Shown here one piece after another: positions 1 to 64,000 of a stretch of 64,000 nucleotides of DNA. A program made the position numbers and the translations under genes. This DNA comes from an uncultured Lactococcus sp. (GTDB lineage: Bacteria; Bacillota; Bacilli; Lactobacillales; Streptococcaceae). The stretch is taken from assembly GCF_934191625.1 (NCBI RefSeq), contig NZ_CAKPUG010000001.1, positions 248,001 through 312,000 of the forward strand. Direction: 5' to 3'. The notes under the pieces are model-generated. The model saw only the letters and a list, made by a program, of their open reading frames with translations. It did no database searches and had not been told where the DNA came from. The first letter of the stretch is position 1. Each line of letters starts with the position of its first letter.

Positions 1-19
1 AGCGGTCCAGTTGCTTTTC

Positions 20-34
20 TGGTATAATAAGATT
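20..34 (+). promoter_or_regulatory. Extended -10 promoter of ylbF, probably leaderless
   Basis: TGG-TATAAT (hexamer 23-28) ends only 6 bases before the ATG at 35, so transcription should begin at or next to the start codon. No Shine-Dalgarno is visible. Any -35 element would lie at the very edge of the window. Confidence 0.6.
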
Positions 35-409
35 ATGTTAATCATAAATGAACAGTTATTTGAAATTGATGATTTAATTGCTGGAGTAGTTAAAGATTTT
101 TTGGACTTGCCTGAAGTAGCTGCTTATCGTGCTTTGAAAACGACTTTTGAAGAAGATCAGGACTTACAAGCTAAGCTCCAATTACTGACGGAAAATCAGG
201 AGTATATAGCTTTTAGACCAGAATTGGCCCAGCTCAGAAAAGAAGTATTACTCAATGAAAAGGTCTATCAGCTTCGTGTGGCTGAAAATGATTTACAAGC
301 ACTTTTATCCGAGCTAACAAAAGACATCAGTTCAGCAATTTCAGAGCATATTTTTGTAGATGAAAATTTACCCTTGAAAGGAGGAAGACATCATGGACGC
401 CATCATTGA
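35..409 (+). CDS. ylbF: YlbF/YmcA-family regulator (RicF-like)
   Basis: An all-helical protein of 124 aa matching the YlbF family by length and pattern. In Bacillus, YlbF (RicF) works with YmcA and YaaT to modulate RNase Y and competence or sporulation; a YaaT/RicT homologue is encoded at 38.3 kb. An upstream in-frame TTG at 11 lies inside the promoter, so the ATG at 35 is chosen. The protein has no cysteine and ends in a histidine-rich tail (GGRHHGRHH), whose codons carry the Shine-Dalgarno of the next gene. It overlaps ylbG by 17 bases and is probably co-transcribed with it. The role in lactococci is inferred. Confidence 0.8.
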
Positions 410-761
410 TAAAGAAATATTAGAAAAGAAAACAGAAGACAAAATAGAAGATAAAACAGTTCGTCCGCTTGAAAAGCAAGGGAGAATTGCGCTTTTTGTT
501 TATTGCAACTCTTACAAAGGGAATAGACAGCTCAGTCACTATGGAGATCTGGGCTATACCAGTCGGAAGGCACATTATAGCTTACTTTATGTGAATGAAG
601 AAGATGTTTCTGAGACAATCAAGAAACTTAAGGCGCTCAAATTTGTGAAACGGGTACGCCCAAGTCACCTGAAAGATCTTAATCAGAACTTCTCTGAAGC
701 TTTTGCGGAGACAAATGAAGCGATTAAAGGGCAACTTGAAGCTGCTTTAGGCAAATTGTAA
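393..761 (+). CDS. ylbG: YlbG-like DUF2129 protein
   Basis: A 122-aa cytoplasmic protein. The core from about residue 29 ([18 protein letters not shown]) to [12 protein letters not shown] and the [10 protein letters not shown] segment are typical of the YlbG/DUF2129 family, whose function is unknown. The first ~25 residues are charged and lysine-rich, longer than in most homologues. The Shine-Dalgarno AAAGGAGG sits inside the end of ylbF, and the overlap suggests translational coupling. A strong hairpin terminator follows. Confidence 0.8.
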
Positions 762-806
762 TAAGGGTAAGATATGATAAATATAGTTTTATAAATTCTA
801 CTCTAC

Positions 807-834
807 AAAAAAACTGCCCTTAGGCAGTTTTTTC
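807..834. terminator. Bidirectional intrinsic terminator
   Basis: Stem AAACTGCC/GGCAGTTT (811-818 with 823-830) has T-runs on both strands. It can end ylbG on the plus strand and the convergent unknown gene on the minus strand, whose stop codon lies in the stem. Confidence 0.85.
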
Positions 835-1338
835 AATATGACGAAGATAATTTTGAATAAGGGCTTGTGAGCAATTTTCGATATGTAAACATTCAGTATC
901 TGTATAAATTAAAGTAGAGGGTACTTGGGTAAACTCGTTTTTATAAAATTCCTGTGCATTCTTAATCATTTGTTTTTTGGCAAACTGGCGATGGGTGATA
1001 AAGTCAGCTGTGGTGAGTTTTATTTCGGAGAGAATTTCATGGCGCATTTGATTATTATAATCCAGTATGCTGAGGTCTTCCAGTCTATCCTGTAAAGCTA
1101 AAATGAATTTTCGTCCATACTTTCGTCCGTGTAGATTGATCGTTAGGAAATCAGAAGAAATCTTTTGAAGGCGATCAAAGCTAGCATTGAGACTTTCGAT
1201 ATTTTTGGGAAGTTCACTGTTGTCACGTAATTCTTTGGCTGCAGCAAGTGTAGCTATTGGATAAAGGTACCAGCTGTGCGCATCAAATTCAGAAAATTGA
1301 TTGAGAATAGGCGTGAAAAAATGATGAATATCATACAT
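820..1338 (-). CDS. Hypothetical protein, 172 aa
   Basis: I do not recognise this protein. It is soluble, rich in helix-forming residues, and has no signal peptide or membrane segment. Notable segments are HSWYLYPIATLAAAKELRD near residue 21 and a C-terminal half with two cysteines (CLHIENC). A Shine-Dalgarno AAGGAAA stands before the ATG. It is a single-gene unit facing ylbFG, with its own upstream region and the shared terminator. Codon use looks like its neighbours, so it is probably a genus-level core gene rather than a recent import. Confidence 0.6.
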   Translation of the reverse strand: MYDIHHFFTPILNQFSEFDAHSWYLYPIATLAAAKELRDNSELPKNIESLNASFDRLQKISSDFLTINLHGRKYGRKFILALQDRLEDLSILDYNNQMRHEILSEIKLTTADFITHRQFAKKQMIKNAQEFYKNEFTQVPSTLIYTDTECLHIENCSQALIQNYLRHIEKTA

Positions 1339-1443
1339 GAGAGTTATTGTTTTCCTTGTTAAAATCTTTAATATTATTGTTTATCAGTTGTGTATCCACG
1401 TTGTATAGTGTACCAAATTTTATATAAGAGACCAAATTATATG

Positions 1444-1470
1444 CAAAAAAGTGCTGAAACAGCACTTCTA
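1444..1470 (-). terminator. Terminator of the CYTH gene
   Basis: Perfect stem AAGTGCTG/CAGCACTT with a 3-base loop, followed on the minus strand by a run of T. It directly abuts the stop codon. Confidence 0.85.
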
Positions 1471-2064
1471 TTGTTTTTTCAAGTGGCGTAAGCAGTCTAA
1501 GAAACGTACAACTTTCGATTTTGAAAAACGAAATTCAATATGGTTTTTCTTCAAGAAAGCCAGGAAATCTTTCTTGCCCTGTTCGCTATCAGTTACCTCT
1601 AATTCGAGCTCATAATCGGTATGACCAAGGTAGTCGTTTTTATCCAGAGCAGCAAGACCTATAGGGAGATGTTGTTCGTAGCGAATCGTGGTTAAACTTC
1701 CAATCAGCGTAATGCTCTCCACATCTACTCCACGCTCGACTAAAATGTCACAGATTTCACTGAGGTCAGTTTTACCGCAAGTGATGCTTTTTTGTGCGAG
1801 CAGATATTGTGCTTCTTCAAGAGTAAGGTCAATATTATGTTCAATGTTTCCGATTTGTTGAGGAACCTTGAGCGTCATTTCTGCTGAACGATCAAAGGTA
1901 CGGATACGCAGAGCTAGCTTTTTCTTACGCAGTGTAAAATCTTGAGAATCAAGATAGTGGTTGGTCTGTCGGACAGGAGTAACGTGTGAAAAAAGTGTTT
2001 TCAATCGGTCATACTCCGGCATAGAGAGCATCGTCTTATGCTCGATTTCTAAATTTGTTGACAT
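1468..2064 (-). CDS. yjbK: CYTH domain protein (triphosphate tunnel metalloenzyme, YjbK-like)
   Basis: A 198-aa protein with the diagnostic ExExK motif at the N terminus (LEIEHKT, residues 5-11), then alternating basic and acidic strands (RIRTFDRSAEMTLKVP; DYELELEVTDSE) that line the tunnel in CYTH enzymes. Family members bind triphosphates; the physiological substrate in Firmicutes is unsettled. It lies back to back with relQ-ppnK-rluD, matching the Bacillus yjbK-yjbM-yjbN-yjbO neighbourhood. No convincing Shine-Dalgarno precedes the ATG, and TATACA ends 5 bases upstream, so a leaderless start is possible but weaker than others here. Confidence 0.85.
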   Translation of the reverse strand: MSTNLEIEHKTMLSMPEYDRLKTLFSHVTPVRQTNHYLDSQDFTLRKKKLALRIRTFDRSAEMTLKVPQQIGNIEHNIDLTLEEAQYLLAQKSITCGKTDLSEICDILVERGVDVESITLIGSLTTIRYEQHLPIGLAALDKNDYLGHTDYELELEVTDSEQGKKDFLAFLKKNHIEFRFSKSKVVRFLDCLRHLKKQ

Positions 2065-2313
2065 TTTTATGTATAAAAAGATGCTCTGTTTAGATTACTC
2101 TTTACAAGATCTCCAAGAGAGGCATCCTCCCTTCTTATTAAAATGATGATTGATCTATTATCTAAAAGTATATCAAAAGCCTCTATCTAAGTAAAGCCAG
2201 AAAAGAAGAAGAAACTCCCCTTATGCTGTCTACAGCATTATTAAAACTGCGTTTAGCTTCTCTTTTATCTAGCTGAAAATTAGTCAAGCTGTCTAGAGAA
2301 TAGAGGTGATATA

Positions 2314-2343
2314 TGGTATAATTGTAAAAGATAATTGTAAAAG
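2314..2343 (+). promoter_or_regulatory. relQ promoter with a 13-base tandem repeat
   Basis: Extended -10 TGG-TATAAT (2317-2322). The sequence ATAATTGTAAAAG occurs twice in tandem (2318-2330, 2331-2343), and the first copy includes most of the -10 box, so a second weaker -10-like ATAAT sits 13 bases downstream. Confidence 0.6.
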
Positions 2344-2396
2344 ACCTGTAAGAAAATACAAAGGAGAATTGACCGAGCGTCAATTTGGATAAGCAT

Positions 2397-3077
2397 ATGA
2401 CTGAAAGTACAGCAACTGAATTTAACTGGGAAGAATTTCTTGATCCTTATGTCCAAACGGTTGGGGAACTGAAAATTAAACTTCGTGGTGTGCGTAAGCA
2501 ATTTTTAAAGAAAAAACTTTACTCTCCAATTGAGTTTGTCACGGGGCGCGTGAAGCGGCGTGATTCAATTCGGAAAAAGGCAGCTATGCGAGGTTACACC
2601 CAAGAAACAATCCGGGAAATGGAGGATATTGCTGGAGTTCGTGTCATGGTGCAATTTGTTGATGATGTCTGGGATGTTTTGGAGCTTTTACGAAAACGTA
2701 AAGACTTAAAAATTATCGAAGAGCGGGACTATATCCATAACCAAAAAGCAAGTGGTTATCGTTCGTATCATGTGGTGATTGAGTATCCGATTGATATGAT
2801 TGAAGGTGCCCAAGTTGTGCTTGCCGAAATACAAATCCGGACCTTGGCGATGAATTTTTGGGCAACGATTGAACATTCCTTAAGTTACAAATATGGTGGT
2901 GTGATTCCTGAGGAGGTTCGAGAACGTTTGACTGCTGCGGCGCATATGGCTGCGCAGTTAGATAAGGAAATGGGGGCGATTCGCGAAGATATTCAAGAAG
3001 CCCAATTGCTTTTCGATGACCCACAAGCAAGACTGGACTACAAGAAAGAAAACGGAGAAGACAATGAGCTCTGGTAA
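2397..3077 (+). CDS. relQ: Small (p)ppGpp synthetase (RelQ/YjbM type)
   Basis: A 226-aa single-domain RelA/SpoT synthetase without hydrolase or TGS/ACT domains. Visible motifs are GVRVMVQF, ERDYIHNQKASGYRSYH (pyrophosphate-donor and GTP sites), and EIQIRTLAMNFWATIEHSL with the metal-binding Glu. It should transfer pyrophosphate from ATP to GDP/GTP in the cytoplasm as a stress alarmone source. The start is uncertain: TTG at 2385 would add four residues. AAGGAG (2361-2366) is far from either start, with a TTGAC/GTCAA hairpin between them, while GGA at 2387 could serve ATG 2397. It overlaps ppnK by 14 bases. Confidence 0.9.
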   Translation: MTESTATEFNWEEFLDPYVQTVGELKIKLRGVRKQFLKKKLYSPIEFVTGRVKRRDSIRKKAAMRGYTQETIREMEDIAGVRVMVQFVDDVWDVLELLRKRKDLKIIEERDYIHNQKASGYRSYHVVIEYPIDMIEGAQVVLAEIQIRTLAMNFWATIEHSLSYKYGGVIPEEVRERLTAAAHMAAQLDKEMGAIREDIQEAQLLFDDPQARLDYKKENGEDNELW

Positions 3078-3876
3078 AAAGATCTGGTTAGTAGGGAATT
3101 CAAGTGAAAAATCACAAAAGACGCTGTTAGAATTAACAGCGCTTTTGCAGTCTAAAAATTTCAAGTTTGAAAAGGAAAACCCAGAAATTGTTATTTCAGT
3201 CGGGGGAGATGGCACGCTCCTCAAAGCTATGCACCTCTATGAGGACAAGCTGGATAAAATTCGCTTTGTCGGTGTTCATACGGGACACTTAGGATTTTAT
3301 ACTGATTTTATGAATACAGAGCTAGATAAGGTGGCTCTTGCCTTAGAGTCTGAAACAGCTGAGCATGCGGTTCATTATCCCCTATTGCGGATCTGTGTAA
3401 AATTTCAGGATGGTTCAGAAATGCTACATTATGCGTTGAACGAATCCACAATTCGCCGAACCTCTAAGACTTTAGTCGCGGATATTAAAATTTCCGATTT
3501 TCTCTTTGAGAAATTTCGAGGAGATGGACTATCTGTATCAACACCAACCGGTTCAACTGCTTATAATAAATCTATTGGTGGCGCCGTTTTGCACCCACGT
3601 GTTGAGGCTATGCAGATGGCTGAAATAGCCAGTCTTAATAATATTGTATATCGGACATTAGGGGCGCCGATGGTTGTTGCTAAGAAAGACAGTATCATTA
3701 TTTCTCCGGAAGATGCTGAGGATTATAGTGTTACTGTCGACCAGCTAACTTTCAACTATGAAAAAATTGAAGCTATTGAGTATAGCATGGATGGTAAGAC
3801 CATTGCTTTTGCAAATTGTGCTCATACAAGCTTTTGGGAACGCGTCAAAAATGCATTTATTGGCGAAGTTGAGTAA
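3064..3876 (+). CDS. ppnK: NAD kinase
   Basis: ATP- or polyphosphate-dependent phosphorylation of NAD to NADP. The 270-aa protein carries the hallmark GGDGT motif (VGGDGTLLKAMH, near residue 43), the NE/S pair (LNESTIRR) and a glycine-rich TGSTAYNKSIGG segment. The ATG at 3064 is preceded by CGGAGAAG and lies inside the end of relQ, implying coupling. The reading frame stays open further upstream, but those codons belong to relQ. The order relQ-ppnK-rluD is conserved in many Firmicutes. Confidence 0.93.
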   Translation: MSSGKKIWLVGNSSEKSQKTLLELTALLQSKNFKFEKENPEIVISVGGDGTLLKAMHLYEDKLDKIRFVGVHTGHLGFYTDFMNTELDKVALALESETAEHAVHYPLLRICVKFQDGSEMLHYALNESTIRRTSKTLVADIKISDFLFEKFRGDGLSVSTPTGSTAYNKSIGGAVLHPRVEAMQMAEIASLNNIVYRTLGAPMVVAKKDSIIISPEDAEDYSVTVDQLTFNYEKIEAIEYSMDGKTIAFANCAHTSFWERVKNAFIGEVE

Positions 3877-3881
3877 GTCTG

Positions 3882-3917
3882 AAAACACTTTACATTTATC
3901 AGTAGAGTGTTTTTTTA
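3882..3917 (+). terminator. Terminator after ppnK
   Basis: Stem AAAACACT/AGTGTTTT (3882-3889 with 3906-3913) followed by seven T. Confidence 0.8.
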
Positions 3918-3927
3918 CACAGTTGTA

Positions 3928-4088
3928 TTTACAGAACGAGCAAATATGGTATAATAAAGTTCTGTTCTAGGCAAACTCCGACATATGTTGGAGTTTTTAG
4001 ATGGAGTAAATTCAGCAAATAGAGTTGATAACATTTCAGCAGTAAAGTGATGACTGTCAAGAGCAGACTTAAAAGGAGAAGTTAAACA
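3928..4088 (+). promoter_or_regulatory. rluD promoter and long leader with 5' hairpin
   Basis: TTTACA-16-TATAAT with an extended TGG (hexamer 3950-3955). The predicted start near 3962 is followed within about 10 bases by a long palindromic hairpin (AAACTCC 3973-3979 with GGAGTTT 3990-3996, inner arms also pairing) and TTTTTAG. The leader then runs about 90 bases to AAAGGAGAAG and the GTG start. The hairpin could be a weak attenuator or an mRNA-protecting 5' stem. Confidence 0.55.
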
Positions 4089-4967
4089 GTGGAATTTTCA
4101 TTTACAAATACAATTGATGGAAGCACGGTAAAGGCTCTACTTAAACGTCATGGTGTTTCCAAACGTTTTCTTTCACATATCAAATTTGATGGTGGCGAGA
4201 TTTTGGTAAATGGGATGGAGCGGAATGTTCTTTTTCCTTTACAAGTCGATGATGTTGTTACCATCATCACACCTATCGAGCAAGGGACCGATCTGTTAAT
4301 TCCTGAAGATATTGACCCAGAAGTCGTCTTTGAAGACGATCATTATTTGATTGTGAACAAACCTGCAGGACGGACTTCGATTACTGGGCGCCTGCATCCG
4401 ACCGGTGCTATGTCTAATATCGTGAAGGGTTATATCGTACGAAAAAAATATGAGGATCAAACTGTACATATTATCACACGCTTAGACCGCGACACGAGCG
4501 GCTTGATGATTTTTGCAAAACATAGTTTGGCTCACTCTCTCATCGTACACCCTAAATATAAAGATAGTGTTACAAAGCGCTATTATGCCATTATTCCTGC
4601 AGACGAGAACTTACCCAAAACAGGGGAAATAAATTTGCCTATTGGTCGAGTTGAAACATCAATCATTGAGCGGCGTGTACATCCTGAAGGAAAAGAAGCC
4701 CGAACAAGTTATGAAGTTGTGGCAGAGAAAAATGGTTTAATGCAGCTGGATGTCGTTTTACATACTGGTCGTACACACCAGATACGTGTTCATTTTTCAC
4801 ATCTGGGTCATATCTTAGTCGGTGATGAACTTTATGGAGGGAATCATGACCTTATTCAACGTCAAGCCCTGCATTGTCATCATTTACAATTTGTTCATCC
4901 CTTTACAGATGAATTGATTGATATTGAGTTAGAAATGCCTGAAGATATGCAAAAATTGATGCGCTAG
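4089..4967 (+). CDS. RluD-family rRNA pseudouridine synthase (YjbO-like)
   Basis: A 292-aa protein that isomerises uridine in structured RNA. The N-terminal ~60 residues resemble a degenerate S4 domain (ALLKRHGVSKRFLSHIKFDG). The catalytic motif RLDRDTSGLMIFAK, with the active Asp, lies near residue 140, and the C-terminal HTGRTHQIRVHFSHLGHILVGDELYG motif is typical of RluA/RluD enzymes. It starts at GTG behind AAAGGAGAAG. It has its own promoter and terminators on both sides although it sits next to relQ-ppnK. The exact target nucleotide cannot be told from sequence. Confidence 0.9.
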   Translation: MEFSFTNTIDGSTVKALLKRHGVSKRFLSHIKFDGGEILVNGMERNVLFPLQVDDVVTIITPIEQGTDLLIPEDIDPEVVFEDDHYLIVNKPAGRTSITGRLHPTGAMSNIVKGYIVRKKYEDQTVHIITRLDRDTSGLMIFAKHSLAHSLIVHPKYKDSVTKRYYAIIPADENLPKTGEINLPIGRVETSIIERRVHPEGKEARTSYEVVAEKNGLMQLDVVLHTGRTHQIRVHFSHLGHILVGDELYGGNHDLIQRQALHCHHLQFVHPFTDELIDIELEMPEDMQKLMR

Positions 4968-4991
4968 GCATTTAATATCACAATAATGACA

Positions 4992-5027
4992 AAAAAGCTG
5001 TATCAGTATTCGATATAGCTTTTTGCT
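4992..5027 (+). terminator. Terminator after rluD
   Basis: AAAAAGCT(G)TATC pairs with GATA(T)AGCTTTTT, ending in TTTTT. Confidence 0.8.
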
Positions 5028-5221
5028 TTAGATTAATTTATACCTAGGGTTTACTGTAATAACGGTAAAGAAATTAAGGAGCTGTAAGCTAGCCTGAAAG
5101 TGATAGTCAAGGTATCTTATAGACTATAGCATCAACAGAAAGAGAATGGATTTTGTTGTCTATAAAGTTTTGTCACGCCTGCGTGCTTTTGCAACTCTGA
5201 TACTGATAGAGTAATCTCAAC
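5028..5221. other. Intergenic DNA with no supported gene
   Basis: Between the rluD and ppiB terminators. It holds only a 22-codon ORF (5146-5214) with a poor ribosome site, and no clear promoter or long repeat. Confidence 0.5.
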
Positions 5222-5250
5222 AAAAAAACTTCTGTCTACACAGAAGCTTT
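5222..5250 (-). terminator. Terminator of ppiB
   Basis: Stem CTTCTGT/ACAGAAG with a 4-base loop; the minus-strand transcript ends in TTTTTTTG. Confidence 0.85.
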
Positions 5251-5258
5251 ATTTGTTT

Positions 5259-6011
5259 TTAAAAGTCCCAACCTTTGATAATTTTAACGCCAGTAATTTT
5301 TTCTGGATTTACAGGTGATGATTCTTCTTGTGGGTTATTTGGATTAGCTTTCACTTTTCCTGCAGCAATTTTATCAACAACATCCATGCCAGATATTACT
5401 TGACCAAAGACCGTGTATTGACCGTCAAGGAAAGGTGAGCCACCATTTTTATAAGCATCGATAATCTTTTCAGGATATTTACTTGTACTCAATCCTTGTT
5501 CCGCTGCTTGGGGGTTTTGAACAATAAAAAATTGGGAACTACTTGTTTCTCCAGGGCCACTATTTGCTAAGGATACTGCTCCACGAATATGATAAAGCTG
5601 ATCCGAAATCTCAGTAGCGAAAGGTTTATTGTTGTTTACTACGGATTTACTGCCGGTCCCTTTATTGCTTGGGTCACCAGTTTGAATCATGAAATCATTA
5701 ATTACACGGAAAAATTCATTATTTTTATAGTAACCTTGTTTAGCCAAAGTCAAGAAGTTTTCGACAGCCATTGGTGCCAGTTTAGGGAAGAGTTTGATGT
5801 TAATATTCCCAGCTGTTGTTTGAATTTGAACTTCAGCTTCATCCTTGCCAACTTCTTTCGTCAACTGAGGGAGTTCAATATTTTGCAAATCATTTTTTGA
5901 GTCTGTCTTGCTGTCAGAACTGTTCGCAAAGTAAAGAAGACCACCAACGATAACGACGATGAGGATTAATAATCCTCCAAAGATAATATTCGTATTTTTT
6001 TTCTTTTCCAT
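5259..6011 (-). CDS. Membrane-anchored cyclophilin-type peptidyl-prolyl isomerase
   Basis: A 250-aa protein with an N-terminal membrane anchor (residues 8-29, IIFGGLLILIVVIVGGLLYFA), a short Ser/Asp/Lys-rich linker, and a cyclophilin domain (FFRVINDFMIQTGDPSNKGTG, ANSGPGETSSSQFFIVQN, FGQVISGMDVVDKI). It should catalyse proline isomerisation of secreted proteins at the cell surface. There is no lipobox cysteine, so the anchor is a helix. TAAAAT with an upstream TG ends 6 bases before the ATG, so the mRNA may be leaderless, although AGGA is present between them. Confidence 0.88.
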   Translation of the reverse strand: MEKKKNTNIIFGGLLILIVVIVGGLLYFANSSDSKTDSKNDLQNIELPQLTKEVGKDEAEVQIQTTAGNINIKLFPKLAPMAVENFLTLAKQGYYKNNEFFRVINDFMIQTGDPSNKGTGSKSVVNNNKPFATEISDQLYHIRGAVSLANSGPGETSSSQFFIVQNPQAAEQGLSTSKYPEKIIDAYKNGGSPFLDGQYTVFGQVISGMDVVDKIAAGKVKANPNNPQEESSPVNPEKITGVKIIKGWDF

Positions 6012-6026
6012 TCCTATATTTTAACA
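6012..6026 (-). promoter_or_regulatory. Extended -10 promoter of ppiB, probably leaderless
   Basis: On the minus strand TGT-TAAAAT (hexamer 6023-6018) then six bases (ATAGGA) and ATG. The predicted start of transcription coincides with the start codon. Confidence 0.5.
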
Positions 6027-6066
6027 TAAAAGTTTCGAAGACTAAACGACGACAAAAAGTTTATAC

Positions 6067-6095
6067 TTGCAAATTTCAAAATAAAGGACTATACT
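6067..6095 (+). promoter_or_regulatory. Promoter of the permease leader
   Basis: TTGCAA (6067-6072), 17-base spacer, TATACT (6090-6095). Predicted transcription start is about 6102, giving a leader of roughly 230 bases before the permease. Confidence 0.75.
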
Positions 6096-6114
6096 AAATA
6101 AAAATATCGGAAAG

Positions 6115-6285
6115 GAGAATCACATATGTTTAAGTTTGACTTACAATCTCAACATCATCATGCGCATAGATAAGAGTTGTGTCATACTTTGGTATAGATG
6201 CAACTTTAGAGTACGCTCGAAAGACATCTATGCCGGTGATTCTCAGAAAGACCGGATAGCTAGGCTATACGGTCTTTTCTTTTGG
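6115..6285 (+). promoter_or_regulatory. Attenuator: competing stems and terminator before the permease
   Basis: Visible pairings are: (a) GAGAATCAC 6115-6123, overlapping the leader Shine-Dalgarno, with GTGATTCTC 6236-6244, 9 bp; (b) GGTATAGATG 6191-6200 with CATCTATGCC 6225-6234, 10 bp with one G-U; (c) GCATAGAT 6164-6171, inside the last leader codons, with ATCTATGC 6226-6233, 8 bp, exclusive with b; (d) CCGGT 6233-6237 with ACCGG 6251-6255, exclusive with the terminator; (e) terminator AAAGACCG 6247-6254 with CGGTCTTT 6270-6277, then TTCTTTT. Which states favour read-through is not settled by eye. Confidence 0.7.
6126..6173 (+). CDS. Histidine-rich leader peptide, 15 aa (putative attenuator)
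   Basis: The ORF encodes MFKFDLQSQHHHAHR and stops at TAA. Four of its last six residues are histidine. The Shine-Dalgarno AAAGGAGA sits 8-9 bases before the ATG, better than that of most genes here. It lies between a good promoter and an intrinsic terminator upstream of an amino-acid permease. Its size, composition and position are those of a transcription-attenuation leader peptide in which ribosomes stall when charged tRNA-His is scarce. It is too short for routine gene finding, and translation is inferred. Confidence 0.75.
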   Translation: MFKFDLQSQHHHAHR

Positions 6286-6334
6286 GCAAAATTATGCTGT
6301 AAATAAATGAAAAAGTATTAAAGAAAGTAAAAAT

Positions 6335-7765
6335 ATGAAAAATGAAAATCAAGTAAAGCGCAATTTAAAACAAAGACACATCACCATGATTGCGCTTGGT
6401 GGCACGATCGGAACAGGTTTGTTCCTAACCTCAGGAGCGACTATTAGTCAGGCTGGTCCTTTCGGATCAGTTCTGGCTTATATCTTTGTCGGGATTATGG
6501 TTTATTTTGTAATGACTTCTTTAGGAGAGATGGCCACATATTTGCCCACATCGGGTTCCTTTACAGATTATGGAGCACGCTTTGTAGATCCTGCCTTTGG
6601 TTTTGCTTTGGGCTGGAACTATTGGATAAACGGAGCAATTACGATTGCAGTTGATTTGACAACGGCAGGTTTAATTACACAATTTTGGTTTCCTCAGATT
6701 CCCTCTTGGATCTTCTCTGGTGTAGCCACAGTCCTTATTTTTGCAATTAATATCATGGCGGTACGTGCGTTTGGGGAAACAGAATATTGGCTTTCCATTA
6801 TCAAGCTGATTACAATTATTGTCTTTCTGGTTGTTGGAGTATTAACCATTATTGGAATTTTTGGAAATAACATTGATGTTGTTGGTAATCTCACAGCAGG
6901 GAATCACGGCTTTACTGGGGGAGTGACGGGATTTGTTGGTGTTTTGCTCATCGCAGGCTTTTCTTTTCAAGGCACAGAACTTCTGGGAGTTACAGCTGGA
7001 GAATCAGAAAATCCTGAGAAAAGTATCCCTAAAGCGATGAATTCTATTTTTTGGCGTATCCTTCTTTTTTACATTTTTACTATTATTATTATTGCAGCTA
7101 TTATTAACTACCAAGACCCCCGTTTACTTAATCCTGATTCGACAGCGGTTATGAGTCCTTTTACTATCGTTTTTAAGAATATTGGTTTGGCAGTAGCAGC
7201 GAGCTTAATGAATGCCGTGATTTTGACCTCGGTTATCTCGTCAGCAAATTCTGTAATGTATGCTTCAACACGTATCCTCTATTCTTTAGGGGAAAAAGAT
7301 GGTGCGCCACGCCAGTTCTCAAAGATAGCTAAAAACGGTATTCCAATCAATGCCCTATTAGCAACGACAGCGGTGTGTGTGATTGCATTTTTAACAGGAA
7401 TTTTCGGCACCCAAATTTATCTTTTGCTTGTGGATTTATCCAGTTTGACTGGATTTATTGCATGGCTTGGGATATCGATTAGTCATATTCGTTTCCGTCG
7501 TGCTTTCTTAGCTCAAGGCGGTGATTTGAGCAGCTTGCCTTATCAAGCAAAATGGTTTCCTTTTGGACCGATCTTATCTCTAATCATGACGGCAATGATT
7601 GTAGTCAATTTAGATCCAGCCATGCTTTTCAGCAGTCACTGGGGTGAAGGATTGGCTATGTATGCCGCAATACCGCTTTTTTTAGCTTTGTACTTGGGCT
7701 ATAAATGGAAGTACAATACGAAACTAGTACCACTCAAAGCGGTAGATTTGAGCCGGGAGAAATGA
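6335..7765 (+). CDS. Amino-acid permease, APC/AAT family (LysP/HisP-like; histidine suggested by leader)
   Basis: A 476-aa integral membrane protein with about 12 helices. The signature GGTIGTGLFLTSGATISQAGP near residue 20 and GFSFQGTELLGVTAGESENP in the middle define the LysP-like amino-acid/proton symporters. Lactococcal relatives transport lysine or histidine. Homology alone does not decide which, but the histidine-rich leader argues for histidine (and perhaps arginine). The ATG has only a weak purine stretch upstream, so regulation probably acts at the terminator at 6247-6285. A binding lipoprotein follows after 12 bases and is likely co-transcribed. Confidence 0.88.
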   Translation: MKNENQVKRNLKQRHITMIALGGTIGTGLFLTSGATISQAGPFGSVLAYIFVGIMVYFVMTSLGEMATYLPTSGSFTDYGARFVDPAFGFALGWNYWINGAITIAVDLTTAGLITQFWFPQIPSWIFSGVATVLIFAINIMAVRAFGETEYWLSIIKLITIIVFLVVGVLTIIGIFGNNIDVVGNLTAGNHGFTGGVTGFVGVLLIAGFSFQGTELLGVTAGESENPEKSIPKAMNSIFWRILLFYIFTIIIIAAIINYQDPRLLNPDSTAVMSPFTIVFKNIGLAVAASLMNAVILTSVISSANSVMYASTRILYSLGEKDGAPRQFSKIAKNGIPINALLATTAVCVIAFLTGIFGTQIYLLLVDLSSLTGFIAWLGISISHIRFRRAFLAQGGDLSSLPYQAKWFPFGPILSLIMTAMIVVNLDPAMLFSSHWGEGLAMYAAIPLFLALYLGYKWKYNTKLVPLKAVDLSREK

Positions 7766-7777
7766 TAAAATGAAAGC

Positions 7778-8581
7778 ATGAAAAAAATCAAATTCTACTT
7801 GTTTCCCTTCCTCCTGTTATTTATTTTTATGAGCTTGACTGCCTGTGGAGTGAATACGGAGAAAAATACATGGCAAAAGATTGAAGGAAGCAAGACGATT
7901 ACAATTGGTTATGAGGCAGATTTTGCGCCTCTAACTTCAAGTCAAGCGAATGGTAAACCAGAAGGTTTCAATGTTGCTTTAGCAGAGTCAATCTTTGCTT
8001 CTTACAATATAAAGATTGATTGGAAAGCATTGGACTGGTCGGGTAAAGAAAAAGCTTTGAAAGATGGAGAGGTTGATCTAATTTGGGGCCCTTATATAGC
8101 CAATAAGACAAGGGAAAAGTCTATTTTATTTAGTCAACCTTATCACACGGGGAATTTAGTGTTACTCGTCCCTAAAAAGGCAGAACTTTATAACATTGGC
8201 GACATGCATAATCAAGCAATAGGGGGACAAAAAGCTTCAGCAGCTTATGATTTATTTAGTAATAATCCACAGATTTTAAAAAATATTGTTAGAGAAAACC
8301 TGATGTTCCTCTATAACCAACCGAGTGATGTCATCGCAGCTTTACAAGAAGGAAAAATTCAAGCAGCACTTTTAGATAAGGATTATACTAGAACTTATCT
8401 TCATAATCATCAACTTGGTGGATTATATAATATACTAGATACTCCTTATCCACAAGTTGAATATGTTGTAGCAGCACGAAAGAAAGATACCGAATTAATG
8501 AGTAAAGTTAACCAAGGTCTACAAGCCCTTCAACAATCCGGTGAATTTAGTAAGCTATCTAAGCAATGGTTTTTACCCTAA
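7778..8581 (+). CDS. Amino-acid-binding lipoprotein (SBP family 3), orphan
   Basis: A 267-aa extracellular solute-binding lipoprotein. It has a basic start, a hydrophobic stretch, and the lipobox LTAC with the lipidated Cys near residue 23. A bac_3 domain follows (ITIGYEADFAPLTS, GFNVALAESIF, WSGKEKALKDGEVDLIWGPY). Such proteins normally feed an ABC importer, but no permease or ATPase gene is adjacent. Instead it follows the APC permease in one unit ending at a strong terminator. It may supply an ABC system elsewhere, or sense or concentrate the same amino acid as the permease. Ligand unknown. Confidence 0.85.
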   Translation: MKKIKFYLFPFLLLFIFMSLTACGVNTEKNTWQKIEGSKTITIGYEADFAPLTSSQANGKPEGFNVALAESIFASYNIKIDWKALDWSGKEKALKDGEVDLIWGPYIANKTREKSILFSQPYHTGNLVLLVPKKAELYNIGDMHNQAIGGQKASAAYDLFSNNPQILKNIVRENLMFLYNQPSDVIAALQEGKIQAALLDKDYTRTYLHNHQLGGLYNILDTPYPQVEYVVAARKKDTELMSKVNQGLQALQQSGEFSKLSKQWFLP

Positions 8582-8592
8582 GGTGTTAAAAT

Positions 8593-8620
8593 AAAAAGAG
8601 CGAAAGCTCTTTTTATTTAT
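8593..8620 (+). terminator. Terminator after the binding lipoprotein
   Basis: Stem AAAAAGAGC/GCTCTTTTT with a 4-base loop, then TATTT. Confidence 0.9.
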
Positions 8621-8637
8621 AGTGAAGAGGAATTAAG

Positions 8638-9234
8638 ATGAAATTTATTGCAATAGTAGGAACCAATGCCAGCTTTTCTTACAATAGAAAGTTGCTCTGG
8701 TACATGAAGAAACATTTTATGAACGAAGCTGAAATTGAAGTTGTTGAAATTTCTGGCTTACCTTTGTTTTCGGAAGATAGCCTAGATTTGCCCGAAAGAG
8801 TCCGCGAAATTGGTGAAGCTATCGAAGCCGCAGATGGTCTGATTATCTCGACTCCCGAGTATGATCATGCTATTACTGCCGCCTTGAAGTCTTTACTTGA
8901 ATGGCTCTCTTGGGGTGCTATGCAGCCAATTATTAATACGCCAGTTATGATTGTTGGAGCTTCTCTAGGAAAGCAAGGCTCTGTTTTTGCACAAGAAAAT
9001 CTCAGACAGATTCTCCAATCGCCAGGTCTGGAAGCCTTTGTTTTACCAGCAAACCAATTTCTACTGAGTCATGCTACGGAGGCTTTCGATGACTCAGGAA
9101 ATCTAATTGATAGGCAAACGATTTCTTGGCTGGAACATTGTTTCAGAAATTTTTGCCGATACAGCAAGCATTTACAGCCTTTACGTACCATGATAGAAAC
9201 CGATGCTGATACTGGAGCTTCAGAGTATGAGTGA
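8638..9234 (+). CDS. NADPH-dependent FMN reductase family flavoprotein
   Basis: A 198-aa flavodoxin-fold protein. The FMN phosphate loop is at the N terminus (IVGTNASFSYNRKLL), followed by SGLPLFSEDS and STPEYDHAITAALKSLLEWLSWG, the isoalloxazine-contact motif of the family. It is expected to reduce flavin or quinone-like substrates with NAD(P)H in the cytoplasm. It overlaps the apbE start by 8 bases, so the two flavin proteins are translated together. A Shine-Dalgarno (GAAGAGGAA) is present. The physiological acceptor is not evident. Confidence 0.87.
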   Translation: MKFIAIVGTNASFSYNRKLLWYMKKHFMNEAEIEVVEISGLPLFSEDSLDLPERVREIGEAIEAADGLIISTPEYDHAITAALKSLLEWLSWGAMQPIINTPVMIVGASLGKQGSVFAQENLRQILQSPGLEAFVLPANQFLLSHATEAFDDSGNLIDRQTISWLEHCFRNFCRYSKHLQPLRTMIETDADTGASEYE

Positions 9235-10186
9235 TTTTTTCTCTCAAATATATCGTGGCTTAGGTACGGTTATTACGTTGAGTTTACTTGATAAAGAGAA
9301 GTCAGAAACAATAGCAAGTCTTAACCAAGCCTATAAAAAAATTGAACATTATGAAAATCTGTTCACCGTCAATAGAGATTTGTCGGAGCTAATGACGGTG
9401 AATCAATCTGCAGGAGTAAAAGCCGTTGCCTTGTCGGAAGAAGTCTATGCTTTGACCAAAAAGGCTGTTCAAGTCAGTCAGGAGCACTTTGGTTTTAATG
9501 CTAGCATTGGTCCACTAGTTAGACTTTGGCATATCGGTTTTGTCGATGCTCATATTCCTTCTGCGCAAGAGATTCAAAAAATGCTTGATTTGGTAAGTCC
9601 AGATAAAATCGTTCTGGACGATCAGCAAAAATCTATTTTTCTCCCACAAAAAGGGATGGCCTTAGACCTAGGTGGCATCGCCAAAGGTTATATTGCCGAT
9701 AAAGTTGTAGATTTTTGGAAAGAAGCAGGTTTTTCCACAGGCATTGTTAACCTTGGAGGGAATATTCGGTTTCTGGGCTTGCCCCTAAAAGGATATTGGC
9801 GTGTTGGAATTCGTAATCCACTCACGCATGGGGCATCGTTGGTGCTTAAAGTGCTTACTACATCCTCATCTGTCGTGACTTCTGGAATTGATCAGCGTTA
9901 TTTAGAGCAAGACGGAAAGAACTATCATCACATTCTCAACCCTGAAACAGGTTATCCTCATGTGAATAACTTAGCCAGTGTAACGGTATTTTCGGAAAAG
10001 TCATTAGATGGAGAGGTAGAGGCGAAGAGATTGTTTTTTTCGGAAGAGCCTGAAAAAGTCTTTGCTAAAAGACAACACGTGATTCAAGCTGCAGTGCTTA
10101 TTACCAAAGATAAGGAAATAAAAATCCTTGGGCTTAATCCCAAGGATGTACGTTTGATTGATAAATATTTTAAGATTATAAACTGA
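9227..10186 (+). CDS. apbE: FAD:protein FMN transferase (ApbE/Ftp)
   Basis: A 319-aa enzyme that attaches FMN covalently to a Thr/Ser in target proteins. Diagnostic motifs are GMALDLGGIAKGYIADKV, GIVNLGGNI, SSVVTSGIDQRY and HHILNPETGYP. Unlike many ApbE lipoproteins there is no signal peptide or lipobox, so it should act in the cytoplasm, for example on a soluble flavinylated reductase. The chosen ATG at 9227 gives the normal N terminus (MSDFFSQIYRGLGT). The upstream open frame is just the FMN reductase gene. No flavinylation-target gene is in the window. Confidence 0.9.
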   Translation: MSDFFSQIYRGLGTVITLSLLDKEKSETIASLNQAYKKIEHYENLFTVNRDLSELMTVNQSAGVKAVALSEEVYALTKKAVQVSQEHFGFNASIGPLVRLWHIGFVDAHIPSAQEIQKMLDLVSPDKIVLDDQQKSIFLPQKGMALDLGGIAKGYIADKVVDFWKEAGFSTGIVNLGGNIRFLGLPLKGYWRVGIRNPLTHGASLVLKVLTTSSSVVTSGIDQRYLEQDGKNYHHILNPETGYPHVNNLASVTVFSEKSLDGEVEAKRLFFSEEPEKVFAKRQHVIQAAVLITKDKEIKILGLNPKDVRLIDKYFKIIN

Positions 10187-10206
10187 GCTTTGCCCAGTTT
10201 TTTCTT
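10180..10206 (+). terminator. Terminator after apbE
   Basis: AAACTGAGC pairs with GC(C)CAGTTT, then TTTTCTTT. The stem includes the apbE stop codon. Confidence 0.75.
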
Positions 10207-11804
10207 TATTCAGGTCGTGCAAAAGAAGAAATCATTTGCTCGGCGCATTTAAGCCCATCAATGGCAGCTGAGACAATACCACCAGCAAATCCCGCTCCTT
10301 CACCCGATGGATAAATACCTTTTGTAGAAATAGATTGAAAACTTTCTTCATCACGATTAATACGCACAGGAGAAGAGGAGCGTGATTCCACACCAGTCAT
10401 AATCGCATCGTTCATGGCAAAACCTTGAATTTTTTTGTCGAATCCAAGAAGAGCTTCCTTCATAGAAGAAGTAATATATTCAGGAAAGAGTTGGCTTAAG
10501 TCGGTTGGAGTGACACCCAAAGCATAAGAAGGTGTAACTTCACCGATATCAGTAGATGGACGATCTGCAAGAAAATCTCCCACTAATTGCGCAGGGGCTT
10601 GATAAGTTTTACCACCGAGGACAAATGCTTTTTCTTCAAGTTTTCGTTGGAATTCAACCCCAGCAAGAGGATGATCTTGGCCAAAATCTTCCGGGAAGAC
10701 TTGAACCAATAAACCACTATTGGCATTTTCTTCAGAACGGGCGTGCTCACTCATGCCGTTGGTTACCAAGCGACCTTCTTCCGATGCAGCAGGAACGACA
10801 AGTCCTCCAGGGCACATGCAGAAAGTATAAACACCCCGTCCAGAACTGGCCTTGTGTGTCAAACGATACTCTGCTGCTCCTAAACGAGGATGCTCAGCAA
10901 ATTCTTTGTACTGTGCTTGATTAATCAAGCTCTGAGGATGTTCGATGCGAACTCCAACAGCAAAAGGTTTCGCTGTCATATTAATACCTTTATCATACAG
11001 CTCAGCAAAGGTGTCACGTGCGCTGTGTCCGATGGCTAAGATAGCATGATTGGAGAGGATTTCCTGCCCATCTTTGAGTACAATACCTTGAAGCTTATTT
11101 TTGTCAATTGTAAATGAAGCGACTTGACTATCAAAAAGAACTTCTCCACCCAAAGCGATAATCTGCTCCCGAATATTCTTGACAATATCGCGAAGTAAAT
11201 CGGTCCCAACGTGCGGATGAGCTTTGTAGAGGATGTCTTCGGGCGCGCCGGCTTTTACAAATTCTTCTAATACTTTGCGCCCGCGCAAGTCACGCACACG
11301 GGAAGTAAGTTTACCATCTGAAAAGGTTCCAGCACCACCTTCACCAAACTGAACGTTTGAAGCAGGATTAAGCTTTCCTTTTTTCCAGAAAGCATCAATG
11401 GATTTCACACGTTCTTCAACTTTTTGACCTCGTTCTAAGACGATAGGACGATAGCCCATCTGTGCTAAGAGTAGGGCAGAAAACATGCCAGCAGGGCCAA
11501 AACCAATGACTAATGGCCGGTGCTCCATGGTTTCTGTACCGATTTGTGGCTCTTTATACTTCAAGTCTGGTGAGGGTGAAACATTTTTAATTTTTTTCTT
11601 GAGGAGCTTGGCTTCATTTTTAACTTGGGCATCCACTGTGTAGATAAAATTAATTTCCCCACGATGTCGAGCATCAATTGATTCTTTATAAATACGGTAG
11701 TCAATCAAGTCGGACTCTTGAATTTTTAATTTTTTCAAGAGTAAGCTTTTCACTTTTTCCACCGGCTCATCAATTGAAGTTTTTATTTGAGATATTCTTA
11801 ACAT
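10206..11804 (-). CDS. Uncharacterised FAD-dependent dehydrogenase (COG2509-like)
   Basis: A 532-aa flavoprotein. After an N-terminal ~90-residue domain (MLRISQIKTSIDEPVEK...) comes a Rossmann FAD site, PLVIGFGPAGMFSALLLAQMG, near residue 97. Conserved blocks follow: NVQFGEGGAGTFSDGKL, GHSARDTF, SGRGVYTFCMCPGG and SGEGAGFAGGI. This pattern matches widespread but uncharacterised NAD(P)/FAD-dependent oxidoreductases. The two Cys around CMCPGG may be redox-relevant. It lies downstream of lysS on the same strand with a terminator between them. Confidence 0.82.
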   Translation of the reverse strand: MLRISQIKTSIDEPVEKVKSLLLKKLKIQESDLIDYRIYKESIDARHRGEINFIYTVDAQVKNEAKLLKKKIKNVSPSPDLKYKEPQIGTETMEHRPLVIGFGPAGMFSALLLAQMGYRPIVLERGQKVEERVKSIDAFWKKGKLNPASNVQFGEGGAGTFSDGKLTSRVRDLRGRKVLEEFVKAGAPEDILYKAHPHVGTDLLRDIVKNIREQIIALGGEVLFDSQVASFTIDKNKLQGIVLKDGQEILSNHAILAIGHSARDTFAELYDKGINMTAKPFAVGVRIEHPQSLINQAQYKEFAEHPRLGAAEYRLTHKASSGRGVYTFCMCPGGLVVPAASEEGRLVTNGMSEHARSEENANSGLLVQVFPEDFGQDHPLAGVEFQRKLEEKAFVLGGKTYQAPAQLVGDFLADRPSTDIGEVTPSYALGVTPTDLSQLFPEYITSSMKEALLGFDKKIQGFAMNDAIMTGVESRSSSPVRINRDEESFQSISTKGIYPSGEGAGFAGGIVSAAIDGLKCAEQMISSFARPE

Positions 11805-11865
11805 AATTTATTCTCTTATCTATATAAAGTATGGCTGATAAAAGTTATCGCACACTTCTTGATTG

Positions 11866-11897
11866 TAAAAACCCAGCCCTGAGAACTGGATTTTTTC
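11866..11897 (-). terminator. Terminator after lysS
   Basis: CCAG/CTGG core with flanking A/T pairs and T-runs on the minus-strand exit side. Confidence 0.65.
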
Positions 11898-11899
11898 TT

Positions 11900-13399
<1,500 letters not shown>

Positions 13400-13429
13400 C
13401 TATAAAAAAGTTTATATCATCCATATTTT

Positions 13430-13690
13430 AGCATAATTTTACGGCTTTTGACAGCTTATAATCAAGTTTTTAAAAAAACTTAGGGATGAAAAGTTGAACA
13501 ATTCTTTTAGAAAAATGAAATGGCGACATATACGTCCTTAAAATATTACATATAATATGAAAGGATGGAAATATTTACGAAATATTAACCTCAAGGAAGC
13601 TTGTTTTAATAGACTTTCAGGCAATTTGTTCTTGGATTGCATTTGTTACTGAAACCAAACATAAAAATACTACTAAAATTAATAAAAAAA
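13430..13690. other. AT-rich intergenic DNA between divergent lysS and kimA
   Basis: No gene supported. A 31-codon ORF from 13558 starts immediately at a TATAATATG, too close to be a leaderless promoter and without a ribosome site. The region holds the lysS promoter on the minus strand and A/T tracts upstream of the kimA promoter. Confidence 0.5.
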
Positions 13691-13805
13691 TGCTACAATG
13701 GTTGAGTTATCTTGGAGAGGCCTCTTTATGCTAGGAAAGTCAAGCCTAGACTGAATTAAGACGGATAAATCCAACTTAAAGATTTTATGATACAGGAGTT
13801 ACGTT
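13691..13805 (+). promoter_or_regulatory. kimA promoter and structured leader
   Basis: Extended -10 TGC-TACAAT (13694-13699) predicts a start near 13706 and a ~100-base leader. It contains an 8-codon ORF with GGAGAGG upstream, a CTAGG/CCTAG stem (13731-13735 with 13745-13749) overlapping that ORF, and a second stem TTAAG..GGA/TCC..CTTAA (13756-13779), then CAGGAG and the TTG start. No terminator or known c-di-AMP riboswitch consensus is visible. Confidence 0.5.
13728..13754 (+). CDS. Possible 8-codon upstream ORF in the kimA leader
   Basis: Encodes MLGKSSLD then TGA. It has a good Shine-Dalgarno (GGAGAGG, 13714-13720) 7 bases before the ATG. Its translation would open the CTAGG/CCTAG stem. 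The composition gives no obvious amino-acid sensing role. Low certainty that it is translated. Confidence 0.35.
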   Translation: MLGKSSLD

Positions 13806-15644
13806 TTGAAAAAAGTCAAAGAGCTTTTAATTGGTAAATCTTTAAAGTCAACTGTAGGAGATTCACACCTGCTGACTAAATTACAGGCCTTAGCCATGTT
13901 ATCGTCAGATGCCTTGTCATCAATTGCTTATGGACCTGAACAAATTCTTTTGGTATTGGTTGCAGTAGGCGCGGGAGCTTCATGGTATTCGATTCCTATA
14001 GCCTTAATTATTTTAGTTTTACTGTTTGCGCTGATTGGAAGTTATACACAGGTTATTCATGCCTATCCATCTGGAGGTGGTGCTTATCTGGTTTCAACAG
14101 AAAATCTTGGTACAATTCCAGGGTTAATATCGGGGGGATCGCTTCTTGTTGACTACATGTTGACGGTAGCTGTATCTACAGCTTCCGGTGCTGACGCTAT
14201 TACCTCGGCTTTACCTGAACTTCATCAGTATAATTTGGAAATCGCAGTGGCTCTTGCATTGCTGCTTATGTTGATGAATCTCCGAGGTTTGCGAGAATCG
14301 GCAGCTTTCCTCATGATTCCTGTCTACACTTTTATTGTAACAACTTTTGCACTCTTAGGAGTGGGTGTTTTCCGTATTTTATCTGGAAGTTTACCTTATC
14401 AAGCCCCAGCGCATATCGGTACGACAGTAGGAGGCGTTTCACTTATCCTCTTGCTCAAAGCTTTCTCCACAGGATCTTCATCTTTGACCGGGGTTGAAGC
14501 AATTTCAAATGCTGTACCATTCTTTAAGCAGCCGAAAGAAAAAAATGCAGCCAAGACTTTGGTGATGATGGGTATTATTTTGGCAGTGTTCTTCACTGGT
14601 GTTATCTTCTTTGCTTATTGGCTGGGATTAACCCCACGTGGTGACGTGACCATTATCGCCCAAATGGCGCAACAGATTTTTGGTGACAGTGTCTTTGGCC
14701 ATACATTCTTCTTTATTTTCCAAATAGCTACAGCTCTAATTTTGGCGGTTGCAGCAAATACGGGATATTCCGCCTTTCCAATGTTAGCCTTTAATATGGC
14801 AAAGAAAAAATACATGCCGCATCTGTTTACCGCTCGTGGAACACGTTTGAGTTATTCAAATGGGATTATCAGTCTCGCTATTGGTGCGGTCATTCTCCTG
14901 TTTATCTTTGATGGACAAACAGATCGCCTTATCCCACTCTATGCTATTGGTGTATTTACACCATTTACATTGGCTCAAATCGGTATGGTTGTCCATTGGC
15001 GTAAGAAACTGGGAAGTAAGTTCCTCTTGCGTTCCATTCCTAATATTATCGGGGCAATTATTTCCTTTGTCGTCGTGATGATTTTGCTTATTTTCCGTAC
15101 AGCTGAAATCTGGCCATTCTTTATTGTTCTCCCTATCTTGATTTTCTGTTTTATCCGTATCCACAGTCATTACATGAACGTAGCAGAACAATTGCGCCTA
15201 CGCAAAGAAACTGCAGAGCATAAGTTTGATGGTAACACAGTGATTGTCTTGGTCGGAAATGTAACAAATGTCGATGTAGGGGCGATTAACTATGCACGTT
15301 CAGTAGGAGACTATCTTATTGCTCTTCATGTATCTACAAAAGAAGATACAGAAAAAGAAGCAGAGATCGAACGTGATTTCAACGAAACATTCCCTGATAT
15401 TAAATTGACCGTCGTACACACCAGCTACCGTAGCATCATCACACCCGCTGTTCGCTTTATTAATCTTGCTGCAAAACAAGCAAAAGCACACAATTATACG
15501 ACAACTGTTTTGATACCGACCTTCATTCCGTCGAAACCATGGCAAAATATTTTCCACAATCAAACAGGTTTACGCTTGCGTTATTACCTGAATGCTCACG
15601 AAGATATCATCCTTTCAAGCTACAACTATCATTTAAAAAAATAA
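13806..15644 (+). CDS. kimA: KimA-family high-affinity potassium importer (APC superfamily)
   Basis: A 612-aa membrane protein. The N-terminal ~450 residues form about 12 helices (SSDALSSIAYGPEQILLVLV, YPSGGGAYLVSTENLG, KAFSTGSSSLTGVEAISN). The cytosolic C-terminal ~150 residues resemble a Usp-like alpha/beta domain (DGNTVIVLVGNVTNVD; YTTTVLIPTFIPSKPW), as in Bacillus KimA (YdaO). It should take up K+ with protons and be controlled by c-di-AMP at protein or RNA level. The start is TTG with CAGGAG upstream. Older databases call such proteins amino-acid permeases. Confidence 0.82.
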   Translation: MKKVKELLIGKSLKSTVGDSHLLTKLQALAMLSSDALSSIAYGPEQILLVLVAVGAGASWYSIPIALIILVLLFALIGSYTQVIHAYPSGGGAYLVSTENLGTIPGLISGGSLLVDYMLTVAVSTASGADAITSALPELHQYNLEIAVALALLLMLMNLRGLRESAAFLMIPVYTFIVTTFALLGVGVFRILSGSLPYQAPAHIGTTVGGVSLILLLKAFSTGSSSLTGVEAISNAVPFFKQPKEKNAAKTLVMMGIILAVFFTGVIFFAYWLGLTPRGDVTIIAQMAQQIFGDSVFGHTFFFIFQIATALILAVAANTGYSAFPMLAFNMAKKKYMPHLFTARGTRLSYSNGIISLAIGAVILLFIFDGQTDRLIPLYAIGVFTPFTLAQIGMVVHWRKKLGSKFLLRSIPNIIGAIISFVVVMILLIFRTAEIWPFFIVLPILIFCFIRIHSHYMNVAEQLRLRKETAEHKFDGNTVIVLVGNVTNVDVGAINYARSVGDYLIALHVSTKEDTEKEAEIERDFNETFPDIKLTVVHTSYRSIITPAVRFINLAAKQAKAHNYTTTVLIPTFIPSKPWQNIFHNQTGLRLRYYLNAHEDIILSSYNYHLKK

Positions 15645-15650
15645 ATAAGT

Positions 15651-15702
15651 AAAGCGTCTCAGACAACGGAAAAACGGTTGCCTGGAGCGCTTTTTTTCTT
15701 TA
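15651..15702 (+). terminator. Terminator after kimA
   Basis: Imperfect long stem AAAGCG.CTC..CAAC / GGTTG..GAG.CGCTTT followed by TTTTTTTCTTT. Confidence 0.8.
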
Positions 15703-15790
15703 CCTTTTAATAAGAAAATCGTCTCATAATAGATTGATAAATGAGACAAGCATGAAATGTCAATGAATATACAAATTAATTTTTGTTTTT

Positions 15791-15806
15791 TGCTATAATA
15801 GTTGTC
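15791..15806 (+). promoter_or_regulatory. Extended -10 promoter of the YeiH-type gene, probably leaderless
   Basis: TGC-TATAAT (15794-15799) ends 7 bases before ATG 15807. No Shine-Dalgarno lies between them. Confidence 0.65.
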
Positions 15807-16814
15807 ATGTTAAATAAGAAGATTATGCCAGGTTTAGGGCTCAGTTTTGGGGTTGCTTTAGTCAGTTACTTTTTAAATCTCTTTGTTTTTAAAGGGCTGG
15901 GTGCAGCAACTATTGCTATTTTATTGGGAATTGTGTTGGGAAATGTTTACTTCAAACAACCGGTCTTATTTACAGGTACAGCATGGGCAGAAAAGAAGCT
16001 TCTTGAATTTTCAGTAATGTTTTTAGGAGCGACTGTCACCTTTCAAACGATACAAAAGTTAGGTTGGAGTGGCATAAGCTACATTCTTCTACAAATGATA
16101 CTTACAATTATGTTTGTCATGTTTATTGGAAAGAAACTCGGTTTTTCCTCGAAAGTTAATGCACTGATGGCATCTGGAAATGCCGTTTGTGGTTCTTCAG
16201 CCATTGCAGCAGTTGAACCAGTCATCGGAGCAGAGGACAAAGACAAGCGTACAGCAATAACGATGGTTAATCTAATGGGAACAGTATTAATGCTTCTTTT
16301 ACCAGTGTTAGGTACCGTGTTCTTTGAGGCAAATGATTTCCTACGTGGAGCTTTGATCGGGGGGACCATTCAATCTGTAGGACAGGTTGTCGCTTCAGCA
16401 ACAATGGTTAATGTAGAAACAACAACAATGGCTACCTTGTTTAAAATTATGCGTATCATTATGCTTGTCTTTGTTGTTCTCTATTTTTCTTTCCAAACTC
16501 GTCGAATAGAAAAGGTATCGTCAGAGCAGGAAGGTCAGCTCAAGATTAAGCGCCAATCCTTTCTTCCATGGTATGTTTTAGGATTTATAATTCTTTGTAG
16601 TTTGGACACAGTCTTTCAATTCCCTAAAGCGATTACGGAAACGGCCCGTTTTATCAGTAGCTGGTGTGAAATTACTGCTTTAGCAGCTATTGGTTTACGG
16701 CTTAATTTAGTGGAATTTGTCCGTGCGGGAAGAAAGTTAGCCATCTATGGCTTAGCTGTGCTTGTTTTTCAAGTAGGGATTGCCTTGGCTTTGATTCATT
16801 TATTATTAACCTAG
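15807..16814 (+). CDS. YeiH/UPF0324 family membrane protein (putative sulfate exporter)
   Basis: A 335-aa protein with about 10 hydrophobic helices. Diagnostic segments are KKLLEFSVMFLGATVTFQTI, MASGNAVCGSSAIAAVEPVIGA and AIGLRLNLVEFVRAGRKLAIYG. Family members are annotated as putative sulfate exporters on thin evidence, so the substrate is open. The reading frame is open from TTG 15783, but that codon lies upstream of the -10 box, so the ATG at 15807 is taken. Single-gene unit between kimA and thiI. Confidence 0.83.
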   Translation: MLNKKIMPGLGLSFGVALVSYFLNLFVFKGLGAATIAILLGIVLGNVYFKQPVLFTGTAWAEKKLLEFSVMFLGATVTFQTIQKLGWSGISYILLQMILTIMFVMFIGKKLGFSSKVNALMASGNAVCGSSAIAAVEPVIGAEDKDKRTAITMVNLMGTVLMLLLPVLGTVFFEANDFLRGALIGGTIQSVGQVVASATMVNVETTTMATLFKIMRIIMLVFVVLYFSFQTRRIEKVSSEQEGQLKIKRQSFLPWYVLGFIILCSLDTVFQFPKAITETARFISSWCEITALAAIGLRLNLVEFVRAGRKLAIYGLAVLVFQVGIALALIHLLLT

Positions 16815-16903
16815 AAAAATAGCTAATGTGGTATAATAACCTGTACTGAAATTCTATCAGGAATAAAAAGATAACCTTATATTAAGTAACAAAGGAAAAT
16901 AAA

Positions 16904-18124
16904 ATGACTATCGTATACGATGAAATTATGGTTCGCTATGGTGAACTTTCAACAAAAGGAAAAAATCGTGGCTTTTTTATCAATCGGTTGGCCAACAACA
17001 TTAAAGAAGTTCTTGCTGATTTGACAGACTTGAAGATTACAGCTCAACGAGATCGTGCTCATATCCAGTTAAATGGTACAGATTACGAAGAAGTTTCTCA
17101 ACGTTTAACTAAAGTTTTTGGGATTCAAAATTTTTCAGCATCCATCAAAGTTGAAAAATCTATTGAAGGTCTGAAGGCAGCTGTGGTTGACTTGATGAAA
17201 GAAATATACCATGAAGGAATGACTTTCAAAATCGCAACACGTCGTGCAGACCATAGTTTTGAACAAGATTCAACAGAGTTAAACATGACTTTAGGTGATG
17301 TGGTTTTTGATAATTTTGACTATGCCAAAGTGCAAATGAAAAAACCAGATATCACTCTCCGTGTTGAAATTCGTCTTGAAGGTGCTTATCTTAGTTTTGA
17401 AACCCTTAAAGGCGCAGGAGGTATGCCTGTAGGAACAGCTGGACGCGGACACTTGATGCTTTCGGGGGGGATTGATTCTCCAGTTGCAGGATATTTGGCT
17501 CTTAAACGAGGTGTAGAAATTGAGGCTGTACACTTTGCGTCACCGCCTTATACAAGTCCAGGCGCTTTGAAAAAAGCAAAAGACTTAACAGCAAAATTAA
17601 CAGCTTTTGGCGGAACAATTACTTTTATTGAAGTTCCGTTTACTGAGATTCAAGAAGAAATCAAAGCTAAGGCCCCACAAGGATACTTGATGACTTTAAC
17701 ACGCCGCTTTATGATGCGCGTAGTTGACCGTATCCGTGAAGAACGTGGAGGGAAAGTAATCATTAACGGTGAAAGTTTAGGACAAGTCGCTTCACAAACT
17801 TTAGGTTCAATGTCCGTGATTAATGAAGTTACAAGTACTCCTGTTATTCGTCCTGTGGTCACAATGGATAAGATTGAAATTATTGATATCGCTGAAAAAA
17901 TTGATACCTTTAATCTTTCAATCCTCCCATTTGAAGATTGTTGTACTGTATTTGCTCCGCCATCGCCAAAAACAAATCCTAAACTCGACAATGTTTTAGC
18001 TTATGAAAAGCGCTTGGATGTTGAAGGTATGGTTGATCGTGCTGTTGAAGGAATCATGATTAGTCGCATCACAGGCGAAAATTGGGATAAAGCAGAAACC
18101 AATGAATTTGACGATTTACTTTGA
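16904..18124 (+). CDS. thiI: tRNA 4-thiouridine synthetase ThiI
   Basis: Adenylates and thiolates U8 of tRNA. In the 406 aa are an N-terminal ferredoxin-like/THUMP region (residues 1-165), the PP-loop [18 protein letters not shown] near residue 186, and the C-terminal [17 protein letters not shown] cysteine pair. The rhodanese domain of enteric ThiI is absent, as usual in Firmicutes. The partner cysteine desulfurase gene that often precedes thiI is not here. Promoter TGTGGTATAAT near 16829 and a ~65-base leader with AAAGGAAAA before the ATG. Confidence 0.93.
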
Positions 18125-18129
18125 TTTTT

Positions 18130-18160
18130 GAAAACTGTATCATTAGATGCAGTTTTTAGT
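18130..18160 (+). terminator. Terminator after thiI
   Basis: AAAACTG(T)ATC / GAT(G)CAGTTTTT stem with a short loop. Confidence 0.75.
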
Positions 18161-18189
18161 CTCTTTTTAGGAAAATAGAAAGGAAAGAA

Positions 18190-19617
18190 ATGAAAAACAG
18201 AACAAAAGTCTTGCTCACCATTGGTTTATTTACACTCATGTCAACTCTAGACGGTTCGATTGTAAATATTGCCTTACCAACAATGGCGCGTGAGCTAAAT
18301 GTTTCAACTGCACAGATTACCTGGGTAGTCACAATTTATTTGATCGTTATCAGTGCAATCATCCTTATCTTTGGACGACTTGCTGATTTGATTGGAAAAA
18401 CCACTGTAACAAGATGGGGCTGGACAATCTTTATTGTCGGCTCGTTATTGGCTGGACTAAACATTGGTTTAGGTTTACCATTTCTGCTTTTTGCACGTGT
18501 TGTGCAAGCTATCGGAGCCTCTATGTTTATGGCGACGAGTTTTGGTATTGTTGCACAGGTTTTTCCTGTTGAGAGTCGAGCACGTGCGATGTCCATCACT
18601 TCGATGTTCGTTTCCGTCGGCTCAATTGCTGGACCAGCCTTGGGCGGATTAATTTTACAGATTGCTTCTTGGAATTATATTTTTTGGATTAATGTACCTA
18701 TAGGCATACTGGCTTGGATTTTTGGAAGCCGGGCTTTGCCAGAAGATGAAGGGCAAGGATCCATAAAAGAGGTGGACGTGTCTGGTGGTTTACAAATGAC
18801 TGCCGTAATCGTTCTTTTATTCATGGCCTTGAATTTTGGACAAACTTTAGGATGGAATAACCCGTTCTTACTTCTCGGTGTGGCACTTGGTTTTGTACTC
18901 TTTATTAGTTTTATTTTTACTGAACGTCGGAAGGAAAAACCTTTACTTGACTTAGGGATTTTTAAAAATCGCCTCTTTTCTTTGAGTCTACTTATGTCTC
19001 TTTTAAACTTCACTGTTGCGATGTTTGCTAGTATTTTACTTCCTTTCTACCTGCAAGATTATCGTGATTATGCGCCGGGTGCAGCTGGCTTTATTATGAT
19101 GGCTTATCCAGTTGCCATGCTTATTGTGAGTCCAATAGCGGGTGCGCTTGCAGATAAAATAGACAAAGAAGTGATTACCTTCGTGGGGATTTCCGGGATT
19201 GTTCTTTCTCAGATAGGTTATCTTCTGATTCGAGCAGATTCTCCACAATGGTGGGTGATTGCGATTCTTTTGCTCCAAGGTGCTTCAATGGGAGCTTTCC
19301 AAAGCCCAAATAATGCGTTAATCATGGAGACCGTAGAGCGGAAGTATTTAGGAATAGCAGGCTCTGTGAATTCCTTAATCCGGAATATGGCCTTTGTTTT
19401 AGGAACTTCTGTAGCAACTATTATTTTGTTCCTTTCTATGTCCAGTCAACTTGGATATACTGTAAGAACTTATTTGCCTGAACATCCAGATACCTTTTTG
19501 CAAGGGATGCATATGGCTTTTGTATGCTCCCTTATACTGACAAGTATTTCTTGGGTTTTGGCGGGAATTCGTCTTTTAGGTCGTAAAAAAATAAAAGAAC
19601 ACCTGAGCAAAGTTTAA
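18190..19617 (+). CDS. MFS drug exporter, DHA2 (14-helix) family
   Basis: A 475-aa protein of EmrB/LmrB type. It shows motif D1-like TLDGSIVNIALPTMARELNVS near residue 17, motif A IFGRLADLIGK, and motif C GSIAGPALGGLI, with about 14 hydrophobic segments. It should expel toxic compounds using the proton gradient; the substrate cannot be read from sequence. It has a Shine-Dalgarno (GAAAGGAAAG). No adjacent regulator gene. It converges on the CPA1 antiporter and shares its terminator. Confidence 0.88.
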   Translation: MKNRTKVLLTIGLFTLMSTLDGSIVNIALPTMARELNVSTAQITWVVTIYLIVISAIILIFGRLADLIGKTTVTRWGWTIFIVGSLLAGLNIGLGLPFLLFARVVQAIGASMFMATSFGIVAQVFPVESRARAMSITSMFVSVGSIAGPALGGLILQIASWNYIFWINVPIGILAWIFGSRALPEDEGQGSIKEVDVSGGLQMTAVIVLLFMALNFGQTLGWNNPFLLLGVALGFVLFISFIFTERRKEKPLLDLGIFKNRLFSLSLLMSLLNFTVAMFASILLPFYLQDYRDYAPGAAGFIMMAYPVAMLIVSPIAGALADKIDKEVITFVGISGIVLSQIGYLLIRADSPQWWVIAILLLQGASMGAFQSPNNALIMETVERKYLGIAGSVNSLIRNMAFVLGTSVATIILFLSMSSQLGYTVRTYLPEHPDTFLQGMHMAFVCSLILTSISWVLAGIRLLGRKKIKEHLSKV

Positions 19618-19636
19618 AGCTCGGTGTTTTTTTATT
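19598..19636. terminator. Terminator between convergent MFS and antiporter genes
   Basis: AACACC..AGC (19598-19608) pairs with GCTCGGTGTT (19619-19628), then seven T on the plus strand; an A-run on the other side gives a partial minus-strand T-run. Confidence 0.8.
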
Positions 19637-21722
19637 TATGTGGTGAAAGCTCATTGTTTGCTTTTCTTTGAACTTTTTTACGTCTCTTTTCAATAAAGTC
19701 ATAGAGTAGCGTATGATGGTTACTTGCAAGAGAATAGTCCTCGAGGGTATTCACATTTTGACGTAAGACCTTTGCTTCGCCAATCGTTAACTCGCCACGG
19801 GATTCATATTCAAAGATTGTTTTACGTTCTAGATAGTAAGCTCGCATCATTTCTTTCAAATTATTAGGTTGTGCACGATGTAAAATACCAGTAATATAAC
19901 CTCCTCGGGCGACAAATTCTGCTGAGCGCAAACGTTCTGCTTGCAGATAATGAATCAAGCGTTCATCGTAAACAGTTTCCAGATTGTCCAAAGCTTGGAG
20001 GACTAACTCCGTATTAGAAAAGTAAAGTTCGGTAATTTCACGATGTGCCCTAGCATTGTCTGCTTGTGTTTTACGGAAACTGAAATCTAAACGAATGATT
20101 CTTGAGAAGAGAAAATGAAGTACCCGGATAGAAATGGCTGAAGCAAATTGAATACTGGAAACCAAATTATGTGCAACGGATTGTTCCATTGAATGAAGAT
20201 AGCGCTGATAGGTACGATAGGTATACATAGAGATTTGATTTTGTCTCAAGGCATTTTCAAGTCCTTCAGCTTCAAGTCGTACAATGAGTAATTGTAATTC
20301 ATTAAAGTCAATAGAAGTATTCGAGCTTTCTTGTTCAATGATGAGTTTTTGGATGCGCTCTTGATAACTGTCAATAGCGATATTATAACCAAGGCGCGCT
20401 TTTTCTTTTGTAACCTGTTTAAGATCATTTTCCAACTCTCGAACGACATCGACTAAGATAGAAATTTTCACGATATTGTCAACTTTGACAACTTTCTTAG
20501 CGGCAATTAAAGGTAAAATAAATAGACCAGTTAAAAAACTAAGAGCTGTAACTGCTGCACAGAGGAAGATTATGAGGCTGTGTGGAATCTCTGCTGTCCG
20601 TGGTAATAAAAGTACAGTGGCGATACTGACTGTACCTTTGGAGCCAGCAAAAGTGAGTAGTAAGATATCATTCCAATAAGCAGAAAAGCTTTGATTTCGG
20701 CGTAGAGAGACATAACGATAGTAGATAGCCAATAGTGAAAATCGAAGAGTAAAAAGCCCGATTGTTAAAAGTAGAACCATGAACAAAAGGGAGGTTGTGG
20801 AGTAAAGAGGATCAGCAATGAGTGGGAAAACAAGCTGATGTAACTCTATTCCAAGGAAAAGGAAGACTGTTGAATTTAAAACAAAAGTCAGCAAATTCCA
20901 AATTGTATTTTTTACTTTTGTGACCTGAGCATCAAAAAGCGTAGTTCTTTTAAGTCCATTAGCTTGCATGACACCAGCGACAACGACCGCAATGATTCCG
21001 GAAACCTCAAGCATATCAGCAATTAAAAATGCCGATAAAGGAAGCATAAGCTCCAAAATAAGGTAACCTGTAACATCTCGGGCATCCACATCCTCAAGAA
21101 TTCGAAGAATAAAGGACTTTATCCAAACCAGAATTAAACCAACAAGCGCGCCACCGATCGCCGACACTACAAGGTCAGTAGAAGCATGGGTGAGGGAAAA
21201 TTCTCCGGTGACCAGAGCGAGAACAGCAATTTGGAAAGAGATAATACCAGAAGCATCATTAAGAAGACCTTCTCCAGTAAGAATGCTCATGACACGCTTG
21301 GGGAAACTGAAGCGCTCCGATAGAGCAGCAACAGCAATCGCATCTGTTGGTGCTAAAGAAGCCCCCAAGGCAAAACAAGCTGCCAAGGGTACAGATAAAT
21401 AAAAGAAATGCGTTAAGTAACCTAAGCCAAGAGTAGTAATAAAAACTAAGGGGAAAATAAGCATTAATATTGTTCGAGTATGTTTAAAGATGTGTTTGAC
21501 ATCAGCCTCTTCACTTTCACGGAAAAGTAAAGGAGCAATGATGAAGCCCAAAAAGAATTCTGGGTCAACTTGCAAAAGTTTTGATGCACCTAAAAAGCCC
21601 AAACATAGGCCGATCACGACTTGAATTAGCGGAAGAGCCAACTTTGGGAAAACTTTATTGATGATATTTGATATAACTAGAGCAAGAAGAAAAATGATGA
21701 CATAAAAAATAGTATGTAGCAC
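19632..21722 (-). CDS. Monovalent cation:proton antiporter, CPA1 family
   Basis: A 696-aa protein. Residues 1-410 hold about 12 membrane helices with the ion-site motif ILTGEGLLNDASG near residue 148 and LGASLAPTDAIAVAAL before it. The C-terminal ~280 residues are a charged helical cytosolic domain, longer than in minimal NhaP proteins. It exchanges Na+ or K+ for H+. The start is GTG behind AAAGGAAAA. With KimA nearby it suggests a small monovalent-ion neighbourhood, though the genes are separate units. Confidence 0.88.
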   Translation of the reverse strand: MLHTIFYVIIFLLALVISNIINKVFPKLALPLIQVVIGLCLGFLGASKLLQVDPEFFLGFIIAPLLFRESEEADVKHIFKHTRTILMLIFPLVFITTLGLGYLTHFFYLSVPLAACFALGASLAPTDAIAVAALSERFSFPKRVMSILTGEGLLNDASGIISFQIAVLALVTGEFSLTHASTDLVVSAIGGALVGLILVWIKSFILRILEDVDARDVTGYLILELMLPLSAFLIADMLEVSGIIAVVVAGVMQANGLKRTTLFDAQVTKVKNTIWNLLTFVLNSTVFLFLGIELHQLVFPLIADPLYSTTSLLFMVLLLTIGLFTLRFSLLAIYYRYVSLRRNQSFSAYWNDILLLTFAGSKGTVSIATVLLLPRTAEIPHSLIIFLCAAVTALSFLTGLFILPLIAAKKVVKVDNIVKISILVDVVRELENDLKQVTKEKARLGYNIAIDSYQERIQKLIIEQESSNTSIDFNELQLLIVRLEAEGLENALRQNQISMYTYRTYQRYLHSMEQSVAHNLVSSIQFASAISIRVLHFLFSRIIRLDFSFRKTQADNARAHREITELYFSNTELVLQALDNLETVYDERLIHYLQAERLRSAEFVARGGYITGILHRAQPNNLKEMMRAYYLERKTIFEYESRGELTIGEAKVLRQNVNTLEDYSLASNHHTLLYDFIEKRRKKVQRKANNELSPHK

Positions 21723-21801
21723 AAATTTTCCTTTCTTTCGTCTATTTTAGAGCAAGAGGCTGCACTAAAAGTACAGCGTATTGATTATAAGTCGAAAAAA
21801 G

Positions 21802-22269
21802 TTACTTTATCCTTTTGAAAAGTTCTTTTTTTTGATTAATTTTCTGATCGATTTTAGCACAACTCTTTTTACTTAAGAGAGCTCGACAGCGCTTGATCTC
21901 AAGTTCTGTTAATTGACGTTTAAGCTTTTCCTTTTTGGTGAAATCTGATTCACCACTGTCGATATATTCGAGTTTTTGTTGAAGAAGAGAGTGTTTATAT
22001 TTGAGTGCTTCAATTTGATGTTTTAATTTCGAGATATGTTCATAGCTTGCATCTTGCTGATAGAGATCTCTGAGTTTTTGAGACAAGAAAAGCTTCTTCT
22101 CTTCAAGAAGTTGCAGTGATTCAAGCACTTTATGTCTTTTTTCCTCTTGTGAAATAGGCGTATAATACTCCTGTTTTTCAGAATCAGAGGGTTTTTCTGT
22201 AATTTCTTCTTTTTCTAAGTACTGTTCACGTAAATCTTTCAGTATTTGCTCAAAATCTTTATCAGACAT
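21802..22269 (-). CDS. Hypothetical coiled-coil protein, 155 aa
   Basis: Not recognised. The protein is very rich in Lys, Glu, Gln and Leu with heptad-like runs (SLQLLEEKKLFLSQKLRDLY, residues about 50-69), so a long coiled coil is likely. There is no membrane segment or signal. It has an extended -10 promoter on the minus strand (TGC-TATAAT) and AAGGAT before the ATG. Two Cys occur near the C terminus (RCRALLSKKSCAK). Single gene between the antiporter and tyrS, with no functional clue from context. Confidence 0.65.
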   Translation of the reverse strand: MSDKDFEQILKDLREQYLEKEEITEKPSDSEKQEYYTPISQEEKRHKVLESLQLLEEKKLFLSQKLRDLYQQDASYEHISKLKHQIEALKYKHSLLQQKLEYIDSGESDFTKKEKLKRQLTELEIKRCRALLSKKSCAKIDQKINQKKELFKRIK

Positions 22270-22443
22270 TGTATAATCCTTATAATCTTGTTCTTAAAGT
22301 CTATTATAGCATGATTTAATTAGAAAAATAATGCTAGTAGATTAAATAAAAAGAATAAAGAGAATATTATTTTGTCTTTGAGTGGTTTAATTTCATCAAA
22401 AAAAGCAACAGAAACATCTCTATTGCCATATATAATCTTTAGT

Positions 22444-23703
22444 TTAATAAGTTAAGATGAAATTTTTCTTCTTACCACGACGAACAACAGTAAGTTGATT
22501 GTCGATTTTATCTGCATCGGAGAAGTTGTAGTCCAAATCTTGAACACGCTCTCCATTGATATAAATCGCACCGTTTGTCACGTCTTCACGTGCTTGACGT
22601 TTTGAATTTTCGATCCCTGCAGAAATCAAAAGCTCCACAATATTGCGGTTGTCGTCGGCTTTTACTTGATATGTTGGCACATCTTTTAAGCCCGAAAGGA
22701 TTGATTTGGCATCAAGAGCTTTCAAATCACCACCACCAAATAAAGTTTCAGTGATTTTTACAGCTTGCTCATAAGCTGCCTGGCCATGTACAAGAGTTAC
22801 GACTTCGCGTGCAAGAACTTTTTGAGCTAAGCGTTCGTGACGTGCAGCTTCAAATTTTTCACCAATTTCAGAGATTTCATCAAGAGATAGGAAAGTGAAA
22901 ATTTTAAGCATTTTTACAGCATCATCGTCATTAACATTCAACCAAAATTGGTACATTTCAAATGGAGAAGTTTTCTCTGCATCGAGCCAAATAGCATTTC
23001 CTTCAGATTTACCAAATTTTTTACCTGTCGAATCGGTAATTAATGGGATAGTGATGACATGTCCGGTTTTTCCTGCCTTACGACGCAGGAGCTCTGTACC
23101 TGCTGTCATATTTCCCCACTGGTCTGATCCTCCGAGTTGTAATGTAATTCCGTGACGTTGATTGAGTTCATAGAAGTCATAACCTTGCATGATTTGGTAA
23201 GCAAACTCGGTGTAAGAGATACCAGACTCGATACGGCTCTTCACTGAATCTTTACTCATCATATAATTAATCGTGTAATATTTACCAACATCACGAAGGA
23301 AATCAATAAATGATAAATTTTCGAACCAATTGTAGTTATTTTCCATCTGAGCTTTATTTTCGCCATTTTCAAAGTCAAGGAAACGTTCCAACTGAGCCCG
23401 AATTTTATCAGCCCAAGCTACAACAGTATCTTTCGTTTGTAAACCACGTTCGGCGTCTTTGAAAGATGGATCGCCAACAAGACCAGTAGCGCCACCAACC
23501 AATGGATAAGGCTTGTGCCCTGCCATTTGTAATCGTTTCATTGTAAGAATTAAAACTAGATTACCAAGGTGTAAACTGTCAGCAGTAGGATCGTAACCAA
23601 CATAATAACTTACCATGCCCTCAGTTAAAGCTTCGCGAAGAGCTTTTTCATCAGTGGTTTGGAAAATCAGACCACGTTCTTTTAGTTCGTCAAAAATATT
23701 CAT
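22444..23703 (-). CDS. tyrS: Tyrosyl-tRNA synthetase, class I
   Basis: Charges tRNA-Tyr. The 419-aa length is typical. It has the HIGH-type motif [11 protein letters not shown] (HLGN) near residue 43, the tyrosine site [19 protein letters not shown], the KMSKS-type [12 protein letters not shown], and a C-terminal S4 domain ([22 protein letters not shown]). Shine-Dalgarno TAGGAGGT lies just before the ATG. No T-box leader is evident in the 136 bases between it and the divergent PBP gene, which is notable because tyrS is often T-box controlled in Firmicutes. Confidence 0.95.
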
Positions 23704-23823
23704 GTTACCTCCTAAATTTAGTTAATACTGACAGTTTTGTTATAGTTTCTCTCAGTAATTAGATTAACGTTCTCATTATATCAAAAAAAAAGGAAAAATA
23801 GGGGCGAAAAAAGAGCCTAAGTT

Positions 23824-23839
23824 TGGTATAATATGTATT
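23824..23839 (+). promoter_or_regulatory. Extended -10 promoter of the class A PBP gene, probably leaderless
   Basis: TGG-TATAAT (23827-23832) ends 7 bases before ATG 23840, with no Shine-Dalgarno in the gap. Confidence 0.65.
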
Positions 23840-26263
23840 ATGAAAAAAGATCAAGAACAGTCGAAGGAACGTGTACAGGCACGTTTGCAGGCTAAAATGG
23901 AGAAAAAGCGTGCGAGCAAAACGCAGGAAAGTCGTAAAAATTCTCCGAAAAAGCCTCAAAAACCTAAAAAAGTTCAAGCAGATACAGAAGAAGGGAAAAC
24001 AACACTTCAGACTATTTTTTCAGTCGTGCGTGGAGTAGTTGTCGTTTTTGGTGTGCTTTTTCTTTTAGTCGGTGTCTTTGGTGCTGCAGCAGGTGTGGGA
24101 TACTTTGCTCGCCTTGTTGAAAACACCAAAGTTCCAAGTAAGGAGCAACTTCTCGAGCAAGTCAATAATATTCATGGTGTCTCAGTCATGAAATATAGTA
24201 ATGGCGAAAATATTTCTGATATTTCCAGCGATTTGGTAAGGATTAACGTAGCAAGTAATCAAATTTCAGAAAATGTAAAAAAAGCTTTAATAGCAACAGA
24301 AGATGAAACCTTTAAGACCAATAGGGGAGTAGTGCCAAAAGCAGTAATTCGAGGTGTTTTGGGAGCTGTAGGAGGTGGAACCAGTTCTGGTGGATCCACG
24401 ATTACACAACAGTTAGTGAAACAGCAATCTCTTGGGGATAGTGTCACTTTTCAACGTAAAGCGAGTGAGATTGTTTATGCACTCCAACTCAATCAGTATT
24501 TAAGTAAAGATGAAATTTTAACGGACTATCTTAATGTTTCACCATTTGGGCGTAATAATCAAGGAAAAAATATTGCGGGAGTCCAAGCCGCAGCAAAAGG
24601 AATTTTTGGTAAATCTGCTAAAGATCTAACTGTGCCAGAAGCAGCTTTTATTGCAGGTTTACCACAAAGTCCTATTGTTTACTCTCCTTATAATGTGGAT
24701 GGCTCGCTCAAATCAAAAGAGCTACTCTCTTACGGTTTGGCACGTCAACAAAACGTTCTGTTTAATATGTATCGTGCAGGTTATTTAACTCAAAAAGAAT
24801 ACGAAAAATACAGTGCTGTTGATATCTCTAAAGCATTTCTTCCTTCGCAGCCCCAAGATTCAGTAGCACATGGCTATCTTTATAATGTTGTGTATAACGA
24901 AGCTCTTAATCATGTCTATGACTATTTGATTAAAAGAGACAAAGTTTCTGCAACAGAACAAGGAAACGACAGCACTAAACAAAAATATCGGGAGTTGGCT
25001 GCTCAAGCCTTACAAACAGGCGGCTATACTATCACAACAACAATTAATCGTGGTGTATATGATGCCATGCAAAATGCAGTAGCTCAGTATGGCGGCATTT
25101 TACAGGACGGCACAGGTGAAGTTCAAACTGGAAATGTACTGATGGACAATAAAACAGGGGCAGTACTTGGTTTTGTAGGTGGTTTAGACTATGCAACCAA
25201 TCAAAATAATCATGCCTTTGACACTAAGCGTAGTCCTGGTTCTTCAATTAAACCAATCTTAGCTTATGCACCTGCAATTGATATGGGATTGATTGGGTCA
25301 GCCAGCATGTTAAGCAACTATCCCGCAAGTTTCTCTGATGGCACTCCAATCTTGCACGTTGGTGAAACAGGAACCGGAATGGTAAGTCTTAATGAAGCTT
25401 TGGGTGTGTCATGGAATATTCCTGCGCATTGGACGTATCAAGCTATTCTTGACTCTGGCAATAGCGTGGAACCTTACATGAAAAAAATGGGTTATTATGT
25501 GCCCGATTACAGTGTTGAATCCCTTCCGCTCGGTGGGGGTATTGAGCCTACTGTGGTGCAGCATACCAATGGCTACCAAGCCTTGGCGAATGGCGGAGTT
25601 TATGAGCCCCACTATGTGGTTCAAAGTATTAAAGATGATTCTGGTAAGGATATCTACCAGCATAAGAGCCAAGCAGAAAGAATCTTTTCACAAGCAACGT
25701 CAACAATTACTGAAGATCTTTTACGTAATGTCTTGACCTATGATGTAAGTCGCCGAACAACGAACTTTTTACAAGATTTACAAGCTATTAATCCAACACT
25801 CGCAAGCAGTGTAGATTGGACAGGTAAGACAGGTACTTCCAATGATTATGTAGACGGTTGGCTTATGCTTTCAACTCCAAAAGTATCTCTTGGTGGTTGG
25901 ATTGGACATGATAATAATACTCCGATGGGTAGCAAGACAGCCGCGGTCAATAATGGAACATACATGGCAAACTTGGTTAATGCTATCGCAGCAGCTGATC
26001 CAAGTGTGTTTGGTCCTGGTGAAAAATTTCCAGAACCAAGTAAAGATCCAGATGTGATTAAGAGCACCGTTCTTAAGTCGACGGGACAAAAACCTGGTAC
26101 TGTAACTGGTGGTAATCTTAAAAATGTTAAAGTTACCGGTGAAACAACCACAAGTTACTGGGCTAAAAATGGAGCACCTGTGACACAATTCAAGTTTGGA
26201 ATAGGTGGTACAGAGGCGAACTATAACGATGCTTGGAACAGAATTTTGGGAACTAAAAAATAG
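23840..26263 (+). CDS. Class A penicillin-binding protein (PBP1B-like)
   Basis: An 807-aa bifunctional peptidoglycan synthase. A highly basic cytosolic tail (residues 1-50) precedes one membrane helix (about 66-92). The GT51 glycosyltransferase has ATEDETFKTNRGVVPKAV and GGSTITQQLVKQ. The transpeptidase has SPGSSIKPIL (nucleophile Ser), SWN (GVSWNIPA) and KTGTSND. The glycine- and threonine-rich C terminus (VTGGNLKNVKVTGETTTSY) is a non-catalytic tail. It polymerises and cross-links cell wall outside the membrane. Divergent from tyrS. Confidence 0.93.
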   Translation: MKKDQEQSKERVQARLQAKMEKKRASKTQESRKNSPKKPQKPKKVQADTEEGKTTLQTIFSVVRGVVVVFGVLFLLVGVFGAAAGVGYFARLVENTKVPSKEQLLEQVNNIHGVSVMKYSNGENISDISSDLVRINVASNQISENVKKALIATEDETFKTNRGVVPKAVIRGVLGAVGGGTSSGGSTITQQLVKQQSLGDSVTFQRKASEIVYALQLNQYLSKDEILTDYLNVSPFGRNNQGKNIAGVQAAAKGIFGKSAKDLTVPEAAFIAGLPQSPIVYSPYNVDGSLKSKELLSYGLARQQNVLFNMYRAGYLTQKEYEKYSAVDISKAFLPSQPQDSVAHGYLYNVVYNEALNHVYDYLIKRDKVSATEQGNDSTKQKYRELAAQALQTGGYTITTTINRGVYDAMQNAVAQYGGILQDGTGEVQTGNVLMDNKTGAVLGFVGGLDYATNQNNHAFDTKRSPGSSIKPILAYAPAIDMGLIGSASMLSNYPASFSDGTPILHVGETGTGMVSLNEALGVSWNIPAHWTYQAILDSGNSVEPYMKKMGYYVPDYSVESLPLGGGIEPTVVQHTNGYQALANGGVYEPHYVVQSIKDDSGKDIYQHKSQAERIFSQATSTITEDLLRNVLTYDVSRRTTNFLQDLQAINPTLASSVDWTGKTGTSNDYVDGWLMLSTPKVSLGGWIGHDNNTPMGSKTAAVNNGTYMANLVNAIAAADPSVFGPGEKFPEPSKDPDVIKSTVLKSTGQKPGTVTGGNLKNVKVTGETTTSYWAKNGAPVTQFKFGIGGTEANYNDAWNRILGTKK

Positions 26264-26269
26264 TACAAA

Positions 26270-26298
26270 AAGAGAGTAACTCATACTCTCTTTTTTGT
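26270..26298 (+). terminator. Terminator after the PBP gene
   Basis: AGAGAGTA/TACTCTCT stem with a 5-base loop, then TTTTTT. Confidence 0.9.
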
Positions 26299-26331
26299 GC
26301 GCTATAAGTAGTTACCGAAATAGAGGAGCTA

Positions 26332-26755
26332 TGCTATAATAATGAAGTGTAGAAGGGCCTTTATAAAAACGATACAGATATGACCCAGCGGTCAAAGGTT
26401 GAGTATTAGTACAGCCAATTACTTTATTGTTTAGCCTTTACGTAGTGTAAGTATTAAAAGAGGGAGATTGTAAAACTTAAAGTTCCTCTATTGAAATATT
26501 CAATCGCGTTTTTCTACCAGCTTGAGGAAGAGTTGTAAAAGTATTTTACCCGAAAAAGGAAAATATTTTAAAATACCTTTCATTAGCAAAAGAGCTATCA
26601 TAACCGAAAATAAGTATTAGAGGGGCAGTAAATATAGACATCCGCTTTACAATTGGATTCCTTGTCCGGGGTGAAGAAGCTTAGGGCAACTGGTAGGTTA
26701 AGCTAGCAGCTTATGACGTAAAAATAGCTATTTGACTTTTGAGGAGAAACTAAAT
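26332..26755 (+). ncRNA. Candidate structured RNA or long leader upstream of ogt
   Basis: An extended -10 promoter TGC-TATAAT (26335-26340) is followed by about 400 bases with no ORF of note. Clear hairpins are TGACC-CAGC-GGTCA (26381-26394), ATTGAA/TTCAAT (26490-26504), GTATTTTA/TAAAATAC (26541-26548 with 26569-26576) and AGCTTA/TAAGCT (26678-26683 with 26699-26704). No terminator separates it from ogt. Hallmarks of RNase P, tmRNA, SRP RNA and T-box are absent. It could be an independent RNA or a very long 5' UTR; transcription is inferred. Confidence 0.45.
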
Positions 26756-27160
26756 ATGATGGATGAGAATATTCCGCTTTCTGTAGAACGTAATGCTAAA
26801 GGGCAGATTATCCAAGTTTTTTTCGATGACCAGCATGAAAAAACCACTTATGAAGCAATTAGCAAGACTCAAAATTTTGTATTGACCACCGGAACAGTAT
26901 TCCAACAAGCCGTATGGTTAGAACTACCCAAGATACCTGTAGGGACGACTATAAGTTATCAGGAACTGGCTAAGCGTGTGGGGGCTCCTCAAGCACAGCA
27001 AGCTGTAGGTCAGGCTTTGGCACGTAATCCCCTTCCTGTTATTTTACCTTGCCATAGAGTAACGCGTAAAGATGGCACCTTAGATGGCTTTATGGGGCAA
27101 GAAGCAGCAGTATACATCAAACAAAAGATACTAAAATACGAAAAAAGCCTTGACATGTAG
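26756..27160 (+). CDS. ogt: Methylated-DNA--protein-cysteine methyltransferase
   Basis: Repairs O6-alkylguanine by suicide transfer to its own cysteine. The 134-aa protein has the active site NPLPVILPCHRVTRKDGTL (Cys in PCHRV) and the helix-turn-helix segment GTTISYQELAKRVGAP. The N-terminal part is short, about 45 residues before the conserved core, so this is a minimal version of the family. Shine-Dalgarno GAGGAGAAA precedes two adjacent ATG codons (26756, 26759). Expression depends on the ~400-base transcribed region upstream. Confidence 0.9.
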   Translation: MMDENIPLSVERNAKGQIIQVFFDDQHEKTTYEAISKTQNFVLTTGTVFQQAVWLELPKIPVGTTISYQELAKRVGAPQAQQAVGQALARNPLPVILPCHRVTRKDGTLDGFMGQEAAVYIKQKILKYEKSLDM

Positions 27161-27173
27161 TCAAAGCTTTTTA
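27141..27173. terminator. Bidirectional terminator between ogt and the PAP2 gene
   Basis: AAAAGC.TTGAC/GTCAA.GCTTTT stem flanked by A- and T-runs, usable on both strands. Confidence 0.85.
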
Positions 27174-27176
27174 AAT

Positions 27177-27860
27177 TTAGCTAACTTTTCTCGTATTTTT
27201 AGACGTATAACGTTGAGATTTTTCTGCTTTTTTATAATGAAGATAAGTAGGATAAGTCAGGCAGATGACTGAAAGCCCCCAAAGTAAACCACCTAAAGTA
27301 TCCGAGGGATAATGTACTCCAAGAAGTACCCGTGAAAACATTGTTAAAATGATTAAGCCTACAGCGACTAGCCCAACCAAGGACTTGCTCCATACAGAAG
27401 TAAGATAGTGTAAGAGAATAAAAAAGAGACAGCCAAAGAGAACAACAGCAAAAGTTGTATGTCCACTAGCAAAACTTTTTCCTGGTTCATCGGTATAGGT
27501 AGCAATACGGTGTATATCAGGGCGATCACGGCCAATAACTAGTTTAATCAGAGTATTTCCCCCCACAGCGATTCCGGCTACAAGAGCTAACCATATTGCT
27601 GAAATCTTGTCTTTGATGAAAATAACAGCAGCAATAACTAGTCCAATTACAGCGCCCATAGTGTCACCCAAAAATTTTGCAATCACACTTGAAATCTGAA
27701 CAAGAAATGTACTATTTTGAAGATGCCAAGCAACGGTTTGTAAATGTGAATCTATACTTGGAATAGGCGCATTTGTATAAGAAAGTTTTACAATGGCAGT
27801 CAGAGTGATAAAGCTTACCAGAGTAAATAAACCGGTAGTATAATAAAGTTTTTTATTCAT
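27177..27860 (-). CDS. PAP2-superfamily membrane phosphatase
   Basis: A 227-aa protein with six hydrophobic helices and the three phosphatase motifs: KLVIGRDRP, SGHTTF and SRVLLGVHYPSD. Such enzymes dephosphorylate undecaprenyl pyrophosphate or other lipid phosphates on the outer face of the membrane. The likely start is the ATG with AGGGAAATTT upstream (MNKKLYYTTG). An ATG 18 bases further upstream has no ribosome site. It shares a terminator with ogt. The specific lipid substrate is not determined. Confidence 0.88.
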   Translation of the reverse strand: MNKKLYYTTGLFTLVSFITLTAIVKLSYTNAPIPSIDSHLQTVAWHLQNSTFLVQISSVIAKFLGDTMGAVIGLVIAAVIFIKDKISAIWLALVAGIAVGGNTLIKLVIGRDRPDIHRIATYTDEPGKSFASGHTTFAVVLFGCLFFILLHYLTSVWSKSLVGLVAVGLIILTMFSRVLLGVHYPSDTLGGLLWGLSVICLTYPTYLHYKKAEKSQRYTSKNTRKVS

Positions 27861-27942
27861 AAATTTCCCTAAAATCATATTTGGTGCTTTTTGATTTTAC
27901 TTTTTCTTTCTGAAATAAAACTGAATGGTAAATTTAATAAAC

Positions 27943-27970
27943 AAAAAAAGAGGTATATGCCTCTTTTTTA
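27943..27970 (-). terminator. Terminator of pepA
   Basis: AAAGAGG/CCTCTTT stem with A-run on the left, giving a T-run on the minus-strand transcript. Confidence 0.85.
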
Positions 27971-29038
27971 TTAATAGTTTTTAATGGCTGCAACTTTTTC
28001 TTGATCGAGAGTTGTAACTATAGCTCGGATAAAGTTTTGGGCTTCTTTGAAATCATCCATATTAAAGATGGTCTGGTGGCTATGGATATAACGGGCACAG
28101 ACCCCAATCGTGGTTGAAGGTACACCTTCATTTTGCAAGTGAGCTGCACCGGCATCTGTTCCACCTTTAGAAATGTAAGCTTGTGTTTTGATACCATTAA
28201 CCTCTGCTGTATTGAGGAGGAAGTCCTTCATGCCTGGGAGCATGATATGACCGGGATCATAATAACGAAGAAGTGAACCTTCACCAAGACAACCATTGTC
28301 ATTTCCAAAAGTATCAGCCGCAGGAGAGCAATCAACAGCAAAGAAAACATCAGGGTTAAATTTAGTTGTTGAAACATGTGCACCGCGAAGTCCAACTTCT
28401 TCCTGAACATTTGCACCGATAATCAAGGTTACAGGTAATTCTTTGTCTTTGAGGTAGTCCAAAAGTTCTAAGACCATAAGACAGCCATAGCGATTGTCCC
28501 AAGCTTTACTGATGACATTTTTACCATTGGCAGTTAAAATTGTTTCAGATTCAGGCACAATAACATCACCTTGACGAATCCCAAATTCTAAAACTTCTTC
28601 TTTACTCATGAATCCACCGTCAAAGATGATGTCCTCCACTTGAGGTATAGCAGGTGCGCCAGCTGCGCCGCGTAAAAGATGTGGAGGCAGGCCACCAGTG
28701 ACAACGGGTATTTTTTTACCATCACGTGTAAATAGCGTAAAGCGTTGTGCACTAACCACTAAGGGATTCCAGCCGCCCAGTGTCACTACACGCAATGTTC
28801 CGTCTGTTTTAATTGAAGATACCATGAAACCAACTTCATCCATGTGTGCCGCAACCATAACACGAGGAGCATTCTCTGTTTTACTTTCTTTCGTGACAAA
28901 GATACCACCTAAACCATCAGTTTCAGGTGTGTAGCCGAGGTCCGTCATATGTGAACGAAGATAGTCACGCATTGGCGCTTCATAGCCACTTGTTGCTTGG
29001 ATTTCAGTTATTTCTTTAATTTTGTTAAATAAAGTCAT
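27971..29038 (-). CDS. pepA: Glutamyl aminopeptidase, M42 family
   Basis: A metallo-aminopeptidase that removes N-terminal Glu/Asp, part of the lactococcal peptide-use system. In the 355 aa are the metal-site motifs VAAHMDEVGFMV (near residue 66), AWDNRYGC, GANVQEEVGLRGAH and SKGGTDAGAAHL. No signal peptide, so cytoplasmic. Shine-Dalgarno AAAGGAGATGAG precedes the ATG, and an extended -10 TGC-TACAAT lies about 30 bases upstream on the minus strand. Monocistronic. Confidence 0.92.
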   Translation of the reverse strand: MTLFNKIKEITEIQATSGYEAPMRDYLRSHMTDLGYTPETDGLGGIFVTKESKTENAPRVMVAAHMDEVGFMVSSIKTDGTLRVVTLGGWNPLVVSAQRFTLFTRDGKKIPVVTGGLPPHLLRGAAGAPAIPQVEDIIFDGGFMSKEEVLEFGIRQGDVIVPESETILTANGKNVISKAWDNRYGCLMVLELLDYLKDKELPVTLIIGANVQEEVGLRGAHVSTTKFNPDVFFAVDCSPAADTFGNDNGCLGEGSLLRYYDPGHIMLPGMKDFLLNTAEVNGIKTQAYISKGGTDAGAAHLQNEGVPSTTIGVCARYIHSHQTIFNMDDFKEAQNFIRAIVTTLDQEKVAAIKNY

Positions 29039-29211
29039 CTCATCTCCTTTGTTTTTTATACTCTCTTATTGTAGCATTTAAAAGTAGTATATAATAGTAT
29101 TGTCCTAATAACATTTAATAAATATAAATTTATAAAAAGGAGGGTTTTTAGAATATATGAGCTTATCTTAAGGACGAGTAGTTATTATAAGTACTAATAT
29201 AGTCGAATTTA

Positions 29212-29227
29212 TGTTAAAATTTTTTAT
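29212..29227 (+). promoter_or_regulatory. Extended -10 promoter of the DUF4651 gene, probably leaderless
   Basis: TGT-TAAAAT (29215-29220) ends 7 bases before ATG 29228; the gap is all A/T with no Shine-Dalgarno. Confidence 0.55.
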
Positions 29228-29515
29228 ATGAAAAAATATTTGAAAGTTGGTTTAGGGCTGCTAGTTGGTGTAGCTGGTGCGCGAGTACTCTATCAGAGCT
29301 ATAAACACGTTGAAGAAAATTTGCGGGCAGAGGTTATCCAAGCAGTACGTGAAGCTTTTGCTAACCGAGATATTCAGACAGTATGGATCTTTGAGGATGC
29401 TGATCGCGGCGCTATCTATAAAGGTGGTGTGATTATTGGAGAAAATCAAAATATCAATTTTGAAGTTGATGGAGAAACTTTAGAAATTACAGAATTAGGA
29501 GAGGAGCAATTATGA
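29228..29515 (+). CDS. DUF4651-type small membrane-anchored protein
   Basis: A 95-aa protein with an N-terminal hydrophobic segment (LKVGLGLLVGVAGARVLYQ) and a soluble C-terminal part (TVWIFEDADRGAIYKGGVII). It resembles the small proteins found upstream of a thioredoxin in streptococci and lactococci (DUF4651). Function unknown. The stop overlaps the thioredoxin ATG by 4 bases, so the proteins are translationally coupled. Confidence 0.75.
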   Translation: MKKYLKVGLGLLVGVAGARVLYQSYKHVEENLRAEVIQAVREAFANRDIQTVWIFEDADRGAIYKGGVIIGENQNINFEVDGETLEITELGEEQL

Positions 29516-29829
29516 TTATTCCAAAAAACTATGAAGAGTTGGCTGAAATTGTAAAATCAGAAGGCAAACATGTCCTATTTTTTACTGCGGGATGGTGCCC
29601 GGATTGTACCTTTATTAAACCCAAAATGCCAGAATTGGAAGCTGAATTTTCAGAGTTTAACTTTGTAGAAGTGGACCGTGATGAATTTATGGATTTAGCT
29701 ATTGAATGGGGAATCATGGGGATTCCAAGCTTTGTGACACTTGAAAATGGTAAAGAAACAGGTCGCTTAGTAAATAAATTACGTAAAACTAAAGAAGAAG
29801 TCAGTGAATTTTTGAAGGGTGTAGAATAA
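29512..29829 (+). CDS. Thioredoxin-family protein with WCPDC active site
   Basis: A 105-aa cytoplasmic thioredoxin fold. The redox motif AGWCPDCTFIKPKMPEL starts near residue 24, and the cis-proline region is GIMGIPSFVTLENG. The WCPDC sequence differs from the classical WCGPC, which changes redox potential and partner choice. It is part of the DUF4651-trx-ytpR operon, with Shine-Dalgarno GAGAGGAGCA inside the preceding gene. Confidence 0.88.
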   Translation: MIIPKNYEELAEIVKSEGKHVLFFTAGWCPDCTFIKPKMPELEAEFSEFNFVEVDRDEFMDLAIEWGIMGIPSFVTLENGKETGRLVNKLRKTKEEVSEFLKGVE

Positions 29830-29834
29830 ATAAA

Positions 29835-30458
29835 ATGATTGCAACGTATAATAAAAATGTTGGGGATGTCCTCATGCTAATCGTAGCGAACAATGAGGGT
29901 GCAGAAGTAACTTACGAGCGGAAAGCAGATGTTGCGCGTATCTTCCGTGAAGATACAGGACAAACAGTTGGCTGGAATATTTTTGAGATAAAAAAAGACT
30001 GGTCAGATTTGGTACAAGGTCAAAATAATTTATCTGAGGTCCAGGTAGCGGAATTAAATATAAAACTCAAAGCAGCTGGCTTTGATGAAGAGCTTGCATA
30101 TGATGGCCAACCTAAATTTGTAGTCGCTGAGATTTTGTCGATGGAAGACCACACTGACAGTGACCATTTGCATGTATATCAAGTAGAAGTTGGTTTAGAA
30201 GCGCCTGTTCAAATTGTTTGTGGTGCGCCAAATGCATTTGTTGGCATGAAAACAGTGGCAGCTTTGCCAGGGGCAATGATGCCTTCAGGCTCTTTAATCT
30301 GGCCAGGTGCTTTGCGTGGAGTTCCTTCTTATGGCATGCTCTGTTCGGCACGTGAGCTGGACTTACCGAATGCGCCACAAGCCCGTGGAATTATAGAATT
30401 AAATACAAGTTTAGAAGCTGGATTAGCTTTTGATGCTACAAGCATGTGGCAACCCTAA
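29835..30458 (+). CDS. ytpR: YtpR-like tRNA-binding domain protein
   Basis: A 207-aa protein. An N-terminal DUF4479-type domain (residues 1-85, MIATYNKNVGDVLMLIV) is followed by an OB-fold EMAP/tRNA-binding domain (VVAEILSMEDHTDSDHLHVYQV, IVCGAPNAF, GVPSYGMLCSARELDL). The domain is like that at the N terminus of PheT, but the protein stands alone. Role unknown; RNA binding is inferred. It begins 5 bases after the thioredoxin stop and ends the operon at a terminator. Confidence 0.87.
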   Translation: MIATYNKNVGDVLMLIVANNEGAEVTYERKADVARIFREDTGQTVGWNIFEIKKDWSDLVQGQNNLSEVQVAELNIKLKAAGFDEELAYDGQPKFVVAEILSMEDHTDSDHLHVYQVEVGLEAPVQIVCGAPNAFVGMKTVAALPGAMMPSGSLIWPGALRGVPSYGMLCSARELDLPNAPQARGIIELNTSLEAGLAFDATSMWQP

Positions 30459-30468
30459 ATTTAAATTA

Positions 30469-30503
30469 ATAAAGATCTTAGTGAAAACTGAGGTCTTTTT
30501 TCG
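30469..30503 (+). terminator. Terminator after ytpR
   Basis: AAAGATCTTAG pairs with CTGAGGTCTTT (one mismatch), followed by TTTTTT. Confidence 0.75.
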
Positions 30504-30527
30504 TACAAAAGGGAAGGAGGTGTCAAA

Positions 30528-30917
30528 ATGAATAAAACGTTACTTATTGGTCGACTCGTTGCGGAACCTGAACTTAATAAAACTTCGAGTGGAAAAAGCC
30601 TACTAAGGATAAACCTAGCTGTCAAACGACGCTATAAAAATGCTTCAGGTGAAAAAGATACAGACTTTGTCGCCTTGGTCTTTTGGGAGAAACTGGCAGA
30701 CTACTGTGCATCCTATGGGAAAAAGGGAGCCTTGCTTGCTGTGGAGGGGGAAATCCGTACCAGGAATTATGTGGATAAGAAGGAACAAAAACGTTATGTA
30801 ACAGAAGTGCTAGTAAAATCTTTTGAGCTTTTGGAGAGCCGAGCGACAATTGCCATGCGCCAAGATGCTATAGAAAATAGTGAACTTAACTTAAAAGAGG
30901 ATGAATTGCCATTTTAA
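30528..30917 (+). CDS. Short single-stranded DNA-binding protein (SsbB-like)
   Basis: A 129-aa SSB. The OB fold is intact (MNKTLLIGRLVAEPELNKTSSGKS, FVALVFWEKLADYCASYGKKG, VEGEIRTRNYVDKKEQKRYVTEV). The flexible linker is nearly missing, but the acidic tip KEDELPF that recruits partner proteins is kept. Replicative SSBs in this group are about 160-170 aa, so this looks like the secondary, competence-associated type (SsbB/CilA). AAGGAGG gives a strong ribosome site. No clear ComX (cin) box is seen. Confidence 0.85.
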   Translation: MNKTLLIGRLVAEPELNKTSSGKSLLRINLAVKRRYKNASGEKDTDFVALVFWEKLADYCASYGKKGALLAVEGEIRTRNYVDKKEQKRYVTEVLVKSFELLESRATIAMRQDAIENSELNLKEDELPF

Positions 30918-30971
30918 ATTGTAATAAGCGCTTTCTTTTGATAGGATGGATGTAAAAAGGGGAGAAGAAAA

Positions 30972-31502
30972 ATGGTAAAGGCAAAAACAAAAGAAGAGTT
31001 AATCTCCTTTTCAGAAGAAAATTGGTATAAGATTTGTCATTTGGTCGATTCCTTGTCTTTAGAAACACGAAGAGCTACTTTTAATTTTGGACAAGATAAG
31101 GGAAAAGAGGCTCATTGGGGGCGTGATAAGAAAATTCGTGATGTATTTGCACATCTTTATGAGTGGCAGGTACTTTTACAAAATTTTGTAGAAAGCAATG
31201 TTTCAGGAAATTTTCAAAGCTTTTTACCTAGTCCCTATACGTGGAAAAACTATGGAGAAATGAATCAAGAAATCTGGGAGAAGCACCAAACCACTTCTTA
31301 TGAAGAAATCTGGGAGAAACTTGAGGAAAGCCACCGAAGTACTATTCAGTTATTGCAACGATTCTCAGATGAAGAGCTTTATGCAAAGGAGTATTTCCCT
31401 TGGACGGGGGCCACTACCTTAGCACAGTATTTTCAGTCATCTTTGGCCTCACATTACGATTGGGCTTTGAAGAAACTTAGACTTCATAAAAAAACGATTT
31501 AA
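30972..31502 (+). CDS. DfsB/ClbS-family protein (DUF1706)
   Basis: A 176-aa four-helix protein of the ClbS/DfsB type, with RDKKIRDVFAHLYEWQVLL, PSPYTWKNYGEMNQEIWEKH and the C-terminal ASHYDWALKKLRLH. Relatives include ClbS, a self-resistance hydrolase for colibactin, and many uncharacterised proteins. Function here is unknown. Strong GGGGAGAAG ribosome site. It sits between ssb and the heat-shock promoter with no convincing terminator before the latter. Confidence 0.78.
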   Translation: MVKAKTKEELISFSEENWYKICHLVDSLSLETRRATFNFGQDKGKEAHWGRDKKIRDVFAHLYEWQVLLQNFVESNVSGNFQSFLPSPYTWKNYGEMNQEIWEKHQTTSYEEIWEKLEESHRSTIQLLQRFSDEELYAKEYFPWTGATTLAQYFQSSLASHYDWALKKLRLHKKTI

Positions 31503-31527
31503 AAAATAAAAAAAAGAAGTTTTTTTC

Positions 31528-31595
31528 TTGACTAATTTTGACCTTCGCGGTAAAATAAGATATATAAATTAGCACTCGAAGTTAAAGAGTGCTAA
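31528..31595 (+). promoter_or_regulatory. groESL promoter with CIRCE operator
   Basis: TTGACT-17-TAAAAT (31528-31533, 31551-31556) followed by the perfect HrcA operator TTAGCACTC-N9-GAGTGCTAA (31569-31577, 31587-31595). Confidence 0.97.
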
Positions 31596-31619
31596 AATAA
31601 CATAAAATGGAGGAATAAC

Positions 31620-31901
31620 ATGTTGAAACCCTTAGCGGATCGCGTTGTATTGCGTATAAAAGAGGAAGAAGAAAAATCTTTAGGTGGTATCGTCTTGGCC
31701 TCAGCAGCACAAGAAAAGCCACAAGTTGCAGAAGTTGTGGCAGTAGGCCCAGGTAAAACAACTCCTCACGGTACAGTAATTGCGCCAACAGTAGAAGTTG
31801 GTGATGCAATTCTCTTTGAAAAATTTGCCGGAACAAATGTGAAATTTGAAGGCGAAGATTTCTTGATTATCAAAGAATCTGATATTCTTGCGATTGTTTA
31901 A
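31620..31901 (+). CDS. groES: Co-chaperonin GroES
   Basis: A 93-aa cap subunit of the GroEL chaperonin. The N terminus LKPLADRVVLRIKEEEEKSLGGIVL includes the mobile loop that docks on GroEL, and EDFLIIKESDILAIV is the typical end. It has TGGAGGAA before the ATG. First gene of the HrcA-repressed groES-groEL operon. Confidence 0.97.
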   Translation: MLKPLADRVVLRIKEEEEKSLGGIVLASAAQEKPQVAEVVAVGPGKTTPHGTVIAPTVEVGDAILFEKFAGTNVKFEGEDFLIIKESDILAIV

Positions 31902-31926
31902 GGAAAATAAAGACAGGAGATAATAA

Positions 31927-33555
<1,629 letters not shown>

Positions 33556-33558
33556 AAA

Positions 33559-33590
33559 TAAAAAAGACACGAATTCGTGTCTTTTTTTAT
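33559..33590. terminator. Bidirectional terminator between groEL and walJ
   Basis: AAAAAGACACGAA/TTCGTGTCTTTTT, a perfect palindrome with T-runs on both strands. Confidence 0.92.
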
Positions 33591-33606
33591 TGCTGTAAAA
33601 ATCGTT

Positions 33607-34419
33607 TTAGATATCATATAGTTTACTTGCGTGCTCATGGCTAGTATCAATAATATGCACATCACGTTTAGTGTCAATGTCATGCTGCGCCAGAAAGCCA
33701 TCCATGGTCATGTGAGCAAGCTCTTGGATATTGTTATTCAGACTCAGGTGACCGAGGAAGATGCGCTTTGTTTTATTTCCTAGAATATTAAAAGCTGCTT
33801 CGGCACCATCTTCGTTAGATAAATGACCTTGATCGCTCAGGATACGTTGTTTTGTTTTCCAAGGGTAACCTCCCATGCGGAGTATCTCAATATCATGATT
33901 ACTTTCCATAAGATAACCGTCCGCATTTTCAATTGTACCGCGCATACGATCACTTACATAGCCTGTATCAGTAAGCATTACAAAGGATTTATTATCTTTC
34001 ATAAAGCGATAAAATTGAGGTGCTATGGCATCATGACTCACGCCAAAACTTTCGATATCGATATCGCCAAAAGTTTTAGTTTTGCCCAATTCAAAGATAT
34101 GTTTTTGCTCGTTCGAAATTTTTCCTAGGGAATTTTTACTGTCTAGTTCTTGCCAGGTTAACTCATTGGCGTAGAGTTGAATGCCGTATTTTCGTGCAAG
34201 TACACCGATTCCCTTGATATGGTCACTATGTTCATGAGTGATCAGGAGTGCATCGATATCTTTGATATCTCGATCAATTTCTCCTAATAAACTTTCGATT
34301 TTCTTTCCAGATAACCCAGCATCCACAAGAATTTTCTTTTCAGGTGTTTCTAAGTAAAAAGAATTTCCAGTGCTTCCTGACGCTAATATTGAATATTTAA
34401 ATGCTGATTCAGTGCTCAT
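33607..34419 (-). CDS. walJ: WalJ (VicX/YycJ) metallo-beta-lactamase-fold protein
   Basis: A 270-aa protein with the metallo-hydrolase signature LLITHEHSDHIKGIG near residue 58, GSTGNSFYLETPEKKILVDAGLSGK at the N terminus, and FLGHLSLNN near the C terminus. It accompanies walRK in most Firmicutes and is thought to be a nuclease affecting cell division and wall or DNA metabolism; the exact substrate is unsettled. Its ATG overlaps the walK stop by 4 bases, and it is the last gene of the operon. Confidence 0.92.
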   Translation of the reverse strand: MSTESAFKYSILASGSTGNSFYLETPEKKILVDAGLSGKKIESLLGEIDRDIKDIDALLITHEHSDHIKGIGVLARKYGIQLYANELTWQELDSKNSLGKISNEQKHIFELGKTKTFGDIDIESFGVSHDAIAPQFYRFMKDNKSFVMLTDTGYVSDRMRGTIENADGYLMESNHDIEILRMGGYPWKTKQRILSDQGHLSNEDGAEAAFNILGNKTKRIFLGHLSLNNNIQELAHMTMDGFLAQHDIDTKRDVHIIDTSHEHASKLYDI

Positions 34420-35834
34420 TCAGCAAAGTCCTCCCAGTCATTATTTTCTTGATTTATTTCATCACTGTAAGGAAAAGACAGGGTGAAAGTTGAACCAGTT
34501 TTACCATCAGAAGTGACTTGTATGTCACCTTTGTGGAGTTTCATTATATCGTAGGCAATTGATAAGCCTAAGCCTGTACCACCAATTTGGCTATTCCTTG
34601 AGGCATTATCGACACGATAAAATCGGTCAAATACTTTTGTTAAAGCAGGTTTTGGTATTCCCATTCCTTGATCGGCAATAGAAGTAAATGCTTTGTTGTT
34701 TTCACACCAGACCCTTACAGTGATTATTCCTCCTTTTGGAGAGTACTTAAAGGCATTATTGATAATATTGTCAATGACCTGTGAGAGCTTATCAGTATCG
34801 ATTTCAAGCCAAATATCCTGTTGAGGTATTTGACGAATAATTTTAAAGTTATTGTAATTTTTTTCGATAATTTGATCAAAACGATCAAGGATATAGTTGA
34901 TAAAGTCAACATAGTTGATAATTTCAGTATGAAGTTTGACCTTATCTTGGTCCATACGCGAGAGCTCCAAGAGTTCCCCAATCATCCGAATCATACGGTC
35001 TGTTTCGTTAAGGGAAACATCAACGAAATTACTTGCAACTTCAGGATCAGCGAGTGCACCATCATTTAGTGCTTCTAAGTAAGCTTTCACAGAAGTTAGT
35101 GGAGTGCGTAATTCATGTGAGACATTTGAAACAAAAAGTCGACGGTCTCTTTCTGTTTTTTCCTGTTCTGTTGTATCATGTAAGACGGCAATAATTCCAG
35201 AAATATAGCCTGATTCACTACGGAAAAGCATAAAGTTGACACGTAGAATAACAGCTGCTCCTTCACAATTGATAGTGTTAAGGGTTAATTCGGGTTCTTT
35301 TTGCAGTAGTTCATGAAAAGAATACTCGTCAGAGATATTTAAAATATCAACCAAATCTTTGCCAATAATTTCTTCGCTTGATTGGTCAATAAGTGTCAGA
35401 GCTGCATGGTTAGCGAGATTAATTTGCCCGTGTCTATCTGTAGTGATGACACCATCAGCAAGGTAGGTTAAGATACTCTCCAGTTGATTACGCTGATTTT
35501 CTAAATGTTCTTGTCGATCCTCAATTTCATGACCAAGCAATAATAATTTATTATAAGCAACCGAGAGTTCATTATTCTCCTTAGAAATTTGGCGGTTTTC
35601 ATAGTTGTTTTGCAAAAAATTGTCTACCTGATGTGATATTTTATTTGCAGATTGTGCCAAACGACTGAGGTACCAGATAAGGAGACTCAAGGTAACCAGA
35701 TAAAAAATGAAAAACTGTAAGAGAGCAGCGGTATGGGTTAAAAAGTATGCGCTATTTATTATCTCAAAAATGCCAAAAAGAAGTAGATGAATCACTACTC
35801 CTTTAAGTACTATTGAATTAAAAAAATTATTCAT
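34416..35834 (-). CDS. walK: WalK (VicK) sensor histidine kinase
   Basis: A 472-aa kinase of the essential wall-homeostasis system. Two hydrophobic segments lie close together at residues 9-56 with only a few residues between them, so there is practically no extracellular sensor domain, as in streptococcal VicK and unlike Bacillus WalK. A HAMP-like stretch, a PAS domain (about 115-220) and HisKA SNVSHELRTPLTSVKAY (His240) follow. The ATP domain has NAFKYSPKGG, DQGMGIP and GGTGLGLSIAYDI. It overlaps walR by 8 bases. Confidence 0.93.
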   Translation of the reverse strand: MNNFFNSIVLKGVVIHLLLFGIFEIINSAYFLTHTAALLQFFIFYLVTLSLLIWYLSRLAQSANKISHQVDNFLQNNYENRQISKENNELSVAYNKLLLLGHEIEDRQEHLENQRNQLESILTYLADGVITTDRHGQINLANHAALTLIDQSSEEIIGKDLVDILNISDEYSFHELLQKEPELTLNTINCEGAAVILRVNFMLFRSESGYISGIIAVLHDTTEQEKTERDRRLFVSNVSHELRTPLTSVKAYLEALNDGALADPEVASNFVDVSLNETDRMIRMIGELLELSRMDQDKVKLHTEIINYVDFINYILDRFDQIIEKNYNNFKIIRQIPQQDIWLEIDTDKLSQVIDNIINNAFKYSPKGGIITVRVWCENNKAFTSIADQGMGIPKPALTKVFDRFYRVDNASRNSQIGGTGLGLSIAYDIMKLHKGDIQVTSDGKTGSTFTLSFPYSDEINQENNDWEDFAE

Positions 35835-36528
35835 GAGGTTCGCTCATATAGTATCCAACGCCACGACGTGTAGATACGTATTGAGGGCGGCTTGGAGTAT
35901 CTTCAACTTTTTCGCGAAGACGACGAACAGTTACGTCCACAGTACGAACATCACCGAAGTAATCGTAGCCCCAAACAGTTTCAAGTAATGTTTCACGTGT
36001 GATAACTTCACCGAGGTGTTGGGCCAAGTAATAGAGTAATTCAAATTCGCGGTGTGTCAAGTCAAGTTGTGTTTCATTTTTATATGCGGCATAATGTGTC
36101 GGGTTGATACGTAAATTACCGATTACTAATTCTTTTTTAGAATCTTTTGGTTGTTCAACAGGAACATTCGTCATGCGGCGTAAGTTTGACTTAATACGAG
36201 CAAGCAGTTCACGGTTTGAAAATGGTTTGGTGATGTAATCATCTGCACCAAGTTCGAGGCCGATAACTTTATCAAACTCTGTGTCTTTGGCAGAAACCAT
36301 TAAAATAGGGACTTCAGAAGTTTTACGGATTTGACGTGTAACTTCAAGGCCATCAATCTTTGGTAACATCAAATCAAGATAGATAAGATCGGGTTTTTCT
36401 GATTCAAAGAGTTCAAGAGCTTCTTCACCATCAAAAGCAGTGACTACTTCATACCCTTCTTTGACGAGGTTAAATTTTACAATATCTGAAATTGGTTTTT
36501 CGTCGTCAACAACAAGAATTTTTTTCAT
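35827..36528 (-). CDS. walR: WalR (VicR) response regulator
   Basis: A 233-aa OmpR-type regulator. It has a receiver domain with ILVVDDEKPI, phospho-Asp52 (IYLDLMLPKIDG) and the KPF switch lysine, then a winged-helix DNA-binding domain (ELLYYLAQHLGEVITRETLLE, DVTVRRLREKVED). It controls peptidoglycan hydrolase genes. A TATAAT lies about 45 bases upstream on the minus strand with GAAAGGAT as ribosome site. First gene of walR-walK-walJ, divergent from tmk. Confidence 0.95.
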   Translation of the reverse strand: MKKILVVDDEKPISDIVKFNLVKEGYEVVTAFDGEEALELFESEKPDLIYLDLMLPKIDGLEVTRQIRKTSEVPILMVSAKDTEFDKVIGLELGADDYITKPFSNRELLARIKSNLRRMTNVPVEQPKDSKKELVIGNLRINPTHYAAYKNETQLDLTHREFELLYYLAQHLGEVITRETLLETVWGYDYFGDVRTVDVTVRRLREKVEDTPSRPQYVSTRRGVGYYMSEPHE

Positions 36529-36722
36529 GATAATCCTTTCGCTTAGATGTATATAATATTAATTGCTTTTCTCATTATACAATTATTACAGTAGTATAGC
36601 AAGGTAAAGCCTTCCATAATATAGAATTTTTACAAAAGTGAAATCATTTGTAAAATAGGAAACTTATATAGTAAACAATATTTATAAAAGAACATTTTTC
36701 CCATATTTTTTCCTTTTATTTT

Positions 36723-36738
36723 TGCTATAATATAAGAT
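36723..36738 (+). promoter_or_regulatory. Extended -10 promoter of tmk, probably leaderless
   Basis: TGC-TATAAT (36726-36731) then seven bases (ATAAGAT) and ATG 36739. No Shine-Dalgarno. Confidence 0.65.
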
Positions 36739-37368
36739 ATGAATGGAATATTAATTAGTTTGGAAGGGCCAGATGGGGCCGGTAAAACGACTGTTTTGCA
36801 AAGAATTCTTCCCGAACTAGAAAAATCGTCTTATAAAATCCTTCCGACACGTGAGCCTGGTGGAGTACGTGTTGCAGAAGAGATTCGAAATATAATTTTA
36901 AGCACAGAAAATATGGAAATCGACAGTAAGACCGAGCTGATGCTGTTTGCGGCGGCACGTCGTCTACATATGCAAACAAAAATGCTTCCCGCACTTGCTG
37001 CAGGTGAGATGGTAATTGTTGATCGATTCATTGACTCGTCAGTTGCTTATCAAGGTTACGGTCGTGAACTTGGTGTTGAACCTGTAAACTGGCTTAATGA
37101 ATTTGCAACAGACGGTCTTAAACCAGATTTGACATTATATTTCGATATTGATACAGATGTTGCACTTGAACGAATTATGAAAAATAGAGCAGATGAGGTC
37201 AATAGACTTGATTTAGAACGTGCGGAAATGCATCGTAAGGTGAGGCAGGGTTACTTAGAAATTGTGAAGAATGAGCCCGAACGATTTGTTACTATTGATG
37301 CTAGTCAAGAACTTGACAAAGTTGTTGCAGATACGTTAAGTGTCATTGAAAAGAGATTTTGTTTGTAA
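36739..37368 (+). CDS. tmk: Thymidylate kinase
   Basis: Phosphorylates dTMP to dTDP. The 209-aa protein has the P-loop EGPDGAGKTTVLQ near residue 8, the DR motif VIVDRFIDSSVAYQGYGRELG, and the substrate motif TREPGG. It is the first gene of tmk-holB-ricT-yabA-rsmI, a conserved Firmicute operon linking dTTP supply with replication and its control. Translation probably starts from a leaderless transcript. Confidence 0.95.
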   Translation: MNGILISLEGPDGAGKTTVLQRILPELEKSSYKILPTREPGGVRVAEEIRNIILSTENMEIDSKTELMLFAAARRLHMQTKMLPALAAGEMVIVDRFIDSSVAYQGYGRELGVEPVNWLNEFATDGLKPDLTLYFDIDTDVALERIMKNRADEVNRLDLERAEMHRKVRQGYLEIVKNEPERFVTIDASQELDKVVADTLSVIEKRFCL

Positions 37369-37393
37369 TAAAATTTCAAACTAAGGAGCTTTC

Positions 37394-38257
37394 ATGAAAA
37401 TCGCAGATATTCAACCGATACTTTTTGAACGTTTTAAACATATTTTACGTGCAAATAAATTGAGCCATGCTTATCTCTTTAGTGGAGGTTTTGGTAGTTT
37501 TGATATGGCTATTTGGTTAAGCCAATCTATTTTTTGTGAGAATTTACAGGACGATTTACCTTGTGAGAATTGCCGTCACTGTCGCTTGGTTGCTAGGGAT
37601 GAATTTACCGATTTGCACGTTATTCGTCCTGAAGGCCAAACGATAAAAACGGGACAAATTCGGGAGTTGTCGGAAGTTTTTAGTCAGTCTGGATTTGAGG
37701 GAACTCAAAAGGTGGTTATTATCACCGAAGCCGAGAAAATGCACAGCAATGCCGCAAATGCTTTGCTTAAATCAATTGAAGAACCTGATAATGCAACACA
37801 TGTCTTTTTGCTTACAGAAAATGAAAATTTAATGTTGCCTACAATTAAATCGCGGACACAAGTTTTTAGTTTTCCGAAAAATAGTGCCTACATGCAAGAA
37901 AATTTGGAAAAAAGTGGTATCTTAAAAACGCAGGCAGAATTACTGAGCCATATTTGTAATTCTGTAGAAGAAGCCCAAGAATTAGGTGGGACAACGTGGT
38001 TTAATGATATATTGAAGAAGTTACAACAATTGCTGAAATTAGCTAAGACGGATCGACGGGAAGCTTTTCTTTATCTTACAAATGTGATGGACAATGTTGA
38101 GGATAAGGAAAAACAAAGTTTGGTCTTTTCCTTGCTTTTGGAACTTTTTAATCAAGAAAAAATGCCCGAATGGATTCAAAAAACCTTTCAAGCAGAAAAA
38201 ATGTGGAAAAGCAATGTCCGCTTTGGGTCTTGTTTGGAATATATAGTGCTGAAATAG
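37394..38257 (+). CDS. holB: DNA polymerase III delta' subunit
   Basis: A 287-aa clamp-loader subunit. It has the zinc module CENLQDDLPCENCRHC near residue 50, the sensor region AEKMHSNAANALLKSIEEP and SRTQVFSF. The P-loop position (SGGFGSFDM) lacks the GKT, as expected for the non-ATP-binding delta' subunit. It loads the sliding clamp with tau/gamma and delta. Ribosome site AAGGAG before the ATG, 25 bases after tmk. Confidence 0.92.
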   Translation: MKIADIQPILFERFKHILRANKLSHAYLFSGGFGSFDMAIWLSQSIFCENLQDDLPCENCRHCRLVARDEFTDLHVIRPEGQTIKTGQIRELSEVFSQSGFEGTQKVVIITEAEKMHSNAANALLKSIEEPDNATHVFLLTENENLMLPTIKSRTQVFSFPKNSAYMQENLEKSGILKTQAELLSHICNSVEEAQELGGTTWFNDILKKLQQLLKLAKTDRREAFLYLTNVMDNVEDKEKQSLVFSLLLELFNQEKMPEWIQKTFQAEKMWKSNVRFGSCLEYIVLK

Positions 38258-38269
38258 GAAGAAGATAGT

Positions 38270-39043
38270 ATGATTTACGAAGTAGAGTTTACACATGGAG
38301 AACAAAATACCTTTGTAAGTGGTCATGAAATATTTGCGCCCCGCACACAAGTCATTATTCAAAATGAAAAGGGCAAGACCTATGGCCGGATAATGAAGCA
38401 ACTCCCACAAGATAAAAATGTTGATACATCTGGAGAAATTGTTCGCGCAGCAACAGAAACTGATGAAGAGTTGATACATACGACAGAGCTGCTTTCGCAA
38501 CAGGCCTGCACGAAGATTCGCCAGATTGTGGTGGAGTGTGGAATTGACATGAAGGTTACAAATGCTGCTTATAATTTAAACCAAAGTCAACTTTTTGTGT
38601 CTTTTACATCGGAAAATAGAGTGGATTTTCGGGCCTTACTGAAAGAATTAGCAGCAACTTTCCGTACGCGGATTGAGCTTCGTCAGATTGGAGCGCGTGA
38701 TGCTGCAAAAATGTATGGCGGAGTAGGGCCTTGTGGACGACCGCTTTGCTGTTCGGAGTTTATTTATGAATTTCCTAATGTTTCTATTAAGATGGCGAAA
38801 AATCAGTCACTCTCTTTGAAACAAAGTAAACTAAATGGCCTTTGTGGACGTTTAATGTGTTGCTTGTCCTATGAAGATGAATTTTATCGGGAAGCGCGTA
38901 AAAATTTTCCTGATTTTGGGGAACACATTACTACTGCAGTTGGTGAGGGGAAAGTTATTGGGCTTAATATTTTGAATAACAAAATTAAACTTCGCTTAGA
39001 TCATACAATAAAAGAGTTCGATATCTCAGAGGTAAATCTTTAA
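38270..39043 (+). CDS. ricT: RicT (YaaT) PSP1-domain protein
   Basis: A 257-aa protein with the PSP1 core and its cysteine clusters: GPCGRPLCCSEF (near residue 150) and GLCGRLMCCLSYEDEFYREA. In Bacillus it forms an iron-sulfur complex with YmcA and YlbF that adjusts RNase Y cleavage. The clusters are fully kept here. Located in the usual place between holB and yabA. Its YlbF-family partner is at the start of the window and lacks cysteines. Confidence 0.92.
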   Translation: MIYEVEFTHGEQNTFVSGHEIFAPRTQVIIQNEKGKTYGRIMKQLPQDKNVDTSGEIVRAATETDEELIHTTELLSQQACTKIRQIVVECGIDMKVTNAAYNLNQSQLFVSFTSENRVDFRALLKELAATFRTRIELRQIGARDAAKMYGGVGPCGRPLCCSEFIYEFPNVSIKMAKNQSLSLKQSKLNGLCGRLMCCLSYEDEFYREARKNFPDFGEHITTAVGEGKVIGLNILNNKIKLRLDHTIKEFDISEVNL

Positions 39044-39067
39044 GAAAAAATGAGGTAGAGGTAAGTT

Positions 39068-39409
39068 ATGGGGGAAATGATGATCGATAAAAATGAGATT
39101 TATGTGCAGCTTGGGTTACTGGAAGAAAGTTTGGCTTATACATTGGGCCAAATTTCAACGGTACGTGATGCACTTGATGAGTCCTTAAAAGAAAATGCAA
39201 CTATTCGTATGGAAAATGAAAAATTACGAGAACGTTTGGCGCATATTGAGAAAAAAGAAGAAAAAGCTAACTCAAAATCAAAAGATGAGCCTAATCCAAA
39301 TCTGATTCAAATTTTTAATGAAGGCTTTCATGTGTGTCATTTACATTATGCAGAGCGTTTGCAAGATGGTGAAAATTGCTTAGACTGCTTGGAGCTTTTA
39401 TACAGATGA
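39068..39409 (+). CDS. yabA: Replication initiation-control protein YabA
   Basis: A 113-aa protein that restrains DnaA and binds the sliding clamp. The N-terminal leucine-rich coiled coil (about residues 10-65) gives the tetramer. The C-terminal zinc module is [24 protein letters not shown] 39068 has AGAGGTAAG upstream; ATG 39077 (MMIDKNEI) is an alternative. The stop overlaps the rsmI start. Confidence 0.9.
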
Positions 39410-40272
39410 TAAATATACAACGAAGTTTTAAAGGTGAAAAAAGCGCAGGCAAACTTTACTTAGTGCCAACACCTATTGGTAATATGCAGGATATGACTTT
39501 ACGTGCTTTAGAAACTTTAAGAAAGGTAGACTTGATAGCAAGTGAGGATACTCGTAATACTCAAAAATTGCTCAATCACTTTGAAATTAAAGTTGCTCAA
39601 GAGTCTTTTCATGAGCATAATTCCTTTGACAAAATCCCGAAACTTTTAGATTTTCTTATGTCAGGAAAAACGATAGCACAGGTCTCTGATGCAGGCATGC
39701 CTTCCATTTCTGATCCAGGACATGACTTAGTTGTAGAAGCCATTAAACGAAATATCGATGTGGTAGCTTTACCCGGAGCTTCAGCTGGTATAACTGCCCT
39801 TATTGCTTCTGGCTTAGTCCCACAACCGCATATTTTTTACGGCTTTTTACCTCGTAAAAAAGGAGAACAGAAGAAGTTTTTGGAAATCAAAAAAAACTAT
39901 CCTGAAACGCAGATTTTTTATGAGTCTCCTTACCGGGTTGCAGAAACTCTAGATAATATAGCTCAGATATATGGAGATCGAAAGGTTACCCTCGTACGTG
40001 AATTAACAAAGATTTATGAAGAATATCGTCGAGGTAAAATTTCTGAAATATTACTTTCTTTAAAAGAGCAACCGATTAAGGGAGAATGTTTGATTATTGT
40101 GGCTGGCTTCGATGGTGAAGTCGATGATAACGTAGAGGATGAGATCACGGCATTGGAAGCTGTCCAACTTTTGGTTGCATCAGGGGTAAAGCCTAACGCA
40201 GCCATCAAGCAAGTGGCGAAAGAACGAGAGCTGATCCGTCAGGAACTATATGCACAGTATCATGGTTTATAA
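39406..40272 (+). CDS. rsmI: 16S rRNA (cytidine1402-2'-O)-methyltransferase RsmI
   Basis: A 288-aa SAM-dependent tetrapyrrole-methylase-fold enzyme that methylates the ribose of C1402. Motifs are [52 protein letters not shown] and the [18 protein letters not shown] loop. It overlaps yabA by 4 bases (ATGA). Reading further upstream would extend into yabA, so ATG 39406 is chosen. Last gene of the tmk operon. Confidence 0.94.
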
Positions 40273-40277
40273 AATAA

Positions 40278-40311
40278 AAAGAGCAATCTTAGGTTGTTTT
40301 TTTTTATTTTA
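40278..40311 (+). terminator. Terminator after rsmI
   Basis: CAATC/GGTTG stem (one G-U) with a 3-base loop, then nine T. Confidence 0.75.
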
Positions 40312-40403
40312 CAAATGTATATTTTATTTATAAGCGTAGAAAAATGGAAATTGTATAGATTATGTTAAAATCAAAACGTAAGTAAAAAGGAAGTGGAGAT
40401 ATA

Positions 40404-41246
40404 ATGAAAATAAATAAAGTTATAACCTTATTGGCTTTGAGTGCAGCTGGCTTTACTCTACTAGCAGCGTGCTCAAATTCAAATAAAAGTACAACTGGCG
40501 GTCAAGAGAAAGCGACCATAGTTAATGTGGCAATCTCTGGCTCATCAAATCCCTATGAATATACGAAGGATGGGAAGTTGACAGGCTATGAATATGATAT
40601 TCTAAAAAAAGCAGATGAAAATTTGCCCCAATATAAATTTGACTTTAAAACATATGATGACAGTGCTATTCTTGCTGCTCTAGATGCAGGACGTGCAGAC
40701 ATCGGTGTGAATATCTACGGTAAAACGAAGGCACGAGAGGAAAAGTATCTCTTTAGTTACCCAACAACGCAAGGGATTAATGCGATTTTCTCTAATGATA
40801 AAGATAAAACTACCACCATTGAAGGTCTTGTAGGGAAGAAAACAGAAATTCCAACCGGGACCAACTATGGTGATATTATGGATCAATGGAACAAAACGCA
40901 TCCTGATAAAAAAATTATCGTAGACTATTCAAAACGTGGGCTTGCAGAACGTTTACAAGCGCTCTCTGACGGTCAATTGGACTTTATCTTTGCTTCAAAA
41001 TCTGCAGCAGAAAATCTTGTTAAAGAACATGCTGTAACAGGTGTATCTGATACAGTACCGACAGATCTTGAAAAATATCCTGAGTTTAAGACTTATACTT
41101 ACTATATTCTTGACAATAGTCAAACCCAGCTTCAAAAGGATCTTAATCAAGAGATTAAAAAGATGGCTAAAGATGGTTATTTAAAAGAACTTTCTCAAAA
41201 ATATTTTGGAGGAAATCAAGTTCCTGGAATGGATCAATACAAATAA
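40404..41246 (+). CDS. Amino-acid-binding lipoprotein (SBP family 3), orphan
   Basis: A 280-aa surface lipoprotein. Lipobox LLAAC with Cys near residue 23, then a bac_3 domain (VNVAISGSSNPYEYTKDGKLTG, YDILKKADENLP, ALDAGRADIGVNIYG). Related lactococcal proteins bind cystine or polar amino acids, but the ligand is not readable. It has its own promoter (TGT-TAAAAT about 40 bases upstream) and terminator, and no ABC permease or ATPase beside it. It is the second orphan binding protein of the window. Confidence 0.85.
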   Translation: MKINKVITLLALSAAGFTLLAACSNSNKSTTGGQEKATIVNVAISGSSNPYEYTKDGKLTGYEYDILKKADENLPQYKFDFKTYDDSAILAALDAGRADIGVNIYGKTKAREEKYLFSYPTTQGINAIFSNDKDKTTTIEGLVGKKTEIPTGTNYGDIMDQWNKTHPDKKIIVDYSKRGLAERLQALSDGQLDFIFASKSAAENLVKEHAVTGVSDTVPTDLEKYPEFKTYTYYILDNSQTQLQKDLNQEIKKMAKDGYLKELSQKYFGGNQVPGMDQYK

Positions 41247-41270
41247 AAAGTGCTAAAAGCACTTTTTATT
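41244..41270. terminator. Bidirectional terminator
   Basis: AAAAGTGC/GCACTTTT stem with a 5-base loop between the convergent binding-protein and small HTH genes. Confidence 0.85.
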
Positions 41271-41275
41271 TGTAT

Positions 41276-41455
41276 TTAACAATGTCCATCAACGTTTTCA
41301 TTAACCCAATGCTGCTCTTGTTCATCAAAAATTCTTAGCTGAGGATTTTTATGGATAAAATCAAGAATAGCATGTCTGCTTAAGCCACTGTATTTAATTG
41401 CAGCATCGACAGTAACAATATCCATTTTTTCAATTGCTTTGCGTAAATTTTCCAT
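41276..41455 (-). CDS. Small putative DNA-binding protein, 59 aa
   Basis: A short acidic protein. The middle (VTVDAAIKYSGLSRHAILDF) looks like a helix-turn-helix of the excisionase/MerR-like kind, followed by a short basic segment and a C-terminal VNENVDGHC. No function can be given. TATAAT on the minus strand (41467-41462) ends 6 bases before the ATG, so the message is probably leaderless. A TTG nine codons upstream would lie within the promoter and is rejected. Confidence 0.55.
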   Translation of the reverse strand: MENLRKAIEKMDIVTVDAAIKYSGLSRHAILDFIHKNPQLRIFDEQEQHWVNENVDGHC

Positions 41456-41467
41456 ATCTTTATTATA
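41456..41467 (-). promoter_or_regulatory. -10 box of the small HTH gene, probably leaderless
   Basis: On the minus strand TATAAT followed by AAAGAT and then ATG. Confidence 0.5.
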
Positions 41468-41619
41468 ACTTTTTTGCCACAATACAAGAAAAGAAAGGAC
41501 AGATTTATCCTATTTATCTAGATATTCGGGGTTAAAAAAGAATTGCTACTTGATTTTCACTCTCAAATTTTATAAAATTGTCAAGTACCTTTGCGTACTC
41601 TAATGGAGAATTTATAGTT

Positions 41620-42552
41620 ATGACTACAAATAAAATGGGCACAGGAACCGCTCATTCCAAATTAATTTTGATTGGAGAGCATTCGGTTGTTTACGGACAG
41701 CCTGCAATTGCGTTACCTGTTACTATTCTGAAGACAACCGTTACAATTTCTTCTATCAAATACGGACAATATATTGAAAATAATGAATCACGGCGTAGAT
41801 TGGATGTGCTAGGAGACGAATTTGAGGGGGTCCGCCAACTCATCCTACGTCTTTTGGAAAAATTTCATTCGGTAAAACTTCCTTTTTCATTGGAAATTGA
41901 TTCAAACATTCCTTTAGGACGGGGCTTGGGTGCATCAGCAGCTCTAGCAACGGCAATCACACGTGCTTTTTATGACTTTTTTGATGCAGAGTTAACAGAT
42001 GAGATGCTCTTATCTTTTGCTAATTTCTCGGAGAATATTACACATGGTCGCTCATCAGGGATTGATGTGGCGACAGTCAACTCGGAGTTACCACTTTGGT
42101 TTATTAAAGGCCAAACAGCTGAATCTTTTGATCTCAATTTATCGGGATATCTGGTTATTGGAGATTCAGGTGTACACGGCTTTACTAGCCAAGCGATTAG
42201 TATCGTTAGAGAAAAATTATCAGAGAATAAAGCTAAAGCTCAAGGACACATTGAAAAGTTAGGCCAGCTCTCAAAAGCTTCAAAAGATTTTCTCATGACA
42301 AATAAATTAAAAGATTTGGGTCATGTGATGAATCAAGCGCATGAAAATCTTTCTTCACTTGGAGTTTCACACCCGCGTTTAGATACCTTAGTGCATACAG
42401 CGCTGAGAAATGGTGCGTTGGGAGCAAAGCTTACAGGATCAGGTCTCGGTGGTGTAATGGTCGCTTTGGCAGCCAATGAAAAAGATGCGATTCGTATTAG
42501 TCAAAAGCTTTTGAAAAATGGTGCCAAGAATACCTGGATTTACTCTGTTTAA
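41620..42552 (+). CDS. mvk: Mevalonate kinase
   Basis: First phosphorylation of mevalonate in isoprenoid synthesis. A 310-aa GHMP kinase: GTAHSKLILIGEHSVVYGQPAIALP at the N terminus, the ATP motif PLGRGLGASAALATAI, and the C-terminal KLTGSGLGGVMVALA. ATG 41620 has ATGGAGAAT upstream. The frame is open from TTG 41578, but that has no ribosome site. Terminated separately from mvaD, with a Usp gene in between, so the mevalonate genes form two units here. Confidence 0.94.
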   Translation: MTTNKMGTGTAHSKLILIGEHSVVYGQPAIALPVTILKTTVTISSIKYGQYIENNESRRRLDVLGDEFEGVRQLILRLLEKFHSVKLPFSLEIDSNIPLGRGLGASAALATAITRAFYDFFDAELTDEMLLSFANFSENITHGRSSGIDVATVNSELPLWFIKGQTAESFDLNLSGYLVIGDSGVHGFTSQAISIVREKLSENKAKAQGHIEKLGQLSKASKDFLMTNKLKDLGHVMNQAHENLSSLGVSHPRLDTLVHTALRNGALGAKLTGSGLGGVMVALAANEKDAIRISQKLLKNGAKNTWIYSV

Positions 42553-42566
42553 AAGCTAATATAAGT

Positions 42567-42606
42567 AAACCTTAAGTGTACATAAGATACTTAAGGTTTT
42601 TTGTTT
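42567..42606 (+). terminator. Terminator after mvk
   Basis: AAACCTTAAGT/ACTTAAGGTTT perfect 11-bp stem, then TTTTTTG. Confidence 0.92.
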
Positions 42607-42704
42607 TATGAAGACGTCTGGATACTTCACTTCTAATGCATGCTGCTTTTATTTATTCATAGAAAGCATTATAATATAGGCAAGATAAGGAAGGAGAATT
42701 CTGG

Positions 42705-43118
42705 ATGAAATACAAAAATATTTTGGTTCCTATTGACGGTTCAGACAAGTCATATAAAGCACTAAAAGAGGCAATGGAAATCGCGTATTTAAACGACATA
42801 GAACTTTCAGTTTTAACAGTCCAAGATGACGGAAACCTGTATGGGCGCGCCTTACCTATACTTAAGCACAATTATACCCGAGCTTCTGAGATGATTTTGC
42901 AAGAAGCAGCCGCTATTGTAAATGACAAGGTCAAAATGGAAAGCTTTGTTGTAGTAGGTATTCCTAAGAAGCAAATTGTTGAATTTGCAACGGAGCAGAA
43001 ATGCGATCTCATCGTAATGGGAGCTACAGGTTCTAATTACTTTGAACGTATGACTTTGGGTTCTACAACAGCTTATGTTGTCAACCATGCACCTTGTAAT
43101 GTTACAGTCGTGAAGTAA
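42705..43118 (+). CDS. Universal stress protein (UspA family)
   Basis: A 137-aa alpha/beta protein. It begins YKNILVPIDGSDKSYKALKEA and ends with the ATP-binding signature MGATGSNYFERMTLGSTTAYVVNHAPCNVTVVK (G-2x-G-9x-G-S/T). Binds nucleotides and helps stress survival; target unknown. AAGGAGAA ribosome site. Monocistronic, inserted between mvk and mvaD. Confidence 0.9.
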   Translation: MKYKNILVPIDGSDKSYKALKEAMEIAYLNDIELSVLTVQDDGNLYGRALPILKHNYTRASEMILQEAAAIVNDKVKMESFVVVGIPKKQIVEFATEQKCDLIVMGATGSNYFERMTLGSTTAYVVNHAPCNVTVVK

Positions 43119-43168
43119 GTAGTGCACTGGACATTCTCTTTTCTTCTTTCAGGTAATATATAAAAGTG

Positions 43169-43192
43169 ACCGCCTTCTTAGGTGGTTTTTTA
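43169..43192 (+). terminator. Terminator after usp
   Basis: ACC.CCT/AGG.GGT stem with a 4-base loop, then TTTTTT. Confidence 0.75.
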
Positions 43193-43298
43193 GAGAACTT
43201 TATGCTGTGGGGGAATAAAGTTCAAAAACGACAAATGGCTAAATTACACCTCCTTTGTTATAATAGGAGAGATTAACCTACAAGAGGAAAAAATAGAA

Positions 43299-44246
43299 AT
43301 GAATGAATTTACTGTTAGAGCACATACGAATATTGCCTTGATTAAATATTGGGGGAAAGCAGATGTGGCGCTGAATATTCCTACAACAAGTTCCTTATCA
43401 ATGACTTTGGATCAATATTATACAACGACATCTGTTTCTTTTACTGACCATGATCAATTGATTTTAAATGGAGAGGACACCGATGCTACTCGTGTGCATC
43501 AATTTTTAGAAATGCTTCGTGAAAAACATGGCACTTTTCCAGGTGTTTTAGTCACTTCTGAAAATCATGTACCAACAGCTGCCGGACTTGCTTCTTCAGC
43601 TTCTAGCTTTGCAGCATTGACAGGAGCGATGTTTGGTCTCCTCGAGTTACCAGCCGATTTGACAGAGATGTCACGGATTGCACGGCGTGGTTCTGGTTCA
43701 GCTTCGCGTTCAATCTTTGGTAATTTTGCTGTTTGGAATAAAGGTGATGATGATACTTCCTCTTATGCCGAGAGTTTTTATGATGAGGATATCCACTTGT
43801 CTATGATTGTAGCTGAAATATCAAGCGCCCAAAAGAAAATGTCTTCATCACGTGGTATGCAACTGGCTCAAACTGCTCCAACTTATAGTGCTTGGGTAGA
43901 AAAATCAGCACATCAGCTTGAAGAAATGAAAAAGGCAATTCGTCAAGCAGATATTGAAAAGATTGGCCTAATCGCCGAAGATAATGCTTTGGGTATGCAT
44001 GAACAGAACCGTCTCTGTATAGAACCTTTTGATTACTTTACTGAAGATACTCAAGGGATTATTGCCTTTACGCAAGAATGCTATAAAGCAGGACTATTGG
44101 CTTTTGTCACTATTGATGCTGGTCCGAATGTTAAAATTATTACGGATAAAGCGACAGAAAAAGTACTTTTAACAAAACTACGAGAAAATTTCCCCAATAT
44201 TACTTTTGATATTGCACATGCGGGAGGCGGCCTTGAGTACTTATAA
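43299..44246 (+). CDS. mvaD: Diphosphomevalonate decarboxylase
   Basis: Makes isopentenyl diphosphate from mevalonate diphosphate. A 315-aa GHMP enzyme: AHTNIALIKYWGKAD, PTTSSLSMTLD, PTAAGLASSASSFAALTGA and ARRGSGSASRSIFGNFAVW. Promoter TGT-TATAAT about 45 bases upstream and AGAGGAAA ribosome site. First gene of mvaD-mvaK2-fni. Confidence 0.95.
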   Translation: MNEFTVRAHTNIALIKYWGKADVALNIPTTSSLSMTLDQYYTTTSVSFTDHDQLILNGEDTDATRVHQFLEMLREKHGTFPGVLVTSENHVPTAAGLASSASSFAALTGAMFGLLELPADLTEMSRIARRGSGSASRSIFGNFAVWNKGDDDTSSYAESFYDEDIHLSMIVAEISSAQKKMSSSRGMQLAQTAPTYSAWVEKSAHQLEEMKKAIRQADIEKIGLIAEDNALGMHEQNRLCIEPFDYFTEDTQGIIAFTQECYKAGLLAFVTIDAGPNVKIITDKATEKVLLTKLRENFPNITFDIAHAGGGLEYL

Positions 44247-45174
44247 AATAGATGTACCCGCAAAACTTTTTATTGCGGGAGAATATGCGGTCACTCGCCC
44301 AGGAGGTTTGGCCCTAGTAACGAGTCTTGAAAGTGATTTTCAAGTCATTATTTCAGAAGCCCATGGTCAAAGTCTATTAGAAACGAATGTGGCAATGCCT
44401 GCACACACCTTTTCAGTAAAGGAATTTAAAGCGGAACGTAGTGGACCGTGGAATTTTGTTATGACGGCTATCAAATATGTGAGTAAAGAATTTGAATTGT
44501 CTCGTGAGTTTCACTTGGAAATTAAAAGTGGATTGGGCTTTGGAGAAAATAAGAAGGGCTATGGGTCATCAGCTTGCGTTGTTGTCGGAGTTGTAAATGC
44601 GTTAAATAGTTTTTTTCAGCTCGAACTTCCATTGAAAAAACGCTTTGAAATTGCGGCACAAGCACACTATGATGTGCAAGGGAGCGGCTCTCGTGGTGAT
44701 GTTGCTGCAATTATGTATGGTGGTAGCATTTTCTATGAAAATCATCAGCGTGTTCTTCCTGTAAATATTCCTTGGCAGCCATATGTTGTCCAAACTGATC
44801 AATCTGCTAAAACAGGAGAAAAACTGAAGTATAAGCTTTCTGATGCATTCTATGCTAAAAGTGATGAACTTGTTATTGAAATAAGTAGAGCCATTGATAT
44901 GCAGAATTTCAGTCTTTTTAAAGAAAAGCTTCTTGAAAATCAACTCTTGCTTATTAATAATCAATCAAAGGGCTACATGACTAATCAACTGGCTTTAGCT
45001 TTGAATATTGTGAATAGCCAACCCGAATTTGCTGGAAAAATTTCAGGCGCGGGATTTGGGGAAAACATTATTCTTTTTGCAGAGCATGAAGACAAGATAC
45101 CCGACTTAAGGGGCGCTCTAGAAGCGGAAGGAATGAAGCTCGAGAAAATAAGAATAGGAAAACAAAATGAGTAA
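44233..45174 (+). CDS. mvaK2: Phosphomevalonate kinase
   Basis: Adds the second phosphate to mevalonate. A 313-aa GHMP kinase: VPAKLFIAGEYAVTRPG, KKGYGSSACVVVGVVNAL, GSGSRGDVAAIMYGG and ISGAGFGENIILFA. The start is TTG 44233 (MSTYKIDVPAK) with GGGAGG five bases upstream; ATG codons further up belong to the mvaD reading region. It overlaps the end of mvaD by 14 bases and fni by 8. Confidence 0.93.
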   Translation: MSTYKIDVPAKLFIAGEYAVTRPGGLALVTSLESDFQVIISEAHGQSLLETNVAMPAHTFSVKEFKAERSGPWNFVMTAIKYVSKEFELSREFHLEIKSGLGFGENKKGYGSSACVVVGVVNALNSFFQLELPLKKRFEIAAQAHYDVQGSGSRGDVAAIMYGGSIFYENHQRVLPVNIPWQPYVVQTDQSAKTGEKLKYKLSDAFYAKSDELVIEISRAIDMQNFSLFKEKLLENQLLLINNQSKGYMTNQLALALNIVNSQPEFAGKISGAGFGENIILFAEHEDKIPDLRGALEAEGMKLEKIRIGKQNE

Positions 45175-46222
45175 AGAAATTCATGGACATCGGAAGGATG
45201 AACATATATCGCTTGGCTTAAAGTACTGGCGCGAAGGGCGAAATCGCTCCGAGTTTTCTGCTGCATTACGGATTGTTCCAAATGGCTTACCAGAAATTTC
45301 TGTGCAAGAAATTGACTTGTCAGTCTCTCTTTTGGAACATAAATTTGAATTTCCTTTTTACATCGAAGCCATGACAGGAGGTTCCAAAAAGGGCGATAAG
45401 GTTAACTTAGAGTTGGCGGAGCTTGCAGCCCACCATCATATAGCAATGGCTGTTGGCTCACAGTCAATTGCTTTGAAGTATCCCGAATTGGCAGAAGGTT
45501 TCCGCCAAGTACGACAACAGAATCCAAATGGTTTCCTTTTTGCAAATATGGGTGCAGGACATTCTTTAGAAAATGCGCAAAAAGCTGTCGAAATGCTCTC
45601 TGCTGATGCCTTAGAAATCCATATCAATACCGGACAAGAGTTAGTCATGAAGGACAGCGAAGGGGATCGTTCTTTTTACTGGATTGAGAACATTAACCAT
45701 ATTGCTGAAAATTTAGAAGTACCCGTTATAGTTAAAGAGGTCGGTTTTGGTATGAGCCAAAAAATGTTCAAGCAACTCAGTCAAACAGCCATCGCGGGAA
45801 TTAATATTGGCGGTAAAGGCGGTACAAATTTTGCTTGGATTGAGAGTGGCCGGGGGCACAGCAGTCTAAACTTAAACGATTTTGGTTTTACAGGACCTGA
45901 GAGTCTTATTGAAGCTCAATTGGCGCAAAATACTAAACCTCTGATTGCTACAGGAGGCATTGCATCAGCTATGGATATTTTGCATGCTCAACTTTTAGGT
46001 GCGCCTTTAGCAAGCACTGCTGGCCATGTTTTATCTATCCTACATACACAAGGCACTCAAGCCTTAGATGAAATGCTTAGCCGCTGGAAAGATGATTTAA
46101 CAAAGCTCTATACTTTAGTTGGAGCACGGAAGTATGATGATTTAACAGAAGTTGAATTTATCTATGACCGAGATTTAAAGTATTTTCGTGAAGAACGAAA
46201 AGATAAACAGATAATTTTGTAA
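45167..46222 (+). CDS. fni: Isopentenyl-diphosphate delta-isomerase, type 2
   Basis: FMN-dependent isomerisation of IPP to DMAPP. In the 351 aa are [56 protein letters not shown] and [21 protein letters not shown]. Cytoplasmic, and the end of the mevalonate pathway. Ribosome site AGGAAA inside mvaK2. Confidence 0.94.
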
Positions 46223-46274
46223 ACGGTTCTTATTTCTTTATAATAATAGTATATTAAAATTTAAGGAGAATACT

Positions 46275-46883
46275 ATGGCTTATACACTTCCAGAATTACC
46301 TTACGCATATGACGCTTTGGAACCTTTCTTTGATGAAGAAACAATGCATTTGCACCATGACAAACATCACCAAACTTATGTAAATAATCTTAATGCAGCG
46401 ATTGAAAAACATCCAGAATTCTTTGATAAAACTGTTGAAGAATTAGTGGCTTATTTGGACCGCTTGCCAGAAGATATCCGCGTTGCGGTACGTAACAACG
46501 GTGGAGGTCATTTGAACCACACAATGTTCTGGGAATGGCTCGCTCCAAATGCTGGTGGTGCACCCACAGGTGATATTGCTGCTGCAATTGATGAAGCATT
46601 TGGTTCGTTTGACGATTTTAAAGCAGAATTTAAAGCAGCTGCAACAGGTCGTTTTGGCTCAGGTTGGGCGTGGTTAGTTCTCGATTACGGTAAACTTAAA
46701 GTTGTTTCTACAGCTAATCAAGATAACCCTATTTCTGATGGTCAAATTCCAGTACTGGGTCTTGACGTTTGGGAACATGCTTATTACTTGAAATACCATA
46801 ACGTACGTCCAGATTATATTGAAGCTTTCTTTAATCTAATCAACTGGGATAAAGTTAACGAACTTTACGCTAAAGCTAAATAA
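46275..46883 (+). CDS. sodA: Superoxide dismutase, Mn/Fe type
   Basis: A 202-aa cytoplasmic SOD. Metal ligands sit in [17 protein letters not shown] (His27), [13 protein letters not shown] (His82) and [19 protein letters not shown] (Asp and His). [13 protein letters not shown] is typical of the Mn form. Promoter TATAAT region at about 46240 and AAGGAGAA before the ATG. Monocistronic. Confidence 0.96.
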
Positions 46884-46886
46884 TAT

Positions 46887-46918
46887 AAAAAAGTACCTTC
46901 GTGGTACTTTTTTTTTAA
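46887..46918 (+). terminator. Terminator after sodA
   Basis: AAAAGTACC/GGTACTTTT stem followed by nine T. Confidence 0.92.
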
Positions 46919-46978
46919 CTTTTTTCAAGAAGAAGTGGAATTAAAAAGGTGAACCCTGTTTTATAAATGCACTATTCA

Positions 46979-46994
46979 TGCTATAATAGGAGCT
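46979..46994 (+). promoter_or_regulatory. Extended -10 promoter of cshB, very close to the start codon
   Basis: TGC-TATAAT (46982-46987), then AGGAGCT and ATG 46995. AGGAG looks like a Shine-Dalgarno but would be at most partly present in the transcript. Confidence 0.6.
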
Positions 46995-48335
46995 ATGAAA
47001 TTTACAGAATTTAACTTTAAGAATTATATCAATGAAACGCTTGAGGCAATCAAGTTTGTTTCGCCAACCCCCGTTCAGGAAAAACTGATTCCTGTCGTAT
47101 TATCAGGCCGTGATTTGGTAGGGGAATCAAAAACAGGTTCAGGAAAGACACATACTTTCTTGCTTCCTATTTTCCAACAATTGAATACAGATCTTGATGA
47201 AGTCCAAGCCGTAATCACTGCACCATCTCGTGAACTTGCCACACAGATTTATCATGCAGCTCAGGAATTTGTCAAATTTAACGATGCCATTCGTGTGGTC
47301 AACTACGTGGGTGGAACAGATAAAGCACGTCAAATCAAGAAGCTGGAGTCTTCTCAACCCCATATCGTGATTGGGACACCCGGACGTATTCAAGATTTAC
47401 TGAAATCTGGAGCTTTGATTATCCACACGGCTTCTATTTTCGTTGTGGATGAAGCGGATATGACCTTGGATATGGGTTTCTTGACAGATGTGGATAAAAT
47501 TGCAGCGAGCTTTGGTAAAAAGGTACAGATGTTGGTCTTCTCTGCAACTATTCCACAAAAGTTACAGCCTTTCCTTAAAAAATATTTGAATAATCCTGTT
47601 ATGGAAAAAATTGCGAATAAAACCGTAATTTCAGATACAATTGAAAATTGGTTGATTTCAACCAAAGGTGCATCACACAATCAAATTTTACTGCAACTTT
47701 CAAAGGCTACAAATCCTTACGTGGCAATGATTTTTGCTAATACAAAAGGACGTGTGGATGATATTCATCATTTCTTAGTCAGCAATGGTGTAAAAGCAGC
47801 GAAAATTCATGGCGATATTCCACCACGTGAACGGAAACGTATCATGGCAAGTATCAAGAACTTAGATTATCAATTCGTTGTTGCTACAGATATTGCGGCG
47901 CGTGGAATTGATATTGAAGGTGTGAGTCATGTTATTAATGATGAACTTCCACGTGATCTCTCTTTCTTTGTCCATCGTGTAGGACGTTCAGGACGTAATG
48001 GTTTGTCTGGAACAGCGATTACCCTTTACAGTCCTTCAGATGATTCCGCCATTCGTGAGATTGAAAAAATGGGTGTAACTTTCCAACCAAAAGCTGTGAA
48101 AAATGGTGAAATAGTTGATTCTTACGATCGTGATCGCCGTGAAAAACGTACCGCAAAGACAGGGGAATTGTCTAACAAAATGCGTGGCCAATTGGCAAAG
48201 AGTAAGAAAAAAGTTAAACCAGGCTACAAGCGTGCCTTGAAATGGGCAATTGAAGAAGAGAATACGAAAAAACGTCGAGCAGAACACAATAAAAATGCGC
48301 GTAAGCAACGTGAAGCCCGCAAGCAAAAATTCTAA
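46995..48335 (+). CDS. cshB: DEAD-box RNA helicase (CshB-like)
   Basis: A 446-aa ATP-dependent RNA helicase. Motifs in order: Q motif (FVSPTPVQEKLIP), ESKTGSGKTHTFLLP (I), PSREL (Ia), GTPGR (Ib), VVDEADM (II), SATIP (III), ATDIAARGIDIEGV (V) and HRVGRSGRNG (VI). The basic C-terminal tail (about residues 385-446) is typical of CshB and gives RNA binding. It probably acts in cold adaptation and ribosome assembly. Its stop overlaps ydcF by one base. Confidence 0.92.
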   Translation: MKFTEFNFKNYINETLEAIKFVSPTPVQEKLIPVVLSGRDLVGESKTGSGKTHTFLLPIFQQLNTDLDEVQAVITAPSRELATQIYHAAQEFVKFNDAIRVVNYVGGTDKARQIKKLESSQPHIVIGTPGRIQDLLKSGALIIHTASIFVVDEADMTLDMGFLTDVDKIAASFGKKVQMLVFSATIPQKLQPFLKKYLNNPVMEKIANKTVISDTIENWLISTKGASHNQILLQLSKATNPYVAMIFANTKGRVDDIHHFLVSNGVKAAKIHGDIPPRERKRIMASIKNLDYQFVVATDIAARGIDIEGVSHVINDELPRDLSFFVHRVGRSGRNGLSGTAITLYSPSDDSAIREIEKMGVTFQPKAVKNGEIVDSYDRDRREKRTAKTGELSNKMRGQLAKSKKKVKPGYKRALKWAIEEENTKKRRAEHNKNARKQREARKQKF

Positions 48336-48919
48336 TGAAAAGATTCTTTCGATTTTTAGGGTTAATCTTTGCTTTGGGAATGGCCTATGGCCTTTTCTGT
48401 TTCTTATTGATATTAAGTGATGTCGGAGAGCGAAGTGAGGCAGCACCAGTTTTCAAAACGATATTAGTTTTAGGGAGTAAGATTAGGCCAGATGGGCAGC
48501 CTGCCCCTATCACGAAGAATCGGCTTGATACTGCCGTAATGCTTGCTAAGAAAAATCCGGAAGCACAAGTTATTGTTACAGGTTATCGTAGCCCAGCTTC
48601 GCCTGTATCTGAAGCTGAGGGAATGGCAACATATCTCAAAGCACATGGTTTAAACTCTGACCGAATCATAGAAGAAAAGAAAGCGCGAAATACTGTTGAG
48701 AATTTCGCGTTTTCTCAAAAGTATGTGGAAGGGAAAACACTGGTTGTGACGAGCGACTTTCACCTTTACCGTAGCCTGTATGTGGCTTCTAAAGAAGGGT
48801 ACAAAGATTTACAAGGCTACGCAGCAGTGAGTCAGACCTCAGCTTTACATACTGTAGGTAATTATGCTAGAGAGTGTTTAGCTCTGGGGTATTATTTGAT
48901 CAAATATACACTATTTTAA
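48335..48919 (+). CDS. YdcF/ElyC-family membrane protein (DUF218)
   Basis: A 194-aa protein. One N-terminal hydrophobic helix (residues 5-26) is followed by an extracellular DUF218 domain (TILVLGSKIRPDGQPAPITKNRLD, VIVTGYRSPASPVSEAEGMA, NTVENFAFSQKY, VTSDFHLYRSLYVA). Related ElyC/SanA proteins affect envelope integrity, and biochemistry is unclear. Coupled to cshB through TAATG. Confidence 0.85.
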   Translation: MKRFFRFLGLIFALGMAYGLFCFLLILSDVGERSEAAPVFKTILVLGSKIRPDGQPAPITKNRLDTAVMLAKKNPEAQVIVTGYRSPASPVSEAEGMATYLKAHGLNSDRIIEEKKARNTVENFAFSQKYVEGKTLVVTSDFHLYRSLYVASKEGYKDLQGYAAVSQTSALHTVGNYARECLALGYYLIKYTLF

Positions 48920-48938
48920 GCAATATAAAGGAGTTTTT

Positions 48939-49679
48939 ATGTTTCAACCTGAACAAATAAGCAAGCTTAACGAGCTCGAAACGTTGGTCCTTGATTTTAT
49001 CATCAAATCTCCTGATAAGGTTCAAAAAGCAACTATTCGAAGTTTGGCTAGCCAGCTACATGTTTCTACTACCACAATTGTAAGAATGAGTACGAAATTG
49101 GGCTTTAATGGTTGGGCAGAATTAAAATTCTTTCTTAAAAATCAAAGCAAGCCTAAAACGGCGGAAGAACAGCATTACGATAACATGCTAGAATTTGATA
49201 TGTTTTTACGCCGTATGAATTCTGAGAGCTATCAAAAGCGACTGACAGAAGCAGCTAAGATGATTGCTAAAGCAGATTACACTGTTTTTATGGGCATTGG
49301 GAACTCTGGTTCTTTGGCTGACTATGCGTGTAAATATTTTGTGAATGCAGGATTGCGTGCTTTTGTTATCAATGACCCTTTTCAAGCTATCCAGATTAAT
49401 AGAACCGGTAATGTTATCGCTTTGATTTTATCCGCATCTGGAGAAACGATTCAAATTATTAATAAAGAATTGGAATTTAAACAAGAGGGTGCTCAAATTA
49501 TTTCATTAACAAACAATGAAGATAGTACGGTTGGTCGTCTAGCAGACTTGCAACTTTTCTACAACCTTACACCAGAATGGTCTAAACTTTATCCGTTAGG
49601 AAATTTAACGACCCAACTTCCTGTGGTTGCGGTTCTTGAAGTTTTAGCCCATAAAACACTTCATTTTTTAGAGGATTAA
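48939..49679 (+). CDS. RpiR-family transcriptional regulator of the beta-glucoside locus
   Basis: A 246-aa regulator. The N-terminal helix-turn-helix (IRSLASQLHVSTTTIVRMSTKLGFNGWAELKFFLK, residues about 28-65) is followed by a SIS sugar-phosphate domain (VFMGIGNSGSLADYACKYFVNAGL, IALILSASGETIQIINKELEF). It probably senses a phosphosugar from the PTS enzymes encoded just downstream. AAAGGAG ribosome site, ends at a strong terminator. Confidence 0.88.
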   Translation: MFQPEQISKLNELETLVLDFIIKSPDKVQKATIRSLASQLHVSTTTIVRMSTKLGFNGWAELKFFLKNQSKPKTAEEQHYDNMLEFDMFLRRMNSESYQKRLTEAAKMIAKADYTVFMGIGNSGSLADYACKYFVNAGLRAFVINDPFQAIQINRTGNVIALILSASGETIQIINKELEFKQEGAQIISLTNNEDSTVGRLADLQLFYNLTPEWSKLYPLGNLTTQLPVVAVLEVLAHKTLHFLED

Positions 49680-49713
49680 AGCTAGATTTGTTCCAAAATG
49701 TGAAACATGTTTT

Positions 49714-49746
49714 AAAAAACTTGCAATTTTTGCAAGTTTTTTTGTA
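49714..49746 (+). terminator. Terminator after the RpiR regulator
   Basis: AAAAACTTGCA/TGCAAGTTTTT with a short T-rich loop and eight T. Confidence 0.92.
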
Positions 49747-49832
49747 TTTATGGTAAAAGTTTAAGTCACAAAACCTTAATCTAAGCCATTTTATTCTTGT
49801 TTCCCTACAGGATTAGAGTTTCCTAATTTTGT

Positions 49833-49861
49833 TTGAAAGCCTTTTCAGAAAACGCTATAAT
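49833..49861 (+). promoter_or_regulatory. PTS operon promoter overlapped by a cre site
   Basis: TTGAAA (49833-49838), 17-base spacer, TATAAT (49856-49861). TGAAAGCCTTTTCA (49834-49847) matches the CcpA cre consensus and covers the -35 box, so glucose repression is expected. Confidence 0.8.
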
Positions 49862-49895
49862 ATTCTTGAGCTCAAAAGAATAAGGAGAAAAAAAC

Positions 49896-50029
49896 TTTTT
49901 GCTAAGTCAGTATGAGATATCACAAAAAAAGCAAATGCAGTAGGTGTACCTTGTGATGTGATTAAAATACAAGACGATGCCAGAAGAAATGGAAAAATAG
50001 TTTCGGCTACAGATACCTTTAGGTGTTAA
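49896..50029 (+). pseudogene. Decayed PTS cellobiose-type EIIB fragment
   Basis: Translation in two frames gives FLLSQYEISQKK and then KKANAVGVPCDVIKIQD..RRNGKIVSA. This aligns by eye with the C-terminal half of lactose/cellobiose EIIB proteins, including the intact EIIB at 54632 (QKKAQAVDVPMDVIKMQDYG). The N-terminal half with the phospho-cysteine is gone, while the ribosome site AAGGAG (49882-49887) and promoter survive. A frameshift sits at the A7 run (49924-49930). It now forms part of the EIIC 5' UTR. Confidence 0.75.
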
Positions 50030-50061
50030 GAATAAAAAAATAAAAATTTTGGAGTACGAAT

Positions 50062-51402
50062 ATGAACAAATTTATCAACGAGAAATTGATGCCTCCGATG
50101 ATGAAATTTTTGAACACAAAACCCGTTACAGCAATTAAAAACGGTATGTTGTATCCAATCCCTTTCATCATTATTGGAGCAATCTTCCTCATTTTAGCAA
50201 ATTTCCCTCAACAAAATGTTGCGGATTGGATAACAGAAATTGGCTGGGCCCCTATTTTTAATCAAGCCTATGCTGCTTCATTTGGTATTATGGCCCTCTT
50301 TGCAGCTTTCGGCATCGCTTATTCTTGGGTGAAGAGCGAAGGCTATGAAGGCGCTTCTGCTGGTTTGACATCTATCATTGTTATGGTTATGCTTCAACCA
50401 AGCACAATTTCGACGGTGACTAAAATTGCTGATGGTTCTGCTGTCGTGGGAGAATATCAAGTAAATGGTGTTATTGATGCAGCTTGGCTTGGTGGTAAAG
50501 GAATGATTCTTGCTATGCTTGCTGGTTTATTGGTCGGTTGGTCTTACTCATGGTTCATGAAAAAAGATATCCGGATCAAGCTACCTGACCAAGTCCCAGC
50601 AAATGTATCTGATTCCTTTGGTGCTCTAGTGCCAGCTTTCGTTATTACCTTTGTAGCAATGCTTATCTATGCTCTATCTGTATTGACAACGGATCAGACA
50701 CCGATAGAATGGATTTATACTTTAATTCAAACACCTTTACAGCATGCTACAGATGGACCACTTGGTGTCTTCTTAATTGCATTCTTACCTGTATTTATCT
50801 GGTGGTTTGGGGTACATGGTGCTACAGTTATTGGGGGTATCATGACACCATTGCTTTTGGCTAACAATGCCGATAACCTCAAATTGTTCCAAGAGGGTAA
50901 CTTATCACTTGATCATGGGGCACACATTGTTACCCAAGCCTTTATGGATCAGTTTATTACGGTTACAGGTTCAGGAATGACTTTCGGTTTCGTTATCTTT
51001 ATGATTTATCGTGCGCGTTCTGTTCAAATGAAAACGATTGGTAAATTAACATTGGCACCAGCCTTCTTCAATATCAACGAGCCTGTACTCTTTGGTATGC
51101 CGATTGTCTTAAACCCAATCTTGGCTTTCCCATTCTTGATTGCCCCCCTCGTTTCAGGATTTGGAACTTATGCGGCTATCGCACTGGGAATTATCCCACC
51201 GTTTAATGGTATCTTCGTCCCATGGACCACACCGCCTATCCTTTCAGGATTGATTGTTGGTGGTTGGCAAGGTGCAGCTTGGCAAGCCTTGATGATTTTT
51301 GTGACAGGTGCTATATACTGGCCATTTGCTAAAAAATATGATGCGGTTCTTGTACAACAAGAAAAAGAGGCATATGAAGCAGAACAAGCAGAACAAGATT
51401 AA
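50062..51402 (+). CDS. PTS cellobiose/beta-glucoside-type EIIC permease
   Basis: A 446-aa membrane component with about 10 helices that carries and releases the phosphorylated sugar. Landmarks are NGMLYPIPFIIIGAIFLILANFP, FIWWFGVHGATVIGGIMTPLL, LAPAFFNINEPVLFGMPIVLNP and FVPWTTPPILSGLI (substrate loop). It works with EIIB (54632) and EIIA (54985). The exact beta-glucoside is unknown. Followed by hairpins before the first GH1 gene. Confidence 0.9.
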   Translation: MNKFINEKLMPPMMKFLNTKPVTAIKNGMLYPIPFIIIGAIFLILANFPQQNVADWITEIGWAPIFNQAYAASFGIMALFAAFGIAYSWVKSEGYEGASAGLTSIIVMVMLQPSTISTVTKIADGSAVVGEYQVNGVIDAAWLGGKGMILAMLAGLLVGWSYSWFMKKDIRIKLPDQVPANVSDSFGALVPAFVITFVAMLIYALSVLTTDQTPIEWIYTLIQTPLQHATDGPLGVFLIAFLPVFIWWFGVHGATVIGGIMTPLLLANNADNLKLFQEGNLSLDHGAHIVTQAFMDQFITVTGSGMTFGFVIFMIYRARSVQMKTIGKLTLAPAFFNINEPVLFGMPIVLNPILAFPFLIAPLVSGFGTYAAIALGIIPPFNGIFVPWTTPPILSGLIVGGWQGAAWQALMIFVTGAIYWPFAKKYDAVLVQQEKEAYEAEQAEQD

Positions 51403-51404
51403 CA

Positions 51405-51554
51405 GTGAGAGGAGATTAAGCTAGGGCTTAATCTCTCTTGTATAAATGAAAGCTCATGAGAATGACTTGAGCTTACATTTATAGAGGGGAACTGAGCGTT
51501 TATAAAAGGGGAGGTTTTTAATAAATACAAGATACGCAAGTTCAACTCTTGTAA
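51405..51554 (+). promoter_or_regulatory. Three hairpins between EIIC and the first GH1 gene
   Basis: GAGATTAAGC/GCTTAATCTC (51412-51421 with 51426-51435), AAGCTCA/TGAGCTT (51450-51456 with 51468-51474) and TACAAGA/TCTTGTA (51526-51532 with 51547-51553). None has a proper T-run, so they may stabilise or process the mRNA, or partly terminate it, rather than end the operon. Confidence 0.5.
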
Positions 51555-51601
51555 AAGATTTAAAGTTAAATTGATAGAATTAGTAGAAAGAGAGAAGGTA
51601 A

Positions 51602-53103
<1,502 letters not shown>

Positions 53104-53104
<1 letters not shown>

Positions 53105-54540
53105 TGGAACATACAAAACTAAAAGATTTTCCAAGTGACTTTTTATGGGGCTCTGCTTCGGCAGCTTACCAGGTTGAAGGTGCACATGATGAAGATGGAA
53201 AAGGATTATCGGTTTGGGACAAATTTGTCAGAATACCAGGAAAAACTTTTAAGGAAACTACAGGGGATATAGCCGTTGATCACTACCATCGCTACAAAGA
53301 AGATGTAGCTCTCATGGCTGAAATGGGTTTGAAATCATACCGTTTTTCCATTGCTTGGACACGCATTTTTCCTGAAGGACGTGGTGAAATTAATCAACAA
53401 GGCTTACAATTCTATATGGATTTGGTTGATGAATTGATTGCTAATCATATCGAACCGGTAGTTACTCTCTATCATTGGGATTTGCCGCAAGCTCTTGAAG
53501 AAGAATATCAAGGTTGGGAAAGTCGCCAGATTATTGAGGATTTTGTATATTATGCTCAAACACTATTTACAGCTTTTAAAGGTAAGGTGAAATATTGGGT
53601 ATCCTTGAATGAACAAAATATCTTTACACAACATGGTTGGATTCTGGCCACGCACCCACCTGGTAAGGTAGATATGAAGCTGTTTTATCAAGTCAATCAC
53701 CATGCAAATTTGGCTAATGCAGCTGTAATCAATGCTTTTCATGAAATGGAGATACCCGGTCAAATCGGTCCTTCCTTTGCTTATACACCAAACTATGCGA
53801 TTGATTCTGATCCACTAAATGTCTTGGCAGCTGAAAATGCAGAGGAAATGTTTGCACATTTTTGGATGGATGTGTATTGCTACGGTGAATATCCTATTGT
53901 AGCTTTGAACTATCTTAAAGAGAATGGGCTAATGTTTGAAACAGAGGAGGGTGATTTTGAGCTCCTAAATTCAGCTAAGCCAGATTTTTTAGGAATTAAT
54001 TATTATCAAACTGCTACCAATGCTTGGAATCCACGAGAAGGTGGGGTAACGCTCGGCAAAATGAACACTACCGGTGTTAAGGGTTCTGGTGGAGACCAAG
54101 GCATTCCAGGCTTATACAAGCGTGTAACTAATCCTGCCGTTGAACGGACAAATTGGGATTGGGAAATTGATCCAATGGGGCTGCGTATCGCTTTACGTCG
54201 AATTACTAGTCGTTATCGTATACCGGTGATGATTACAGAAAATGGTCTAGGAGAATACGATAAGCTTGAAGAAGGAAAAATTCATGATGATTACCGTATC
54301 AAATATCTGGAAAGCCATGTTAAAGCAATAAAAGAAGCCCTAACCGATGGAGCTCAAGTGATTGGCTACCATACATGGTCTTACACTGATTTACTTAGCT
54401 GGTTGAACGGTTATCAGAAACGCTATGGCTTTGTGTATGTTGACCAGGACGAAAGTATGGATGGGAGTCTTAAACGAATCCCTAAGGATTCTTACTATTG
54501 GTATCAATCACTTATTAAAAATAATGGAGAAAGTATCTAA
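53104..54540 (+). CDS. 6-phospho-beta-glucosidase, GH1 (second copy)
   Basis: A 478-aa GH1 enzyme: FLWGSASAAYQVEGAHDEDGKG, HWDLPQALEEEYQGW, acid/base SLNEQNIF, nucleophile MITENGLGEYD, and LLSWLNGYQKRYGFVYVD at the C terminus. The acid/base motif is SLNEQN rather than the common TFNE, and it is much diverged from the gene before it. ATG 53104 with GGAGAGAAA is chosen over the longer open frame. Co-translated with the first copy. Confidence 0.9.
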
Positions 54541-54631
54541 AGTCTTTGAGTACCTCTATGAAAACACTTGCAAAATATCGATGAAAGCGGTATACTTAAG
54601 ACTATAAAAAGAAAAAAAAGGAAAAAATATT

Positions 54632-54952
54632 ATGGCTGATAAAATAATCGCTTTAGCTTGCGCAGCAGGCATGTCAACATCACTTTTGGTTTCTAAAATG
54701 CAAAAAGCAGCAGCAGACAAAGGATTGGACTACGAAATTTTCGCAAAATCAACAGCAGATATCGATAATATGCTTGCTGCTACACCTAAACCTGATGTTC
54801 TACTCTTAGGTCCTCAAGTAGGATTCATGAAGGCAGAAGTACAAAAGAAAGCACAAGCTGTTGATGTACCTATGGATGTCATTAAAATGCAAGACTATGG
54901 TATGATGCGTGGCGATAAAGTCCTTGAAGCAGCAGAAGCTTTGATGAAGTAA
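54632..54952 (+). CDS. PTS lactose/cellobiose-family EIIB
   Basis: A 106-aa phosphocarrier. The phosphorylated Cys10 is in ALACAAGMSTSLLVSKM, and LLGPQVGFM plus DVIKMQDYGMMRGDKVLEAA are typical. It passes phosphate from EIIA to the sugar on EIIC. It sits at the far end of the operon, after both glycosidases, an unusual spacing from EIIC. It is the intact counterpart of the fragment at 49.9 kb. Confidence 0.93.
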   Translation: MADKIIALACAAGMSTSLLVSKMQKAAADKGLDYEIFAKSTADIDNMLAATPKPDVLLLGPQVGFMKAEVQKKAQAVDVPMDVIKMQDYGMMRGDKVLEAAEALMK

Positions 54953-54984
54953 AAATTAAAGATGACAAAATAAAAGGGGATGTA

Positions 54985-55317
54985 ATGAACGAAGAAAGAA
55001 TGGAAATTGTGATGGGAATCATCATGCATGGTGGAAATGCAAAAGGTTTAGCCTTCCAAGCAATCCAACAAGCTAAAGAAGGAGATTTTGAAGCAGCAGA
55101 AAAATCACTTCAGGAGTCGAATCAAGAGTTACTCCAAGCTCATGATGTTCAAACAGATATGTTAACAAAAGAAGCACAAGGTATTCATACAGAAATCGAT
55201 CTCTATATGGTACACGCGCAAGACCATCTGATGAACGCAATTACCTTCAAAGATTTGGCTACAGAAATTATTAGCCAGGAGAAACGTATTCAAGCTTTAG
55301 AAAAATCGGCAAATTAA
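54985..55317 (+). CDS. PTS lactose/cellobiose-family EIIA
   Basis: A 110-aa helical trimeric phosphocarrier. The active His is His77 in DLYMVHAQDHLMNAITF, and the N-terminal MGIIMHGGNAKGLAFQAI is conserved. It takes phosphate from HPr. AAAAGGGGAT ribosome site, 32 bases after EIIB, and the operon ends at a strong terminator. Confidence 0.93.
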   Translation: MNEERMEIVMGIIMHGGNAKGLAFQAIQQAKEGDFEAAEKSLQESNQELLQAHDVQTDMLTKEAQGIHTEIDLYMVHAQDHLMNAITFKDLATEIISQEKRIQALEKSAN

Positions 55318-55342
55318 TACCAATAAAACTTTGAGAAAAAAT

Positions 55343-55378
55343 AAAAGTTCTAAGAATTTCTTCTTAGAACTTTTCATT
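55343..55378 (+). terminator. Terminator of the PTS operon
   Basis: Perfect 14-bp stem AAAAGTTCTAAGAA/TTCTTAGAACTTTT with a 4-base loop. Confidence 0.93.
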
Positions 55379-55458
55379 TCGCCTTTAGGGATAAAATCTG
55401 ATAAGCTGTAAAAGTTCTTGCTTTTATCCCCAAATTTCGATATAATGGTTAATGTTGT

Positions 55459-55529
<71 letters not shown>

Positions 55530-55551
55530 TTCGCAATAGATTGTATAATAT

Positions 55552-55584
55552 AAAAAAACTGCTGAATTCAGCAGTTTTTTTTGT
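55552..55584 (+). terminator. Terminator after tRNA-Cys
   Basis: AAAAACTGCTGAA/TTCAGCAGTTTTT palindrome followed by further T. Confidence 0.9.
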
Positions 55585-55740
55585 TTTTACCTGAAACAAT
55601 TTAAAATTAGGGCTTACAATTATAAATGTGATCGGCAATAAAGCAAAACTTGGTCGCCATCTTCAATTAGAAAATTTCGTTTTATTTTATAGAGGTCGGT
55701 TTTTCCAACCTGGAACAAATGAAAATTCGGTCATATAATT

Positions 55741-55800
55741 AAATCAGGTTTCAAATGGCAAGTCTGTAAAAGACTGTTGGTTCGATTCCAACATGAAGTC
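55741..55800 (+). pseudogene. tRNA-like fragment
   Basis: A perfect T arm (GTTGG-TTCGATT-CCAAC, 55776-55792) follows directly after a hairpin AGTCT-GTAAA-AGACT that resembles an anticodon arm. The variable loop is missing, and no matching 5' acceptor arm (complement of ATGAAGT) is found upstream. This looks like a broken tRNA or the 3' end of one left by recombination. It lies next to a phage-type endolysin. Confidence 0.4.
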
Positions 55801-55940
55801 ATTCCTAAAAAATGCAGCTGTTTATTATTTTAGGCAAGGTAAAATATGTATTGACGAATATCTATGGCTTACCAAAATTATTATGATGTCCTCTTTAATA
55901 TAAAAAATATTGAACGTACATCGATCAGAAGGAGGGTCAA

Positions 55941-57089
55941 ATGGAAAACATTGTGGACTATTCCAACCGAGTAAAAGGAAAAAAGGTTGGAGCAGGTCAA
56001 TGTGGTGACTTGATGAAAGACTGGTTCATCACAGAAACGGGCAGACAACAACTTGCGAATGATCTGGATGAATGGGGTTATTTTCCGGGAACGGATGCAT
56101 ATACATCGTGGAATGTAGCAACACAAACAAATTGGGCTGCTATTGGATTTGAGGTGATTAATACACCATCATTTAGCCAATTGCGTGCAGGAGATATTTT
56201 CTTTATTAGCATAAGTAAAGTTCCCGGGAGTGGGCACACAGGTATTGTTGTATCCACTGCAGGAAATAATGTAACAACACTTGAACAGAATATTTTAAAC
56301 GCACAGTATGCTCAACTCCTGCCTGGAGAAAATTCATGGAGTTGGTATGGCTTCGATAAGATTGTTCGTCCGAAAGGTGGTGCACCTTCACCTGGAGATG
56401 GTGGTAAAGCAACATCTACGGGCATAAATGGTTTAAACCTTATTAAACAATTTGAAGGATGCCGTCTTACAGCATATGATATTGGTGATGGAAAAATTAC
56501 TATTGGCTGGGGACACGCTGAAAATAAAGGCTCAACTAATTTAGTTGCTGGAGTGACCACATGGACCCAAGCTCAAGCAGATAAACAACTTGTTACAGAT
56601 TTAAAAGTATATGAGAATGCAATTAATAGTTACTTTACTCGTACTTTTAATCAAAATCAATTTGATGCAATGGCAAGTTTTACTTATAATCTTGGAGCGG
56701 GGATTTTCGCACAAGATGGGTGGGAAAAAAATGCTTCAAATAGTTATATTACTGCATCATTCCCAAACTACATTAATAAAGGCTCTGCATTTGAAGAAGG
56801 CTTGAGAAAACGGCGACAAGCAGAAGTAAACTTATTTAACACACCAGTATCTGGTGGTGGATCAGAAACAGATGAAGGAGAAATTGAAATGATTTTATAT
56901 AAAGTAAACGACAAAAATTCTAAAATGAACGGGTCAATCTGGATGTTCAATGGTGAACAACTCACACGCTTGGATGGTGTATCAGCAGCGAAGTTTGCAA
57001 AAAACTTTAAGACGACAGATGTCAATCAAGCCGAAATGAGTTCATTTAAAAATATTGGATTCCGTACTGTAGGTGAATTTAAATATTAA
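55941..57089 (+). CDS. Phage-type endolysin: CHAP domain + GH24 lysozyme
   Basis: A 382-aa modular peptidoglycan hydrolase. Residues 1-145 look like a CHAP amidase/peptidase (Cys21 in AGQCGDLM, His99 in SGHTGIVVS). A Gly/Pro linker precedes a GH24 lysozyme from about 160 to 295 (KQFEGCRLTAYDIGDGK then TIGWGH, Glu172). The last ~60 residues (MILYKVNDKNSKMNGSIWMF) may bind the wall. No signal peptide, so release would need a holin or an unusual route; no holin or other phage gene is near. Likely a domesticated or leftover phage lysin. GAAGGAGGG ribosome site. Confidence 0.82.
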   Translation: MENIVDYSNRVKGKKVGAGQCGDLMKDWFITETGRQQLANDLDEWGYFPGTDAYTSWNVATQTNWAAIGFEVINTPSFSQLRAGDIFFISISKVPGSGHTGIVVSTAGNNVTTLEQNILNAQYAQLLPGENSWSWYGFDKIVRPKGGAPSPGDGGKATSTGINGLNLIKQFEGCRLTAYDIGDGKITIGWGHAENKGSTNLVAGVTTWTQAQADKQLVTDLKVYENAINSYFTRTFNQNQFDAMASFTYNLGAGIFAQDGWEKNASNSYITASFPNYINKGSAFEEGLRKRRQAEVNLFNTPVSGGGSETDEGEIEMILYKVNDKNSKMNGSIWMFNGEQLTRLDGVSAAKFAKNFKTTDVNQAEMSSFKNIGFRTVGEFKY

Positions 57090-57094
57090 AAATT

Positions 57095-57123
57095 ATTCCA
57101 ACCTTATGGGTTGGTTTTTTATC
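57095..57123 (+). terminator. Terminator after the endolysin
   Basis: CCAACC/GGTTGG stem with a short loop and TTTTTT. Confidence 0.85.
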
Positions 57124-57129
57124 TCAAAA

Positions 57130-57206
57130 TAATTAGTTTTATTGTTGACAAAACTAATTAAAAGTTTTATAATCAATTTTGTTAGTTTAGTTAAAATAAA
57201 AACTAA
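57130..57206 (+). promoter_or_regulatory. lmrA promoter framed by two inverted-repeat operators
   Basis: Consensus TTGACA-17-TATAAT (57145-57150, 57168-57173). A perfect 11-bp inverted repeat TAATTAGTTTT-N9-AAAACTAATTA (57130-57160) surrounds the -35 box. A second repeat TTAGTTT-N11-AAACTAA (57182-57206) lies just downstream of the start site. Both share the half site TTAGTTT, as expected for a dimeric repressor. Confidence 0.75.
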
Positions 57207-57225
57207 GTAATCAAAGGAGATAAAA

Positions 57226-58971
57226 ATGGAAAAAGAAATAAAAGCCAATAAAATAAAAAGTAAGGATTTTTTGAAACTCATTGCCAAGAGTAAACCAAAA
57301 TACTCCTATTTTACTATTGGGATGTTGTCAGGGATTGTGGGAGCGGTACTACAGCTCATTGTACCTCAAATGATACAGCCACTTATTTCAGGATTTGCCC
57401 AAGGGATTGATTATGGCCTTTTAGGAAATGTAGTTCTGGTTTACATCCTTTCGGCCTTACTTGGTGCCATTGGCGCCTCAGTGCTTGGCTTTTTTGGAGA
57501 AAACGTAGTAAAAAGACTACGTTTAACAGTGTGGAATAAGATGGTTCACCTTCCTGTAAAGTACTTTGATGAAGTCAAAACAGGAGAAATTGGAAGCCGC
57601 TTGGTCAATGATACAACACAAGTGAAAGATCTTTTAGCAAATACTGTACCTCAAACCTTAACAAGCCTTTTGCTTCTTGTGGGTTCAATTTTTATGATGT
57701 TTCGTATGGATTGGCAGATGACTGTAGCAATGGTGATAGCTGTGCCTATTGTGACATTGATCATTATGCCCTTGGCCACTTTTGGCCGAAAATTTGGAAT
57801 TCAACGTCAAGATGCTCTTGCAGGATTTTCGGGCACAGCAAGTGAAGTGCTTAGTGAAATTCGTTTGGTCAAATCTTCTAATGCGGAGGTACAAGCGACA
57901 CATTCAGCTGAAAAAAACATCAATAAACTTTATAAAATTGGGCTTCGTGAAGCAATTTTTGATGGTTCCATGCAACCAATTATGATGTTGTTAATGATGT
58001 CAACAATCTTTGGATTGCTGCTTTATGGAATTCATCGTGTTGCCGTAGGAGCAATGACGATGGCCACTTTGATGAGCTTCTTGATGTATCTTATGAACAT
58101 GATTGGTTCTGTTCCTACTCTAGCGCTTTTCTTTACCGCAAGTTCTAAAGCCTCAGGAGCCACAGCCCGTCTGAATGAAGTTTTAGAAGAAGAACAAGAG
58201 CAGTTAAGTCTCGGAGAAAATCTAGATATTGAAGGCCAAGTTTTACGTGCAGAAAATATTAGTTTTTCATATGATGACTCTGAAGAAATATTGAAAAATA
58301 TTACTTTCGAAGCGAAACCAAATACTATTGTTGCCTTTGCAGGTCCTTCTGGGGGCGGAAAATCAACTATTTTCTCTATTTTGGAACGCTTCTACAAACC
58401 AACAGGAGGAAAACTAACAATGGGGAATCATGATATTGAAAACTTAGCCCTCAAAGATTGGCGTAGCCAAATTGGGTTTGTTTCACAAGATTCAGCGATT
58501 ATGGCAGGAACAATTCGTGAGAACTTGACTTATGGTTTAGACGGTAAATACAGTGATGCACAATTATGGGAAGTACTTGAGTTAGCCTTTGCACGAGGTT
58601 TCGTCGAAAGTATGCCTGACAAATTGGATACACAAGTAGGTGAACGCGGAGTGAAGATATCAGGTGGGCAACGTCAGCGTTTAGCTATTGCACGTGCCTT
58701 CTTGCGTAATCCAAAAATTCTCATGCTCGATGAAGCCACAGCTAGTCTAGATTCAGAGTCAGAAGCAATGGTTCAAAAAGCGTTGGACAGCCTGATGAAA
58801 GGTAGAACAACTTTAGTCATTGCCCATCGTTTATCCACAATTGTTGATGCAGATAACATTTACTTTATTGAAAAGGGAGCAATTACAGGAGCAGGTAAAC
58901 ACAGTGATCTTGTAAAAGCACACCCACTTTATGCACAATATGTTCAAGAACAACTGACCGTTGCATCATAA
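57226..58971 (+). CDS. lmrA: LmrA-type multidrug ABC exporter (half transporter)
   Basis: A 581-aa fused membrane-ATPase protein that works as a homodimer to expel amphiphilic drugs or lipids. Six helices cover residues 20-320 (HLPVKYFDEVKTGEIGSRL is a coupling-helix region). The ATPase has Walker A GPSGGGKST, signature ISGGQRQRLAIARA, Walker B ILMLDEATASLD and the H-loop IAHRLST. Long stretches match the Lactococcus lactis LmrA I remember, so orthology is likely. AAAGGAGAT ribosome site. Confidence 0.93.
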   Translation: MEKEIKANKIKSKDFLKLIAKSKPKYSYFTIGMLSGIVGAVLQLIVPQMIQPLISGFAQGIDYGLLGNVVLVYILSALLGAIGASVLGFFGENVVKRLRLTVWNKMVHLPVKYFDEVKTGEIGSRLVNDTTQVKDLLANTVPQTLTSLLLLVGSIFMMFRMDWQMTVAMVIAVPIVTLIIMPLATFGRKFGIQRQDALAGFSGTASEVLSEIRLVKSSNAEVQATHSAEKNINKLYKIGLREAIFDGSMQPIMMLLMMSTIFGLLLYGIHRVAVGAMTMATLMSFLMYLMNMIGSVPTLALFFTASSKASGATARLNEVLEEEQEQLSLGENLDIEGQVLRAENISFSYDDSEEILKNITFEAKPNTIVAFAGPSGGGKSTIFSILERFYKPTGGKLTMGNHDIENLALKDWRSQIGFVSQDSAIMAGTIRENLTYGLDGKYSDAQLWEVLELAFARGFVESMPDKLDTQVGERGVKISGGQRQRLAIARAFLRNPKILMLDEATASLDSESEAMVQKALDSLMKGRTTLVIAHRLSTIVDADNIYFIEKGAITGAGKHSDLVKAHPLYAQYVQEQLTVAS

Positions 58972-58973
58972 AT

Positions 58974-59004
58974 AAAAAAGCTGCTTGCAAGCAGATTTTT
59001 TATT
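58974..59004. terminator. Terminator between lmrA and the convergent PBP gene
   Basis: Palindrome CTGCTTGCAAGCAG with an A-run before and TTTTTT after, usable on both strands. Confidence 0.8.
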
Positions 59005-59013
59005 ATAAAGAAC

Positions 59014-61155
59014 TTAGTTCTTGGCACCATATACGGAGTCAGCATCTAAGAGCTTGTCTTGACGGTGCATTTGATAAAATTCTTCTAAACCAGGTGTAAC
59101 AGATGGAGCAACAGCATCAAAGGTTTTAGCTTGCTGGATAGCTTGGGCTGTTGGTGGCTCAGTAAGCTGTGGCAACTCGGGTAAGAGAGGTTCATGGGAC
59201 ATTGCTGTGCCTGAATAACTAAATGGTGGTACATTTCTGCCTTGATTCATGTATCTGATGGTGTTGTTCAAAAGATAGACGCGCATATTGTTTTCTTGTT
59301 CGATAGGTGCAGCTGGAACATAATATTTCCCACTCATATCAGGACTTCCGACCCATACAGCAGTTGAAACTCCTGTGGAAGTAGCAGCCATCCAAGCATC
59401 AGGAGATCCTTGGCTACGGGCCGGTTCTGTGGCAGTATCAGGGAAATTAGAGAGCCCTGACTTAGTCGCGAAAGCATTTGGCCATTGAGGCTGTGCAGCT
59501 AAAGGCTCGGAACCGTTAGGCTGTGTAACGTTTTGCATAAGGTTTACGAGCGAACGGGCTGTTGTAGAACTCATAGCGCGTTGTGATTCAGGCTGTGCAA
59601 GCGGCAGCTCTTGACCATTTACAGTGACAGAGGCCACAGCAGTAGGTGTAACACGTACACCATCATTACCAATAGCAGAATAGGCAGATGCAGATTGTAA
59701 AGATGACAAATTATAGTCAATAGACATGGATTCTTGGTCATATTTGACTGAAGCAATGCCAAGTGGCTGCATAATACTGTTTTTTTGCTCATTATTGGTC
59801 ATGTTAAAGGTTTGAAGGGCTGCAGAGTTCAAGGAGTTACCAAGGGCAAAACCGACAGGAACAGGACCATAATTATTCCCACCGTAATTCATCAGGGGAG
59901 TGCCATCAGCGTAAGTTGTAGCATTACCATTCAAGGTACTGTTTTCATTAATATAGCCATATTCAAGAGCGGGCGCATAATCGAGTAATGGTTTAATTGT
60001 TGAACCCGAAGAACGACCAGAAGAAATTGGCAATTGGGGATTGTCCGAATTTGTATTTAAAGCTAAGATATGACCTGTTTGGGTATCGACAACTGATATT
60101 GCTGTTAAAGTCCCTTCCGGCAAATCATTACGTGGGATGTTTGAAACATCTGGCGCAGTATGATTTGCCACACTTTCTAGATAATCTAGATGTGCTTTAG
60201 TAGCATATGTTTTGACGACAACTTTAGCATTTCTTGGTAAAGCAATTTGACCAAGTTCTTTTTGTACTTGTGCAATATAGGCTTGATAAGCATGTGGGAT
60301 ACCTTGTGTATAACTTGGCTTAAGTGCGAGTTCTTTTTTAACAGCTTCAGTGCTGTCTTTGTATTCTTGGTCAGAGATAATTTTGTTGGACTTCATCACT
60401 GAAAGAACAGTCAGCGCACGTTGTTTCCCTGCGTCTTCAAAGTCTTGAACATAAGTTGAAGGTGCTTGACCGAGCCCGGCTAAATAAGCAATTTGAGCAA
60501 TATAGAGTGGCGTTTTCTCTGAGGTAATCATTGGTGTAGAGAAAAGATTGTTCCATGCAGCACCAGGACCAATGGTTTCAGGTGTCAAACGCAGGGTGTC
60601 GAGATAACTGGTGAGAATTTCTTCTCGAGAGTAGCGTTCAGCAAGGCTATGTGCATCAATCAATTCGACGATTTTTCGGGACAATGATTTATCGGCAGTA
60701 AAACCGCCATGCGCAAGATTTTTTGCTAATTGTTGATCAAGGGTTGAGCCACCACGTGCCCCGTTGGCAAGATGTAATTTCGTAAGTACTTCTGATAAGA
60801 CGGCATTAGTTACCCCTTTGATAGAATACCCTTTAGTTTTACGGGAATAGAAGTCACTATCCTCCACTGCGACTAAAGCTTTTGTGTAAAGTTCAGGAAT
60901 ATTTTTATCTTTACCTGAGAGCTGTGCTGGAATATATTTATAGATATTTGAGGAATCTTGTAGAGCTTCTCCATTAATATCCGTAATGGTAAAGGATTGA
61001 GAAATAGCTTGTGGCGAAGGTTTAAGCTCGATCGTGTGGGCCTGGTGTGATTCTTTATCCAGGAGATAGACAGCACCCACAGCACCCACAGCGCCTACAA
61101 ACAAGAAAAGTAGAAAAAGAACAGTAAGGGTGCGGAGAATTATTTTTTTAGCCAT
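59014..61155 (-). CDS. Class A penicillin-binding protein (PBP2A-like)
   Basis: A 713-aa bifunctional wall synthase. One N-terminal helix (residues 8-31, with the repeat VGAVGAVGAV). GT51 has VAVEDSDFYSRKTKGYSIKG and GARGGSTLDQQLAKNL. The transpeptidase has SSGSTIKPLL (Ser nucleophile) and SLN (GNSLNSAA), but the third motif reads TKSGLSNF, KSG where most PBPs have KTG/KSG. The last ~80 residues are Pro/Ala/Gln-rich. It starts inside the stop of the PASTA gene (TAATG), so the two are coupled. Confidence 0.92.
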   Translation of the reverse strand: MAKKIILRTLTVLFLLFLFVGAVGAVGAVYLLDKESHQAHTIELKPSPQAISQSFTITDINGEALQDSSNIYKYIPAQLSGKDKNIPELYTKALVAVEDSDFYSRKTKGYSIKGVTNAVLSEVLTKLHLANGARGGSTLDQQLAKNLAHGGFTADKSLSRKIVELIDAHSLAERYSREEILTSYLDTLRLTPETIGPGAAWNNLFSTPMITSEKTPLYIAQIAYLAGLGQAPSTYVQDFEDAGKQRALTVLSVMKSNKIISDQEYKDSTEAVKKELALKPSYTQGIPHAYQAYIAQVQKELGQIALPRNAKVVVKTYATKAHLDYLESVANHTAPDVSNIPRNDLPEGTLTAISVVDTQTGHILALNTNSDNPQLPISSGRSSGSTIKPLLDYAPALEYGYINENSTLNGNATTYADGTPLMNYGGNNYGPVPVGFALGNSLNSAALQTFNMTNNEQKNSIMQPLGIASVKYDQESMSIDYNLSSLQSASAYSAIGNDGVRVTPTAVASVTVNGQELPLAQPESQRAMSSTTARSLVNLMQNVTQPNGSEPLAAQPQWPNAFATKSGLSNFPDTATEPARSQGSPDAWMAATSTGVSTAVWVGSPDMSGKYYVPAAPIEQENNMRVYLLNNTIRYMNQGRNVPPFSYSGTAMSHEPLLPELPQLTEPPTAQAIQQAKTFDAVAPSVTPGLEEFYQMHRQDKLLDADSVYGAKN

Positions 61156-62276
61156 TATTCATCTCCTTTCTTTTTAGCTTTAGTATCCTCTTTTTTGGAG
61201 GTTTCTGTTTTTTCTTTGTCTTTTTTGGCAGAATCGGAAGAAGCTTTCTTTTCTTCCTCTTTTTTCTGTGTTTGGACCGTAATTGTTTGTCCTTTTAGAA
61301 TACGAGTATACTGAGAAGGACCGGGTTTTTGTTGAGTTACAATCGCTGTGTCTTTGTCTTCATAGTTTGACTCCACTTCAATTTTATAATCGCTGCCTGC
61401 TTGTTTTCTTATGGCCGCAAGTGTTTGACCTTTGAGATTAGGCATTTCTACGCTTGAACTTTTTAACTGTTCTGATTTTTCGACTTTTTGTTGGAAATCT
61501 GTTAACTCTTTGATCCGAGCTTCTACGGTTTCCTTCTGACTGAGATAAGCATTTACTTTGTTAAATACTGGGAGAAAGTCTGCCATGAGCGAATTATTTG
61601 TAGAAATTTTATCAAATTGAAGTTGTGTGAGAGCGGTGTAATTATTGGTATAGTTCACAAACTGTGTAAAGTTACCGAGAAGGGAATTGGCTTCATTGAG
61701 TGCTTCCACAGAGGCCGATATTGTTGATTTAGACACAGCATTATTATCTTCAATGTAAGATTGGATGCTCTTTTCGGTTTGTTGTGATAGCTTGTTTGCA
61801 TCTTGAATAAACTGAGGCAACTGTTCAGCTTTTAAAGTTTTGGTTTCTGCTTGAAGCTGGTTAATAGAACGTTTGAGGCGGGCATTCTCATAAGTTTGAG
61901 CAAGTTGTGTCATCTGCTCATCGCTTGCGCCAAGTGCTTGTTGTAATTCGTCCTGATTTTGTGAAAACTGTTGTTCGGGTAGTTTACCGTTGACAATATT
62001 GTTAATACGCTTTTCATTCTCCCTCAACTTTTCGGCCAGTTCACTGGAAGCATTACTCAGGTAGACGTCAAGTGCATTATTTTTTAGTTTTTTGATATAG
62101 TCATTATCCTCAGGCAGGATATTGGTAGTTTCGATAATCTCTTTTTGGGACATTGACTGGAAAACAGGATAATCACGAAAAAGTATCTGTCGACCAAGAA
62201 GGCCAGCTATTATGATGATGATACTGAGCAAGACTGCCAGTACAATCACAACCTTATTAAAAATATTTTTCTTCAT
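61155..62276 (-). CDS. Membrane-anchored single-PASTA protein with coiled coil
   Basis: A 373-aa protein. An N-terminal helix (residues 6-25) is followed by a long extracellular helical region rich in Gln, Glu and Asn (about 30-260), one PASTA domain (VEMPNLKGQTLAAIRKQA to KGQTITVQTQK), and a Lys/Glu tail. PASTA domains bind muropeptides and usually sit on Stk kinases or PBPs. Here there is no kinase domain, and the gene is coupled to a class A PBP, suggesting a partner or regulator of that enzyme. ATG 62276 (MKKNIF) is preferred; the frame is open upstream. Confidence 0.8.
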   Translation of the reverse strand: MKKNIFNKVVIVLAVLLSIIIIIAGLLGRQILFRDYPVFQSMSQKEIIETTNILPEDNDYIKKLKNNALDVYLSNASSELAEKLRENEKRINNIVNGKLPEQQFSQNQDELQQALGASDEQMTQLAQTYENARLKRSINQLQAETKTLKAEQLPQFIQDANKLSQQTEKSIQSYIEDNNAVSKSTISASVEALNEANSLLGNFTQFVNYTNNYTALTQLQFDKISTNNSLMADFLPVFNKVNAYLSQKETVEARIKELTDFQQKVEKSEQLKSSSVEMPNLKGQTLAAIRKQAGSDYKIEVESNYEDKDTAIVTQQKPGPSQYTRILKGQTITVQTQKKEEEKKASSDSAKKDKEKTETSKKEDTKAKKKGDE

Positions 62277-62331
62277 TAAAAACCTCATAAAAATTAAGCC
62301 TAACATAAGCTATTGAACTTCTCCATTATAA

Positions 62332-64000
<1,669 letters not shown>

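Follow-up and report, generated by a model that had tools for sequence, protein, structure and literature searches.

A histidine-codon leader related to the trpB motif as a putative ribosome-mediated attenuator of a probable histidine importer in Lactococcus

A leader containing a run of histidine codons precedes an amino-acid permease gene in an uncultured Lactococcus sp., and it is very probably a transcription attenuator in which the ribosome reads the supply of histidyl-tRNA and thereby controls a histidine importer. The leader lies on the forward strand of the window, by which we mean the whole 64,000-nucleotide stretch of DNA that was analyzed, and is related to the RNA family RF04312 (trpB motif). 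Comparison with other genomes makes a broader reading likely: RF04312 would be not a metabolite riboswitch but a modular attenuator chassis of the Lactobacillales, in which the codons of a leader ORF (Trp, His, or Phe/Tyr/Trp) lying outside the published motif set the amino acid that is sensed. One RNA switch would have been re-addressed to a range of transporters and enzymes; a lock between the Shine-Dalgarno (SD) sequence and an anti-SD would, in Streptococcaceae, make read-through depend on both initiation and a stall; and the codon run would predict the substrates of unannotated importers.

Organization of the leader

Upstream of the leader ORF lies a promoter-like sequence recovered by a motif scan (TTGCAA-17-TATACT, 6067 to 6095; 9 of 12 matches). 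Its surroundings hold 17 such sites on both strands versus 8.4 expected, and the match is weak evidence by itself. Among the 152 related loci described below, 80 have an upstream -35 of TTGCA followed by A or T together with a -10-like box, and 123 have some -35/-10-like pair.

Downstream, element A (6112 to 6124) consists of the SD sequence AAGGAG (6112 to 6117) followed by AAUCAC. The 15-codon leader ORF (MFKFDLQSQHHHAHR, 6126 to 6173) has its ATG at 6126 to 6128 and its UAA (TAA) stop codon at 6171 to 6173, and three successive CAU codons (His10 to His12, 6153 to 6161) constitute the regulatory run, the first lying six codons before the stop. Element B (GCAUAGAU, 6164 to 6171) spans the end of an Ala codon, a His codon, an Arg codon, and the first base of the stop; it is close to a repeat of element D and is able to pair with F. 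The initial annotation had raised the possibility of a "His/Arg" importer, a specificity that we reject because the fourth His codon and the Arg codon (AGA) belong to element B, which also ends many Trp leaders (WQSWHR*).

Element C (6173 to 6187) begins with the final base of the stop codon and, by the pairing analysis, has element D as its partner. Pairing and covariation define both D (GGUAUAGAUGCAACUUU, 6191 to 6207), which can pair with C or F, and G (GUGAUUCUC, 6236 to 6244), the putative anti-SD. Between them, F/F' (CAUCUAUGCCGGU, 6225 to 6237) can pair with D, with B, or, through 6228 to 6231 and 6233 to 6237, with the 5' arm of the terminator. The intrinsic terminator (6246 to 6283) is a hairpin at 6246 to 6278 with a T-rich tail to 6283, and within it lies T5' (ACCGGAUAG, 6251 to 6259), the 3' strand of the antiterminator. 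A simple pattern scan of the window for terminators did not flag the hairpin at 6246 to 6278. The promoter, SD sequence, leader peptide, and terminator proposed in the initial annotation are all present, with the reservation about the promoter already given.

The segment from 6191 to 6284 matches the RF04312 covariance model over its full length (model positions 1 to 107; E = 6.9e-6 in a 401-base search) and contains the P1 hairpin followed by an intrinsic terminator, but its score of 48.3 bits falls below the curated cut-off of 59, and the element is an RF04312-related subtype, not a curated member. The RF04312 model starts at D; the ORF and element C are outside it. The sole Rfam match above cut-off in the window is a tRNA gene at 55459 to 55529.

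Alternative pairings and their covariation

A:G (6115 to 6123 with 6236 to 6244) forms nine Watson-Crick pairs, D:F (6191 to 6200 with 6225 to 6234) ten pairs, one of which is U-G, and B:F (6164 to 6171 with 6226 to 6233) eight Watson-Crick pairs, confirming three pairings that had been noticed by eye. How stalling might lead to antitermination was not obvious to the initial annotation, and two further pairings provide the link. Element C (6173 to 6187) and D (6192 to 6207) form a 15-bp hairpin (-14.0 kcal/mol when counted from 6170), and F' pairs with T5' through CCGGU (6233 to 6237) with ACCGG and CUAU (6228 to 6231) with AUAG, both partners lying in the 5' arm of the terminator (6251 to 6259). 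In relatives, the antiterminator is rebuilt from other bases (CUGGU:ACCAG, GCGCU:AGCGC, CCUAGC:GCUAGG, and UCUAUGC:GCAUAGA). Sequence and covariation together support mutually exclusive antiterminator and terminator structures 3' of the ORF, C:D versus D:F and F':T5' versus T5':T3'.

Each helix was compared with helices assembled from strands swapped among loci, a test that removes shared descent only in part. Own strands beat swapped ones across 108 representatives (C:D, z = -12.7; A:G, -11.5; F':T5', -11.0; D:F, -10.0) and within the His/aromatic group (C:D, -7.7; D:F, -5.4; A:G, -5.2; F':T5', -4.3), and each of the four helices reaches a z of -3.6 or beyond in both the His/aromatic and the Streptococcaceae Trp groups. 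For the Lactobacillales outside the Streptococcaceae, the corresponding values are -9.2 for C:D, -2.6 for F':T5', -2.4 for D:F, and -1.8 for A:G; at -6 kcal/mol or better, F':T5' is available in 38 of 42 members of this set and A:G in 12 of 42. Own B:F pairs hardly beat swapped ones (z = -1.8 over all).

Covariation was also read from an alignment of 89 distinct rows (A6, including one minus-strand row, from L039), which was fitted to A:G and D:F, with C:D and B:F outside the fitted structure. For A:G and D:F jointly, 92.2% of cells are paired and two-sided changes occur in 13 of 19 pairs, A:G alone contributing such changes in 9 of its 9 pairs in this alignment fitted to the helix. C:D is paired in 93.2% of cells, with two-sided changes in 7 of 15 pairs, and B:F in 92.5%, with two-sided changes in 2 of 8 pairs, a number that shuffles equal.

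Folding with and without ribosomes

Folding of the RNA, one of the checks put forward in the initial annotation, indicates that the leader (6101 to 6290) is far more stable than shuffled sequences (-61.5, where 200 shuffles average -38.7 with a standard deviation of 4.0; z = -5.7), and no shuffle was as good. As long as the SD sequence is free, every ribosome state tried has its minimum at D:F plus A:G once the nascent end reaches 6246, and with a stalled ribosome equilibrium folding still gives this combination -35.0 versus -29.0, so the model requires either SD occupancy or kinetic control.

Covering the SD sequence changes the outcome. With a ribosome on His1, C:D plus the antiterminator is the minimum at nascent ends 6256 and 6260 (at 6260, -29.0 versus -24.7 for D:F), and with the ribosome on His3, the values at 6260 are -29.5 versus -27.0; at nascent ends 6236 and 6246, D:F is still the lowest under a covered SD and a stall. 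A ribosome at the stop codon with the SD covered blocks C:D, and D:F stands. When the SD is covered and there is no stall, the structures nearly tie (C:D, -33.0; C:D plus antiterminator, -32.7; D:F, -32.7). The ribosome footprint was assumed to be about 29 bases, such that a ribosome stalled on His1 would overlap an initiating one by a few bases. For the one sequence modeled, ribosome-mask folding agrees with a stall leading to read-through only with the SD covered.

Conservation in close relatives

A search of genome contigs with the permease yielded 12 loci, 9 of which are 79 to 99% identical. Five of these nine close loci have the leader at most 450 bases from the permease, and the other four (L003, L005, L006, and L008) have no leader within 450 bases. 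On the L006 contig, a leader (L032) lies about 450 bases before the permease, and at L008, a leader (L033) heads an operon of ABC permease, ATPase, binding protein, and APC permease.

The leader and its downstream elements are kept in Lactococcus petauri, L. formosensis, L. cremoris, L. nasutitermitis, and Lactovum miscens. The window, L. petauri, and L. formosensis share the same peptide, whereas that of L. cremoris (L004) is MNNFSLRHHHLHR, that of L. nasutitermitis MFSILPTVHHHLHR, and that of Lactovum miscens MFIQHHHLHR. All five close relatives retain HHHxHR*, and the His codons vary synonymously between CAU and CAC. Alignment across related Lactococcus, which the initial annotation had also proposed as a check, finds conserved His codons and covarying helices, which supports the annotation's central claim that a leader with His codons and an attenuator precede what is probably an importer of histidine.

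Codon types and target genes

A covariance model (R1) made from five leaders matches every one of 18 genomes in the genus, with one to four hits per genome, and 48 of 295 genomes in the family. In its weaker matches, the scaffold is the same but the codons differ (MSKTLPLTVYFFWRR, MNTPTITVYYYYRHG, MFKLNFKSWQSWRS, and MNMTQTLTHWQSWRR). A second model (R2), built from 64 matches, matches 69 of 295 genomes in the family and, at the level of the order, 92 of 395. The analyzed set comprises 152 loci: 92 in a first set, including the window, and 60 in a second, order-wide set (of the 97 R2 matches listed, 7 were already in the set, and 60 of the other 90 were taken). Minus-strand R2 matches on L039, L160, L162, L165, and L166, along with L067:3359-3490, a second record of the L038 position, were left out before counting. 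The reading in the initial annotation is largely right, but the element is no isolated case, the RF04312-related scaffold having Trp and aromatic forms as well.

All 152 loci have a terminator, and all have a leader of recognizable codon type (His, 24; aromatic, 17; Trp, 111), a completeness partly due to the selection rule, by which the leader at each locus was chosen by codon pattern among the small ORFs preceding the motif; by a similar pattern, 22 of 1237 control small ORFs contain leader-like codon clusters. The set includes 137 distinct peptides and hence some duplicates. No SD was recognized at L061. The first regulatory codon precedes the stop by six codons in 143 loci (His, 20 of 24; aromatic, 15 of 17; Trp, 108 of 111), and in 151, the start of a C-type motif falls at -1 to +4 nt relative to the end of the stop codon. 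Outside the Streptococcaceae, a second terminator-like hairpin follows the first at L173, L179, L193, and similar loci.

The codon type fits the downstream gene wherever its pathway can be named, and no His leader precedes a recognized Trp-pathway gene, or the reverse, at any of the 152 loci. Targets of the 24 His leaders are 12 HisP-like APC permeases, 9 unrelated amino-acid ABC permeases plus 1 assigned by eye (L024), 1 HisC, and 1 YjeM-like transporter. Aromatic leaders precede Fyw-like APC permeases in 15 of 17 cases, with 2 more read as truncated; HisP and Fyw are used here as labels for these two APC permease types. The 111 Trp leaders precede 94 TrpX-like binding proteins (above the cut-off of TrpX family NF041285 for L056, L039, and L160), 7 TrpB proteins plus that of L155, 1 OppA-like protein, and 5 others, with no gene found in 3 cases. 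The hisC assignment (L037) scores 314.6 bits against TIGR01141 (cut-off, 276.6).

Several targets have less obvious roles. The His-type leader MNNSILILVINHRHHR (L036) lies before the YjeM-like transporter, which suggests a histidine-related substrate for this protein. Trp codons occur in MQNQNSKRWQNWRS (L064), before the OppA-like binding protein, and in MHLSTGFSWQSWHR (L097), before a probable membrane protein of 399 amino acids that has no Pfam match at E ≤ 0.001 and no NCBIfam match at E ≤ 1e-20 and is a candidate tryptophan transporter.

Searches blind to the leader ORF

The RF04312 model, applied to 299 genomes of the class, returned 19 matches in 15 genomes, 8 of these genomes scoring above cut-off; among 14 named control genomes, only Lactococcus lactis gave a match, below cut-off. 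Eight of the 19 loci were new, and 11 had already been met through R2. In 18 of the 19, a leader containing codons for Trp, His, or Phe/Tyr ends 9 to 25 bases upstream of the match, and four of these 18 leaders (L213, L220, L222, and L227) have a single Trp codon. The match at L224 (39.4 bits), which has no leader and resembles the end of a coding region, was taken as false.

The leader FQFHHHHRFKGL (L219) precedes a HisZ-like gene (218 bits to TIGR00443, cut-off 272; 174 bits to Pfam tRNA-synt_His), so that the same leader type stands before this gene and before hisC, in line with the histidine reading of the initial annotation. At L227 (G001 C56:29221-29315), a Trp leader precedes TrpP (PF17099). 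The L. petauri genome (L001; copies include L218, L227, and L228) has three copies of three codon types, the His copy before a HisP-like permease, the aromatic copy before a Fyw-like permease, and the Trp copy before TrpP. At L221 and L223, Phe/Tyr leaders precede TrpX-like proteins that score under the TrpX cut-off and are perhaps Phe/Tyr importers.

At the level of the order, 173 of 395 genomes had an RF04312 match, 59 of them above cut-off. An automatic leader rule was passed by 81 of 88 RF04312 loci, compared with 52 passes at 3257 control points within these loci; the 88 consist of 79 of 80 selected loci (L331 was left out) and 9 further ones, of which L230 to L232 had been met before. 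Among the 81, 49 have at least two Trp codons and 32 have one. A single-Trp subtype with other spacing has its codon near the stop (RWQSR* or RWQGQ*; L220, L222, L287, L311, and similar). Inspection by eye finds an in-frame Trp codon in the upstream ORF at five failing loci (L272, L275, L302, L310, and L316), and L321 has TGG codons but no ATG start. The match at L314 (48.3 bits), a hairpin that lacks the conserved letters of the motif, was taken as false. Within the Lactobacillales, these comparisons make the interpretation of RF04312 as a codon-addressed chassis well supported.

The permease and its neighborhood

The gene behind the terminator (6335 to 7765) encodes an amino-acid permease of the APC superfamily (PF00324, 437 bits) that is probably a histidine importer. 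Its best NCBIfam model is PRK10836, which we take to be the LysP model (581 bits, under the cut-off of 735), and its relatives are named "amino acid permease" or "lysine-specific permease" in databases. HisP is reportedly the histidine permease of L. lactis.

Directly 3' of the permease lies a gene for a family-3 amino-acid binding lipoprotein (7778 to 8581); no ABC permease or ATPase was recognized among the ORFs of at least 80 amino acids listed up to 14000. A binding protein 36% identical to the 7778 to 8581 product occurs in an ABC operon under a like leader type at L124, and the lipoprotein may for this reason be a relic of such an operon.

Proposed mechanism and alternatives

With enough histidine, the ribosome would reach the stop codon and cover C, leaving D free for F; no antiterminator would form, and the terminator would stop transcription. 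When histidyl-tRNA is short, the ribosome would wait on the CAU run, six codons upstream of the stop, so that C:D could form, F would be free to pair with the 5' arm of the terminator, and polymerase would read into the permease gene. From the six-codon spacing and the assumed footprint of about 29 bases, C is predicted to be covered by a ribosome at the stop codon and left exposed by one six codons earlier. The A:G lock would add a second requirement: in an untranslated leader, D:F and A:G would keep the terminator on, and active initiation would be needed. This RF04312-type scaffold would be common to the Trp and aromatic versions, codons and downstream genes changing together. At the level of sequence, the leader has what defines this class of attenuator, a short ORF with an SD and codons of the regulated amino acid.

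A simpler ribosome-mediated scheme, overlapping with the one above, would need only leader translation and SD sequestration through A:G, with C:D and F':T5' unimportant. A:G has the richest covariation, in a mostly Streptococcaceae alignment fitted to A:G, but this scheme is quite unlikely, since A:G is weak in other Lactobacillales, where both C:D (z = -9.2) and F':T5' (-6 kcal/mol or better in 38 of 42) are retained. It is highly improbable that the His-rich peptide acts as a metal or drug sensor by nascent-chain arrest instead of reporting tRNA charging: HHHxH could bind Zn or Cu, but sister leaders carry Trp or Phe/Tyr in the same positions before Trp or aromatic genes, and His leaders precede hisC and a HisZ-like gene.

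In a metabolite riboswitch, as put forward with caveats for the trpB motif, the RF04312-like hairpin would recognize an amino acid or a similar ligand, and the ORF would be incidental; the ranking of the motif as a strong candidate in the main text of PMC11109978, for its covarying hairpins and terminator, would suit this reading. We regard this as very unlikely, given that nearly identical D and F elements accompany His, Trp, and aromatic genes while the ORF codons change with the target, that a leader ORF is found at 18 of 19 and 81 of 88 matches from searches blind to it, and that element C starts inside the stop codon. Least probable of all is a T-box or other leader that binds uncharged tRNA directly. 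His T-boxes are common in Lactobacillales according to the relevant passages of PMC9413887, and the leader of the pneumococcal trp operon, Spd-sr88, is named a T-box in the corresponding passage of PMC8546594, but RF00230 has no match in 6000 to 6400 at E ≤ 1, nor in the window at its gathering score. Both the T-box and the enteric His leader were rejected, there being no covariance-model match (RF00230 or RF00514) in 6000 to 6400.

Attenuation by leader translation would offer an explanation for a published orphan RNA class, and one that is testable in that a change of codon should change the amino acid sensed. Lactococci would gain a histidine-specific circuit beside the known His T-box, and histidine import is suggested for a permease with relatives that databases call "lysine-specific." The codon run also provides a means of proposing substrates for other transporters behind the same element. 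More generally, our analysis suggests that intergenic RNA motifs can lose their sensor if a short upstream ORF falls outside the motif boundary.

Relation to known systems

The main text of PMC11109978, whose authors count more than 900 representatives of the trpB motif, ranks the motif among the strong candidates for riboswitches, with ligand unknown and attenuation not ruled out; the words "Lactococcus" and "histidine" are absent from that text. RF04312 is presumably its SRC-39-1, to judge from the same name and structure. The window element resembles the motif in its P1 (D:F) hairpin, its intrinsic terminator, and an antiterminator strand in the right shoulder of P1, but differs in scoring below the Rfam cut-off and in possessing an ORF and an element C that the Rfam model omits.

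Histidine attenuators of Firmicutes, as characterized in the text and table of PMC9413887, occur only before his operons, in Bacillales (B. cereus group), Eubacteriales, and Erysipelotrichales; that table contains no Lactobacillales His attenuator and lists T-boxes for Lactococcus, and "APC," "lysP," and "hisP" are absent from that text. For bacilli, the relevant passages of PMC2965389 place His leader peptides before hisZ and hisS*. Compared by these descriptions, the window element shares their His-codon runs and terminator/antiterminator arrangement but, unlike them, does not precede a his operon, hisZ, or hisS*. T-box leaders (RF00230), lactococcal ones among them in the same passages of PMC9413887, likewise serve many amino acids from one scaffold through a codon-like element; they sense tRNA directly, however, and the window has no RF00230 match. 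A literature search, mainly of open texts without supplements, recognized no lactococcal His leader and no streptococcal or enterococcal Trp leader matching the element.

The leader of the enteric his operon combines a run of His codons in a short ORF with alternative hairpins and a terminator. The initial annotation had likened the window element to it, which is apt for the attenuation logic, the His-codon run, the alternative hairpins, and the terminator, but not for family membership, as RF00514 has no match at E ≤ 1 in 6000 to 6400; moreover, the enteric leader controls biosynthesis, whereas the window element would control transport and has an SD/anti-SD pairing. In the enterobacterial trp, phe, and leu attenuators, a ribosome stalled on the leader peptide chooses between hairpins, and these are usually described as separate families; here, by contrast, one alignable scaffold carries three codon types.
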